DNA of 39,536 bases from NCBI GenBank assembly GCA_016934715.1, contig JAFGSI010000062.1:1-39536 (forward strand). The letters are read 5' to 3'. The notes under the pieces were generated by a model. It saw nothing but the letters and a program-made list of their open reading frames with translations, did not search any database and had not been told where the DNA came from. Of the stretch, positions 1 through 39,536 are shown piece after piece. Origin of the DNA: Anaerolineales bacterium. Lineage in GTDB: Bacteria > Chloroflexota > Anaerolineae > Anaerolineales > Villigracilaceae. The position numbers and the translations under genes are program-made. The stretch's first letter is position 1. Each line of letters opens with the position of its first letter.

Positions 1-443
1 TAGGCGGACGGAATCGCGGCCAGCTTCAAAACCATCATCTTCATCCTGCTCGTCCCCGGTTTCCTGCCTGGTGTCGTACCGGTCATCGTCGTCCCGCAGA
101 CATCCGGCCCTGCCCTCCCGCCCGCCCCCTGGATCTGGTCTGCCGTTCCGCTGTGGCTAGCCCGGGTGGGTGTTCTGCTTTGGTGCGCGGTGGACTTCGT
201 TCGCAAGGGGCACAGCACCCCGGTCCCGGTCGACCTGCCCAGGGAGCTGGTCGTCAGCGGGCCTCACCGCTACGTGCGCAACCCGATGTACGCCGGTGCA
301 CTGCTGATCCGGGTCGGGAATATCATCTGGTTCGAGTCGTTGGCTCAGGTGATCTAATGATTCTTTCTGTTCATTGGCTTCAACCTCTTCATCCGAGCCA
401 ACGAGGAGCCCTCCCTGCGTAAACTTTCGGCACAGCCTATGAA
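1..443 (+). pseudogene. Decayed isoprenylcysteine carboxyl methyltransferase-like membrane protein
   Basis: Translation in frame 1 gives a membrane protein resembling the ICMT/PEMT-like methyltransferases: a hydrophobic N-terminus, the family core GPHRYVRNPMYAGALL at about 262-309, and the C-terminal FNLFIRANEEPSLRK at about 376-423. The core is broken by two consecutive in-frame stops, TAA TGA at 355-360. Homology resumes immediately after them in the same frame with the expected spacing. A second lesion follows: FGTAYE (family FGxAYE) at 426-443 lies in another frame, as if one T had been lost. The usual last ~12 residues are missing because the opposite-strand peptidase gene ends at 446. 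In frame 1 the window also opens with TAG, and no ATG/GTG/TTG precedes the core, so the start is lost or off the window. Three independent lesions argue for a real pseudogene, although assembly error at one site is possible. Confidence 0.75.
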
Positions 444-445
444 AA

Positions 446-2503
446 TCAGGCCTTTACACCCAGCATCTGGACAGCAAAAGCCAGGGTGTCGGCATGTTCC
501 TGGATCAGCTTGCAGGTGGGTTTGCCGAGTTTGTGACCGGCCTTGGTGTCGATCCGCAACAGATGAGGGGCATTTCGGTTTGTCTTTGCCAGCAGTTCTG
601 CAATGAACTTCTTGGAGTGGGCCGGGACAACGCGGTCATCACTGTCGCCGGTGGTGATGATGATCGGCGGATATTCCACCCCTGCTCTTATGTTGTGCAG
701 AGGTGAATAGGCATACAGGATCTTAAAGTGCTCTGGATTTTCCTCGGCATTGCCGTACTCGCAGGTCCAGAAATGGCCGACGGTGAATTTGTGGAAGCGC
801 AACATATCCGTGACCGGCACCCAGCAAAGCACCGCGCCTGCCAGGTCAGGGCGCTGCACCATGCAGGCCGCGGTCAGCAGGCCGCCGTTGGAACGGCCCT
901 CGATCGCTAGTCGCTCGCGGCGGGTAACCCTTTGAGCGATCAGCCATTCGGCCGCGGCAATGAAGTCGTCGAATACGTTCTGTTTGTTTTCCAACATCCC
1001 GGCTGTATGCCATTGTTCGCCATACTCCAGGCCGCCGCGGATATTGGCCAGCGCAAACACGCCACCCATTTCCAGCCAGACCAGGTTCCAGATGCTGAAG
1101 AAGGGCGTCTGGCTGAGGGTGAAGCCACCGTAACCATACAGGATGGTGGGATTGCTGCTATTCTGTTCCAGCCCTTTCTTGTGGGTCAGGAACATGGGCA
1201 CGCGGGTGCCGTCTTTGGATTCATAGAAGACCTGTTCGGTCTCATAGGCAGGAGCATCGAAGTCCAGGGCGGCCTGCTCTAAGGGCGTCAGCTCCCCGCT
1301 GTCCAGGGCGTAGCGGAAGAGGGTACGGGGATGCAGGAAGGACTCGAAGCTGAAGAAGAATTCCGGATCATGTACACCTCCCTTGAGCAGGCTCGCGGTC
1401 CCCATGGTCGGCAGGGGAATCTCCCCAAGGGCTTGGCCTTCCAGATTGTGGATTGTGATCACGTGATGAGCGTGATGATTTATTACCACTACCAGGTGTT
1501 CGCCCCACAGCTGGATATCGGCGATGGCCTCCGTTCCCTGTGGGATGATTTCGGCCCAGTTTTCCCGGGAGGGTTTTTCGACATCGATGGCGATCACCCG
1601 ACCGAGAGGCGCATCCAGGTCGGTGAGAAAGTAAAAGGTGCTTCCCAGGTTGCCCGCTGGCCAAAACTTAGCCTGACCATCTTCGACCAGGCGCAGGAAT
1701 GCTGCCCCGGAATCGAGTGGCCGGAGGTAGAAGCCGTTGCGGCGATCGGTCCCACGGCTGACGAAGAGGCACAGGTAGCGCCCATCCTCGCTTGCTGAAG
1801 GGCTGAAACGCCGGTTTCGGTCGGAGGGATCTTCGTAAACCAGGGTGTCGGCGGATTGTGGGGTGTTCAACCTGTGCCAGTAGACCTGACTGGAAAATTC
1901 CCGGTCGCTTTGGTCCTGACCCGGTTCGGAAAGGCGGTTGTAGAAAAAACCACTGCCGTCGGACTGCCAGGCCAGATCAGGGAATTTACAATGGCCAAGG
2001 ACTTCGTTATACCAGTTTTGAGTCTCGACATCGAGGATGCGAATCTCTTGCCAGTCAGAGCCGCTGGCGGACACGGTGTAAGCCAGTGTACTCCCGTCCG
2101 GGCTGTAGTGTTGCCCCATCAGGGCTACAGTCCCATCCTCGCTGAGGGTGTTGGGATCAAGCAGGACTACAACATCGCCTGCGAGACTGTCCTGTTTGTA
2201 GAGAACGGGCTGATTTTGCAGACCATTGTTCCGGGCCAGGAAATATTTCCCGCCAGCTTTATGGATCTCCTCGAGCCTGGAGAAATCCCACAATTCGGTC
2301 AGGCGGGTGCGGATCTTTTCCAGAGCAGGAATCTGGTCGATGAAGGTGCGCGTGCGCTCATTATGGGCTGCGCTCCAGGCTTTGACCCGCGGATCTTCAG
2401 CATCTTCCAGCCAGCGATACGGGTCTGCAACCTGGGTACCGTGGTAGTCGTCAACGATTTCAGATTTCGGGGTGGGGGGAGGGGCAGGAAGGGGGCAGGG
2501 CAT
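446..2503 (-). CDS. Prolyl oligopeptidase (family S9A)
   Basis: A 685-residue serine peptidase that cleaves after proline in short peptides; no signal peptide is visible, so it is probably cytoplasmic. The N-terminal part (about residues 8-70) matches the family opening with DPYRWLED. Residues ~75-410 have the repetitive character of the seven-bladed propeller, and the C-terminal ~270 residues are the alpha/beta hydrolase. Catalytic residues are in place: Ser538 in GRSNGG, Asp622 in DSDDRVVP and His657 in KAGHKLG, with spacing close to porcine prolyl oligopeptidase (Ser554, Asp641, His680). Length is typical for the family. The ATG at 2503 is preceded by a GGAGAG ribosome binding site. It is transcribed alone, from a promoter at 2534-2561, and converges on the pseudogene at the left edge. 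Confidence 0.95.
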   Translation of the reverse strand: MPCPLPAPPPTPKSEIVDDYHGTQVADPYRWLEDAEDPRVKAWSAAHNERTRTFIDQIPALEKIRTRLTELWDFSRLEEIHKAGGKYFLARNNGLQNQPVLYKQDSLAGDVVVLLDPNTLSEDGTVALMGQHYSPDGSTLAYTVSASGSDWQEIRILDVETQNWYNEVLGHCKFPDLAWQSDGSGFFYNRLSEPGQDQSDREFSSQVYWHRLNTPQSADTLVYEDPSDRNRRFSPSASEDGRYLCLFVSRGTDRRNGFYLRPLDSGAAFLRLVEDGQAKFWPAGNLGSTFYFLTDLDAPLGRVIAIDVEKPSRENWAEIIPQGTEAIADIQLWGEHLVVVINHHAHHVITIHNLEGQALGEIPLPTMGTASLLKGGVHDPEFFFSFESFLHPRTLFRYALDSGELTPLEQAALDFDAPAYETEQVFYESKDGTRVPMFLTHKKGLEQNSSNPTILYGYGGFTLSQTPFFSIWNLVWLEMGGVFALANIRGGLEYGEQWHTAGMLENKQNVFDDFIAAAEWLIAQRVTRRERLAIEGRSNGGLLTAACMVQRPDLAGAVLCWVPVTDMLRFHKFTVGHFWTCEYGNAEENPEHFKILYAYSPLHNIRAGVEYPPIIITTGDSDDRVVPAHSKKFIAELLAKTNRNAPHLLRIDTKAGHKLGKPTCKLIQEHADTLAFAVQMLGVKA

Positions 2504-2533
2504 GGGGCTCTCCAGGCGGTTCAGGGTGCTGAA

Positions 2534-2561
2534 ATTATACCGCTTGACTTCAGCGGTTCAA
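2534..2561 (-). promoter_or_regulatory. Promoter of the prolyl oligopeptidase gene, with a dyad in the spacer
   Basis: On the minus strand TTGAAC (2556-2561) and TATAAT (2534-2539) are separated by 16 bp, about 30 bp upstream of the ATG. The spacer region contains an inverted repeat ACCGCT-N7-AGCGGT (2539-2557), which could be an operator. The regulator is unknown. Confidence 0.6.
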
Positions 2562-2675
2562 TGGCCATACAATTTTTAAATGGCAGCATAGATCCGCTCG
2601 GGGAAAGCACTGCCCGTCAGCGCATGAACTTCGCTGAATTTGTAAGCAAGGATGAACCGGTCAGTTTTCGTCTCC

Positions 2676-3569
2676 TCATTTCACCAGCAGCCCGACCCCG
2701 ACCAGCACCGGCGTCAACAGATCGATCAGCACGTTCATTCCCAGGGCCGGGATCAGCTCAGGGATCTCGTCGGCGTGATGGAAGGCCCGCAGGCCAGCTG
2801 GGACAGCGAGTGCGGCCGTCAGCAGGCCGAGTAGACAGGCTGTCGGTAGCAGCCCGAAGATGATTCCCATGACGATGGTCAGGTAGGTCAGGAACAGGAA
2901 AAGTGCATAAATCCTGCTGCTGGTCCGGCGGCCGAGCAGGATCGGAAAGTGCCGTCGCCCGACGCCCCGGTCGGCCTCCACGTCGGGGAACTGGTTCAGG
3001 AGCAGCAGGTTGCTGACCAGGAAGAAGGGGATGAGGGATGCAACCAAGGCTGGCCATCCATAAATCCCGGTCAGGGCGAAGTGGACGCTGATTACCATCA
3101 GGGGGCCGAACCCTAGCCCGGGGGCTACCAGGCACAGCCACGGATTGCGCGTCAGCCAGGGGGTGTAGGCGTAGAGCAGGAACAGGCCCAGCAGTCCCAG
3201 CGGCAGGATCGCCGCGCCGCGCAGGGCGACGAAGTACAGCCCGACCAGGGCGGTGATCCCCAGGGCCGTCCAGGCGGTGACCTGAGCAGGGTGAAGCATG
3301 TCGCTGTGGGCCTGCAGTGTTCCGCTGCCGCCGCTGAAGGGCGTCCGTTGGGTCGCGACGTCCAGGCCCGACCTGAAGTCGAAAACTTCGTTGAAAGCGT
3401 TGACGCTGACGTGGGCAGCAACGGCCCCGACCAGTGCCAGTACGAAATGCATCCACTGGATTTCACCGGCCGTCCAGAGAGCGGTCCCCAGCCCGAGCAG
3501 GACACAGGCCGGGGTCAGGATCAGGAACGGGACCCGCATCGGTCCGAACAGAAGCCTGAATCGGGTCAT
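2676..3569 (-). CDS. UbiA-family prenyltransferase (MenA-like)
   Basis: A 297-residue integral membrane prenyltransferase, about 8-9 hydrophobic helices. The two Asp-rich UbiA motifs are present: N60-E-V-F-D64-...-D70 (the NDxxDxxSGxD type found in MenA) and LNQFPDVEADRGVGRR in the second cytosolic loop. These bind the Mg-diphosphate of a polyprenyl donor. The ATG at 3569 is chosen because it overlaps the stop of the upstream membrane gene by 4 bases (ATGA) and opens directly into the conserved N-terminus; the open frame extends further upstream without family-like sequence. With a polyprenyl diphosphate synthase two genes upstream, a role in menaquinone or another prenylated quinone/lipid is likely. 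The aromatic acceptor cannot be read from the sequence, so 1,4-dihydroxy-2-naphthoate is only the best guess. Confidence 0.85.
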   Translation of the reverse strand: MTRFRLLFGPMRVPFLILTPACVLLGLGTALWTAGEIQWMHFVLALVGAVAAHVSVNAFNEVFDFRSGLDVATQRTPFSGGSGTLQAHSDMLHPAQVTAWTALGITALVGLYFVALRGAAILPLGLLGLFLLYAYTPWLTRNPWLCLVAPGLGFGPLMVISVHFALTGIYGWPALVASLIPFFLVSNLLLLNQFPDVEADRGVGRRHFPILLGRRTSSRIYALFLFLTYLTIVMGIIFGLLPTACLLGLLTAALAVPAGLRAFHHADEIPELIPALGMNVLIDLLTPVLVGVGLLVK

Positions 3570-3913
3570 TGGGTTTCTTCTAGGATGGATCTTCTGGCAA
3601 CGATAATCCCGATTGCCGCCCCCAGGAACGCCAGCAGGGCCAGGAAGGCCTGCGGTGCCGGAAGGATGACGACGACCATGATCCCGTAGACGGTTCCGAT
3701 CAGGTTGGCAGCCAGGCAAAGATCGAGGGTCGTTCGCACTGGCGCTCTCACCGCCGCCAGGTTGAACAATCCCAGGAACAGGATTCCCAGCCCCGTCCCG
3801 GCGAACCACAGGGCGTCAGTATTGAAGCCTGGGGAGAAGAGCGATGTCAGCAGGGTGTGAAGCAGGCCCAGGCCGATCAGGACGTAAGCACTTACTTTGT
3901 GAACGATTTTCAT
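3566..3913 (-). CDS. Small hypothetical membrane protein, four predicted helices
   Basis: A 115-residue protein made almost entirely of four hydrophobic segments (about residues 6-24, 36-52, 64-86 and 88-108) with short polar loops and a charged tail. I do not recognise the family. It sits between a polyprenyl synthase (45 bp upstream) and a UbiA prenyltransferase (4-base stop/start overlap). It is therefore translationally coupled to the prenyltransferase and probably serves the same membrane-lipid or quinone pathway. An AAGAGA ribosome binding site precedes the ATG at 3913. The function is not deducible. Confidence 0.75.
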   Translation of the reverse strand: MKIVHKVSAYVLIGLGLLHTLLTSLFSPGFNTDALWFAGTGLGILFLGLFNLAAVRAPVRTTLDLCLAANLIGTVYGIMVVVILPAPQAFLALLAFLGAAIGIIVARRSILEETQ

Positions 3914-3958
3914 TGCTGTCTCTTCGTTGCCGGATGATCGAATATGAGGCGGATGAGG

Positions 3959-4939
3959 TTACTTTGCTCGATCGACGATCGAACGGGCCAGCACCTCCAG
4001 AAGCGGGCGTTCCGGACCCTCGGGCAGTCTGTCCAGTGCCTCCAGACCTTCGGAGATGTATCTCTGTGCGGTCTCAATGGCCGCTTCGAGCGCTCCACTG
4101 CCGCGGATGCGGGCCAGCAGCCTTTCGAGAATCTCCTTGTCAAGCTGCTCCCTGCTGGCGATTGCCAGCAGGTCCGGGTCGTCGGGATCGGTCTGATAGT
4201 AGAGCAGTGCTGGCAGGGTCAGGGTCCCCTGACGCAGGTCCTGGCCGGCCGGCTTGCCCAGGTTCGACGGTCCCGGGCTGAAATCGAGCACGTCGTCGAC
4301 GACCTGGAAGGCCATCCCGATCTGGAATCCGAAACGGCGGGCAGCAGCGGCTTGGGCCGGTTCGGCCGGACCCAGCAGGGCGGGAGCTGCGGCGGCCAGC
4401 TCGAACAAGACGGCAGTCTTGGCGCCGATCCAGGTATAGTAGGCTTCCTGGTCGATGATCCCCGGCGCGCGGGTCAGGTGGGTAATCTCGCCGTCGACCA
4501 TGCGGGCCATGGTCTCGGTGAACAGGTCGATGGCCGGCAGGCTCCCGGTGGCCAGGGCCAGGCGGGCGGCGCGGGTGAAGGCGTGGTCCCCGACCAGGAC
4601 ACTGGCTGCCGCTGGCCAGCGGACGTTGAGCGTCTCGACCCCGCGCCGCAGGCCGGCCCCATCGACCAGATCATCGTGGATCAGGGTGGCGGTGTGCAGC
4701 ATCTCGACTGCCGCCGCCAGGCACAGTAATGGGCCGGGGTCGGCCCTCAGCAGGCTGCCGGTCAGCAGGGCCAGGCGCGGGCGCAGACGTTTTCCGCCAG
4801 CAGTGATCAGCTGGGCCAGGGCCGTTTCGAGCGGGGAGCGTCCGGCCTCCACCTGGGCAGCAAGCAGGGCCTCGACCTGCTCCAGACGTTCCTCGAACGG
4901 GTTGGTGAGCGTGAGCAGGGAAGGGGGGGCTGTGATCAT
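3959..4939 (-). CDS. Polyprenyl diphosphate synthase (trans-isoprenyl)
   Basis: A 326-residue chain-elongating prenyl diphosphate synthase. Both aspartate-rich motifs are intact: the first, HDDLVD, with D89, D90 and D93, followed by RRG; the second, QVVDDVLDF, with D215, D216 and D219. GGKRLRP near residue 48 is the IPP/allyl-diphosphate binding motif. The residues before the first motif (AAAVEMLHTATLIHDD) are small or medium, as in long-chain synthases, suggesting a C30-C45 product for quinones; this is inference. I chose the ATG at 4939. A TTG at 4963 would add eight residues, but neither start has a clear Shine-Dalgarno sequence, so the mRNA may be leaderless. It heads the prenyl operon with the membrane protein and UbiA homologue downstream. 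Confidence 0.9.
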   Translation of the reverse strand: MITAPPSLLTLTNPFEERLEQVEALLAAQVEAGRSPLETALAQLITAGGKRLRPRLALLTGSLLRADPGPLLCLAAAVEMLHTATLIHDDLVDGAGLRRGVETLNVRWPAAASVLVGDHAFTRAARLALATGSLPAIDLFTETMARMVDGEITHLTRAPGIIDQEAYYTWIGAKTAVLFELAAAAPALLGPAEPAQAAAARRFGFQIGMAFQVVDDVLDFSPGPSNLGKPAGQDLRQGTLTLPALLYYQTDPDDPDLLAIASREQLDKEILERLLARIRGSGALEAAIETAQRYISEGLEALDRLPEGPERPLLEVLARSIVDRAK

Positions 4940-4991
4940 AGCGGATAGTTCGGGTAAAATCAAAAATGACGGGTAAAAAACAGCCTAATCC

Positions 4992-5525
4992 CTAATCGGG
5001 GAAGAGCCGGAGCAGCTTGGCAACGATGTCGCTCATCCGGGCAATGCGGACAATGGTCCTGGTCGACACGTTCTGGGCCTGGGCGTAGAGCGAATCGGCG
5101 GTCTCGAACAATTCGAGCATTTCGCCCATCTTCTGTTTGGTGTGTTCGTCTTCCTGGTTCTGTTCAAGTTGGGCGACCGAATCGCGCAGCGCCTCCAGGG
5201 TCGGGTCGACCTCCCGGCGTTTGCGATAGTCGACGATCCAGCGGAACATCTCCCAGACGTCGCCTTTGATCTCGAAGCGGTCGGTACGGTCGCCCAGTGT
5301 ATGGACCACCTTGATGATGCCCCACGACTGCAATTCATGCAGGCCCACACTGACTGTCGAGCGCGCCACCGAGAGGGTCTCGCTGATTTCCTCGGCATTG
5401 AGCGGCTCGGGGGACAGGTAGAGCAGACCGTGAATCTGGGCGATCGTGCGGTTGATGCCCCAACGCTCCCCCATCTCACCCCAGTGGATGATGAACTTCT
5501 TCTGGATCGGTGTGAGCTGAATCAT
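4992..5525 (-). CDS. GbsR/MarR-type winged-helix transcriptional regulator
   Basis: A 177-residue regulator. The opening FIIHWGEMGERWGINRTIAQIHGLLYLS and the helix-turn-helix LNAEEISETLSVARSTVSVGLHELQSWG (about residues 38-66) are typical of the GbsR subgroup of MarR-like repressors. The wing follows at about 67-85 (GDRTDRFE). The C-terminal half is charged and helical, probably for dimerisation. The ATG at 5525 follows a strong AGAAAAGAG site; codons farther upstream belong to the promoter. A perfect palindrome overlaps its -10 element, suggesting negative autoregulation. It precedes the prenyl operon on the same strand with a 52-bp gap, so it may also control or be cotranscribed with those genes. 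The ligand is unknown; GbsR in Bacillus senses choline, but nothing here supports that. Confidence 0.85.
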   Translation of the reverse strand: MIQLTPIQKKFIIHWGEMGERWGINRTIAQIHGLLYLSPEPLNAEEISETLSVARSTVSVGLHELQSWGIIKVVHTLGDRTDRFEIKGDVWEMFRWIVDYRKRREVDPTLEALRDSVAQLEQNQEDEHTKQKMGEMLELFETADSLYAQAQNVSTRTIVRIARMSDIVAKLLRLFPD

Positions 5526-5542
5526 AATCTCTTTTCTGTTAT

Positions 5543-5585
5543 TTCGGTTATAACCGAATATACCGTAATAGTTTTTCCCTGTCAA
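5543..5585 (-). promoter_or_regulatory. Consensus promoter and perfect palindromic operator of the GbsR-type gene
   Basis: On the minus strand TTGACA (5580-5585) and TATATT (5557-5562) are 17 bp apart, an almost perfect sigma-70-type promoter. A perfect 16-bp palindrome, TTCGGTTATAACCGAA (5543-5558), overlaps the end of the -10 element and the start-site region. A further half-site-like ACCGTAA lies at about 5563-5569. A repressor bound here would block initiation, which fits self-repression by the adjacent regulator. Confidence 0.8.
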
Positions 5586-5607
5586 GTGCGCGCTGTCCCA
5601 CTTCCTG

Positions 5608-5622
5608 TATAATCAGGCCGTG
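5608..5622 (+). promoter_or_regulatory. Leaderless promoter of the NrtR-like gene
   Basis: TATAAT at 5608-5613 is followed by exactly six bases and then the GTG start at 5620. Transcription would therefore begin at or next to the start codon, and no Shine-Dalgarno sequence exists. The -35 region is weak. The promoter lies only 23 bp from the -35 of the divergent GbsR-type gene. Confidence 0.6.
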
Positions 5623-6237
5623 GTGAATCGTCCATTGTGCGTGGATGTGGTACTCTTTCGGTTGTGCGATGAGGTTCTCGAGGTGCTTCTGGCTGCCCGC
5701 GGCGGAGCTCTTGGACTGCCGGGCGAGCCCCCGCGTTCCGATGAGTCGCTCGAGCAGACCGCTGACCGGTTGATCGGCGCCCTGGTCGATCGCCGCGGGA
5801 CCTACCTTGAGCAACTCTACACCTATGGTGAGGCCGAACGGACTTTGCGGGTGGTCTACATTGCCCTCGCCCCAGGGGTGGCCCTTCCGATGAACAAACA
5901 AGGGCGCTGGGTCCCAGCGGCGGACCCAACTGACATGGCGGCGGATGAATTGGAGATTCTGGCGTATGCACTGCGCCGCCTGCGTTACAAGTTGGAATAC
6001 AGTGCGGTCGGTTTCCAGCTCCTGCCTGAGGAGTTCACCCTGTCCGAACTCCAGCACACCTACGAGATCATCCTCGGCGAGCAACTCGACAAGCGTAACT
6101 TTCGGCGACGGATTCTACATTCTGGTATCATCGAAGAGACCTCGCACCTGCGTTCCGGCGAAGGCCGCCCGGCCCGCTTGTTCCGCTACCGGCCCGATGC
6201 CGTAGCCGAGGTCCGTGCCCGCCGGCTCTTCCCTTGA
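5620..6237 (+). CDS. NrtR-like regulator: degenerate NUDIX domain plus winged helix
   Basis: A 205-residue protein with the NrtR architecture. The N-terminal NUDIX-like fold (about residues 1-130) includes LGLPGEPPRSDESLEQ and TYLEQLYTYGE. The C-terminal winged-helix domain (about 135-203) includes FTLSELQHTYEIILGEQLDKRNFRRRI and a GRPARLFRY wing. In catalytic NUDIX enzymes the box reads GxPGG...REUxEExG. Here the region reads TADRLIGALVDRRG, without the metal-binding glutamates, so it is probably a ligand sensor and not a hydrolase. NrtR proteins sense ADP-ribose or related nucleotides and control NAD genes, but no NAD gene is nearby, so the target is open. Start is GTG at 5620 (GTG at 5623 is an alternative), with a -10 box six bases upstream. 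Confidence 0.8.
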   Translation: MVNRPLCVDVVLFRLCDEVLEVLLAARGGALGLPGEPPRSDESLEQTADRLIGALVDRRGTYLEQLYTYGEAERTLRVVYIALAPGVALPMNKQGRWVPAADPTDMAADELEILAYALRRLRYKLEYSAVGFQLLPEEFTLSELQHTYEIILGEQLDKRNFRRRILHSGIIEETSHLRSGEGRPARLFRYRPDAVAEVRARRLFP

Positions 6238-6436
6238 GTGTGAAAACGGCTCTTGCCTCTCGATTCAAGCCCCCACCCGACGCTTTACAGTTGGGACAAA
6301 AAAGGATATCATCCGGAAGCCGGATTATCCAGGATCCTGAGAAAGTGGGTTTCATTGCCCCAAGCTGTCGAAGGGGCTGGCACCTGCAAAAATATGGTTA
6401 GCTTGACCAATCTTGTTTTTTGTGGATATTGTGAAT

Positions 6437-7003
6437 ATGAAGGTCAGCATTGGTCAGGCAGCCCAAGAACCAGGGGTTTCCAGGGAGACCCTGCGGCGTT
6501 GGGAAGCAAGCGACAGGATCGAGGTTGAACGGACATCGAAAGGCCATCGGCGGGATGACCTTTCCAGGCAGCAGGGCATGACGCCGCGGCCACCCCTATC
6601 CGGTCGGCCGACATCGGCGATAGCCTGTATAAGCTCCGCCAAACGCTGCTTGTGTTGTGGCAGCCTCAAGGCGGAAATGGATTTGGGCCAGAGTCAGTAC
6701 GTATGTGAGGTCTGCGGACTGATCATCGACCGGGATTCGATCGGAGTGCTCAATCTGGAGGAACTGCTTGTGAGGGCGGATGGGGATGATCGGACGAACG
6801 AAACTACCGCGAGTTCCGCGGGAAGTCGCACCTGTGGAGAGGATGCTAGCCCTGGTTTCCAGGCAATCCTCGCTGAAGCAGGAACCGAACCTCACTCTAC
6901 CGAGTGTAGATCCGTGCAAGTTTCGGAGAACGGAACCAGGCATTCGATCCCCTTTCTTCACCGTGGAACGAGCAGCCAAAAGACCATGAGTCACAACCGC
7001 TAA
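6437..7003 (+). mobile_element. Internally deleted IS607-type element
   Basis: The start of an IS607 tnpA (MerR-like helix-turn-helix) is joined directly to the end of a tnpB (zinc ribbon and tail). The serine-recombinase catalytic domain and the TnpB RuvC core are gone. IS607 elements normally carry tnpA followed by tnpB, so one internal deletion of roughly 1.5 kb explains the structure. IS607 elements have no obvious terminal repeats, so the outer ends cannot be fixed by eye. The right end, about 6860-7003 and beyond, is where a TnpB guide (omega) RNA would be encoded. Confidence 0.75.
6437..7003 (+). pseudogene. tnpA-tnpB deletion fusion (HTH + zinc ribbon), still an open frame
   Basis: A 188-residue open frame. 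Residues 1-~48 (SIGQAAQEPGVSRETLRRWE and ERTSKGHRRDDL) match the MerR-like DNA-binding head of IS607 TnpA. Residues ~68-112 match the TnpB C-terminal zinc ribbon: CLCC, later CEVCGLIIDRD, then NLEEL replacing the usual LNAALNL. The remaining tail (TASSAGSRTCGEDASPGF) also resembles the poorly conserved end of IS607 TnpB. No stop codon interrupts the fusion, which is unusual for plain debris. A weak promoter (TTGACC 6403-6408, GATATT 6425-6430, then six bases to the ATG) would give a leaderless mRNA. It cannot transpose. Whether it is expressed or has been co-opted as a DNA-binding protein is unknown. Confidence 0.7.
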
Positions 7004-7169
7004 CCTCCCCTCAACTGTCATCTGATTCGTTCCTCTACCAAATCCGATTCCCGATCTGGCATTGATGGTTGATTCGGTTTTGCAGGCTGTCGTCCACACA
7101 GGACGCATCACCATTCACCTGCCGGGACTGGTTGTAAAGGCGGCCAGGCCGGCCGGAAAGGAGAATTAA

Positions 7170-7826
7170 ATGTCTCAATCCAATCAAACAATCAAGGTCC
7201 TGGCCAGGCTGATCGTGCTTGTCGGCCTGATGATCAGCGCCTGCGGGGCAGACCCGGCCGATCTCACCCCCACACCTGATGTCCATCTGGTCCAGACCCA
7301 GGCGGTGGCGACCTTCGCCTCCGGGCTGACCCAGACTGCCCTGACGATGCCGACCGCAACGCCCACCCTGACCGCGACCCCGACTGGGACGCCGACCGTT
7401 ACCAACACCCCCTCAACCCCGGCAGGCGGGGCGGCCCCAACCGCCTCCTGCTACGGCGCGACTTTCGTAGCCGATGTGACCATTCCAGATAATACGGCCA
7501 TGGTGCCAGGGGCAGTGTTCACCAAGACCTGGCGGATCCGGAACAGCGGCTCCTGCGCCTGGGACGTGGGCTTTCGACTCGCCTTTACCGGCGGCGACTC
7601 GATGAGCGGTGCCCCGTATACGCTTACCGCGGCGGTTGCAGCCGGTGCGGAAGTCGAGATTGCGATTGCGATGACGGCGCCCAACACACCCGGAACCATT
7701 CGCGGTAACTGGCGCATGGCTACCGCCGCCGGGACGTACTTCGGCGATGAGGTCTATGTACAGATCATCGTCGGAGGAGAAGCCCCCACGGCGACCGAGA
7801 CTCCTACGCTAACGTCAGAGCCCTGA
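7170..7826 (+). CDS. Lipoprotein with NBR1-type Ig-like domain
   Basis: A 218-residue secreted lipoprotein. Residues 1-~24 form a signal peptide ending in the lipobox ISAC, so Cys25 or thereabouts would be lipidated. A Thr/Pro-rich linker follows (about 60-95, TPTLTATPTGTPTV-like repeats). The folded domain, about 100-205, has the signature of the NBR1 central Ig-like domain: ADVTIPDNT, PGAVFTKTWRIRNSGSCAW, then TAPNTPGTIRGNWRM. A second Thr-rich tail ends the protein. The domain is common in cell-surface proteins of Chloroflexota, but its ligand is not known. AAGGAG lies 7 bases before the ATG. A strong hairpin terminator follows at 7870-7901, so it is probably monocistronic. Confidence 0.85.
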   Translation: MSQSNQTIKVLARLIVLVGLMISACGADPADLTPTPDVHLVQTQAVATFASGLTQTALTMPTATPTLTATPTGTPTVTNTPSTPAGGAAPTASCYGATFVADVTIPDNTAMVPGAVFTKTWRIRNSGSCAWDVGFRLAFTGGDSMSGAPYTLTAAVAAGAEVEIAIAMTAPNTPGTIRGNWRMATAAGTYFGDEVYVQIIVGGEAPTATETPTLTSEP

Positions 7827-7869
7827 TGATCCGGTGTCGTCAACAATCTGAATGGTTTGTTTTTGAAGA

Positions 7870-7901
7870 CTCCCCTCCCGGGGTGAGACCCGGGAGGGGA
7901 G
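7870..7901 (+). terminator. Strong hairpin terminator after the lipoprotein gene
   Basis: A perfect 13-bp stem (CTCCCCTCCCGGG, 7870-7882, with its complement at 7889-7901) encloses a 6-base loop and is followed by ATCTTTCTC. The U-run is weak, but the stem is very stable. Confidence 0.75.
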
Positions 7902-8136
7902 ATCTTTCTCGAAGAAGGAGTTCTGCCGACGGGGCTTCTTGGGGCAGCCCTAACCCATTGGTCGTGCTTTCGCTCTAACGAGCGCGTCCCACCCGTTTCA
8001 AGAACTTCCAGCCGCATTGAGAGCACGCTCCAGTGAGAGACCGCACCAACAGCAGATCCTGGAGGCGTTGACCGGGTTCACGGATAGACCTGCCGCCCGC
8101 ACAATTTTTGAGCCCCCTGTCTACACCATTGAATAG
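7902..8136. other. Intergenic stretch without recognised content
   Basis: Between the lipoprotein terminator and the CBS gene promoter region I see no coding frame with family-like sequence, no tRNA and no repeat shared with the rest of the window. Short open frames on both strands here look like noise. Confidence 0.5.
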
Positions 8137-8192
8137 CGAGATTTGCGGCGGTTTTTATCCGTTATCCGGTCAAATCTCGTTTATGGTAAACT
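8137..8192 (+). promoter_or_regulatory. Promoter region of the CBS gene with inverted repeat
   Basis: CGAGATTTG (8137-8145) and CAAATCTCG (8171-8179) form a perfect 9-bp inverted repeat with a 25-base spacer. A -10-like TAAACT follows at 8187-8192; no good -35 is visible. The repeat could be an operator for an activator or repressor, or a structured upstream element. Confidence 0.45.
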
Positions 8193-8232
8193 AGGCCAGT
8201 GAAATCGAAAATCTCCTAAAAAGGAGTTGGCT

Positions 8233-8667
8233 ATGAACAAAGTCAGGCAGATTTTGAAGGTAAAGGGAAATCGCGTTTGGTCGGTATCGAAGGACGTCAC
8301 GGTTCTGGACGCGCTGAAGTTGATGGACGAGAAACAGATCGCCTCGGTCGTTGTCATGGATGGGGACAGGGTGGCCGGGATTTTCACGGAGAGGGACTTT
8401 GCTCGCAAGGTTGGTCTGTACGAGAAAAAACCCAGCGCCGTCACGGTGGCCGAAGTGATGACCAGTACATTGGTCACGGTGGCGCCGGACGATTCCGTCA
8501 ATCAGTGCATGGCCTACATGACTGACAAGCGTATCCGCCATTTGCCTGTTCTTGAGGGTGGCCAGCTGGTGGGAATCGTCTCGATTGGTGACCTCGTCAA
8601 GGATATCATCGAAGAGCTGGAGTTCATGGTCGACCAGCTTGAGAAGTACATCACCGGTTTTCGCTAG
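8233..8667 (+). CDS. CBS-domain pair protein
   Basis: A 144-residue soluble protein made of two tandem CBS domains (about residues 8-62 and 75-132), forming one Bateman module. Typical motifs are DALKLMDEKQIASVVVMDGDRVAGIFTERDF and the second copy ending in RHLPVLEGGQLVGIVSIGDLVK. Such stand-alone modules bind adenine nucleotides and are found near metabolic enzymes or transporters; no partner is indicated here. The ATG at 8233 has AAGGAG 6 bases upstream; a TTG two codons earlier lies too close to that site. A short acidic/hydrophobic helix ends the protein. Confidence 0.9.
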   Translation: MNKVRQILKVKGNRVWSVSKDVTVLDALKLMDEKQIASVVVMDGDRVAGIFTERDFARKVGLYEKKPSAVTVAEVMTSTLVTVAPDDSVNQCMAYMTDKRIRHLPVLEGGQLVGIVSIGDLVKDIIEELEFMVDQLEKYITGFR

Positions 8668-8783
8668 TCCATCCTTGCCGGCAATCAGGCCTGGGAAGGG
8701 CTCATCCTGGAGACAGGGCGAATCTGGCGCGAACTGCCCCGGGCTACCCTGATAATCTGTCCAGAGAGACCTCTCGTACTGCC

Positions 8784-10028
8784 ATGAAGAAAAACATGCC
8801 CCAAAAGAAATCGGGAAGCTCTACCCGGCCCAACGCCGGCCTGAGCCAACTGCCGCGCAACGTCTGGGTGGTGACGGCCACTTCCTTCCTGACCGACATC
8901 TCCTCAGAAATGATCGTCAACCTGATCCCGCTCTTTCTGGCCAATGTGCTCAGAACCGGGACAGCGGTGATCGGCCTGATCGAAGGCCTGGCCGAGACGA
9001 CCGCCAGCCTGATGAAACTCTACTCGGGCTGGCTCTCTGACAAGCTTGGCAAACGCAAGTGGCTGACCGTGCTCGGTTACGGCCTGTCAACGGTCGCCAA
9101 GCCGTTCCTGTACTTCGCCAATGGCTGGGGCTGGGTGCTGGGCGTACGCTTCGCCGACCGGCTTGGCAAGGGCATCCGCACCGCCCCGCGCGATGCCTTG
9201 GTCGCCGAGAGCATCGACGAAAAGCAGCGCGGCCTGGCCTTCGGCCTGCATCGGGCAGGCGACACAGCCGGGGCCTTCCTCGGGCTGCTGATCGCGGCAA
9301 TGATCATCTGGGCCACTCAGTCCAGCCGCGAACTGCTCAGCCAGCGCACCTTCCAGATCATCGTCCTGGCCAGCATCATCCCGGCCGTGCTGGCTGTGCT
9401 GGTCCTGGCCCTGGGGGCGCGCGAGGTCCGCAAGGAGGGACCAGCCAGATCCCCGGTGCTGAGTCTGAAGGGCATTGACCGGCGCTTCAGGGCTTTCCTG
9501 TTGGCAATCATCTTGTTCACCTTGGGCAACTCGTCCGACGCCTTTATCATCCTGCGCGGCCAGGAACGCGGCTTGACGGTCCTGCAGGTGATGGGCATGC
9601 TGCTGGTCTTCAATGCCATCTATGCCGCCCTGGCCAGCCCTCTGGGGGCGCTCTCTGATAAGATCGGCCGCCGTAAATTGATCCTTGGCGGCTGGATCGC
9701 CTACGGGTTGGTGTATTTGGGCTTCGCCCTCGCCCGCACCGGCTGGCAGGTCTGGCTGTTGTACGCTTTGTATGGGGTCTACTATGCAGCCAGCGAGGGA
9801 ACCGCCAAGGCCCTGATCGCCGATCTGGTTCCAGCCGAGCAGCGCGGCACGGCGTATGGCCTGTACAATGCGGCTGTCGGGTTGACGGCCTTCCCGGCCT
9901 CGGCCATCGCCGGCCTGCTCTGGCAGGGCGCCTTCAACTGGACTGGCTTCGGGGCCGCGGCGCCATTCTTCTTCGGCGCAGCCCTGTCCCTGTTGGCGGG
10001 AGCCCTGTTCTGGCGGCTGGTGAGGTAG
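8784..10028 (+). CDS. Major facilitator superfamily transporter
   Basis: A 414-residue inner-membrane transporter with about 12 hydrophobic segments in two six-helix halves. MFS motif A appears as GWLSDKLGKRKW between helices 2 and 3, and its counterpart in the second half as GALSDKIGRRKLI. The loop RFADRLGKGIRTAPRDALVAESI is typical of a bacterial MFS branch annotated only as putative efflux proteins. The first ~25 residues are charged and cytoplasmic. The ATG at 8784 has only a weak GAGAG upstream; TGATAATCT at about 8751-8759 may be an extended -10. The SRPBCC gene starts 6 bp after the stop, so the two are cotranscribed. The substrate is unknown. Confidence 0.85.
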   Translation: MKKNMPQKKSGSSTRPNAGLSQLPRNVWVVTATSFLTDISSEMIVNLIPLFLANVLRTGTAVIGLIEGLAETTASLMKLYSGWLSDKLGKRKWLTVLGYGLSTVAKPFLYFANGWGWVLGVRFADRLGKGIRTAPRDALVAESIDEKQRGLAFGLHRAGDTAGAFLGLLIAAMIIWATQSSRELLSQRTFQIIVLASIIPAVLAVLVLALGAREVRKEGPARSPVLSLKGIDRRFRAFLLAIILFTLGNSSDAFIILRGQERGLTVLQVMGMLLVFNAIYAALASPLGALSDKIGRRKLILGGWIAYGLVYLGFALARTGWQVWLLYALYGVYYAASEGTAKALIADLVPAEQRGTAYGLYNAAVGLTAFPASAIAGLLWQGAFNWTGFGAAAPFFFGAALSLLAGALFWRLVR

Positions 10029-10034
10029 GAAGAG

Positions 10035-10484
10035 GTGGAGTTCCATCTCGAAACGCACATCGAACGTCCAGTCGGGGAGGTCTTCGCCTTCTTGCGCGAC
10101 ATTGACCAGCACGAACGCACCGATGATTCGGTGGTGCCGGTCTACGCCAAGGTTAGCCCTGGGCCGGCGGCGGTCGGGACCCGCTATCTGGAGATGGTCC
10201 GGGTTCTGCCGCAGCTCTGCTTCGAGATCCGCTCCGAGGTTACGACGCTGGAGCCGGAACGCGACCTGGCCTACCGCTGGACCGGCCCCGGCATGCACGG
10301 CGAGCTGGCCTACGTCTTCGAGGCCCTCGATGCGGGCACCCGTCTGTACCAGTACCAGACCCTGCACCTGCACGGGTTCCTGCGCCTCTTTAGCCCGTTC
10401 GTACGCCGGGCGTTCGGTGGGCGGATCCAGGAGCGGTTGGGGGAGATCAAGAGCGCACTGGAAAGGGGTGGGATTGACACCTGA
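10035..10484 (+). CDS. SRPBCC-family ligand-binding protein
   Basis: A 149-residue protein of the START/Bet v1-like (SRPBCC, polyketide-cyclase-like) fold. It begins with the characteristic ERPVGEVFAFLRDIDQH, has a central strand pattern (VGTRYLEMVRVL, DLAYRWTGPGMHGELAYVFEAL) and ends in the long C-terminal helix FGGRIQERLGEIKSALE. These proteins hold a hydrophobic ligand in a deep cavity; the ligand is not predictable. The GTG at 10035 lies 6 bp after the MFS stop with AGGAAGAG directly in front, so translation is probably coupled. A role linked to the MFS substrate is inference. Confidence 0.8.
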   Translation: MEFHLETHIERPVGEVFAFLRDIDQHERTDDSVVPVYAKVSPGPAAVGTRYLEMVRVLPQLCFEIRSEVTTLEPERDLAYRWTGPGMHGELAYVFEALDAGTRLYQYQTLHLHGFLRLFSPFVRRAFGGRIQERLGEIKSALERGGIDT

Positions 10485-10551
10485 GTCCTGCGAGCACATC
10501 CTGCCGTCCAAAAACGCCGATCCCGACTGGATCCTGGCCAGAGACGCTGCG

Positions 10552-10580
10552 TTGACAGCAGCCCCTTTTTATTGTATAGT
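10552..10580 (+). promoter_or_regulatory. Near-consensus promoter with very short leader
   Basis: TTGACA (10552-10557), a 17-bp spacer and TATAGT (10575-10580) precede the ATG at 10593. Initiation about 7 bases after the -10 leaves a leader of only ~6 nt with no Shine-Dalgarno sequence. Confidence 0.75.
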
Positions 10581-10592
10581 CGCCCAAATCCT

Positions 10593-11072
10593 ATGACCAT
10601 CCCACAGATGACCGTCCGAGACCTTGTACGCGAAAATGCCTTCCAGATCGTGATGTACATTGTGGGGGCAGTGATCATCGGTCTGGTCTGGTGGCCGCTG
10701 GCTGCAATCTACCTGGCCTACTGCATTCTCTCGAACGTGCTCTTCATGGCCTGGGTCTGTCCGTACTGCGGACATTACAGTCTCGGCACCTGTGCGTCCG
10801 GTTTCCACATCCTGTCCGGGCGGCGCTTCAAGGCAAAATTGGGAACGACCTTTGCCAGGCAGTTCCGCCGCAATGTTTCCTGGATGGCCCTCGGCTGGTT
10901 TCTGCCGCCGATCGCTGGGATTTACCTGCTGATCGTGGACTTCTCTTGGGCCATCCTGGTCCTGTTGTCCGTCTTCTGTGTGGTCGCCTTCTGGCTGTTG
11001 CCGGAGAGCTCCAGGAAGCACTGCGAGGGTTGCGAGACGGGCGACTGTCCGCGGCGGCTGAGAGTGCGCTGA
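10593..11072 (+). CDS. Hypothetical Cys-rich membrane protein
   Basis: A 159-residue protein I do not recognise. It has paired hydrophobic segments at about residues 17-50 and 99-135. Two Cys clusters face the same side: CPYCGHYSLGTC near residue 56 and CEGCETGDCPRR near the C-terminus. Together they could form one zinc or iron-sulfur site bridging the membrane ends. A TTG start seven codons earlier lies inside the promoter spacer and is rejected in favour of the ATG at 10593. Monocistronic: strong promoter in front, terminator hairpin at 11080-11114 behind. Resemblance to membrane proteins of the quinol or heavy-metal type is too weak to name a function. Confidence 0.75.
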   Translation: MTIPQMTVRDLVRENAFQIVMYIVGAVIIGLVWWPLAAIYLAYCILSNVLFMAWVCPYCGHYSLGTCASGFHILSGRRFKAKLGTTFARQFRRNVSWMALGWFLPPIAGIYLLIVDFSWAILVLLSVFCVVAFWLLPESSRKHCEGCETGDCPRRLRVR

Positions 11073-11079
11073 AGTGGAT

Positions 11080-11114
11080 CGGGCGGTGCTACTCCCTGCG
11101 CCGCCCGGTTTTTT
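11080..11114 (+). terminator. Rho-independent terminator
   Basis: CGGGCGG (11080-11086) pairs with CCGCCCG (11101-11107) and is followed by G and six T residues (11109-11114). It ends the Cys-rich membrane protein transcript just before the selenoprotein gene's ribosome binding site. Confidence 0.75.
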
Positions 11115-11132
11115 CCTGCAGGAGGAGCGACA

Positions 11133-12011
11133 GTGATCCAACCCGTTGATTCGTTCCGTTTCTTGGGCGGCATTACCCGCCGCATGGCCGAGACCTGGAT
11201 CAAGCAGGAGCAGCCGCGTCCGATCCCATGGAGACCGCTTAGGAAACCCCTGGCGGAATGCACTGTTGCCCTGTTATCCTCGGGCGGGGTGGCTCTGAAG
11301 GACGACCGGCCATTCAATCAGGACGGCGAACGCCGAAATCCCTGGTGGGGCGACCCGTCGTACCGTCTCCTGCCGAACACGGTCAAAACGGAAGACGTCA
11401 GGGTCTATCACCTGCACATCAACCCGGCCTTTGGCGAACAAGACCTCAACTGCCTGTTGCCGGTAGACCGGCTGAACGAGATGGTCCTGGCCGGCGAGGT
11501 CGGGCGGGCCGCCCTTCGGCATTATTCCACCATGGGCTACATTCTGGAGCCGGAGGAACTGCTCGAAAAAACTGTCCCGCAGATCGTCCAGAATCTTCGT
11601 CAAGACAGGGTAGAGGTCCTCGTCCTGGTGCCAAGTTGACCGATCTGCAACTGGTCCGTGGGACTGGTTCAGCGCGAGATTGAAGCCGCTGGTTTCAGCA
11701 CGATCAGCATTTCCAACGTCTGGGAACTGACCGCCTCGGTCGGGGTGCCGCGCGTGGCGGCGGTCGAACATCCCTTCAGCGCCCTGATGGGCCTGCCTGG
11801 CGACCAGGCGCGCCAGGGCGATGTCTTGCGGTTGGCCTTGCGGGCGCTGGCTGAAGCGAGTGAACCCGGCTCGGTGGTTCACTTGCCGTTCCGCTGGCCG
11901 GTGGACGATGACCTCGACCGGTACCAACCGCCTGAGCCGCCGCCGATCACCCAGTACCTGAAACGGCACATCACCCAGATCCCCCAACTGATCCGCCGGG
12001 AGATCCCGTAG
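11133..12011 (+). CDS. GrdB-like selenoprotein (glycine/sarcosine/betaine reductase B family), TGA read as selenocysteine
   Basis: Read through the in-frame TGA at 11637-11639, the gene encodes 292 residues, with Sec at position 169. The part before (ending EVLVLVPS) and the part after (PICNWSVGLVQREIEAAG) join without a gap, in the same frame, into one GrdB-like protein. Related proteins, as I recall them, carry U-P-x-C-H-Q-[TS]-V-G at this point, so U-P-I-C-N-W-S-V-G is a good match and Sec/Cys172 form the expected redox pair. The C-terminal part keeps family motifs (HPFSALMGLPGDQARQ, VVHLPFRWP). A SECIS-like hairpin lies just downstream of the TGA. GTG start at 11133 follows GGAGGAG. Family members are often annotated as reductases, but the actual substrate is unknown. 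No selA/B/C/D is in the window, so decoding depends on genes elsewhere. Confidence 0.8.
11649..11669 (+). other. Bacterial SECIS-like hairpin after the TGA
   Basis: AACTGGTCC (11649-11657) pairs with GGACTGGTT (11661-11669), nine pairs including two G-U, closing a GUG loop at 11658-11660. The loop begins 18 bases after the UGA and opens with G. This fits the general rule for bacterial SECIS elements: UGA-to-loop distance about 16-37 nt, small apical loop with G in the first two positions. Confidence 0.65.
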
Positions 12012-12046
12012 CCATAGGGAACCCTACCAGGGGATTTGTGGTTGCA

Positions 12047-12075
12047 TTGACAGTTTCGCTGCCTTGGGGTAAACT
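12047..12075 (+). promoter_or_regulatory. Strong promoter of the mini-gene
   Basis: TTGACA (12047-12052) and TAAACT (12070-12075) are 17 bp apart. Transcription would start near 12082, giving a leader of about 35 nt before the ATG at 12117. Confidence 0.75.
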
Positions 12076-12116
12076 CTGGCCGGTTTTAATTCAATTCTAA
12101 GGAAGGAGGCGCGTTT

Positions 12117-12182
12117 ATGGCTCAAGGAAAAGTGTTTACCGAAACATACGCTGCATGGGCGCGCCTGCTTGGAGTGGGATAG
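12117..12182 (+). CDS. 21-residue peptide with excellent Shine-Dalgarno, possible cold-shock gene remnant
   Basis: ATG at 12117 follows GGAAGGAGG (about 12101-12109), one of the best ribosome binding sites in the window, and the frame ends at TAG after 21 residues. The peptide MAQGKVFTETYAAWARLLGV is not one I know. Its first six residues (MAQGKV) equal the start of many CspA-type cold-shock proteins (MAQGxVKWFN), after which similarity ends. It lies in a complete transcription unit: consensus promoter, AT-rich leader, terminator hairpin 30 bp after the stop. Options are a functional small protein, a regulatory leader peptide, an sRNA of about 160 nt, or a csp gene whose body was deleted while its control regions stayed. 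Confidence 0.5.
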   Translation: MAQGKVFTETYAAWARLLGVG

Positions 12183-12211
12183 GACCGGAATCGTGTTGGA
12201 TTGACGCTTCG

Positions 12212-12243
12212 GCCACGGGTGCGCACGTGCCCCCGTGGCTTTT
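12212..12243 (+). terminator. Terminator of the mini-gene
   Basis: GCCACGGG (12212-12219) pairs with CCCGTGGC (12232-12239), followed by TTTT (12240-12243). Confidence 0.75.
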
Positions 12244-12331
12244 GATTTAAGTCCGGAAAGGCTGCGCTTTCTCTGAAAGCACCGCCCCGGCCTGCTTGAT
12301 TGCGGGCCTCCGGTAGTGTGTTTGCCTGACT

Positions 12332-12365
12332 GCCAGCCGCGGGATTCTCCTGCGGCTGGCGTTTT
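12332..12365 (+). terminator. Second hairpin terminator upstream of rsgA
   Basis: GCCAGCCGC (12332-12340) pairs with GCGGCTGGC (12352-12360), followed by GTTTTG. It lies only ~22 bp before the rsgA start. It either ends a second short transcript from 12244-12331 or attenuates rsgA. Nothing recognisable is encoded between the two terminators. Confidence 0.6.
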
Positions 12366-12386
12366 GATTGTGTAAGGAACGCAACG

Positions 12387-13391
12387 TTGAACACAAATTC
12401 TGAAAGTCCTGACGACCCGGGGGTCGTCATCAAGAAAACCATCGGAACCTATTTCGTCCTTCGCGGCGGTCAGGTGCTGCCGTGCGGGATCTCGTCCCTG
12501 CTGCGCAAGGACTTCGTCTACTCGACAGCCGATCCGACCTCGATGCCGCGCCGCGTCCAATCGGCCCGCTTCAACACCCACGAGGACCCGGTGGCGGTTG
12601 GCGACATCGTTCGTTTCCGGGATGCCGGCGATGGCAACGGGGTCATCACCGCGGTCCTGCCGCGCCGCAATCGCATGGCCCGCCGTTCAGCGGTGCCGAT
12701 GCCGGGCGCCCATCCCTTCGAACAGGTCATTGCGGCCAACCTGGACCAGGTGGTGGCGGTCTTCGCCGCCGCCAGGCCAACCCCTTCGTGGCACCTGCTC
12801 GACCGCTATCTGGTCTCGGCCGAATCGCTCAACCTGCCTTCGCTGGTCGTGATCACCAAGTTCGACCTGGTGGCCGGGGGCGAGATCGAAGACGACCTGT
12901 TCGCCGCAGCCAAAGCCTACCGGAAGATCGGCTACCCTGTGCTGCTGACCAGTGCTGTCGACGGCCTGGGCCTCGACGAACTCCGCCAGACCCTGGCAGG
13001 ACGCGTCTCGGTCCTGGTGGGCAAGTCGGGGGTTGGCAAGACCTGCTTGCTGAATGCTCTCCAGCCGGGTCTCGGGTTGCGCGTCAATGCTGTCAACCGA
13101 TCGACCGGTAAGGGCCGGCACACCACGACCCATTCCGAGATGTTCCTGCTTGACTTCGGCGGGGCGATCATCGACACCCCCGGGGTCCGCGAATTCGGTC
13201 TGTGGAATGTGGATGCACAAGTGCTGGCCGAGTTCTTCCCTGAGATGCAGCCCTTGATCGGGACCTGCAAGTTTGGCCTGGACTGCCGGCATGCAGAGGA
13301 GCCCGGCTGCGCCATCCGTCAGGCGGTGACGAACGGAGCGATCAGCCCCTACCGCTACCAGAGCTTCGTACGTTTGAGGGAGGAGTTATGA
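12387..13391 (+). CDS. rsgA: Small ribosomal subunit biogenesis GTPase RsgA
   Basis: A 334-residue circularly permuted GTPase that acts in late 30S assembly. An OB-fold domain (about residues 15-98) is followed by the GTPase with motifs in the permuted order typical of RsgA: TKFD at 157-160 (G4), GKSGVGKT at 212-219 (G1) and DTPG at 263-266 (G3). The HTTTHSEM stretch is also characteristic. The C-terminal zinc site is intact: C294, C300, H302 and C308 in CKFGLDCRHAEEPGC. The start is a TTG at 12387 with AAGGA 7 bases upstream; no ATG/GTG is available before the OB-fold. Its last codons overlap the next gene by four bases (ATGA), so the two are translationally coupled. Confidence 0.95.
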   Translation: MNTNSESPDDPGVVIKKTIGTYFVLRGGQVLPCGISSLLRKDFVYSTADPTSMPRRVQSARFNTHEDPVAVGDIVRFRDAGDGNGVITAVLPRRNRMARRSAVPMPGAHPFEQVIAANLDQVVAVFAAARPTPSWHLLDRYLVSAESLNLPSLVVITKFDLVAGGEIEDDLFAAAKAYRKIGYPVLLTSAVDGLGLDELRQTLAGRVSVLVGKSGVGKTCLLNALQPGLGLRVNAVNRSTGKGRHTTTHSEMFLLDFGGAIIDTPGVREFGLWNVDAQVLAEFFPEMQPLIGTCKFGLDCRHAEEPGCAIRQAVTNGAISPYRYQSFVRLREEL

Positions 13392-13867
13392 AACCCCGGC
13401 TGGCTTACGGCTATCCCTCGACCCGTGTCCGGAGAGACGGCGACTTTCAGTGCATCCACTGCCACAACCTGGTTCCATCGGCGGCGGCCTGGGCAGGGGT
13501 TCAGCACCGCAATCACTGTCCCTATTGCCTGTGGTCCCGGCACGTCGACCTGTACTGGGCGGGCGACCGGTTGTCGGCCTGCAAGGCCGGCATGTGGCCG
13601 GTTGGGCTGACCGCCAAGCAGCGGGTCGACCGTTATGGCCGGAGCATCCCCGGCGAGTTGATGCTGATCCATGCCTGCGTTGAATGCAACGGGGTGGCGA
13701 TCAACCGTATTGCCGCAGACGATCACGTTGCCATCCTGTTGGAGATCTTCCAGCGCTCGCAGGACCTCGACCGGCGGCTCGTCAATCAACTGCAGGCCGG
13801 TGGGATCGCCGTCCTTGACGCTGCCGAGGCGTCCCTGGTGCAGGCGCGCCTGTTGGGGACGAAGTAA
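13388..13867 (+). CDS. RNHCP-domain zinc-binding protein
   Basis: A 159-residue protein containing the RNHCP motif: FQCIHCHNLV followed by HRNHCPYCLWSRHVD (about residues 21-57), then IHACVECNGVAINRIAADD (about 96-115). The CxxC pairs probably bind one or two zinc ions. The first ~20 basic residues (RLAYGYPSTRVRRDG) and the zinc ribbon suggest RNA binding. Its 4-base overlap with rsgA supports a role in ribosome assembly or rRNA contact, which is inference. The rest of the protein (about 115-159) is helical and unremarkable. The biochemical function of the family is not established as far as I know. Confidence 0.85.
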   Translation: MKPRLAYGYPSTRVRRDGDFQCIHCHNLVPSAAAWAGVQHRNHCPYCLWSRHVDLYWAGDRLSACKAGMWPVGLTAKQRVDRYGRSIPGELMLIHACVECNGVAINRIAADDHVAILLEIFQRSQDLDRRLVNQLQAGGIAVLDAAEASLVQARLLGTK

Positions 13868-13982
13868 TTCCGGATCGGCGGAGGTGTTCAGAGCCAAGGG
13901 GTACAAAGTCAGCGCGGTGCTCCTGGGCGGATTTTCTTCCTGGCAGTCCCAGCCTGGATGGTGGAAAGAGTTGTCAAGGCCC

Positions 13983-14011
13983 TTGTGTAAATAGAACATA
14001 TGTGCTATTAT
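13983..14011 (+). promoter_or_regulatory. Promoter with LexA-like dyad
   Basis: TTGTGT (13983-13988), a 17-bp spacer and TATTAT (14006-14011) form a promoter. Between them lies TAGAACATATGTGCTA (13992-14007), a 16-bp dyad with 7 of 8 pairs matching. It differs by one base from GAAC-N4-GTTC, the core of the Gram-positive-type LexA box. Its place between -35 and -10 is typical of a repressor site. LexA as the binder is inference. Confidence 0.5.
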
Positions 14012-14060
14012 GTGGGTGCTTGAGGCTGGGCAGAGAGTCCAGACCAGGAGATGAAAAGAG

Positions 14061-14900
14061 ATGATTCCAACCCGCCACGAACAAACCCTGGTGGCCCTCG
14101 AAGCTTACCGGGAAATCCAGGAAGAACTGCGCCAGGCCGGGGCATTCGATGGCGGACCCTTCGCCACCCTGCCCGAAGCGCCTTTCGTGCCGGGTCAGCC
14201 TGGCTTGGCCCAGATCCTGCACGACCTGGGCCCGCTGCCCCGCCAGACGCTTTTCTTTGGGATGGCCGGCGACGGGCTGCCGGTGTTGTTCGACCTCTCC
14301 GACCCTGAAGAGGGGTGCGGACGCGGCCCTGTCTTGGTGACTGCTGAGGCGAACTGTGGCACGACAGCCCTGCTGGGCTCCCTGGCCCTCAGTATCGACC
14401 TGGCCTCAGGCACGGACGATGTCCAGTTCGGAGTCGTCACCGGCCAGCTCGAGGCGTGGGAGCGGGTCGAGGCGGCACCCAGCAGCTTGGGCGTCTGGCC
14501 GGCGAGTCATCCATCAGCGGGCGGCTTTCTGTCCCAGCTGGCCTCTTGGGCAGAACACCTGCGTCCGGGACGGAGCCGGATCGTCCTGCTGGTCGATGGC
14601 CTGGACCTCCTGGCGGAGGCCGGCCCCCAGGTCCAGCATGACCTGCGTTACTTGCTGATGTACGGTCCTGAGCGCGGAATCTGGCCGGTGGCGTCAGTAG
14701 AGGCCGGCAGGGCTCCAGGCCTGAGCACCTGGCTGAACTATTTCCCGGTACGGATCTTTGGGCGCATCCGCCAGCCGCGCCTGGCCCGAGCCTTGAGCGG
14801 CGATCCGGACGTCTGTCTGGAACGTCTGGTCCCTGGTGTTGACTTCCTGCTGCAGCGTCGCAGTGGTTGGTTGCCGTTCCAGGTACCTCCCTCGGAATAA
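14061..14900 (+). CDS. FtsK/RecA-fold protein lacking the Walker A lysine
   Basis: A 279-residue soluble protein. Residues ~62-130 resemble the start of an FtsK/SpoIIIE-type ATPase domain (LFFGMAGDGLPVLFDLSDP, then GPVLVTAEANCGTTALLGSLALSI and VQFGVVTG). In place of GxxGxGK[ST] the loop reads AEANCGTT (about 95-102), without the lysine. A Walker B-like IVLLVDGLDLL is present at 174-184. The C-terminus carries a plausible sensor strand and an arginine-rich segment (RIFGRIRQPRLARAL). It therefore probably cannot hydrolyse ATP in the normal way and may act as a recruiting or structural partner, as the degenerate RecA homologue ImuA does in SOS mutasomes. That comparison is hypothesis. Start ATG at 14061 follows GGAGATGAAAAGAG. 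A LexA-like dyad sits in its promoter, and a small gene follows 24 bp downstream. Confidence 0.6.
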   Translation: MIPTRHEQTLVALEAYREIQEELRQAGAFDGGPFATLPEAPFVPGQPGLAQILHDLGPLPRQTLFFGMAGDGLPVLFDLSDPEEGCGRGPVLVTAEANCGTTALLGSLALSIDLASGTDDVQFGVVTGQLEAWERVEAAPSSLGVWPASHPSAGGFLSQLASWAEHLRPGRSRIVLLVDGLDLLAEAGPQVQHDLRYLLMYGPERGIWPVASVEAGRAPGLSTWLNYFPVRIFGRIRQPRLARALSGDPDVCLERLVPGVDFLLQRRSGWLPFQVPPSE

Positions 14901-14924
14901 GAGAACAAGAAAGGAGTGTTGCAC

Positions 14925-15158
14925 ATGCACATCGGTATGCTTTGGTTCGACAATGACTCCCGAACCGCCCTGCCGGCCAAGGTTGAGAAGGCGGCGGATT
15001 ACTATCACAAGAAGTACGGTGATCTTCCCGACCTGTGTCTGGTCCATCCAAGCATGCTGGCATCGCAGACCCCCGACCCGGTTGGCAGGATCAATGTCCG
15101 CACAAATCGGGCAATCCTGCCGGGTCACCTATGGATCGGGGTCGAGGACAAGAATTAA
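14925..15158 (+). CDS. Conserved-looking hypothetical protein, 77 residues
   Basis: A 77-residue soluble protein with an ordered alpha/beta look: IGMLWFDND, a charged helix LPAKVEKAADYYHKKYGDLPD, strand LCLVHPSML, and a closing PGHLWIGVEDK. I do not recognise a named family. AAAGGAG lies 8 bases before the ATG at 14925; a GTG at 14916 overlaps the ribosome binding site and is rejected. It is cotranscribed with the FtsK-like gene 24 bp upstream, and both end at the strong terminator at 15197-15249. Confidence 0.75.
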   Translation: MHIGMLWFDNDSRTALPAKVEKAADYYHKKYGDLPDLCLVHPSMLASQTPDPVGRINVRTNRAILPGHLWIGVEDKN

Positions 15159-15196
15159 TTCTCTTCAACCTTTACGTCGTCACACGGGGGAGCCTG

Positions 15197-15249
15197 CCTG
15201 CACAGAAAGTCTCCAAGCTCTTTGCGTGGAGACTTTCTGTGCAGGTTTT
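15197..15249 (+). terminator. Very strong rho-independent terminator
   Basis: A perfect 19-bp stem (15197-15215 with 15227-15245) closes an 11-base loop and is followed by TTTT. It separates the 14061-15158 operon from the DUF6504-like gene. Confidence 0.9.
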
Positions 15250-15328
15250 CCCGGGGCGTTGCTGCATGGCAGGCGAGCTTGCCGACCGCGCTCGCTGGAG
15301 CAGGGGCATCCGTTGGGCCTGGATTTTA

Positions 15329-15358
15329 TTGCTTTCGGAGGACGGAAAATGGTATTAT
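15329..15358 (+). promoter_or_regulatory. Leaderless promoter of the DUF6504-like gene
   Basis: TTGCTT (15329-15334), an 18-bp spacer and TATTAT (15353-15358), then exactly six bases to the ATG at 15365. No Shine-Dalgarno sequence is available, so the mRNA should be leaderless. Confidence 0.6.
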
Positions 15359-15364
15359 TGCAAA

Positions 15365-15739
15365 ATGGCAAATTCTGCGCTTGAACCTCTTCACTTTCTC
15401 GACCAGCCTGTTGATGTCCATTTCGACCGGCCGCCGGTGCGTGAAAAGGCCCCACCCTGCCCGGACGGCTTTACCTGGGAGGGCCGCGACTATCGCGTTG
15501 TCGCATTGCTGGCCGAGTGGTCCGACTTCACCCGGCGGGGCAGGCCCGCCCGCAATATGCAGCCCGCCCATGCCGCGGTCGCTTCCCGGCGCGGCTCGCT
15601 GGGGGTCGGACGTTTCTATTTTCGGATCCGCACAGACAGCGGGCAGATCTTCGACCTGTACTACGACCGCGCGATCAGGAGCGCCAACGACCGCAAGGGT
15701 CATTGGTTCCTGTACCGGGAGATGGGCAAAGACGAATAG
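15365..15739 (+). CDS. DUF6504-like protein
   Basis: A 124-residue soluble protein with the pattern I associate with DUF6504: PDGFTWEGRDYRVVALLAEWSD (about residues 36-57), a basic low-complexity insert (about 58-82), then GRFYFRIRTDSGQIFDLYYDRA (about 86-107) and a closing WFLYREM. DUF6504 genes in actinobacteria are, as I recall, often next to imuB/dnaE2-type damage-inducible polymerase genes. Here its neighbour is the degenerate FtsK/RecA-fold gene with a LexA-like box, which fits the same theme, but no polymerase gene is in the window. Start ATG 15365 is set by the -10 box six bases upstream; the open frame extends far upstream through the terminator and is not coding there. Confidence 0.6.
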   Translation: MANSALEPLHFLDQPVDVHFDRPPVREKAPPCPDGFTWEGRDYRVVALLAEWSDFTRRGRPARNMQPAHAAVASRRGSLGVGRFYFRIRTDSGQIFDLYYDRAIRSANDRKGHWFLYREMGKDE

Positions 15740-15763
15740 GAGGCGCAGGAACACGGTAAACCG

Positions 15764-15793
15764 TTGATCGAGCAAGGACCGTTTCCGTGTTAT
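15764..15793 (+). promoter_or_regulatory. Promoter of the radical SAM gene
   Basis: TTGATC (15764-15769) and TGTTAT (15788-15793) are 18 bp apart, about 25 bp before the ATG at 15819. Confidence 0.5.
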
Positions 15794-15818
15794 CCTGCCT
15801 TCGTCGGCGTTCCGAAAA

Positions 15819-16709
15819 ATGATCAAAGAAATCCAGGCCAAGACCCTGCTCAACCGTGTCAAGGGCCCCGACGACTGGTTCGGGCTCTATTACAGCATGA
15901 ATCTGTTCCGTGGCTGCCAGCACCAGTGCATCTACTGCGACTCGCGCTCCGAGTGCTACCAGATCGAGAACTTCAATACCGATGTGCTGGTCAAGGCCAA
16001 TGCTATTGACCTGCTGCACGATGAACTGGGTCGCAAGCGCGTCGTCGGGACGATCGGTACCGGGTCAATGAACGATCCCTACATGCCGCTCGAGAAGCAG
16101 ATTTGCTTGACCCGCCGGGCACTGAAGGTCATCGCCCAATTCGGCTTTCCGGTTCACGCCATCACCAAGTCGGACCTGGTCCTGCGCGACCTGGACCTGT
16201 TCGCGGACCTCCAGGCGCAGACCTACGCGGCGGTGACCTTCACGGTTACGACTGCTGATGATGAACTGAGCAAGAAAATCGAGCCCGGTGCCCCGGTCAC
16301 GTCCCGGCGCCTGAAGGCGATGCGGTCCCTGGCAGAGAAGGGCATCCTGACCGGCATCACCCTGATGCCGATCCTGCCCTTTATTGCGGATCACGAAGAC
16401 AATCTGCGCCGGATCATCACCCTGGTGGCTGCACACGGCGGCCGTTACGTCCTGCCGGCCCTCGGCATGACCCTGCGCGACCGCCAGCGAGCGTATTACT
16501 TCAAAAAGCTGGACCGGCTCTTTCCCGGCCTGCGCGGTCGCTACGTGGAGGCCTTCGGTGGCCAGTATTTCGCTCCGGCCCAGAATGCCAGCCGGCTGGA
16601 AGCGGTCCTGGGTGGGCTGTGCGAAGAATGCGACCTGCCCACCCGCATGCCGGTCTTCCTCCCCCGCAAGCGGGCCTGCCAGCCAAAGGACCAGCCGCAC
16701 CTTTTTTAA
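15819..16709 (+). CDS. Radical SAM protein of the SplB-like/Rv2578c type
   Basis: A 296-residue radical SAM enzyme. The cluster motif is CxxxCxxC: C33, C37 and C40 in RGCQHQCIYCD. The following GTIGTGSMNDPYMPLEKQ and KVIAQFGFPVHAITKSDLVLRDLDL are typical of the SPL-like branch (spore photoproduct lyase relatives and the Rv2578c group). It is shorter than true SplB and has extra cysteines near the C-terminus (GGLCEECDLP), which may hold a second metal site. The substrate is unknown; DNA photolesion repair cannot be assumed from this branch. Start ATG at 15819 has no strong Shine-Dalgarno sequence. A lipoprotein gene begins 11 bp after the stop and may be cotranscribed. Confidence 0.85.
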   Translation: MIKEIQAKTLLNRVKGPDDWFGLYYSMNLFRGCQHQCIYCDSRSECYQIENFNTDVLVKANAIDLLHDELGRKRVVGTIGTGSMNDPYMPLEKQICLTRRALKVIAQFGFPVHAITKSDLVLRDLDLFADLQAQTYAAVTFTVTTADDELSKKIEPGAPVTSRRLKAMRSLAEKGILTGITLMPILPFIADHEDNLRRIITLVAAHGGRYVLPALGMTLRDRQRAYYFKKLDRLFPGLRGRYVEAFGGQYFAPAQNASRLEAVLGGLCEECDLPTRMPVFLPRKRACQPKDQPHLF

Positions 16710-16720
16710 AGGAGAGTGCC

Positions 16721-17725
16721 GTGATCAAACGAATTGCCTTGCTCTGCCTGGCTGCCCTGCTGGCCTTGGCCGGCTGCCAGATTTCGCTGGCCGGGAACCT
16801 CCCCACCCCGACGACGATCAGCCTGCCGTCCCTGACCCCGGCGCTCGAATCACCTACCCCGATCTCGCCCTCGCCGACGCCGTTCGTCGCTACCGAGACC
16901 CTGGCCTTGCCCTCGCCCACGGTCGGGGCCACGTCGACGGCCGGCGCGACCGCCTCCGCAGCCGTCACCCCCGGCGCCACCGTCGCTGGAGCCCCTTCCG
17001 GGCCGTATGCCGTGGTCCGGGTCCTGCCTGGGGACACGCTCAACATCCGTTCTGCGGCCGGGGTGGGCAACTCCGTCGTCGGGTCCTTCCCCGCCACGGC
17101 GGCCAACGTGATGCGCAGCGGGCCATCAACAGTCATTGACGGCCAGATCTGGGTCCAGGTCCAGAACCCCACCGGCGGAACCGGCTGGGTCAGCGCGGCC
17201 TACCTGAGCGAAACTGTCACCCCGGCGACCTTCTGCGCCGATGGACGGGTCAACGATCTGCTGACCAACTTCGGCAACGCCTTGCGCACCTCGAATGGTG
17301 ACCTTCTGGCCTCGCTTGTCAGCCCGGCCCACGGCCTGGATGTGCGCACCTGGCGCCAGTCGACGCCGATCAATTTCATGCCTGAATTCGCCCGCTGGGT
17401 CTTCGAGAGCACCTATGAACACAACTGGGGCATGGACCCGGCCAGCGGCTATGCTACGGTCGGCTCGTTCGAGGAAGTGATCCTGCCCAATCTGCTCGAT
17501 GTCTACGAAGCCAGTTACACGTTGAGTTGCAACACGGTCCAGGTCGGTGGGGCCAGCTACGATGCATCCTGGCCAGCCGAATACACCCACCTCAATTACT
17601 ATTCGCTCTACAAGCCCGGCACTCCCGGAACTGAACTGGACTGGCGCACCTGGCTGGTGGGGATCGAGTATGTCAGCGGGCAGCCCTACCTCTTCAGCCT
17701 GATCCACTTCCAGTGGGAGCCGTAA
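16721..17725 (+). CDS. SH3b-domain lipoprotein
   Basis: A 334-residue secreted lipoprotein. The signal peptide (IKRIALLCLAALLALAGC) ends in lipobox LAGC. A long Thr/Pro/Ala-rich linker (about residues 25-95) leads to a bacterial SH3 domain at about 98-168: AVVRVLPGDTLNIRSAAGVGNSV, then GTGWVSAAYLSE. The C-terminal ~165 residues form a second, Trp/Tyr-rich domain that I cannot name (DLLTNFGNAL, YATVGSFEEVILPN, HFQWEP). SH3b domains usually bind peptidoglycan or glycans, which suggests a wall or surface role. GTG start at 16721 with AAAGGAG 7 bases upstream. It follows the radical SAM gene by 11 bp, but a functional link is doubtful. Confidence 0.85.
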   Translation: MIKRIALLCLAALLALAGCQISLAGNLPTPTTISLPSLTPALESPTPISPSPTPFVATETLALPSPTVGATSTAGATASAAVTPGATVAGAPSGPYAVVRVLPGDTLNIRSAAGVGNSVVGSFPATAANVMRSGPSTVIDGQIWVQVQNPTGGTGWVSAAYLSETVTPATFCADGRVNDLLTNFGNALRTSNGDLLASLVSPAHGLDVRTWRQSTPINFMPEFARWVFESTYEHNWGMDPASGYATVGSFEEVILPNLLDVYEASYTLSCNTVQVGGASYDASWPAEYTHLNYYSLYKPGTPGTELDWRTWLVGIEYVSGQPYLFSLIHFQWEP

Positions 17726-17862
17726 CAGGCGGTTTCGTGCCGCCAGAGCGTTTCAAGAATGGGCTGAGGAGCACAGCTGGGCCGGGGAGATTTTTGATCC
17801 TTCACACAGATAGACACCTCCCGCGTGAAGGTGTTGGGAGGGGGGGCCTTTCGCTGGCATGA

Positions 17863-17891
17863 CCGGTAGCCTGGCTGCCGGCTTCGTTCTT
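17863..17891 (+). terminator. Hairpin terminator after the SH3b lipoprotein gene
   Basis: CCGG-T-AGC (17863-17870) pairs with GCT-G-CCGG (17874-17881), one mismatch, followed by CTTCGTTCTT. A second stem (CCTCCC 17817-17822 with GGGAGG 17836-17841) lies upstream. Confidence 0.45.
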
Positions 17892-17916
17892 AATCAATTC
17901 TAATCCGCTGCCCTTG

Positions 17917-17948
17917 TTGCATTTCTTGGTTATTGATAAAATTATCAA
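17917..17948 (+). promoter_or_regulatory. Promoter and Fur-type dyad ahead of the metal-uptake operon
   Basis: TTGCAT (17917-17922), a 17-bp spacer and AATTAT (17940-17945) form a promoter. It is covered by the dyad TTGATAA-AA-TTATCAA (17933-17948), perfect in both 7-bp arms. Its AT-rich TGATAA...TTATCA core resembles binding sites of Fur-family repressors. The adjacent Fur-family gene is the natural candidate to bind it. Confidence 0.65.
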
Positions 17949-17963
17949 CAAGGAAAAATACCT

Positions 17964-18413
17964 GTGTCCTGCATCACCACCCTGACCCGGACTCTGCGCC
18001 AGCGCGGTTACCGCATGACGCCCCAGCGCCTGGCGATCCTGCAGGCCCTGCATGATGTCGGGCACCTGACCCCTGCCCAGGTCTATGCCCGCGTCCGCGC
18101 GACTGGCATGACCGAAGCTACTGTCTACCGCACCCTGGACTTTCTGGCCGAAAACGATGTGGTGCGGGTCGCCGACCGGGGCAGCGGCCACCTGGCTTAT
18201 GAGCTGGCCGGGGAGGACCACCATCACTTGATCTGCCGGGCCTGCGGTGCCCAACAGGAAATCCCGGCCGAGGTCTTGCGCGGTATGCTCGACGCGCTTG
18301 AAGGTCATACCGGCTACCGCTTGAACGCCGGCCACCTGACATTTTTCGGGCTGTGCCCGATCTGTCAAGAATCATTCACCGCCGAACCGGTTTACGAAAT
18401 AGTAGGAGGTTAG
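17964..18413 (+). CDS. Fur-family metalloregulator
   Basis: A 149-residue Fur/Zur/Nur-type repressor. The winged helix (about residues 8-82) includes QRGYRMTPQRLAILQAL and the recognition region EATVYRTLDFLAENDVV. The dimerisation part has HHHLICRACG (H86-H88, C91, C94) and CPIC (C131, C134), the four-Cys structural zinc site. The short C-terminal tail lacks the extended His-rich end of classical Fur. Start GTG at 17964 with AAGGA 9 bases upstream. It is the first gene of an operon with cbiM, cbiQ and cbiO; cbiM begins 2 bp after its stop. This suggests control of cobalt or nickel uptake, and a Nur-like role is more likely than iron. The metal cannot be settled from sequence. Confidence 0.9.
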   Translation: MSCITTLTRTLRQRGYRMTPQRLAILQALHDVGHLTPAQVYARVRATGMTEATVYRTLDFLAENDVVRVADRGSGHLAYELAGEDHHHLICRACGAQQEIPAEVLRGMLDALEGHTGYRLNAGHLTFFGLCPICQESFTAEPVYEIVGG

Positions 18414-18414
18414 T

Positions 18415-19362
18415 ATGATCTATGCCCCTGCCCAAATGCATATCCCCGACGGGTTCCTGTCGATCCTGGTGTCAGCCATCCTGTGGGCTGTGACCGCGGT
18501 CGTGCTCGGGATCGCGCTGAAACGCGTCGGCCAGGACCTGGGGGAGCGCCAGGTGCCGTTGATGGGCGTCCTGGCGGCGGCGATCTTTGCCGGCCAGATG
18601 CTCAACTTCCCGGTAGCCGGCGGGACCTCGGGCCACCTGATGGGCGCTGCGCTAGCCACCATCCTGCTCGGCCCGTGGGCGGCGATCGTCGTCATGACCA
18701 CCGTGGTCGGGGTTCAGGCACTCGTCTTCCAGGATGGCGGCTTGCTGGTGCTGGGCGCCAACATCTTTAACATGGGCATCATCGGCGTGCTGGTCTCGCA
18801 CTTTGTCTACCGCTCCTTCCTGCGCCTGTCGGGCGGGAAGCGCTGGGGCATATTCGCCGGCGGGTTCCTGGCGGCCTGGCTCTCGATCGTGGTCGCAGCC
18901 CTGGCGGTAGCCTTGCAGTTGGCCGTTTCGGGCCGTTCCCCGGCCAACCTCGCCATCGCGGCCATGGGCGGCATCCACACGCTGATTGGCATCGGGGAGG
19001 GACTGATCACGGTCGGAGCGCTGGCCTTCCTGTACGCCGCCCGGCGCGACCTGCTCCAGATCGATGCCCCGGCCCCGAAGGGCAGCCGCATGGTCTGGGT
19101 CGGTGGGTTAACCATCGCTGCCCTGCTGGCGTTCCTCTCCCCGCTGGCCTCATCCCACCCGGATGGCCTGGAATGGGTTGCCGAGCAGAATGGTTTCATC
19201 GATACGGCCCAGAGTTCGCTCTATACCCTCATCCCCGACTATGTCTTTCCGGGAATCTCCAATGAGGCCCTGGCAACCATTGTTGCCGGGATCGTCGGGC
19301 TGCTGCTGGTCTTCGGTGTGGCGCTGGGGGTGGCCCACACCCGGCGGAAGAAGACCGCCTAA
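18415..19362 (+). CDS. cbiM: CbiM-type ECF transporter substrate-binding permease with fused PDGLE (CbiN-like) domain
   Basis: A 315-residue membrane protein: the S-component of a cobalt/nickel ECF transporter. The metal-binding N-terminus MHIPDGFLS is at residues 8-16 and the second His motif GGTSGHLMG near 67. About seven helices follow, then the PDGLEWVAEQNGF segment (about residue 242) and one last helix, so the CbiN/NikN function is fused to the same chain. Oddity: in characterised NikM/CbiM proteins the Met-His of MHIPDGF is the mature N-terminus and coordinates the metal. Here the strong TAGGAGGT ribosome binding site fits the ATG at 18415, which adds MIYAPAQ, whereas the ATG at 18436 has no such site. 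Either the seven residues are removed or the internal start is used. Confidence 0.9.
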   Translation: MIYAPAQMHIPDGFLSILVSAILWAVTAVVLGIALKRVGQDLGERQVPLMGVLAAAIFAGQMLNFPVAGGTSGHLMGAALATILLGPWAAIVVMTTVVGVQALVFQDGGLLVLGANIFNMGIIGVLVSHFVYRSFLRLSGGKRWGIFAGGFLAAWLSIVVAALAVALQLAVSGRSPANLAIAAMGGIHTLIGIGEGLITVGALAFLYAARRDLLQIDAPAPKGSRMVWVGGLTIAALLAFLSPLASSHPDGLEWVAEQNGFIDTAQSSLYTLIPDYVFPGISNEALATIVAGIVGLLLVFGVALGVAHTRRKKTA

Positions 19363-19407
19363 GGCAACCGACAGCTGAAGATGTCGGATTCCAGCGACCA
19401 TTAAATC

Positions 19408-20214
19408 GTGCACATCCACTTTCTTGATCCCTTCCGACCGCGCCTCAGCCCGGTCCATGCCTTGGACCCGCGTGTCAAGCTGGTGTTGGCCCTGGCCTAT
19501 ATCCTGACCGTCGCCCTGACCCCGGTGGGTGCCTGGCCGGTCTATTTCCTGTTGCTGGCGGTCATCTTATCGGTGGGGATTCTCTCGGCGCTGGGGCTCG
19601 GATTCATCCAGAGGAGGGCCCTGCTGGCGCTGCCGTTCATGCTGGCTGCGGTGCCAATCATCTTCACCAATGGCGAGACGGCGCTCTTCTCCTTTCCGCT
19701 CGGTACTTGGACCCTGACCGGCTACGCCGAGGGCCTGGCGCGCTTTGCCAGTGTGGCGCTCAAGTCATGGCTCTCGGTCCAGGCGGCAGTGGTGTTGGCG
19801 TCCAGCACATCCTTCCCTGATCTGCTGCAGGCGATGCGGGCTATCCGTATCCCGCGCCTGCTGGTGGCCATGTTCGGGCTGATGTGGCGCTACCTGTTCG
19901 TGCTGGTCGACGAGGCCCTGCGGCTGATGCGGGCCCGGGCTGCGCGTTCAGGCCAGGGCGCCGAGGCAGTCCACCGATCCGGGGGGAGCATGGCCTGGCA
20001 GGCGCGCGTTGCCGGAGGGATGGCTGGCAACCTTTTCCTGCGGGCCTTCGAGCGCTCCGATCGCATCTACATGGCCATGGTGGCGCGCGGTTATGACGGC
20101 GAGATCCGTTCCCTGCCGCTGTCAGCGATCGGCTCCGGTTCCTGGCTGACGCTGGCCGGCGGGTTGATCCTGCTTATCCTGTTGCTGTTGTTCGGTTTCC
20201 TGCTTTGGGGTTGA
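19408..20214 (+). CDS. cbiQ: Energy-coupling factor transmembrane protein (EcfT/CbiQ)
   Basis: A 268-residue membrane component that couples the ATPase to the S-component. It starts with HFLDPFRPRLSPVHALDPRVKLVLALAY, the EcfT/CbiQ signature, has about five to six helices, and carries both coupling motifs: RLMRARAARSGQ (about residue 173) and RSDRIYMAMVARGYDGE (about 216). The GTG start at 19408 has no clear Shine-Dalgarno sequence. A 6-bp stem-loop (CCGACA 19368-19373 with TGTCGG 19382-19387) lies in the 45-bp gap after cbiM and may tune expression or mRNA processing. It ends 2 bp before cbiO. Confidence 0.93.
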   Translation: MHIHFLDPFRPRLSPVHALDPRVKLVLALAYILTVALTPVGAWPVYFLLLAVILSVGILSALGLGFIQRRALLALPFMLAAVPIIFTNGETALFSFPLGTWTLTGYAEGLARFASVALKSWLSVQAAVVLASSTSFPDLLQAMRAIRIPRLLVAMFGLMWRYLFVLVDEALRLMRARAARSGQGAEAVHRSGGSMAWQARVAGGMAGNLFLRAFERSDRIYMAMVARGYDGEIRSLPLSAIGSGSWLTLAGGLILLILLLLFGFLLWG

Positions 20215-20216
20215 CC

Positions 20217-20954
20217 ATGCATCATTCCATCGAAGTCCAAAACCTGTCCTTTGCCTACCCGGATGGCCACGTGGCCTTGCGGGAGGTCTCGTTGATGATC
20301 GCACCGTGCGAGAAGGTGGCCCTCGTGGGGCCCAACGGGGCGGGCAAGTCGACCCTGATCCTGCACCTGAATGGTATCCTGCTGGCACCGACGTCGAAGG
20401 CACACACGACCGGCCAGGGGCAGGTGACGGTCTGCGGAATGCCGGTCGAGGAGAAAACCCTGGGACGCGTGCGGGCCGCGGTCGGGCTGGTCTTCCAGAA
20501 CCCCGACGACCAGCTCTTTTCGCCGACCGTCTATGACGACGTGGCCTTTGGCCCGCTCTACCAAGGGCTGCCTGCCGGCGAGGTCGATGCCCGCGTGGCC
20601 TCGGCCCTGGCCGCTGTGCGGATGGAGGCCTATGCCCGGCGGGTCTCGCACCACCTGAGCACCGGCGAGAAGAAACGCATCGCCATCGCCACCGTGCTGT
20701 CGATGCAGCCCGAGGTGTTGGTCTTGGACGAGCCGACCGCCGGACTCGATCCGCGCGCCCGGCGGTCTTTCATCAACCTGCTGCGCGACCTGCCGCTGAC
20801 CATGCTGGTTTCGTCGCACGATCTGGCGATGGTCCGCGAGCTGTTCCCCCGGATGGTGATCATGGACGAGGGCCGGGTGGTGGCTGATGGGCCGACGGCG
20901 GTGTTGTTGCAGGATGAAAAGTTGCTGGAAGCCCACGGGCTGGAGAAGCCTTAA
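20217..20954 (+). CDS. cbiO: ECF transporter ATP-binding protein (CbiO)
   Basis: A 245-residue ABC ATPase. Walker A GPNGAGKST is at 38-46, the Q-loop in LVFQNPDDQLF (the NPDDQ form is typical of ECF ATPases), the signature LSTGEKKRIAIA, Walker B VLVLDEPTAGLD and the switch His in LVSSHDLAMV. Only one ATPase gene is present, so it should work as a homodimer. Start ATG 20217 lies 2 bp after the cbiQ stop; a TTG four codons earlier overlaps cbiQ. A bidirectional terminator follows directly. Confidence 0.95.
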   Translation: MHHSIEVQNLSFAYPDGHVALREVSLMIAPCEKVALVGPNGAGKSTLILHLNGILLAPTSKAHTTGQGQVTVCGMPVEEKTLGRVRAAVGLVFQNPDDQLFSPTVYDDVAFGPLYQGLPAGEVDARVASALAAVRMEAYARRVSHHLSTGEKKRIAIATVLSMQPEVLVLDEPTAGLDPRARRSFINLLRDLPLTMLVSSHDLAMVRELFPRMVIMDEGRVVADGPTAVLLQDEKLLEAHGLEKP

Positions 20955-20957
20955 ATC

Positions 20958-20992
20958 AAAACCTCCCGCAGGTCAAACCTGCGGGAGGTTTT
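20958..20992. terminator. Bidirectional terminator between cbiO and metK
   Basis: A perfect 16-bp stem (20958-20973 with 20977-20992) with a CAA loop, flanked by A-run on the left and T-run on the right arm, so it serves both convergent genes. It abuts the metK stop at 20995. Confidence 0.9.
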
Positions 20993-20994
20993 CT

Positions 20995-22200
20995 TTATAG
21001 ACCGGCAGCAGCCTTGATGGCGGCGGCCTTGTCGGTGTTCTCCCAGGGGAACTGGACATCGTCGCGGCCGAAGTGGCCGTAGGAGGCCGTCTTGCGGTAG
21101 ATCGGGCGGCGCAGGTCGAGGTCGCGGATGATGGCACCCGGGCGCAGGTCGAAGTGCTCAAGGATCAGGTCGGCGATCTTCTCATCGGTGATCTTGCCGG
21201 TGCCGAAGGTCTCGACGTTAACCGACAGCGGGTGGGCTATGCCGATTGCGTAGGCGACCTGGATCTCGATCCGTTCGGCAACCCCGGCGGCAACCACGTT
21301 CTTGGCGGCCCAGCGGGCGGCGTAGGCGGCCGAGCGGTCGACCTTCGTCGGGTCCTTGCCCGAGAAGGCACCGCCGCCGTGGCGGCCCATGCCGCCGTAG
21401 GTGTCGACGATGATCTTGCGGCCGGTGACACCGGCGTCGCCCATCGGGCCGCCGATGACGAAGCGCCCGGTCGGGTTGACGAAGATCTTCAGATCCTGGT
21501 CGACCATACCCTCCGGCATGACCGGGTTGATGATGTGCTCAATGACGCCCTCGCGGATGTCGGAGTGTGAGACGTCAGCCGAGTGCTGGGTCGAGATCAG
21601 AACGGTGTCAATGCGCTTGGGCTGACCGTGGGCATACTCGACCGTGACCTGAGACTTGCCGTCAGGACGCAGCCAGGGCAGGGTCCCGGCGCGGCGGATC
21701 TCGGCCAGTTTGCGGGTCAGCTTGTGGGCCAGGTAGATGGGCATCGGCATCAACTGGGGGGTCTCGTTGCAGGCGTAGCCGAACATCATGCCCTGGTCGC
21801 CGGCGCCGATCTTGTCCAGATCATCCTGATCGCCGCCCTTGGCCTCCAGTGACTTGCTGACGCCCATGTCGATGTCCGGGCTCTGGCTGGCAATGGCCGA
21901 CAGGACGCCGCAGGTGTTGCCGTCGAAGCCCTTGTCGCTGCTGTCGTACCCTATCTCGTTGATGACCTTGCGGGCCAGTTCGTCGAAGTTGACGAAGGCC
22001 TTGGTGGTGATCTCGCCCAGCAGCATCACGTAGCCGGTCTTGGTGGCCGTCTCGCAGGCGACGCGCGAGTAGGGATCCTGCTCGAAGCAGGAATCCAGCA
22101 CGGCGTCGGAGATCTGGTCACAGACTTTGTCGGGATGCCCTTCGGTGACCGATTCAGACGTGAACATCAGCTTGGGAGAGCTCATAAAAGTGGTGCTCAT
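20995..22200 (-). CDS. metK: S-adenosylmethionine synthetase
   Basis: A 401-residue enzyme making SAM from ATP and methionine. Signature motifs: [23 protein letters not shown] near the N-terminus, [12 protein letters not shown] in the middle, and the P-loop-like [16 protein letters not shown]; the central [17 protein letters not shown] is also invariant-like. Length is slightly above the usual ~385-395. ATG at 22200 is preceded by GAGAGGTG; a second ATG five codons in (MSSPKL) is possible. Expression is controlled by a SAM-I riboswitch in the leader, giving feedback by the product. Confidence 0.97.
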
Positions 22201-22226
22201 TGGTTTTCACCTCTCTGAAAAATGAA

Positions 22227-22254
22227 ATTGCCCCTTCGGACGAGAAAGGGCAAT
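22227..22254 (-). terminator. Attenuator hairpin of the metK riboswitch
   Basis: On the minus strand ATTGCCC...GGGCAAT (22254-22248 with 22233-22227, imperfect pairing inside) is followed by TTCATTTTT. It lies between the aptamer and the metK ribosome binding site, so SAM binding would favour termination here. Confidence 0.75.
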
Positions 22255-22277
22255 TGGCGCAGAGGCGCACGGCTGCC

Positions 22278-22379
22278 CTCTCATCTTCCAGATTTCTCTC
22301 TGCCGGAATTAGCACCTTTTCAATGTGAAAGGTTGCTGAGGCTTCGTCGGGCCGGTCCCTCCGCCTCTCTGGATAAGAG
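22278..22379 (-). promoter_or_regulatory. SAM-I (S-box) riboswitch aptamer
   Basis: Reading the minus strand from 22379, the S-box signature appears in order. CTCTTATC (P1 5' strand) comes first, then AGAGGCGGAGGGACCGGCCC, then GACGAAGCCTCAGCAACC, then GGTGCTAATTCC. GATGAGAG (22285-22278) closes P1 with one G-U pair. All conserved core blocks (GGAGGGA, CGAuGAarCC, GCAACC, GGUGCuAAuUCC) are readable. With the promoter upstream and the attenuator downstream, the control of metK is fully defined. Confidence 0.95.
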
Positions 22380-22410
22380 CGCCGCTGGGGGCTATGTAGT
22401 TGACGGCGGG

Positions 22411-22439
22411 ATAATACCACAGGTTGGGTGCTACGTCAA
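22411..22439 (-). promoter_or_regulatory. metK promoter
   Basis: Minus strand TTGACG (22439-22434), 17-bp spacer, TATTAT (22416-22411). The start point would lie about 22404, some 25 bases before the aptamer. Confidence 0.75.
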
Positions 22440-22457
22440 TTAAGATATAGTTGCTCG

Positions 22458-22492
22458 AAAAAAGATCGGCCGCCGGAAAAGCGGCGGCCGAT
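22458..22492 (-). terminator. Terminator of the formylglycine-enzyme-like lipoprotein gene
   Basis: On the minus strand ATCGGCCGCCG (22492-22482) pairs with CGGCGGCCGAT (22475-22465), followed by CTTTTTT. Confidence 0.9.
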
Positions 22493-22510
22493 TCAGGGAG
22501 CGGTTCCGTT

Positions 22511-23464
22511 CTAATTATTTGAGACGCAGCGGAAACCGGTCTTGTTGTTGGCTTCGCCATACAGGGCGTCACTGCCCAGGTTGGCGTCGTGATCAGGGGC
22601 CAGGGCGAAACCGCGATTGGAGACCCGGATCTCTTCTTCACCATCCTGCCAGGAGCCACCCCGGATAACACGCCGCTCGTCATTAGAGCCGGCGGCAGAG
22701 GGGCCAATCGGGTCTGTGGACCCGGCCATGGCATAGAAGGTCTGAACGTAATAATCCTCCACCCATTCCCAAACATTGCCGGACAGGTCCAGGATGCCCC
22801 ACGGGCTTGCGCCTGCCGGATACGAACCGACCGGCGTAGTGTCGCGGACCAGCCACCTGAAGTTGGCGCGCGAGGCATCCGGACGGTCGTCGCCCCACGG
22901 GAAGATGCGGAAGTCGGTGCCGCGCGCGGCGTATTCCCATTCGGCCTCGGTCGGCAGGCGTCGTCCCGCCCATTCGCAGTATGCCCGGGCATAGTCCCAG
23001 GTCACAGCGATGACCGGGAAGTTGTTGAACTCGTCGGTGTTGAAGTACTGGTCGCGCGAAGCTGATGCGAAGGAACGCGGCGGTTCGCAGGCGCCAGCCT
23101 GGACGCAGAGCATGTACATGCCGTTGGTGACTTCGACCTTATCCATCCAGAAGCCGTGGCTTATGGTTACCTGGCGATCCGGTTCCTCATCTGGTGTGCC
23201 AAGTGAATCCAGACCACCCATGCGGAAGGAGCCGGCCGGGATGTAGACCTGGGTCATGCCATCAACCGGGGAGAGGCGCTCTTCGCCGGCGGTCGAGTCA
23301 CCGCTGGTTTCCGCGGTCGGGTTGACGGTGAAGGCAGTTGCCGTCGGGGCGGCGGTGGGAAAGACCATCGACGTAGGTTCGGCATCGCTGTCTCCGCCGC
23401 CCGTTGAGCAAGCTGCTAGCGCGATCACGAGCGCGGCAAAAAGAACAGGATATCGCTTCTTCAT
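22511..23464 (-). CDS. Lipoprotein with formylglycine-generating-enzyme (SUMF1) fold
   Basis: A 317-residue secreted lipoprotein. The signal peptide ends at lipobox LAAC (about Cys18), followed by a Gly/Ser/Thr-rich linker (to about residue 62). The SUMF1/FGE-sulfatase domain fills the rest: YIPAGSFRMGG, VTNGMYMLCVQAGAC, FPVIAVTWDYARAYCEWAGRRLPTEAEWEYAARG (shown here in part), LSGNVWEWVEDYY, RVIRGGSW and the closing NKTGFRCV. This fold occurs both in sulfatase activators and in many surface proteins with no known activity. A surface role is likely here, since no sulfatase is nearby. ATG 23464 follows AAAGGAGAG. It diverges from the OmpR-type regulator. Confidence 0.88.
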   Translation of the reverse strand: MKKRYPVLFAALVIALAACSTGGGDSDAEPTSMVFPTAAPTATAFTVNPTAETSGDSTAGEERLSPVDGMTQVYIPAGSFRMGGLDSLGTPDEEPDRQVTISHGFWMDKVEVTNGMYMLCVQAGACEPPRSFASASRDQYFNTDEFNNFPVIAVTWDYARAYCEWAGRRLPTEAEWEYAARGTDFRIFPWGDDRPDASRANFRWLVRDTTPVGSYPAGASPWGILDLSGNVWEWVEDYYVQTFYAMAGSTDPIGPSAAGSNDERRVIRGGSWQDGEEEIRVSNRGFALAPDHDANLGSDALYGEANNKTGFRCVSNN

Positions 23465-23535
23465 GTTTCTCTCCTTTTCGCTTAGTATAATCACCGCAGG
23501 TAGTTCTCACATCACCCGCTGGTCATATTGTGGTA

Positions 23536-23571
23536 ACAAAATGAGAATTTTGTGATATTTGCGCTTATAAT
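23536..23571 (+). promoter_or_regulatory. Promoter and dyad upstream of the OmpR-type regulator
   Basis: TATAAT at 23566-23571 is the -10 for the rightward gene, with a weak -35. ACAAAAT-N4-ATTTTGT (23536-23553) is a perfect interrupted palindrome over the -35 region. The leftward lipoprotein gene has TATACT (23489-23484, minus). A factor on the dyad could control both directions. Confidence 0.55.
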
Positions 23572-23629
23572 AGCAGAAAACCGAATAAATGCATAGGCCT
23601 CCTTCTACCAGCAGAAATCGAGGATTGCC

Positions 23630-24346
23630 ATGAGCCTGGCCTTTCCCACTGAACCGACCATCACCCTGCGCGTGTTCGTACTCTGTGATCAACATGATAC
23701 TGCACCCATCTGGGGGTACATCATCCGAGAGAAAGGCCTGATCGCCATTCTTGAGACCTCGGTCCAGCGGGCCATCACCCGTTCAGGAGAGTTCAATGCA
23801 GACCTGATCATCATCGATGTCAATGCCTCCCACCAGGAGCGGATTCTGCTCTGCCAGCAGTTTCGCGCCATCACCGAGAGTCCCATCTTGCTGTTCCTGC
23901 CAGCCAACAATGAGGCTGAGATCATCGAGGCCTACCAGATTGGTGTGGATGAATGCGTCGTCAAGCCAATCAGCCCGGCATTGTTCGTGGCCAAGATCAT
24001 GGCCTGGGGCCGGCGCGGGCGCTCGGTACCGGTGACGCGCCTCGATCAGGTCGGCTCGGGCAGCCTGCGTCTCGACCCCGCCCGCCGTTCGGCGGTCGAT
24101 CCTGGGCGGGGCGAGATCAAGTTAACGAATCTCGAATTCCGCCTGCTCCACCTGCTGATGAGCCGGCCAGGGCACATCTTCTCCGCAGAAGAGATTATCC
24201 AGAGCGTCTGGGGAATTTATGGTCAGGAAGACCAATCCTTGTTGAAGAATGTCGTCTACCGCCTGCGCAAGAAACTGGGGACCGAGGCCAGTGAGCAACA
24301 ATTCGTCCAGACCTGGCCAGGCGGTTACAGTTTCCAGGAAAAGTGA
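23630..24346 (+). CDS. OmpR-type response regulator
   Basis: A 238-residue two-domain regulator. The receiver (about residues 13-125) has the phosphoacceptor Asp63 in LIIIDV, a single upstream acidic residue in VFVLCDQHD, and Lys112 in VVKPIS. The C-terminal winged helix (about 143-235) has the OmpR/PhoB pattern: IKLTNLEFRLLHLLMSRPG, then AEEIIQSVWG, SLLKNVVYRLRKKLG and a GGYSF end. The usual acidic pair before strand 1 is partly missing, so phosphorylation may be weak or atypical. No sensor kinase adjoins it, so it is an orphan. The gene starts with ATG at 23630 without an evident Shine-Dalgarno sequence. A perfect dyad lies in its promoter. Confidence 0.85.
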   Translation: MSLAFPTEPTITLRVFVLCDQHDTAPIWGYIIREKGLIAILETSVQRAITRSGEFNADLIIIDVNASHQERILLCQQFRAITESPILLFLPANNEAEIIEAYQIGVDECVVKPISPALFVAKIMAWGRRGRSVPVTRLDQVGSGSLRLDPARRSAVDPGRGEIKLTNLEFRLLHLLMSRPGHIFSAEEIIQSVWGIYGQEDQSLLKNVVYRLRKKLGTEASEQQFVQTWPGGYSFQEK

Positions 24347-24399
24347 TCGGCCTGACGGATGCGCTTTTCCATTCAAACCCATTGTGCCGGTCAGGTGGG

Positions 24400-25365
24400 C
24401 TATTTTTGTATCAAGGCCTCCAATTTGTCCCCCGCCTTTCCCAGGCGCCCAAGAATGTAGACAATCGACAGCATACCTCGGAGCAGGGCTTGGGTTCCCG
24501 GCTTCACAGCCTGGGTTGTGGATGCAGCCTGTGGCGGTTGATCATCCTGAACTGCGGATTCAACCTGTGCCGCGGATTCACCAGGGGAAGGTTGATCGAC
24601 CGGAAGGTGTGCAGGCGACCGCCTTATCTTTTTGCGAAGCGCCGAAAGTCTGTTATACGGACGATGGAGTTCCGGAATTCCATACGTTCGGATCTGCACG
24701 CATCTGGCCTGGGAGGAAGTCCTCGTGAACAGGTATCTTAATGTTTGGGATGTGAAGTAGTTGACATGGCCGGGAGGAATATTCCTGTAGAAACTGGCAA
24801 AACCAAGTCGAATGGATGCCGATCCATAATTGGGGATCCCACAGAAATACGCATATCCACCGGCTTTCAGATATCGCATGATGGCTTCTACATGCGGTAC
24901 GGGTTCGGCGATATGTTCTAAAGTTGAGCTGCTGACGATCAGGTCGAACTCGTTTTTTTCCCATACCCCATCCTCAATATATCCCTTGTGAAGTTCGAAA
25001 CCATACAGCTTGGCAAATTTATCGCTCCATTGGGATGGATCAATTCCCCAGCAACGCCAACCTAAAGATTTAAACTGTTGTAGCAGCAACCCATTTCCAC
25101 AACCGACATCTAGGACCTTGCCCTCACCGAGCATTTTCGTGAATCGTTCGGCAATGCTTCGAAACCAGAGTTGGTCGGCCAGCGTTTGATACTTTGCGTA
25201 ACAGGCGCTGGAGAGATCTGAATAGGTCGCGTTAATTTCCCGGACAAGTTCTGGTGGTACATCCGCATACACGAAATCACAGGACTGACATCTGAGCAAG
25301 TCAATCCCATTGAGGCGACGCTCAAGTCCGGCAGGGTTACTGAGGCACAGGGGACATTTTTTCAT
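24400..25365 (-). CDS. Zinc-ribbon class I SAM-dependent methyltransferase
   Basis: A 321-residue protein. An N-terminal zinc ribbon (C4, C7, C26, C29) leads into a Methyltransf_11/23-type domain with motif I VLDVGCGNG (84-92), a later FDLIVSSSTLEHIAEP and the YFTSQTLRYLF segment. This architecture is common among methyltransferases that modify sugars or polyketide-type intermediates in surface-polysaccharide clusters; the substrate here is open. A low-complexity Gln/Ala/Pro-rich stretch (about 246-290) separates the core from a hydrophobic C-terminus. Base composition is clearly more AT-rich than the neighbours, suggesting acquisition by transfer. I chose ATG 25365, since the TTG three codons earlier would only add MPR. 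No terminator is evident. Confidence 0.8.
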   Translation of the reverse strand: MKKCPLCLSNPAGLERRLNGIDLLRCQSCDFVYADVPPELVREINATYSDLSSACYAKYQTLADQLWFRSIAERFTKMLGEGKVLDVGCGNGLLLQQFKSLGWRCWGIDPSQWSDKFAKLYGFELHKGYIEDGVWEKNEFDLIVSSSTLEHIAEPVPHVEAIMRYLKAGGYAYFCGIPNYGSASIRLGFASFYRNIPPGHVNYFTSQTLRYLFTRTSSQARCVQIRTYGIPELHRPYNRLSALRKKIRRSPAHLPVDQPSPGESAAQVESAVQDDQPPQAASTTQAVKPGTQALLRGMLSIVYILGRLGKAGDKLEALIQK

Positions 25366-25463
25366 GCGAGGCAACCTTTTGGATATGTTAATCGTTCTTG
25401 GAGAATAAGCCAGGCCCAGATGTCCAATGGATCGTCCTTGCTGATCTGCATTTCATCCGTAAA

Positions 25464-25862
25464 TCAACCTGACTTATCCTTCTTCCTGGGTGGACGTGAG
25501 CCAGCGCGCATAAAGAACAGGATGACCGACAGGATCAGGAGTGTAATCGGAAACAAGGCCAGGAGGTAAGGATCCCCTATTTTGAATGCCATCAGAAGGA
25601 TAACAATTCCTGCGATCACGAGCATGCCCAATATCCAGCAAATGAAGCCACTCCCTGCCCTGACTACCCGCTGGGAGAGATGACCGAGAGGACCAAGGCG
25701 GCTTTCACCGACTCTCCTGTACACGATGCGATAGCGGTATCTGGGCTCGACGTTCGCACGGGATGGAATGTAACGATAAACCCTCCGAAAGGGCCGGTCC
25801 GGGTTGACCTGGTCGAGAAACTCCTCGACCGGGGAGGGGCGCGCTCCTTTCCCCTTGGCCAT
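25464..25862 (-). CDS. Hypothetical protein with two C-terminal membrane helices
   Basis: A 132-residue protein with a basic N-terminal half rich in Arg and Tyr (FRRVYRYIPSRANVEPRYRY) and two hydrophobic segments at about residues 73-92 and 97-116. A basic tail follows. I do not recognise a family. The start codon overlaps the stop of the DNA methyltransferase gene by one base (TAATG), so it is translationally coupled and probably shares its transcript. The basic half could contact nucleic acid or membrane phosphate; that is a guess. Confidence 0.65.
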   Translation of the reverse strand: MAKGKGARPSPVEEFLDQVNPDRPFRRVYRYIPSRANVEPRYRYRIVYRRVGESRLGPLGHLSQRVVRAGSGFICWILGMLVIAGIVILLMAFKIGDPYLLALFPITLLILSVILFFMRAGSRPPRKKDKSG

Positions 25863-26665
25863 TACTCATTCCTGAACTGCAGACAGTAATGATGAAACGT
25901 ATTGCTGACCCAGGCATTGCCCAGGCCGTAAGGGGCCAGACGCTGGTTGTCTTGCAGCCAGAGGCGCTCGTCCTTCAACCTGTAGACCCTGCCCAGCGCA
26001 CCTCCCAGATCCCAGGCCAGGGGGTAGATCCTGCCGCCCTTCTTGACGTTCTTGACGATGATCGTCAGGTAAGCTCTCTCGCGCAGCAGAGGTTTCAGCC
26101 TGGTGTAGATCTCCACCAACCGGGCGACGAATTCGTCGTAGTCTGGGACGTTGCCTAGATCGTGGGGATCGTCGGAGTAGAAGACGTCCAGGGCGGCGGC
26201 GCGGCGCTTCTTCTGGGTTTCGGCACCGCGGGCTCGCAGCATGTCCCAGTAGGGCGGTGAGGTCAGGACATAGTCGATGGACGGGAACTGGAAGGTCGTT
26301 GCCTGGCTGGCATCTCCGGTGATGATGCCCGCTTTCAGGTGTTCAACCGGGTGGCCCAGCACCTGGCGTTCGGCGGCGACGATCTCCCGGGCGATCTCGG
26401 CGTATTTGGGATTCAGTTCGATGCCGTACGAATGTCGTCCGGCGCGCAGGGCCGCCACCAGTGTAGACCCGGTCCCGGCCATTGGGTCGAGGACGACCTG
26501 CCCGCGCTTGGTGAAGAATTCGATGAACTCCTGGGCCATCGTCTCGGGGAACTTGGCCGGGTGGACCAGCACGCCTTGCTTGCGCGGCGGCGGGTTGTGG
26601 ATGAACCAGGATTTCTGGAATTTCAGCCAGGTCTTGGGATCGAGGTCGTTCAGTTTGTTGGGCAT
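25862..26665 (-). CDS. Site-specific DNA methyltransferase (N4-cytosine/N6-adenine type)
   Basis: A 267-residue amino-methyltransferase. The N-terminal HPAKFPETMAQEFIEFFTKRG is motif X-like, DPMAGTGST (60-68) is the SAM-binding motif I, and TSPPYW (135-140) is the catalytic motif IV, in that order. The remainder (LTIIVKNVKKGGRIYPLAWD, WVSNTFHHYCLQF) fits the family. No restriction endonuclease is recognisable in the flanking genes, so it looks like an orphan methyltransferase with a regulatory or housekeeping role. The recognition sequence cannot be predicted. It lies between a lipoprotein gene (12-bp gap) and a small membrane protein gene (1-base overlap). ATG 26665 has only a weak GAG site. 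Confidence 0.88.
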   Translation of the reverse strand: MPNKLNDLDPKTWLKFQKSWFIHNPPPRKQGVLVHPAKFPETMAQEFIEFFTKRGQVVLDPMAGTGSTLVAALRAGRHSYGIELNPKYAEIAREIVAAERQVLGHPVEHLKAGIITGDASQATTFQFPSIDYVLTSPPYWDMLRARGAETQKKRRAAALDVFYSDDPHDLGNVPDYDEFVARLVEIYTRLKPLLRERAYLTIIVKNVKKGGRIYPLAWDLGGALGRVYRLKDERLWLQDNQRLAPYGLGNAWVSNTFHHYCLQFRNE

Positions 26666-26677
26666 CTGCTCACATCA

Positions 26678-27502
26678 TTATGGGATGGGGGTGCGCGTCG
26701 GCGTGGGGGTGCGGGAAGGGGTGGCGGTCGGCGTCGGGCTGACGTATGCAACCTGGTAGACGCGCAGGTCCGAGAAACTGGCCGTCACGGGCGTGGTCCC
26801 GGTCGAAGATATGAAAACCCCCAACGCCCCACTGCGGAAGACCGGGTCGTAGAGGCTGAATTGCAGGTGGTCGTTCAGGAACAGGCGTAGCTCCTGGCCG
26901 CTGACCCAGACGCCGATCCGGACCTCGGACGGCGCGCCGGGCGGGGCATCGCCCGAGGGAACCCAGTTCTGCAACGGGACGGCGTTCCCTCCCTGGATGC
27001 GCTCCAGGCGCACCTCGCCGGCACAGTTGACGGCGAAACGGTAGTAGTCATTATACGACATCATACGGAAGAGCAGGCCGTACTGGTCGCGGCCGCGGCA
27101 CAGGCTCAGGCTGGCGTTGATCTCGGCGTAGAAATCTTGCAGCAGAGGCTCGGCCCGCTGGCTGAACAGCAGCATGGCCCGGTCGGCGGTGACAGCCAGG
27201 GTCAGGCGGTTGCGGTTGACGATCGCGCGGGTGCTGAGGGTCTCGGTCGTTGTCCAGGCCTCGGGCTGGCTGAAGTCGTCGGCCAGGATCCCTTCGCCCA
27301 GCCCAGGACGCGGGTCATAGGTAGGGGCCAGGGACTGAGTCGGGAAAGGGGTCGGGGTGTGGGTCGCTGGGAACCAGGTCACGGCCTCGGTCGGGGTGGC
27401 TGTTTCGATCGGGGTCAGGCCCGGGGTCGGGGCGGGGGTGCAGGCGGCTGCGAGGAGCAGGCTGAACAGGACGGTCGGAAGGAGTTTACAGATGGGAATC
27501 AT
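26678..27502 (-). CDS. Lipoprotein with jelly-roll (LamG-like) domain
   Basis: A 274-residue secreted lipoprotein. The signal peptide (PICKLLPTVLFSLLLAAAC) has lipobox AAAC, and a Thr/Pro-rich linker follows to about residue 55. Residues ~70-245 form one beta-rich domain of the concanavalin/LamG-like type: ILADDFSQPEAWTT, then DFYAEINASLSL, QYGLLFRMMSYNDYYRFAVN, RIGVWVSGQELRLFLNDHLQF and GALGVFISSTG. The C-terminus is again Thr/Pro-rich. Such domains usually bind sugars. ATG 27502 has no clear Shine-Dalgarno sequence; the open frame extends upstream without signal-like sequence. It heads the operon with the DNA methyltransferase. Confidence 0.8.
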   Translation of the reverse strand: MIPICKLLPTVLFSLLLAAACTPAPTPGLTPIETATPTEAVTWFPATHTPTPFPTQSLAPTYDPRPGLGEGILADDFSQPEAWTTTETLSTRAIVNRNRLTLAVTADRAMLLFSQRAEPLLQDFYAEINASLSLCRGRDQYGLLFRMMSYNDYYRFAVNCAGEVRLERIQGGNAVPLQNWVPSGDAPPGAPSEVRIGVWVSGQELRLFLNDHLQFSLYDPVFRSGALGVFISSTGTTPVTASFSDLRVYQVAYVSPTPTATPSRTPTPTRTPIP

Positions 27503-27624
27503 GAGTTTAAGCGTCCAAGCCAGTGGCAAACAGCGGCATGTTTTTTCGTCCGGGTGATGTACAATGAGTTCGCAGGGCCATGCCCTGGATCCGTCTTCCA
27601 TTCTAGCATAAAGGAGTACAGAAT

Positions 27625-28638
27625 ATGAGTCGAAAAGCCGTCCTGGTCACCGGCGCAGCCGGCGAAATCGGACAGGCACTCGTACAGGGCCTGGCGCAGA
27701 CCGGTGATTATGAAATCATCACCTCCGACCTGATGCCGCTGCCTGAGTCCGTCCGGCCGCTGACGGCCGAACATGTCCAGGGGGACCTGGTCTACCGGGT
27801 CAAGCAGTTCTACGACTACGATTTCGATATCATCTTCCACCTGGCCGCCTCGCTCTCGTCCAAGGCGGAGGTCGCCACCGAGGAGGCTCACCGTATCAAC
27901 GTCGAGGGGACGATGCAGCTGCTGATGCTGGCGGCCTTCAAGTCCGAGCGTTACGACAAGGAGGTCAAGTTCCTCTTTCCCAGTTCGATCGCCGCCTACG
28001 GCTTCCCGGACCTGGCGGCCAAGCTGGCGGCCGGACGGGTCCGGGAGGACGAGTGGAACTGGCCGCATACGATGTACGGATGCAACAAGTTGTACTGTGA
28101 AAAACTGGGGATGTACTACAGCCTGTACCATGGCCAGAAGCACCTCAACCCCAACCCGCCGCGCATGCTCGACTTCCGGGCCATCCGTTTCCCGGGCCTG
28201 GTCAGCGCTTACACGATGCCCTCCGGCGGGACGAGCGATTACGGACCCGAGATGTTGCATGCTGCTGCCCGGGGCGAGCCCTACGCCTGTTTCGTGCGCC
28301 CCGACACGAAGATCTCTTTCATGGCCATGCCGGACGCCATCAAGGCCCTGTTGATGTTGATGAATGCAAGGCGTGAACGCCTGACCCGCATGATCTACAA
28401 CATCGATGCCTTCAGCCTGACGGCTGCCGAGTTCCGCGAGCGGGCGATGCGGGCCTTCCCGGGGGCCGAGATCACCTTCGATCCCAACCCGCGCCGCCAG
28501 GGGATTGTCGACTCGTGGCCTGAGGACGTGGATGATGCCGCTGCCCGCGCAGACTGGGACTGGCGGCCTGATTTCGACATCGACCGTTTCTTCGAGGAAT
28601 ATTTCCTGCCTGAGATCCGCAGACGGTACGAAAAATAA
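27625..28638 (+). CDS. NAD-dependent epimerase/dehydratase, similar to SDR-type L-threonine 3-dehydrogenase
   Basis: A 337-residue extended SDR enzyme. The NAD-binding motif GAAGEIG is at 10-16, the catalytic pair is Y151 and K155 in MYGCNK, and S120/S121 precede them. The segment FRAIRFPGLVSAYTMPSGGTSDYGPEMLHAAARG and FVRPDTKISFMAMPDAIKAL (quoted in part) is closest, from memory, to SDR-type threonine dehydrogenases rather than sugar epimerases. Those oxidise L-threonine to 2-amino-3-ketobutyrate; the true substrate needs testing. AAAGGAG precedes the ATG at 27625. A terminator shared with purA follows directly. Upstream, TACAAT near 27559 may be the -10. Confidence 0.82.
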   Translation: MSRKAVLVTGAAGEIGQALVQGLAQTGDYEIITSDLMPLPESVRPLTAEHVQGDLVYRVKQFYDYDFDIIFHLAASLSSKAEVATEEAHRINVEGTMQLLMLAAFKSERYDKEVKFLFPSSIAAYGFPDLAAKLAAGRVREDEWNWPHTMYGCNKLYCEKLGMYYSLYHGQKHLNPNPPRMLDFRAIRFPGLVSAYTMPSGGTSDYGPEMLHAAARGEPYACFVRPDTKISFMAMPDAIKALLMLMNARRERLTRMIYNIDAFSLTAAEFRERAMRAFPGAEITFDPNPRRQGIVDSWPEDVDDAAARADWDWRPDFDIDRFFEEYFLPEIRRRYEK

Positions 28639-28670
28639 ATCAAAGGGCTGCTTCGGCAGCCCTTTGATTT
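28637..28670. terminator. Bidirectional terminator between the SDR gene and purA
   Basis: A perfect 15-bp stem (28637-28651 with 28656-28670) with a TTCG tetraloop, A-rich on the left and T-rich on the right. It terminates both convergent genes; purA ends at 28691. Confidence 0.9.
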
Positions 28671-28690
28671 TGCCTTTTTTCTTCTTGTGT

Positions 28691-29983
28691 CTACCTTTTT
28701 TCCACTACTTGCTCGCGCTCCGGCCCGACCGAGGCCAGCGTCACCGGGACGCCGGTCAGGTGCTCGAGGCGCTCCAGGTAGCCGCGCGCCGCGGCGGGCA
28801 GGTCCTCCCAGTCCCGGATGGTGCCGAGGTCTTCCGTCCAGCCGGGCAGGTCCTCATAGACCGGCTCGTAGAGGTGCAGGTCGGCCGGGCCGAAGGGCAG
28901 ATCAGTGAGGGTTTCCTGGCCGGTTTTGTAGGCCACGCAGACGCGCAGCGGGTCCAGGCCGGTCAGAATGTCGAGCTTGGTGATCACCAGTTCGGTCAGA
29001 CCGTTGAGACGGGTGGCATAGCGCAGCAGGACCCCGTCCAGCCAGCCGACACGGCGCGGTCGCCCGGTGGTGGTGCCGAACTCGTCCCAGGGGTTCTTGC
29101 CGCTGCCGCGCAGGCGATCCGCCAGTTCACCCGAGACTTCGGTCGGGAATGGCCCCGAGCCGACCCGGGTCTGGAAGGCCTTGACTACGCCGCTGACACG
29201 CGCCTCACGGGCAGCGGTCAGGCCCAGGCCGAGGCCGGTCAGAGCGCCGGGGGCGGTGGTATTGGATGATGTCACGAAAGGGTAGGTGCCGTGGTCGATG
29301 TCGAGCAGGGTTCCTTGAGCGCCTTCGGCCAGGACGTTCTGGCCGGCCCGCAGGGCGGCGTCCAGCTCGGCGGCGGTGTCGGTGATGTAAGGCTTGAGAT
29401 GTTCGGCCAGCAGGCGGAACTGGTTGCAGATTGGGGCCGGGTCGAGGTGGGGAGCACCGTGCAGCCCCAGAGTCCGGTTGGTCTCGGCGACGTGGTCGCC
29501 GAGATGTTCGCAGAAATCGGGGGCCAGCATGTCCACGGCCCGCAGGCCGGAGCGGGCGGCCTTGTCGGTGTAGGCCGGGCCGATGCCGCGCCCGGTGGTT
29601 CCGATGTTATCCTTGCCGCGCCCAGATTCGAGGGCCCTGTCGAGGGCGTTGTGGGCCGGGGTGATCAGCTGGGCAGCGTAGGAGAGGTGCAGGCGGGCAG
29701 GCGAGATGGGGATGCCGTTGCCGGCAAGCATGTCCATTTCCTCGACCAGGGTCTGTGGGTTGACGACCATCCCGTTGCCCAGGATGCCGACGATATGCGG
29801 CTGGAGGATACCCGAGGGGATGAGGTGCAACTTGAAGACTCGTTGCCCCACGGTGACGGTATGGCCAGCGTTGTCGCCGCCGTTGAATCGGGCAGCGTAC
29901 CTGGCCTGGGCGGCGAACCAGTCGACGATGCGGCCCTTGCCTTCGTCGCCCCATTGTGCCCCGACAATCACTTGAAGTGTCAT
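28691..29983 (-). CDS. purA: Adenylosuccinate synthetase
   Basis: A 430-residue enzyme joining IMP and aspartate with GTP in AMP synthesis. Signatures: GAQWGDEGKGRIVDWFA at the N-terminus (P-loop), FNGGDNAGHTV, GTTGRGIGPAYTDKAARSG (IMP contacts) and GAQGTLLDIDHGTYPFVTSSNT; NKTD-type guanine contacts appear as TKLDILTG. Length is normal. ATG 29983 is preceded by AAGGAGAGG. It is transcribed alone, from a -10 at 30013-30018, divergently from the LysM gene. Confidence 0.97.
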   Translation of the reverse strand: MTLQVIVGAQWGDEGKGRIVDWFAAQARYAARFNGGDNAGHTVTVGQRVFKLHLIPSGILQPHIVGILGNGMVVNPQTLVEEMDMLAGNGIPISPARLHLSYAAQLITPAHNALDRALESGRGKDNIGTTGRGIGPAYTDKAARSGLRAVDMLAPDFCEHLGDHVAETNRTLGLHGAPHLDPAPICNQFRLLAEHLKPYITDTAAELDAALRAGQNVLAEGAQGTLLDIDHGTYPFVTSSNTTAPGALTGLGLGLTAAREARVSGVVKAFQTRVGSGPFPTEVSGELADRLRGSGKNPWDEFGTTTGRPRRVGWLDGVLLRYATRLNGLTELVITKLDILTGLDPLRVCVAYKTGQETLTDLPFGPADLHLYEPVYEDLPGWTEDLGTIRDWEDLPAAARGYLERLEHLTGVPVTLASVGPEREQVVEKR

Positions 29984-30012
29984 TGGTGCCTCTCCTTGAA
30001 AATCGCAGCCGG

Positions 30013-30073
30013 ATTATATCAGAAGTGGCCTGGAAAACCGCCTTGCACAAACCGGGGCCGGGAATGATATAAT
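30013..30073. promoter_or_regulatory. Divergent promoters of purA and the LysM gene
   Basis: Leftward: TATAAT on the minus strand (30018-30013), weak -35. Rightward: TATAAT at 30068-30073 with TTGCAC at 30043-30048 (19-bp spacer). The two promoters share about 50 bp, with no evident operator dyad. Confidence 0.55.
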
Positions 30074-30091
30074 CCGCGTGCAGGTGAATCC

Positions 30092-30898
30092 ATGAAAATA
30101 AGACCGATCGTCTTCCCCGGGACCCTGTTGGCCCTCGCCGCGCTGATCCTCATGAGCGCCAGTGTCCTGGCGGCCCCGCACGGCCAGGTCCAGCAGTATG
30201 CCACCCCGACCCCCCGCCCCGACGGGCGGATCATCTATATCGTTCAGGCCGGCGATACCTGTACGCGCATCTCCCTGCTGACGGGCGTCTCGGAAGAGTA
30301 TCTCCGCCAGACCAACCGTCTGGATGAGAACTGCACCATCATCGAAAACCAGGAACTGGTCATTGGTGTGGGCGGACCTGCGGGCGGCGAGACCCCGACT
30401 GTCGGGCCGGGACCCACCCTGACCGAAAGCCAGCCGACACCACTCCCCGAGGAGCCCGGCCTGACGGAGGTCTGTGTGTTGCTGTATGCCGATGTGAACG
30501 GCGACGGTCTGCGCCAGGAAGCCGAGTTTGGCGTCCCGGGTGGGGCGGTCAGTGTGACCAGCGCCAACGGAACCTATTCGCAGTCACAGCAGACGGTGGC
30601 TCAACTCGATCCGGATACCGTAGAGCCGGTGCGCACCTGTTTTGGGAATGTGCCGGCTGGCCGGTACACGGTCAGTGCGGCCGTGCCCGATGGGTATAAC
30701 CCGACCACCGGGCTGAGTTACGATATCGAGGTTGCATCGGGGGCAACGGCTTACGTTGCCTTCGGGGCCCAGGTCAGGGCTCAGGATGCCGGGGTTGGCG
30801 GCACGGGTGGCTCGCCCCTGCTCGGAATCCTTGGGGTGGTCATCCTGTTGGTCGGCGTCGGTCTGGGTGTCTACGCCTGGCGGACGTATAAGCGTTAG
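30092..30898 (+). CDS. LysM-domain surface protein with C-terminal membrane anchor
   Basis: A 268-residue exported protein. A signal peptide (about residues 1-27, ending SVLAAP) precedes a LysM domain at about 47-92: IIYIVQAGDTCTRISLLTGV, then YLRQTNRLDENCTIIENQELVIG. A Pro/Thr-rich linker follows, then a SdrD/Cna-B-like beta domain (about 125-220) opening with VCVLLYADVNGDGLRQEAEFGVPG. A final helix (about 240-262) and the basic YKR tail anchor it in the membrane. LysM binds peptidoglycan-like glycans. Two cysteines in the LysM (CTR...NCT) probably form a disulfide. ATG 30092 follows a weak AGGTGA. Confidence 0.85.
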   Translation: MKIRPIVFPGTLLALAALILMSASVLAAPHGQVQQYATPTPRPDGRIIYIVQAGDTCTRISLLTGVSEEYLRQTNRLDENCTIIENQELVIGVGGPAGGETPTVGPGPTLTESQPTPLPEEPGLTEVCVLLYADVNGDGLRQEAEFGVPGGAVSVTSANGTYSQSQQTVAQLDPDTVEPVRTCFGNVPAGRYTVSAAVPDGYNPTTGLSYDIEVASGATAYVAFGAQVRAQDAGVGGTGGSPLLGILGVVILLVGVGLGVYAWRTYKR

Positions 30899-30915
30899 GG
30901 AACGGTACCGAAAGG

Positions 30916-30949
30916 AAAACGGGCAACCCACCATGTTGCCCGTTTTGTT
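30916..30949. terminator. Bidirectional terminator between the LysM gene and the HIT gene
   Basis: AAAACGGGCAA (30916-30926) pairs with TTGCCCGTTTT (30936-30946), an 11-bp stem with a 9-base loop, flanked by A- and T-rich ends. Confidence 0.85.
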
Positions 30950-31309
30950 TTAACCGATCCGGAAGCGGGACCGTTTGCCGGCAATGAGATGCAGGTGCAG
31001 GTGGAAAACTGTCTGTCCTCCACCTGCACCGGTATTGACGATCAACCGGTAGCCTTTGTCGGCGAAGCCCTGCCCGGCGGCAATCTGCCTGGCGACACCG
31101 ACCATGTACCCGATCAGGGGCTCATCCTCGGGGCCCAGATCGTTGAGCGAGGCGATGTGCCGGTTGGGCACAATGAGGATGTGGTGTTCGGCGATCGGCT
31201 CGAGGTCATGGAAAGCGGTCACGCGTTCGTCGCGGAAGACGATCTTCGCCGGGGCTTCAGCGGCGACGATTTTACAGAAGATACAGGGCCTATTTTCGGG
31301 TTGGGACAC
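30950..31309 (-). CDS. HIT-family nucleotide hydrolase/transferase
   Basis: A 119-residue protein of the HINT/PKCI branch. The active-site triad is in TVFHLHLHLIAG (H-x-H-x-H), preceded by the family N-terminus CIFCKIVAAEAPAKIVFRDE and HHILIVPNRHIAS. Such proteins hydrolyse AMP-linked phosphoramidates. The start is GTG at 31309 with AGGGATGAGG upstream. It lies 13 bp after the NodB-like gene and is the last gene of that operon. Confidence 0.93.
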   Translation of the reverse strand: MSQPENRPCIFCKIVAAEAPAKIVFRDERVTAFHDLEPIAEHHILIVPNRHIASLNDLGPEDEPLIGYMVGVARQIAAGQGFADKGYRLIVNTGAGGGQTVFHLHLHLIAGKRSRFRIG

Positions 31310-31322
31310 AATACCTCATCCC

Positions 31323-32498
31323 TCAGGGGAGCGGCCCGTAGGTCGGGGCGCAGACGATGTCATAGTATTCCAGTTCGACCGATCGGTTGGCTTCAGCGAG
31401 GGCACTGGCCTCCTGGCCGATCAGCCGGACGGTGTCAATCTGCAGGTCGGCGTCGGGGGCCCAGAAGCGCGGCAGGACCATGCGCGGGTCTGCAACCGCC
31501 CCTTCGGGCAGGTAGGAGGGCCGCATCGGGTCGCCGGCGTCGGCCAGTGGGACCCAGTTGTACATCAGCGGACCGCGCGGGTTGATGGTGAACCCCAACC
31601 GGTAGCCCGACTGGCGGGCCAGTTCGGCAGCCCGTGGGGTGAATCCGCCACCCGGCCAGATATAGGCGATCGGGGCACGGCCGAAGTTGGCTGTGATCAG
31701 GTCCATGGCGCCCTGCAGCTCGCTGATCATGTAGTCTTCATCGACGAAATCCGAGATCGGGATGTTGTGGACCACGCCATGGGCCTGGTAATCCACCCAG
31801 CCCTCCTGGAACAGGGCCACGTTTTCGGGCAGGGAGGCGGCACCGATCGAGTCTTGGGCGCTGATCCAAGAGTTGACCACTGGCCAGCCCCATTCATTGT
31901 AGTAAGGCCGGAAGAAGCGGTCGAAGTACTCGGAGTAGTGGCGATCGTCGACCACCAGCAGGACCGACCGCGGCGGGATGAAGGCATTGAAGTCGAGGAA
32001 ATCGGCCAGTTGCTGGGTGTCGATGGCGACGAAGTCCTGCTCGTGCAGGTCGCGCATCAAGGTTTGGAAGCGGCCCTCCTCAATCTGGTTGTAATCGGTC
32101 GGTGTGCCGCCATCTGTGATGATCGAGTGGAACATGATCACCATCACGACCGTTCCGGGGGCGGCATTGGTCGAAGTCCAGCGGTCGCGCAGGTACTGGC
32201 AGGTATCACCGATGTAGGCGCGCGGCACGTCGAGCGGGTTGAGATACCCTGTCCCGAGGTAGACGCCCGGCAGGGCCGGCGGGGTGCGGATCGTCGTCGC
32301 CGTGGGAGACGGGGTCGGCGGGATGGCCTGGATGGTCTGGGTCATCCCGGTGAAGAGGGTTGCCACGGCCTGGGTGGCCAGGACTTCGGGGTCCAAGGGG
32401 GGGGAGGTCGGGGTGGCCGAGGCGCAGGCGGAGAGGACCAGGATCAACAGCAGGCCGGCGGCGATGAGGTCGCAGGCGGCGGGGCGGCGATGAGTCAT
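31323..32498 (-). CDS. Lipoprotein with NodB-like polysaccharide deacetylase domain
   Basis: A 391-residue secreted lipoprotein. The signal peptide ends at lipobox LSAC (about Cys25), then a Thr/Pro-rich linker (to ~85). The catalytic fold follows: VMVIMFHSI, then VLLVVDDRHYSEYF in place of the usual TFDDG, and QAHGVVHN as the metal-binding HxxxH motif, then PGGGFTPRAAELARQSGY. The Asp pair and both histidines needed for metal binding are kept, so activity is plausible, but the Gly to Arg change after DD marks a divergent branch. Substrate is probably a surface glycan; unknown. It starts 5 bp after the inositol-phosphate synthase stop and is in the same operon. No good ribosome binding site is visible at ATG 32498. 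Confidence 0.82.
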   Translation of the reverse strand: MTHRRPAACDLIAAGLLLILVLSACASATPTSPPLDPEVLATQAVATLFTGMTQTIQAIPPTPSPTATTIRTPPALPGVYLGTGYLNPLDVPRAYIGDTCQYLRDRWTSTNAAPGTVVMVIMFHSIITDGGTPTDYNQIEEGRFQTLMRDLHEQDFVAIDTQQLADFLDFNAFIPPRSVLLVVDDRHYSEYFDRFFRPYYNEWGWPVVNSWISAQDSIGAASLPENVALFQEGWVDYQAHGVVHNIPISDFVDEDYMISELQGAMDLITANFGRAPIAYIWPGGGFTPRAAELARQSGYRLGFTINPRGPLMYNWVPLADAGDPMRPSYLPEGAVADPRMVLPRFWAPDADLQIDTVRLIGQEASALAEANRSVELEYYDIVCAPTYGPLP

Positions 32499-32503
32499 GG
32501 GAT

Positions 32504-33589
32504 CTACTCGTCGCTCTCGCCGCGGATGAAGGCCTCGGTCTTCTGGCGGGCGATCTCGTCGCGGAACTGCCGGGGTGGGGTCTTCATAAAGTAGGATGCG
32601 GGGCCGAACAACGGTCCAGAGAGGCCGCGGTCAAGGGCCAGTTTGGCGCAGCGCAGGGCATCGATGATCACCCCGGCCGAGTTGGGCGAGTCCCATACCT
32701 CGAGCTTGACCTCCAGGTTGAGCGGTACATCGCCGAAGGTGGTGCCTTCCATGCGGATGTGGCACCACTTGCGGTCGGTCAGCCACGGCACGTGATCCGA
32801 CGGGCCGACGTGGACGTCGTCGGCGGGTAGTGCGTAGGGGATCATCGAGGTCACTGCCCCGGTCTTGGAGATCTTCTTGGACTCGAGGCGCTCGCGCTCG
32901 AGCATGTTGAGGAAATCGGTGTTGCCGCCAAAGTTGAGCTGGTAGGTGCGGTCGATGCGCACGCCCCGGTCGACGAACAGGCTGGTCAGGACGCGGTGCA
33001 GGATTGTCGCCCCGACCTGGCTCTTGATGTCGTCGCCGATGATCGGCAGGCCACGCTCCTTGAAGCGCTTGGCCCAGTACTCTGAGGAGGCGATGAAAAC
33101 CGGAATGGCGTTGACAAAGGCACAGCCGGCCTCGAGCACTTGTTCGACATACCACTTGGTGGCCATCTCTGAACCGACCGGCAGGTAGGAGACCACCACG
33201 TCAGTCTTGGTCTTCTTGAGCAGGCCGACGATGTCGGCGGTCGGGCCGGGTGCCTTGGTGATGATTTCGCTCAGGTACTTGCCCAGACCGTCGTGGGTCA
33301 TGCCGCGCACCACCGGCACGTTCAGGTTGGGGACCGCACAGAACTTATAGGTGTTGTTCGGCTCGGCGAAGATCGCCTCGGAGAGATCCTTACCGACCTT
33401 GGTGGCGTTGATATCGATCCCCAGGGTGAACTCAATGTCGCGGATGTGATAGCCGCCCAGGTTGACGTGCATCAGTCCAGGGACGGTGGCATCGTCCGGG
33501 GCGTCCTTGTAGAACTCGACACCCTGGACGAGGGAGGAGGCGCAGTTGCCCACGCCGATGATGGCCACACGGACTTTCTTCTTGCTCAT
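32504..33589 (-). CDS. Inositol-3-phosphate synthase
   Basis: A 361-residue enzyme converting glucose 6-phosphate to inositol 3-phosphate with bound NAD, the first step to inositol lipids or soluble inositols. N-terminal dinucleotide fold [23 protein letters not shown], central [22 protein letters not shown] and [11 protein letters not shown], and the lysine-bearing catalytic part [17 protein letters not shown] and [11 protein letters not shown] are all characteristic of the bacterial/archaeal short form. AAGGAG precedes ATG 33589. First gene of the operon with the NodB-like and HIT genes, which may indicate a surface-glycan or phosphoinositide context. Confidence 0.95.
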
Positions 33590-33732
33590 GTTTTTCTCCT
33601 TGTCGGTTGCGGATCCGGTAGGCTGATGAAGACGGATTTCCTCCGGATCAGAGTGGGTATAATTGACTCGTTTGAAAGTCTATTCTGGTAATCAGAAGTA
33701 TAATCTTATCACGATGAGGACCCGGGGACGCC

Positions 33733-34992
33733 ATGTCAGATAACGAACGCATCCAACGCCTGGAACGCCTGTTGGAGGTCAGTCGCAACCTGAGCGCATC
33801 CCTCGACCTGGAACCGTTCCTGCAGTCGGTGCTCTCGGTGGCCAGTGAGTTGACCAACAGCGAGGTGGCTTCCATCTTGGAGGTCAAGGACGATGAGCAG
33901 CTGCGTTTTCTGGCTGTGCCCTGGTTCCACCGTGAAAGCCTGCAGACGGTCAGTGTGCCGATCGAGACCAGCGTCGCCGGATGGGTGTATAGAAACGCAA
34001 AACCTGCCGTTGTAGCAGATGTGGCTGCCGAGCCGCGCCACTTCAAAGGTGTGGATCGGGTCGCCCAGTTCGAGACCCGATCCATCATGGCCGTGCCGAT
34101 CGTCTACAAGGGCGAGGCGCTGGGCGTGCTGGAGACGGTCAATAAGGTAAATCAGGCCAATTATACCGAAGAGGACCTCATAATTCTAGAGACACTCGCC
34201 TCGCAGGTGGCGGTGGCGATGCAGAATGGCCGCCTGATGAGTCACGTGCGCAAGGCCGTTGATGAGGTCGACCATCTCGACCGAATGAAGAGCGACTTCA
34301 TCGCCGTCGCTTCCCACGAACTGCGCACTCCTCTTGGGCTGATCCTGGGCCATTCCACCTTCCTGCGTGAAGTCATCCAGACCGAATACCAGCCGCAACT
34401 GGATACCATCGTGCGCAATGCCATGCGTCTCAAGGAGATCATTGACAACATTGCCAACATGGACAACGTCGAGCGCGGCGTGGCCAGCGTCCGACGGCGC
34501 ACGGTGTCGATCCGCAAGGTTGCCCAGGAGGTGCTGGAAAATTTCAGTGCCGAGGTCCAAAAGAAGCGAATCAGCCTGCAGGCCGACCTGGGCAAGGACG
34601 AGCTGATGATCGAGGGCGACGCATCCAAGATCGCCACGGCCCTGACCAACCTGGTCAAGAACGCCATCCTGTTCAGCGATGCCGGCGGACACATCTTCGT
34701 TATCGCCGAGCAGATCCCCGGCTACGTCAAAGTCTCGGTGATCGATGACGGCATCGGCATTCCGACCAAAGATCTGGGGCGCATTTTCGAGCGCTTCTAC
34801 CAGGTCGAGTCGCACCTAACCCGTAAACATGGCGGTATGGGCCTGGGCCTCTCCGTAGCCAAGGTGATGATCGAGATGCATGGCGGGCGCATCTGGGCTG
34901 AGAGCGTGGAAGGCAAGGGCAGCAACTTCACCTTCATATTGCCGCTCGACTCGGGCCAGGCCGATGCCGCCAAGCGGGTCTTCGCCTCCTGA
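33733..34992 (+). CDS. GAF-domain sensor histidine kinase
   Basis: A 419-residue cytoplasmic kinase without membrane segments. GAF domain at about residues 18-165 (SVLSVASELTNSEVASILEV to LETLASQVAVAMQNGRL). Phosphoacceptor H195 is in VASHELRTPLGL. The ATPase domain has N box LTNLVKNAILF, G1 VIDDGIGIP, F box IFERFYQVE and G2 GMGLGLSVAK, all intact. A soluble GAF sensor suggests a small internal ligand. No response regulator adjoins it. The ATG at 33733 follows GAGGACC/GGGGA; TATAAT at 33699-33704 is a likely -10. A PfkB-like gene begins 11 bp after the stop. Confidence 0.93.
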   Translation: MSDNERIQRLERLLEVSRNLSASLDLEPFLQSVLSVASELTNSEVASILEVKDDEQLRFLAVPWFHRESLQTVSVPIETSVAGWVYRNAKPAVVADVAAEPRHFKGVDRVAQFETRSIMAVPIVYKGEALGVLETVNKVNQANYTEEDLIILETLASQVAVAMQNGRLMSHVRKAVDEVDHLDRMKSDFIAVASHELRTPLGLILGHSTFLREVIQTEYQPQLDTIVRNAMRLKEIIDNIANMDNVERGVASVRRRTVSIRKVAQEVLENFSAEVQKKRISLQADLGKDELMIEGDASKIATALTNLVKNAILFSDAGGHIFVIAEQIPGYVKVSVIDDGIGIPTKDLGRIFERFYQVESHLTRKHGGMGLGLSVAKVMIEMHGGRIWAESVEGKGSNFTFILPLDSGQADAAKRVFAS

Positions 34993-35003
34993 GTCACACC
35001 CAA

Positions 35004-36008
35004 ATGGAACCGACTTTCGTACTCATCGGGCGCTTGCGCCGAGATACCCTGTTGCCCCCCAGCGGACATCCGTTGATCGATGTTCCAGGAGGGGACCCAT
35101 TATATGCTGCCGCCGGGCTGACCGTCTGGGATAAGGGCCTCGGCTTGCTGGCGCGCGTCGGGGAGGACTATCCCCACGAGTGGCTGCTGACCTTTGAAAA
35201 ACACGGCTGGGACCGGCGCGGCATCCATATCCTGCCCGAGCACCTCGACCTGCGCTTCTTCCTGGCCTACACTGACCAGATCACGGTCCAGCACACCAAC
35301 CCGGTGGCCCACTTCGCTCGCCTGGAACTGCCCTTCCCAAAAGCCCTGCTAGGTTACCCCCCGCCGTTCGAGAGCCGGGATGACCGCAGCGCTCCCGACC
35401 CGGCTGCGCCGCGTCTGACCGAGATCCCCGAGGACTACCTCTCCGCCCGGGCGGTGCATCTGTGCTCCCCCGATTATCTGACCGCCAGCCGCATGTTGCC
35501 GGTCTTTGCCCGGGCTGGTGCCACAACCCGAACCCTCGACCCGACTCCTGATTATATGCATCCAGCGGACTGGGATGACCTGCGCCTGCTTTTCGACGGG
35601 CTGACCGCCTTCCTGCCGTCCGAGCAGGAACTGCGGGCTCTCTTCTGGGGGCAGACCGATGACCTGTGGGCGATGGCGGAGGCGGTGGCTGCCTGCGGTT
35701 GTGAACTGGTGATCGTCAAGCGCGGGGCTCGCGGCCAGTTGCTCTACGACGGCGGGTCGAAAAAGCGCTGGGAGGTCCCGGCCTACGCCGCCCGCCTGGC
35801 CGACCCGACCGGGGTCGGGGCCTCGTTCTGCGGCGGTTTCCTGGCCGGTTACCAGAAGACCTATGACCCGTTGCAGGCCGTACTGCACGGCAACGTCTCG
35901 GCTTCGATGAATATCGAGGGCAGTGGCGTCTTCCATGTCCTGGAGGCCCTGCCCGGCCTGGCCCAGGCCCGCCTGGACTCACTGGCCGGCGTCGTCAGAC
36001 AGGTATAA
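35004..36008 (+). CDS. PfkB-family protein lacking the catalytic aspartate (probable pseudokinase)
   Basis: A 334-residue ribokinase-like protein. Family features: LIGRLRRDTLLPPSG and PGGDPLYAAAGL at the start, LARVGEDY, and the C-terminal nucleotide-binding motif. That motif should read D-T-G-A-G-D-x-F. Here it is D267-P-T-G-V-G-A-S-F: Gly-Val-Gly is kept, but the catalytic base Asp is Ala273 (codon GCC). The rest (CGGFLAGY, GNVSASMNIEGSG) is intact, so sugar or nucleotide binding may remain while phosphotransfer is lost. It starts 11 bp after the GAF kinase and is probably cotranscribed, so it may be a binding partner or sensor. No Shine-Dalgarno sequence is evident at ATG 35004. Confidence 0.82.
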   Translation: MEPTFVLIGRLRRDTLLPPSGHPLIDVPGGDPLYAAAGLTVWDKGLGLLARVGEDYPHEWLLTFEKHGWDRRGIHILPEHLDLRFFLAYTDQITVQHTNPVAHFARLELPFPKALLGYPPPFESRDDRSAPDPAAPRLTEIPEDYLSARAVHLCSPDYLTASRMLPVFARAGATTRTLDPTPDYMHPADWDDLRLLFDGLTAFLPSEQELRALFWGQTDDLWAMAEAVAACGCELVIVKRGARGQLLYDGGSKKRWEVPAYAARLADPTGVGASFCGGFLAGYQKTYDPLQAVLHGNVSASMNIEGSGVFHVLEALPGLAQARLDSLAGVVRQV

Positions 36009-36026
36009 TTGCAGCGTACGGGTAAA

Positions 36027-36086
36027 TATCCAAACCGAAATCGTTGCTCCCACCTGCTTCGCGGCAACTGCCGTTCAGCGATTTCT
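36027..36086 (+). repeat. Hairpin repeat, left copy, in the M20 leader
   Basis: A 60-bp element found again in opposite orientation at 37317-37376; 55 of 60 positions match by hand alignment. Its ends contain a dyad, GAAATCG (36037-36043) and CGATTTC (36079-36085), so RNA or single-stranded DNA could fold into a hairpin. It lies between TATAAT (36004-36009) and the M20 start codon. Confidence 0.8.
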
Positions 36087-36103
36087 CCAGGAAGCTGGAA
36101 TTC

Positions 36104-37246
36104 ATGACTTCAAGAAAAAACATGCTTGAACTGAGTTCCCGGATTCTCGATCTGGCTGTTGCCATCCAACAGATCCCCGCCCCCACTTTTCTCGAGCGCG
36201 AGCGGGCCGAATTCGTCCGGGCTCGTTTTACTGCTGAAGGCCTGGCAGAGGTGGAGATCGACTCCGTCGGCAATGTCTACGCCTGCCTGAAAGGACAGCA
36301 TGGTCAACCGGCCAGCGGCCAGCCGCCGCTGGTTGTTAGCGCCCATCTCGACACTGTCTTTCCCCCCAGTGTGGACCTGACCATTGGTCGCGAAGCGGAC
36401 CGGATCGCTGGTCCAGGCATCGGCGACAACTCGCTCGGCGTGGCGGCCCTGGTCGGGCTGGCCTGGGCGCTGGGCGAGCGCCAGGTGGACCTGCCTGGCG
36501 ACCTGTGGCTGGTGGCCAACGTCTGTGAGGAAGGTCTGGGCGATCTGCGCGGCATGAAGGCGGTCGTCGAACGCTTCGGCGATCGGCCGCTGGCGTATAT
36601 CATCCTCGAAGGCATGGCCCTGGGGCAGGTCTACCACCGTGGTCTGGGCGTGCGCCGCTACCGGATCAGTGCCCGTACTCCTGGTGGGCACTCCTGGATC
36701 GACTATGGCCGGCCCTCGGCGGTCCACGAACTGGCTACCCTGGCTACCCGGTTGACCGGGCTGAAGGTGCCCTCCAGGCCGCGCACGACCCTCAACGTGG
36801 GCATCATCACCGGGGGGACATCGGTCAATACCATTGCCGCCGAGGCCGCGCTGGAGTTGGATCTGCGCTCGGAAGAGTCAGAGGTGCTTGAGGAGCTCGC
36901 CGCGCAGGTGGAGCAAATCTGCAGGTTGGCAAAGCGGCAGGATGTGGAGATCGACTGCGAAGTGATCGGTTCCCGCCCAGCCGGGGAGATTCCAGGTGAG
37001 CATCCGCTGGTGCGCCTGGCCGAGGAGGCTATCCGGGCGGTGGGATACGAACCGCGCCGCAATATCGGCTCGACGGATGCCAACATTCCTCTCAGCCGCG
37101 GCCTGCCGGCGGTGACGATTGGCCTGAGCCAGGGCGCCGGAGCGCACACGGTTCACGAGTACGTCCAGACCGGGCCGCTGGAGAAGGGCATCGAACAGGT
37201 TGTGAAACTGGTAAAGGGGGTCTGGGGGTTGTCGATCGGGGAATAA
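36104..37246 (+). CDS. M20-family metallopeptidase
   Basis: A 380-residue zinc peptidase of the PepT/ArgE-DapE group. Metal ligands and catalytic residues follow the family order: SAHLDT (H81, D83), GIGDNSLGV (D108), CEEGLGD (E142/E143), the later LEG, and AHTVHEYV (His near the C-terminus). The dimerisation lid is at about residues 190-290. No signal peptide, so cytoplasmic. I chose ATG 36104, with AGGAAG 9 bases upstream; ATG 36122 (MLELSS) is an alternative. Upstream codons in the open frame belong to the hairpin repeat. The gene is bracketed by inverted copies of a 60-bp repeat. TATAAT at 36004-36009 overlaps the previous stop, so it probably has its own promoter. Confidence 0.88.
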   Translation: MTSRKNMLELSSRILDLAVAIQQIPAPTFLERERAEFVRARFTAEGLAEVEIDSVGNVYACLKGQHGQPASGQPPLVVSAHLDTVFPPSVDLTIGREADRIAGPGIGDNSLGVAALVGLAWALGERQVDLPGDLWLVANVCEEGLGDLRGMKAVVERFGDRPLAYIILEGMALGQVYHRGLGVRRYRISARTPGGHSWIDYGRPSAVHELATLATRLTGLKVPSRPRTTLNVGIITGGTSVNTIAAEAALELDLRSEESEVLEELAAQVEQICRLAKRQDVEIDCEVIGSRPAGEIPGEHPLVRLAEEAIRAVGYEPRRNIGSTDANIPLSRGLPAVTIGLSQGAGAHTVHEYVQTGPLEKGIEQVVKLVKGVWGLSIGE

Positions 37247-37711
37247 ATGATTGTGTTTTTGCGATTTTAGTGACGTACTCGATTCACTCTTCCGCCAGGG
37301 ATTTACTGCTGCTTGCAGAAATAGCTGAACGGCAGTTGCTGCGAAGCAGGTGGTAGCGACGATTTCGGTTCGGATATATCTGCAGTACTCTGCAAGTTCC
37401 CGGCGGAATTGGCTGGATTTTCCAAACGATCTTCTTCACAACCAAAATGCAAGCAAGCTGGTTGTGCTCTTGATGACGAGAAATCCGGCGAGTATTTGAA
37501 GAGGGGTGATTTTCCCGGCGTTCGCCAGGATTGTGCGGGGCCAGATTCAGAGGAAAATTGGGAAAAGGCGATCAAGAAGCCGATTGTGGTTCCCAGAGCG
37601 GCTTCGAGGAGGGGCATGTCGGTCGGCCCATCTCCTTCTGTCCAGCCGTTCCAGGCCCCCAAAATCCAAGCAGATCAGGACCCGGGAGGCTTTGCTGTTC
37701 GCCGCCATCCA
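37247..37711. other. 465-bp convergent intergenic region
   Basis: Holds the right copy of the hairpin repeat (37317-37376) and a small stem-loop CACAACCA/TGGTTGTG (37437-37444 with 37459-37466) without a good T-run. Open frames on either strand have no family-like sequence; one on the minus strand reads through the repeat. I see no gene here. More AT-rich than its surroundings. Confidence 0.55.
37317..37376 (-). repeat. Hairpin repeat, right copy, downstream of the M20 gene
   Basis: Inverted copy of 36027-36086, 55/60 identical. Its outer dyad is slightly damaged: GAAATCG is kept, the partner reads CTATTTC. It lies 70 bp after the M20 stop codon. Confidence 0.8.
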
Positions 37712-39424
37712 CTACTTCAGCCCAACCACCTCGTAGACCTCGACTGTCTCGCTCTTTCCCTTGACCTGCAGAGGGGCGTAGGGCGTCGCCTCGACGGTAT
37801 CCTTGACGCGCTCGAAGGCCTGGCGGCTGATCAGGATCTGGCCCTTGGCCGAATTTTCCTGGATACGCTTGGCGGTATTGACACTGTCGCCAATGGCGGT
37901 GAATTCGAGGCGCCGCTCGGTACCGATCCAGCCCAGGACGGCGTCGCCGTAGTGGATGCCGACCCCGAAGGACAGGTGCGCCTCGGCGGGCAGTACCGCG
38001 TGCAGGCGGGCGATGGCGGCCTTCAGGTCCAGGGCGGCACACACAGCCCGCAGGGTGTGGTCAGGCTGGGGCAGCGGGGCATTGAACCAGGCCATCACGG
38101 CGTCGCCCAGGAACTTGTCGACCGTGCCCTCCTGGCCCAGGACGGCTTCGGCCCCGGCGGCCAGATACTGGTTGAGCACGGCGACCAGGTCCTCGGGGGT
38201 CTGCTGCTCGCTGTAGCCGGTGAAGCCGCGGATGTCGGCGAACATCACGGTGATGTCCACCCGCCGGCCGCCGGTGACCAGGGCGTCAGGGTCGATCTGG
38301 TCGAGGACTGCCGGGCTGACCATCCGTTCGAGCAGGCGACGCTGGGCCTCCAGGCGCTTGCGCTCGGTCATGTCATCGAGCACGATGGCCACGCCCTGGG
38401 TGGCCTGGTCGGCGTCCTTGAGCGGGGATAGGTTCAGGCGCCAGTCGACAGCACCCCGCTCGGGGGTGCAGTGCGAGATCTCCAGGCCGATGACCGGCCT
38501 GTCTGTCTGGCGGACGGTCTGCAGATGCGGGTGGATCACCTCGGCGCAGCTCGGCAGGACCTCGTCCAGGTGGCGGCCGAGGATCTCGGGCACGGTGTGG
38601 CCGAGGATGCCCTCGGCGGCCCGATTGCAAAGCGTGATCTGGTCCTCGATGTTGGCGGTGATCACCCCGCTGACGATCGAGGCGAAGACGTTGTCCATCA
38701 GGTTCTTCAGTTCGGTCACCTCAGCCAGGGTGCGCCGCACCGAGGCGAACAGGCGGGCGTTTTCGATGGCGATGCCGGCCTGGTTGGCGAAGACGGTCAG
38801 CAGGTCACGCTCGGCCTCGCTGAAGATGCCTGAGCGGATGCGGTTGTCGGCGTAGATCACGCCGATCAACTCGGTCTTGGCGATCAGTGGTACGCAGATG
38901 ATCGAGCGCAGGTTGTAGGCGACGATCGAATCGGTCCCGCCGAAGCGCGGATCCTCCTGGGCATTGGTGGTCACAACGGCCTCGGCCGCGTCGAGCACCC
39001 GCTGGACTACAGTGCGGCTGATGGCGAATTCGTTGGGGTTGATCGACTCCTGTTCCCAGTTGCGAGCCACGCGGGTGACCATCTCGTCCTTGCCATCGCG
39101 CAGCATCAGAAAGCCGCGTTCGGCCCCGGTCAGCTGGATGATGGTGTCCATCACTTTGCGCAGGACCTCATCCAGGTCGAGGGTCGAGTTGACTGCCTGG
39201 GTCACGTCGGCCAGGGCCAGCATCTTGTCGCTGCGGGCCTCGAAAGCACTCACCTGGCGGCTGAGGTGATGCAGGGAGGTTTCCAGTTGCGAAATCCCCT
39301 CCAGCGTCTCCCGGGGGAGCGAGGCGCGCAGCGGTTGCAGGCCAGTACGGATCTGGGCGGTCAGTTTGCTCAGATCCTGGATCTGTTCGTTGAGCGGGGC
39401 GACAGGGGTAAGGTCACTGGTCAT
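37712..39424 (-). CDS. Class III adenylate/guanylate cyclase with GAF and PAS domains
   Basis: A 570-residue cytoplasmic signalling enzyme. A short N-terminal coiled coil (about 10-70) leads to a GAF domain (~75-228), a PAS domain (~240-355, ending VLDDMTERKRLEAQ) and the cyclase (~385-565). Catalytic features are present: FADIRGFT with the first metal Asp (~397), DKFLGDAVMAWF with the purine-contact Lys and second Asp (~437/441), and RRLEFTAIGDSVNTAKR with the Asn/Arg transition-state pair. The Lys...Thr combination points to ATP as substrate, so cAMP is the likely product. The start is ATG 39424; GTG 39427 adds one residue. AGGAAA lies just upstream. No promoter is assigned in the ~110 bp left. 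Confidence 0.9.
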   Translation of the reverse strand: MTSDLTPVAPLNEQIQDLSKLTAQIRTGLQPLRASLPRETLEGISQLETSLHHLSRQVSAFEARSDKMLALADVTQAVNSTLDLDEVLRKVMDTIIQLTGAERGFLMLRDGKDEMVTRVARNWEQESINPNEFAISRTVVQRVLDAAEAVVTTNAQEDPRFGGTDSIVAYNLRSIICVPLIAKTELIGVIYADNRIRSGIFSEAERDLLTVFANQAGIAIENARLFASVRRTLAEVTELKNLMDNVFASIVSGVITANIEDQITLCNRAAEGILGHTVPEILGRHLDEVLPSCAEVIHPHLQTVRQTDRPVIGLEISHCTPERGAVDWRLNLSPLKDADQATQGVAIVLDDMTERKRLEAQRRLLERMVSPAVLDQIDPDALVTGGRRVDITVMFADIRGFTGYSEQQTPEDLVAVLNQYLAAGAEAVLGQEGTVDKFLGDAVMAWFNAPLPQPDHTLRAVCAALDLKAAIARLHAVLPAEAHLSFGVGIHYGDAVLGWIGTERRLEFTAIGDSVNTAKRIQENSAKGQILISRQAFERVKDTVEATPYAPLQVKGKSETVEVYEVVGLK

Positions 39425-39536
39425 CACGGTTTTCCTGTAAGATCTGGATCGGCACCAGGAGGGGGCTGGGGCCGTGTGCTTTGTGTTTTTTTCCCTGAGT
39501 GTGCAGGTGGCGGCGGCGAGTCGATGTCGGTCCTAA

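Follow-up and report, generated by a model that had tools for sequence, protein, structure and literature searches.

A PrdB-like gene from an Anaerolineales bacterium with an in-frame TGA that almost certainly encodes selenocysteine

The question raised by positions 11,133 to 12,011 of the DNA analysed here (a stretch of 39,536 nucleotides from an Anaerolineales genome, referred to below as the window) is whether a TGA codon that interrupts an otherwise open reading frame ends a broken gene or is read as selenocysteine (Sec), and, if the latter, what sort of protein results. A first-pass annotation, made from the sequence alone, had argued for a selenoprotein and called it GrdB-like. It held that the two halves lie in one frame and that standard gene calling would split them, and both observations were borne out: the + strand carries a single frame of 292 codons, consisting of 168 from the GTG (11133–11636), the TGA and a further 123, closed by a TAG at 12009–12011, and the table-11 ORF listing breaks this frame into 11133–11639 and 11658–12011. 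The residue in question, U169, would lie in the context LVPSUPICNWSVG (the features are collected in Table 1). Comparison with 10 close relatives gives pN/pS values of 0.26–0.46 before the TGA and 0.37–0.62 after it, and since these lie below 1 on both sides for all ten relatives it follows that both halves are under purifying selection.

Table 1 Coordinates, within the window, of the predicted selenoprotein gene and its signals.
Feature	Position	Strand	Remarks
Predicted PrdB-like selenoprotein gene, 292 aa (TGA = Sec)	11133..12011	+	GTG start, TAG stop
TGA, predicted Sec codon, residue 169	11637..11639	+	motif S-U-P-I-C (UxxC)
Shine-Dalgarno-like AGGAGG (11120–11125) and GTG start codon (11133–11135)	11120..11135	+	sequence
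Putative bacterial SECIS hairpin, 9 pairs (11649–11657 with 11661–11669), loop GTG 11658–11660	11649..11669	+	

A class-wide search covering 396 genomes found the PrdB-like gene in 60 of them (the own genome included), and at every one of the 30 best-scoring loci (29 relatives plus the gene of the window) the Sec column holds TGA. When a profile search was applied to the phylum, homologues were found in 101 of 400 genomes (again counting the own genome), from which 18 rows with no stop, or with only TAA or TAG, were picked together with 2 rows having TGA for a check of the column; the pick of 18 leaves out the shorter stop-free fragments of the list. All 18 of these purposely picked non-TGA loci have Cys at the Sec column, and both TGA picks have TGA there. 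Over the 115 relative matches the column holds TGA in 93, TGC in 13, TGT in 5, CGA in 2 and a gap in 2, the 18 loci with a Cys codon reducing to 16 distinct tails; after collapse of the whole set to 89 distinct 60-nt tails (the own tail included), a step that merges multiple locus ids for one gene as well as identical tails across genomes, the count becomes 72 TGA, 16 Cys and 1 CGA, of which the Cys share reflects the fact that Cys forms were deliberately sought. This is the pattern of Sec and Cys homologues that the first-pass annotation had anticipated. Elsewhere, two plasmid-borne alphaproteobacterial relatives have Cys at the column and four annotated PrdBs have TGA (4/4). The Cys of UxxC is not universal, a frame-broken copy (L025) having Trp in its place. 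Two smaller observations may be recorded here. Two TGA rows (L119 and L120) have a tail very similar to that of L102 inside an otherwise Cys clade, which would represent a recent switch between Sec and Cys, in either direction; and a same-family copy (L068) has CGA at the Sec column, the search having counted one TGA and one TAA inside it, and looks like a decaying gene.

The hairpin that follows the TGA agrees with what is expected of a bacterial SECIS element. The part of a review in which the bacterial model is set out (PMC13188914) gives a loop of 3–9 nt, a stem of 4–16 bp, a G in the first two loop positions, a distance from UGA to loop of 16–37 nt and an MFE of ≤ −7.5 kcal/mol; here the stem starts 9 nt after the TGA and has nine pairs, the loop has three bases (G first, then U) and lies 18 nt after the TGA, and the isolated hairpin has an energy of −9.1 kcal/mol, so that the nine-pair hairpin with a G-first loop, as first described, fits the model as published there. 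Folding energy in context is unremarkable, the 71-nt stretch 11620–11690 being no more stable than its dinucleotide shuffles (z +0.32; 121 of 200 fold as well or better), and for this reason the case for a SECIS element rests on comparison and not on stability.

The covariation test was made on 21 of the 30 alignment rows, the window among them, using 500 shuffles. Across these rows 93.1% of the cells of the stem in Table 1 are paired, and five of its nine pairs show changes on both sides, a number reached by 6 of the 500 shuffles; the covariation score of the stem is 0.339 as against 0.198 when shuffled, and no shuffle (0/500) attains it. Slid registers give at most 57.1% pairing and a covariation score of at most 0.133, and RNAalifold itself predicts the eight inner pairs of the stem. 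Twelve of the 21 rows lack the outermost pair, and one measure of covariation is weaker, in that 52 of the 500 shuffles have at least as many further pair types. It is the compensatory changes in the stem that back the earlier call of a SECIS-like hairpin. The coding sequence itself bears this out in another way: in a set of 12 close rows that includes the window, codon choice in the stem is nearly fixed, Ser being TCC in 11 of 12, Gly GGA in 12 of 12 and Leu CTG in 11 of 12, while the loop codon (Val, GTN) varies in the same rows, and mean codon identity is 0.68 for the five invariant residues of the hairpin stretch as compared with 0.40 for the 61 outside it (permutation p 0.0012). A stem with nearly fixed codons around a loop codon that is free to change makes a tidy case of RNA constraint within coding sequence.

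The other nine of the 30 rows (L026–L034), which share the motif U-P-x-C..NVP, are without the GTCC-GTN-GGAC letters and have a seven-pair hairpin with a six-base loop, lying five columns further downstream (columns 20–39 from the TGA). Of its cells 96.8% are paired and 0 pairs are changed on both sides, so that the comparison neither supports nor refutes it; it is presumed to be the SECIS of this sister NVP clade, which would make two SECIS registers for one protein site. As for the Cys forms, the best single hairpin has a mean energy of −14.3 kcal/mol over the 72 TGA tails against −9.3 over the 16 Cys tails (Mann–Whitney p 0.0002), a test confounded by kinship, since the eight Cys forms (of 16) that were placed in a tree make up one clade with two TGA rows; some Cys tails, moreover, fold well (L103 at −17.5 and L109 at −15.2 kcal/mol). 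As a sign that Cys forms may be losing the SECIS, the contrast is only partly usable.

The first-pass annotation had suggested looking for selA, selB, selC and selD in the same genome, and all four are there. The own genome, a draft of 4,089,344 bases in 88 contigs that is 97.8% complete, contains, each over its family cut-off, selA (527 bits), selB (357), selD (367) and tRNA-Sec (70), and ARAGORN likewise finds a tRNA-Sec, its anticodon being TCA; RF01852 also exceeds its cut-off at one other place (L002, 48.2 bits), a tRNA-Ser according to ARAGORN. The own selD (L016) has one in-frame TGA, in CAG-U-ASKL, followed by a seven-pair hairpin that begins 26 nt after the TGA and has a GTC loop, 33 nt after it, comparable to the GTG loop of the PrdB-like gene, and SelD is probably itself a selenoprotein. 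Of 120 same-family genomes 115 have selA, yet a profile search found a homologue of the PrdB-like gene in only 12 of 152 (own included), so that its occurrence is sporadic and it may not be essential.

That the TGA might be a true stop or a recent mutation, leaving a broken gene or reflecting a sequencing error, can scarcely be credited: it accounts for the local facts that the frame is interrupted and that the folding energy is no better than that of shuffles, but it is rejected in view of the 72 distinct tails, the own one among them, that keep TGA at the column, the covarying SECIS, the purifying selection on both halves (past the TGA included) and the full Sec machinery. The TGA at 11637–11639 is almost certainly read as selenocysteine; on this reading, which comparison supports, SelB carrying Sec-tRNA would bind the hairpin just past the UGA and the ribosome would insert Sec at residue 169.

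As regards the kind of protein, the description GrdB-like stands in part. Membership of the superfamily is upheld, the protein passing the gathering score of PF07355 (GRDB) with 31.2 bits against a cut-off of 22 over residues 31–166, a match that spans only profile positions 214–345 of 347; it is also the sole PF07355 match in the own genome at E ≤ 1. However, the GrdB-type models give 33–51 bits, below every GrdB-type cut-off (33.2 bits against 602 in the case of TIGR01917 (GrdB), over profile positions 260–396 of about 431), whereas the best NCBIfam model, TIGR04483 (D_pro_red_PrdB), gives 138.2 bits over residues 28–255 and is matched at E ≤ 0.001 by all 30 rows of the class alignment. The GrdB label has accordingly been dropped in favour of PrdB-like.

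With TIGR04483 as the best match, and with TGA at the Sec column in all of the four annotated PrdB loci, it might be supposed that the product serves a true D-proline reductase as its PrdB subunit, fermenting proline together with PrdA, but this is very unlikely. The score is under half of the TIGR04483 cut-off of 300, whereas the annotated PrdBs that were scanned (n=3) score 310–425 bits. Among 48 chosen rows placed in a tree (LG+C20), the four annotated PrdBs form a separate clade (100/100), beside a mostly Cys clade, and a 100/100 branch sets off the 11 rows of the window clade, which groups with the NVP clade (99/97); some caution is needed over the long branches L048, L063 and L067 of this tree, the last of which is possibly joined falsely to the alphaproteobacterial pair. 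A tblastn search at E ≤ 1e-3 picks up PrdA in each of the four loci with an annotated PrdB but in neither the window nor any other compared record (139 records totalling 629,655 bases, with many short stretches among them), nor did TIGR04480 or PF09338 (PrdA/GrdE type) have a match in the own draft genome. Since both of these models were also silent in 14 of 14 control genomes, an annotated PrdA was used as the positive control, and both recognise it; and since the own genome is a draft in many contigs, the failure to find PrdA there is no proof of absence. On the strength of the sub-cut-off score, the separate clade and PrdA not being found, the D-proline reductase identity is rejected as largely refuted: judged by these measures the protein falls outside the definition of the D-proline reductase subunit, even if its mode of action may be a related one, and it is predicted to be a stand-alone member of the GrdB/PrdB superfamily with a clade of its own.

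Set beside the known systems, the protein resembles D-proline reductase PrdB in superfamily, Sec column and UxxC motif, with 31–33% identity to the listed annotated PrdBs; it differs in length (292 residues against 237–241), in score and clade as already described, and in having neither PrdA, PrdD nor a CBO2463-type gene in the window. With the GrdB, GrdF and GrdH proteins (PF07355, TIGR01917, TIGR01918) it shares a passing PF07355 score, GrdB likewise being tabled as a UxxC selenoprotein; it is set apart from the B component of glycine/sarcosine/betaine reductase by the partial cover of the profile, by the low GrdB-type bits and by the genome giving no match to PF09338. Published tables and passages that touch on these proteins list D-proline reductase (TIGR04483) as UxxC (two reviews, PMC9312934 and PMC13188914) and place PrdBA as outgroup to the glycine reductases (PMC9751293), and a survey section of 2006 gives 3 selenoproteins for Chloroflexi (PMC1794560). 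In the parts of two ocean surveys that deal with them, PrdB-type UxxC proteins are the third most abundant selenoprotein family of the Sargasso Sea, with 42 Sec sequences (PMC1088965), and pfam07355 is represented by 235 Sec and 110 Cys forms in the GOS data (PMC2398784). Going by those parts, the window gene belongs to a selenoprotein family reported since at least 2005; the environmental ‘PrdB’ selenoproteins have UxxC in common with it. Two proteobacterial Cys members, from Roseomonas and Haematobacter, fall outside the window clade; both are annotated at NCBI as ‘glycine/sarcosine/betaine reductase selenoprotein B family protein’, and neither has an annotated prd gene next to it. In Roseomonas (L135, 2887–5272) the stand-alone Cys-type relative adjoins SelO. 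No literature specific to the window clade was found among the open-licence papers searched.

Nine named records with related loci are Anaerolineales, Ardenticatenaceae and other Chloroflexi or Anaerolineae MAGs and one Terriglobia MAG. Neighbouring ORFs were compared between the window and nine loci (L049–L057), and 13 wider loci were compared among themselves. No neighbour gene is common to the whole clade in either set, and only pairs were found. An MFS transporter at 8784–10028 has as its relative the ORF adjoining the gene in L052 (30% over 113 aa), and in L051 the gene is directly preceded by a radical-SAM ORF related to that at 15819–16709 of the window (57% over 271 aa), which sits 3.8 kb from the PrdB-like gene; related proteins also occur near the gene in L123 and L124 (59% over 96 aa). 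A fluoroacetate operon proposed elsewhere also holds a transporter and a radical-SAM oxidoreductase, to go by the portion of PMC10838667 describing it. As single pairs drawn from common families, these linkages amount to a weak lead only. Immediately upstream, at 10572–11072, lies a small, membrane-like protein containing CPYC and further Cys motifs, for which no Pfam match at E ≤ 0.001 and no relative among the ORFs of L049–L057 was found. Between it and the selenoprotein gene there is a strong hairpin followed by six T (11075–11120, −26.7 kcal/mol) that looks like a terminator; a terminator scan of the region does not list it, and a scan for sigma-70-like promoters lists none between this hairpin and 11133. 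Further away, a SAM riboswitch at 22278–22379 (−; 94.6 bits) stands upstream of an ORF at 20995–22200 (−), presumably MetK from the way it reads, an ordinary arrangement.

An AlphaFold model (9 rows, Sec modelled as Cys; pLDDT 79.4, pTM 0.84) puts residue 169 between a predicted strand (162–167) and helix (172–185), a usual place for a nucleophilic redox residue. A Foldseek search of the PDB with the model gave no match at E ≤ 0.001, so that any mechanism rests on sequence kinship. The best VIA-align match is a LacI-type regulator (Z 8.1, 145 residues, 3.9 Å), with short-chain dehydrogenases and various other folds coming next (Z 7.6 or lower), scores that may reflect only a common arrangement; that no PrdB or GrdB structure appears in the listed rows proves nothing. 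In the PDB sequence search the best profile row was a de novo design, with no stretch passing. Since in GrdB/PrdB chemistry a selenol attacks a carbon of the bound substrate, the following scheme, drawn from motif, predicted fold and that chemistry, may be offered tentatively, as one whose chances fall a little below even. The product would be a cytosolic reductase in which Sec169, near the start of the helix, attacks the substrate, Cys172 of the UxxC motif resolving the adduct on selenium through a selenenyl sulfide, to be reduced in turn by a thiol system.

The failure to find a partner of PrdA/GrdE type in the draft genome suggests either attack on a substrate that is reactive enough without pyruvoyl activation or a role in thiol-disulfide exchange, and these two possible roles are not well separated by the data. 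The latter, under which the selenoprotein would be a general thiol-disulfide or peroxide reductase and not a substrate-specific enzyme of reductive cleavage, is a real possibility, if not a probable one. A free-standing gene with UxxC, a pyruvoyl partner that was not found and no clade-wide neighbour are what such an enzyme might be expected to show, and PrdB is tabled as UxxC among thiol-dependent redox selenoproteins in the Sargasso Sea study, as far as its table goes (PMC1088965). Against this, the 30 divergent rows have 19 invariant columns, the majority of which lie at a distance from UxxC (Gly73, Asp74, Arg78, His93, Asp104, Pro206 and Arg207 are examples), and conservation of this kind suggests a pocket for a substrate more than a redox site alone. 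The alternative role would make the window and NVP clades of Chloroflexota GrdB/PrdB-fold selenoenzymes that carry out reductive chemistry on a new substrate with no pyruvoyl subunit, using two SECIS registers (loop at 18 or 23 nt), and this, too, is a speculation to be rated on the doubtful side of even. The selenol alone would then attack a carbon that is already electrophilic, as proposed for the GrdB-like fluoroacetate reductase of Synergistota, which, in the account given in the relevant portion of PMC10838667, has a GrdE-type partner, whereas here there would be none.

All this said, the reading as a whole, namely that of a 292-residue Sec protein belonging to a stand-alone clade and probably acting as a UxxC reductase, is very likely to be correct. 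Reading the TGA as Sec brings back 124 residues that standard gene calling would split off or drop, the presumed active site among them. PrdB-like selenoproteins rank among the most abundant selenoproteins of the ocean surveys, to judge from the sections of these that report them, and the window clade offers clean material for a study of the function of their stand-alone forms.
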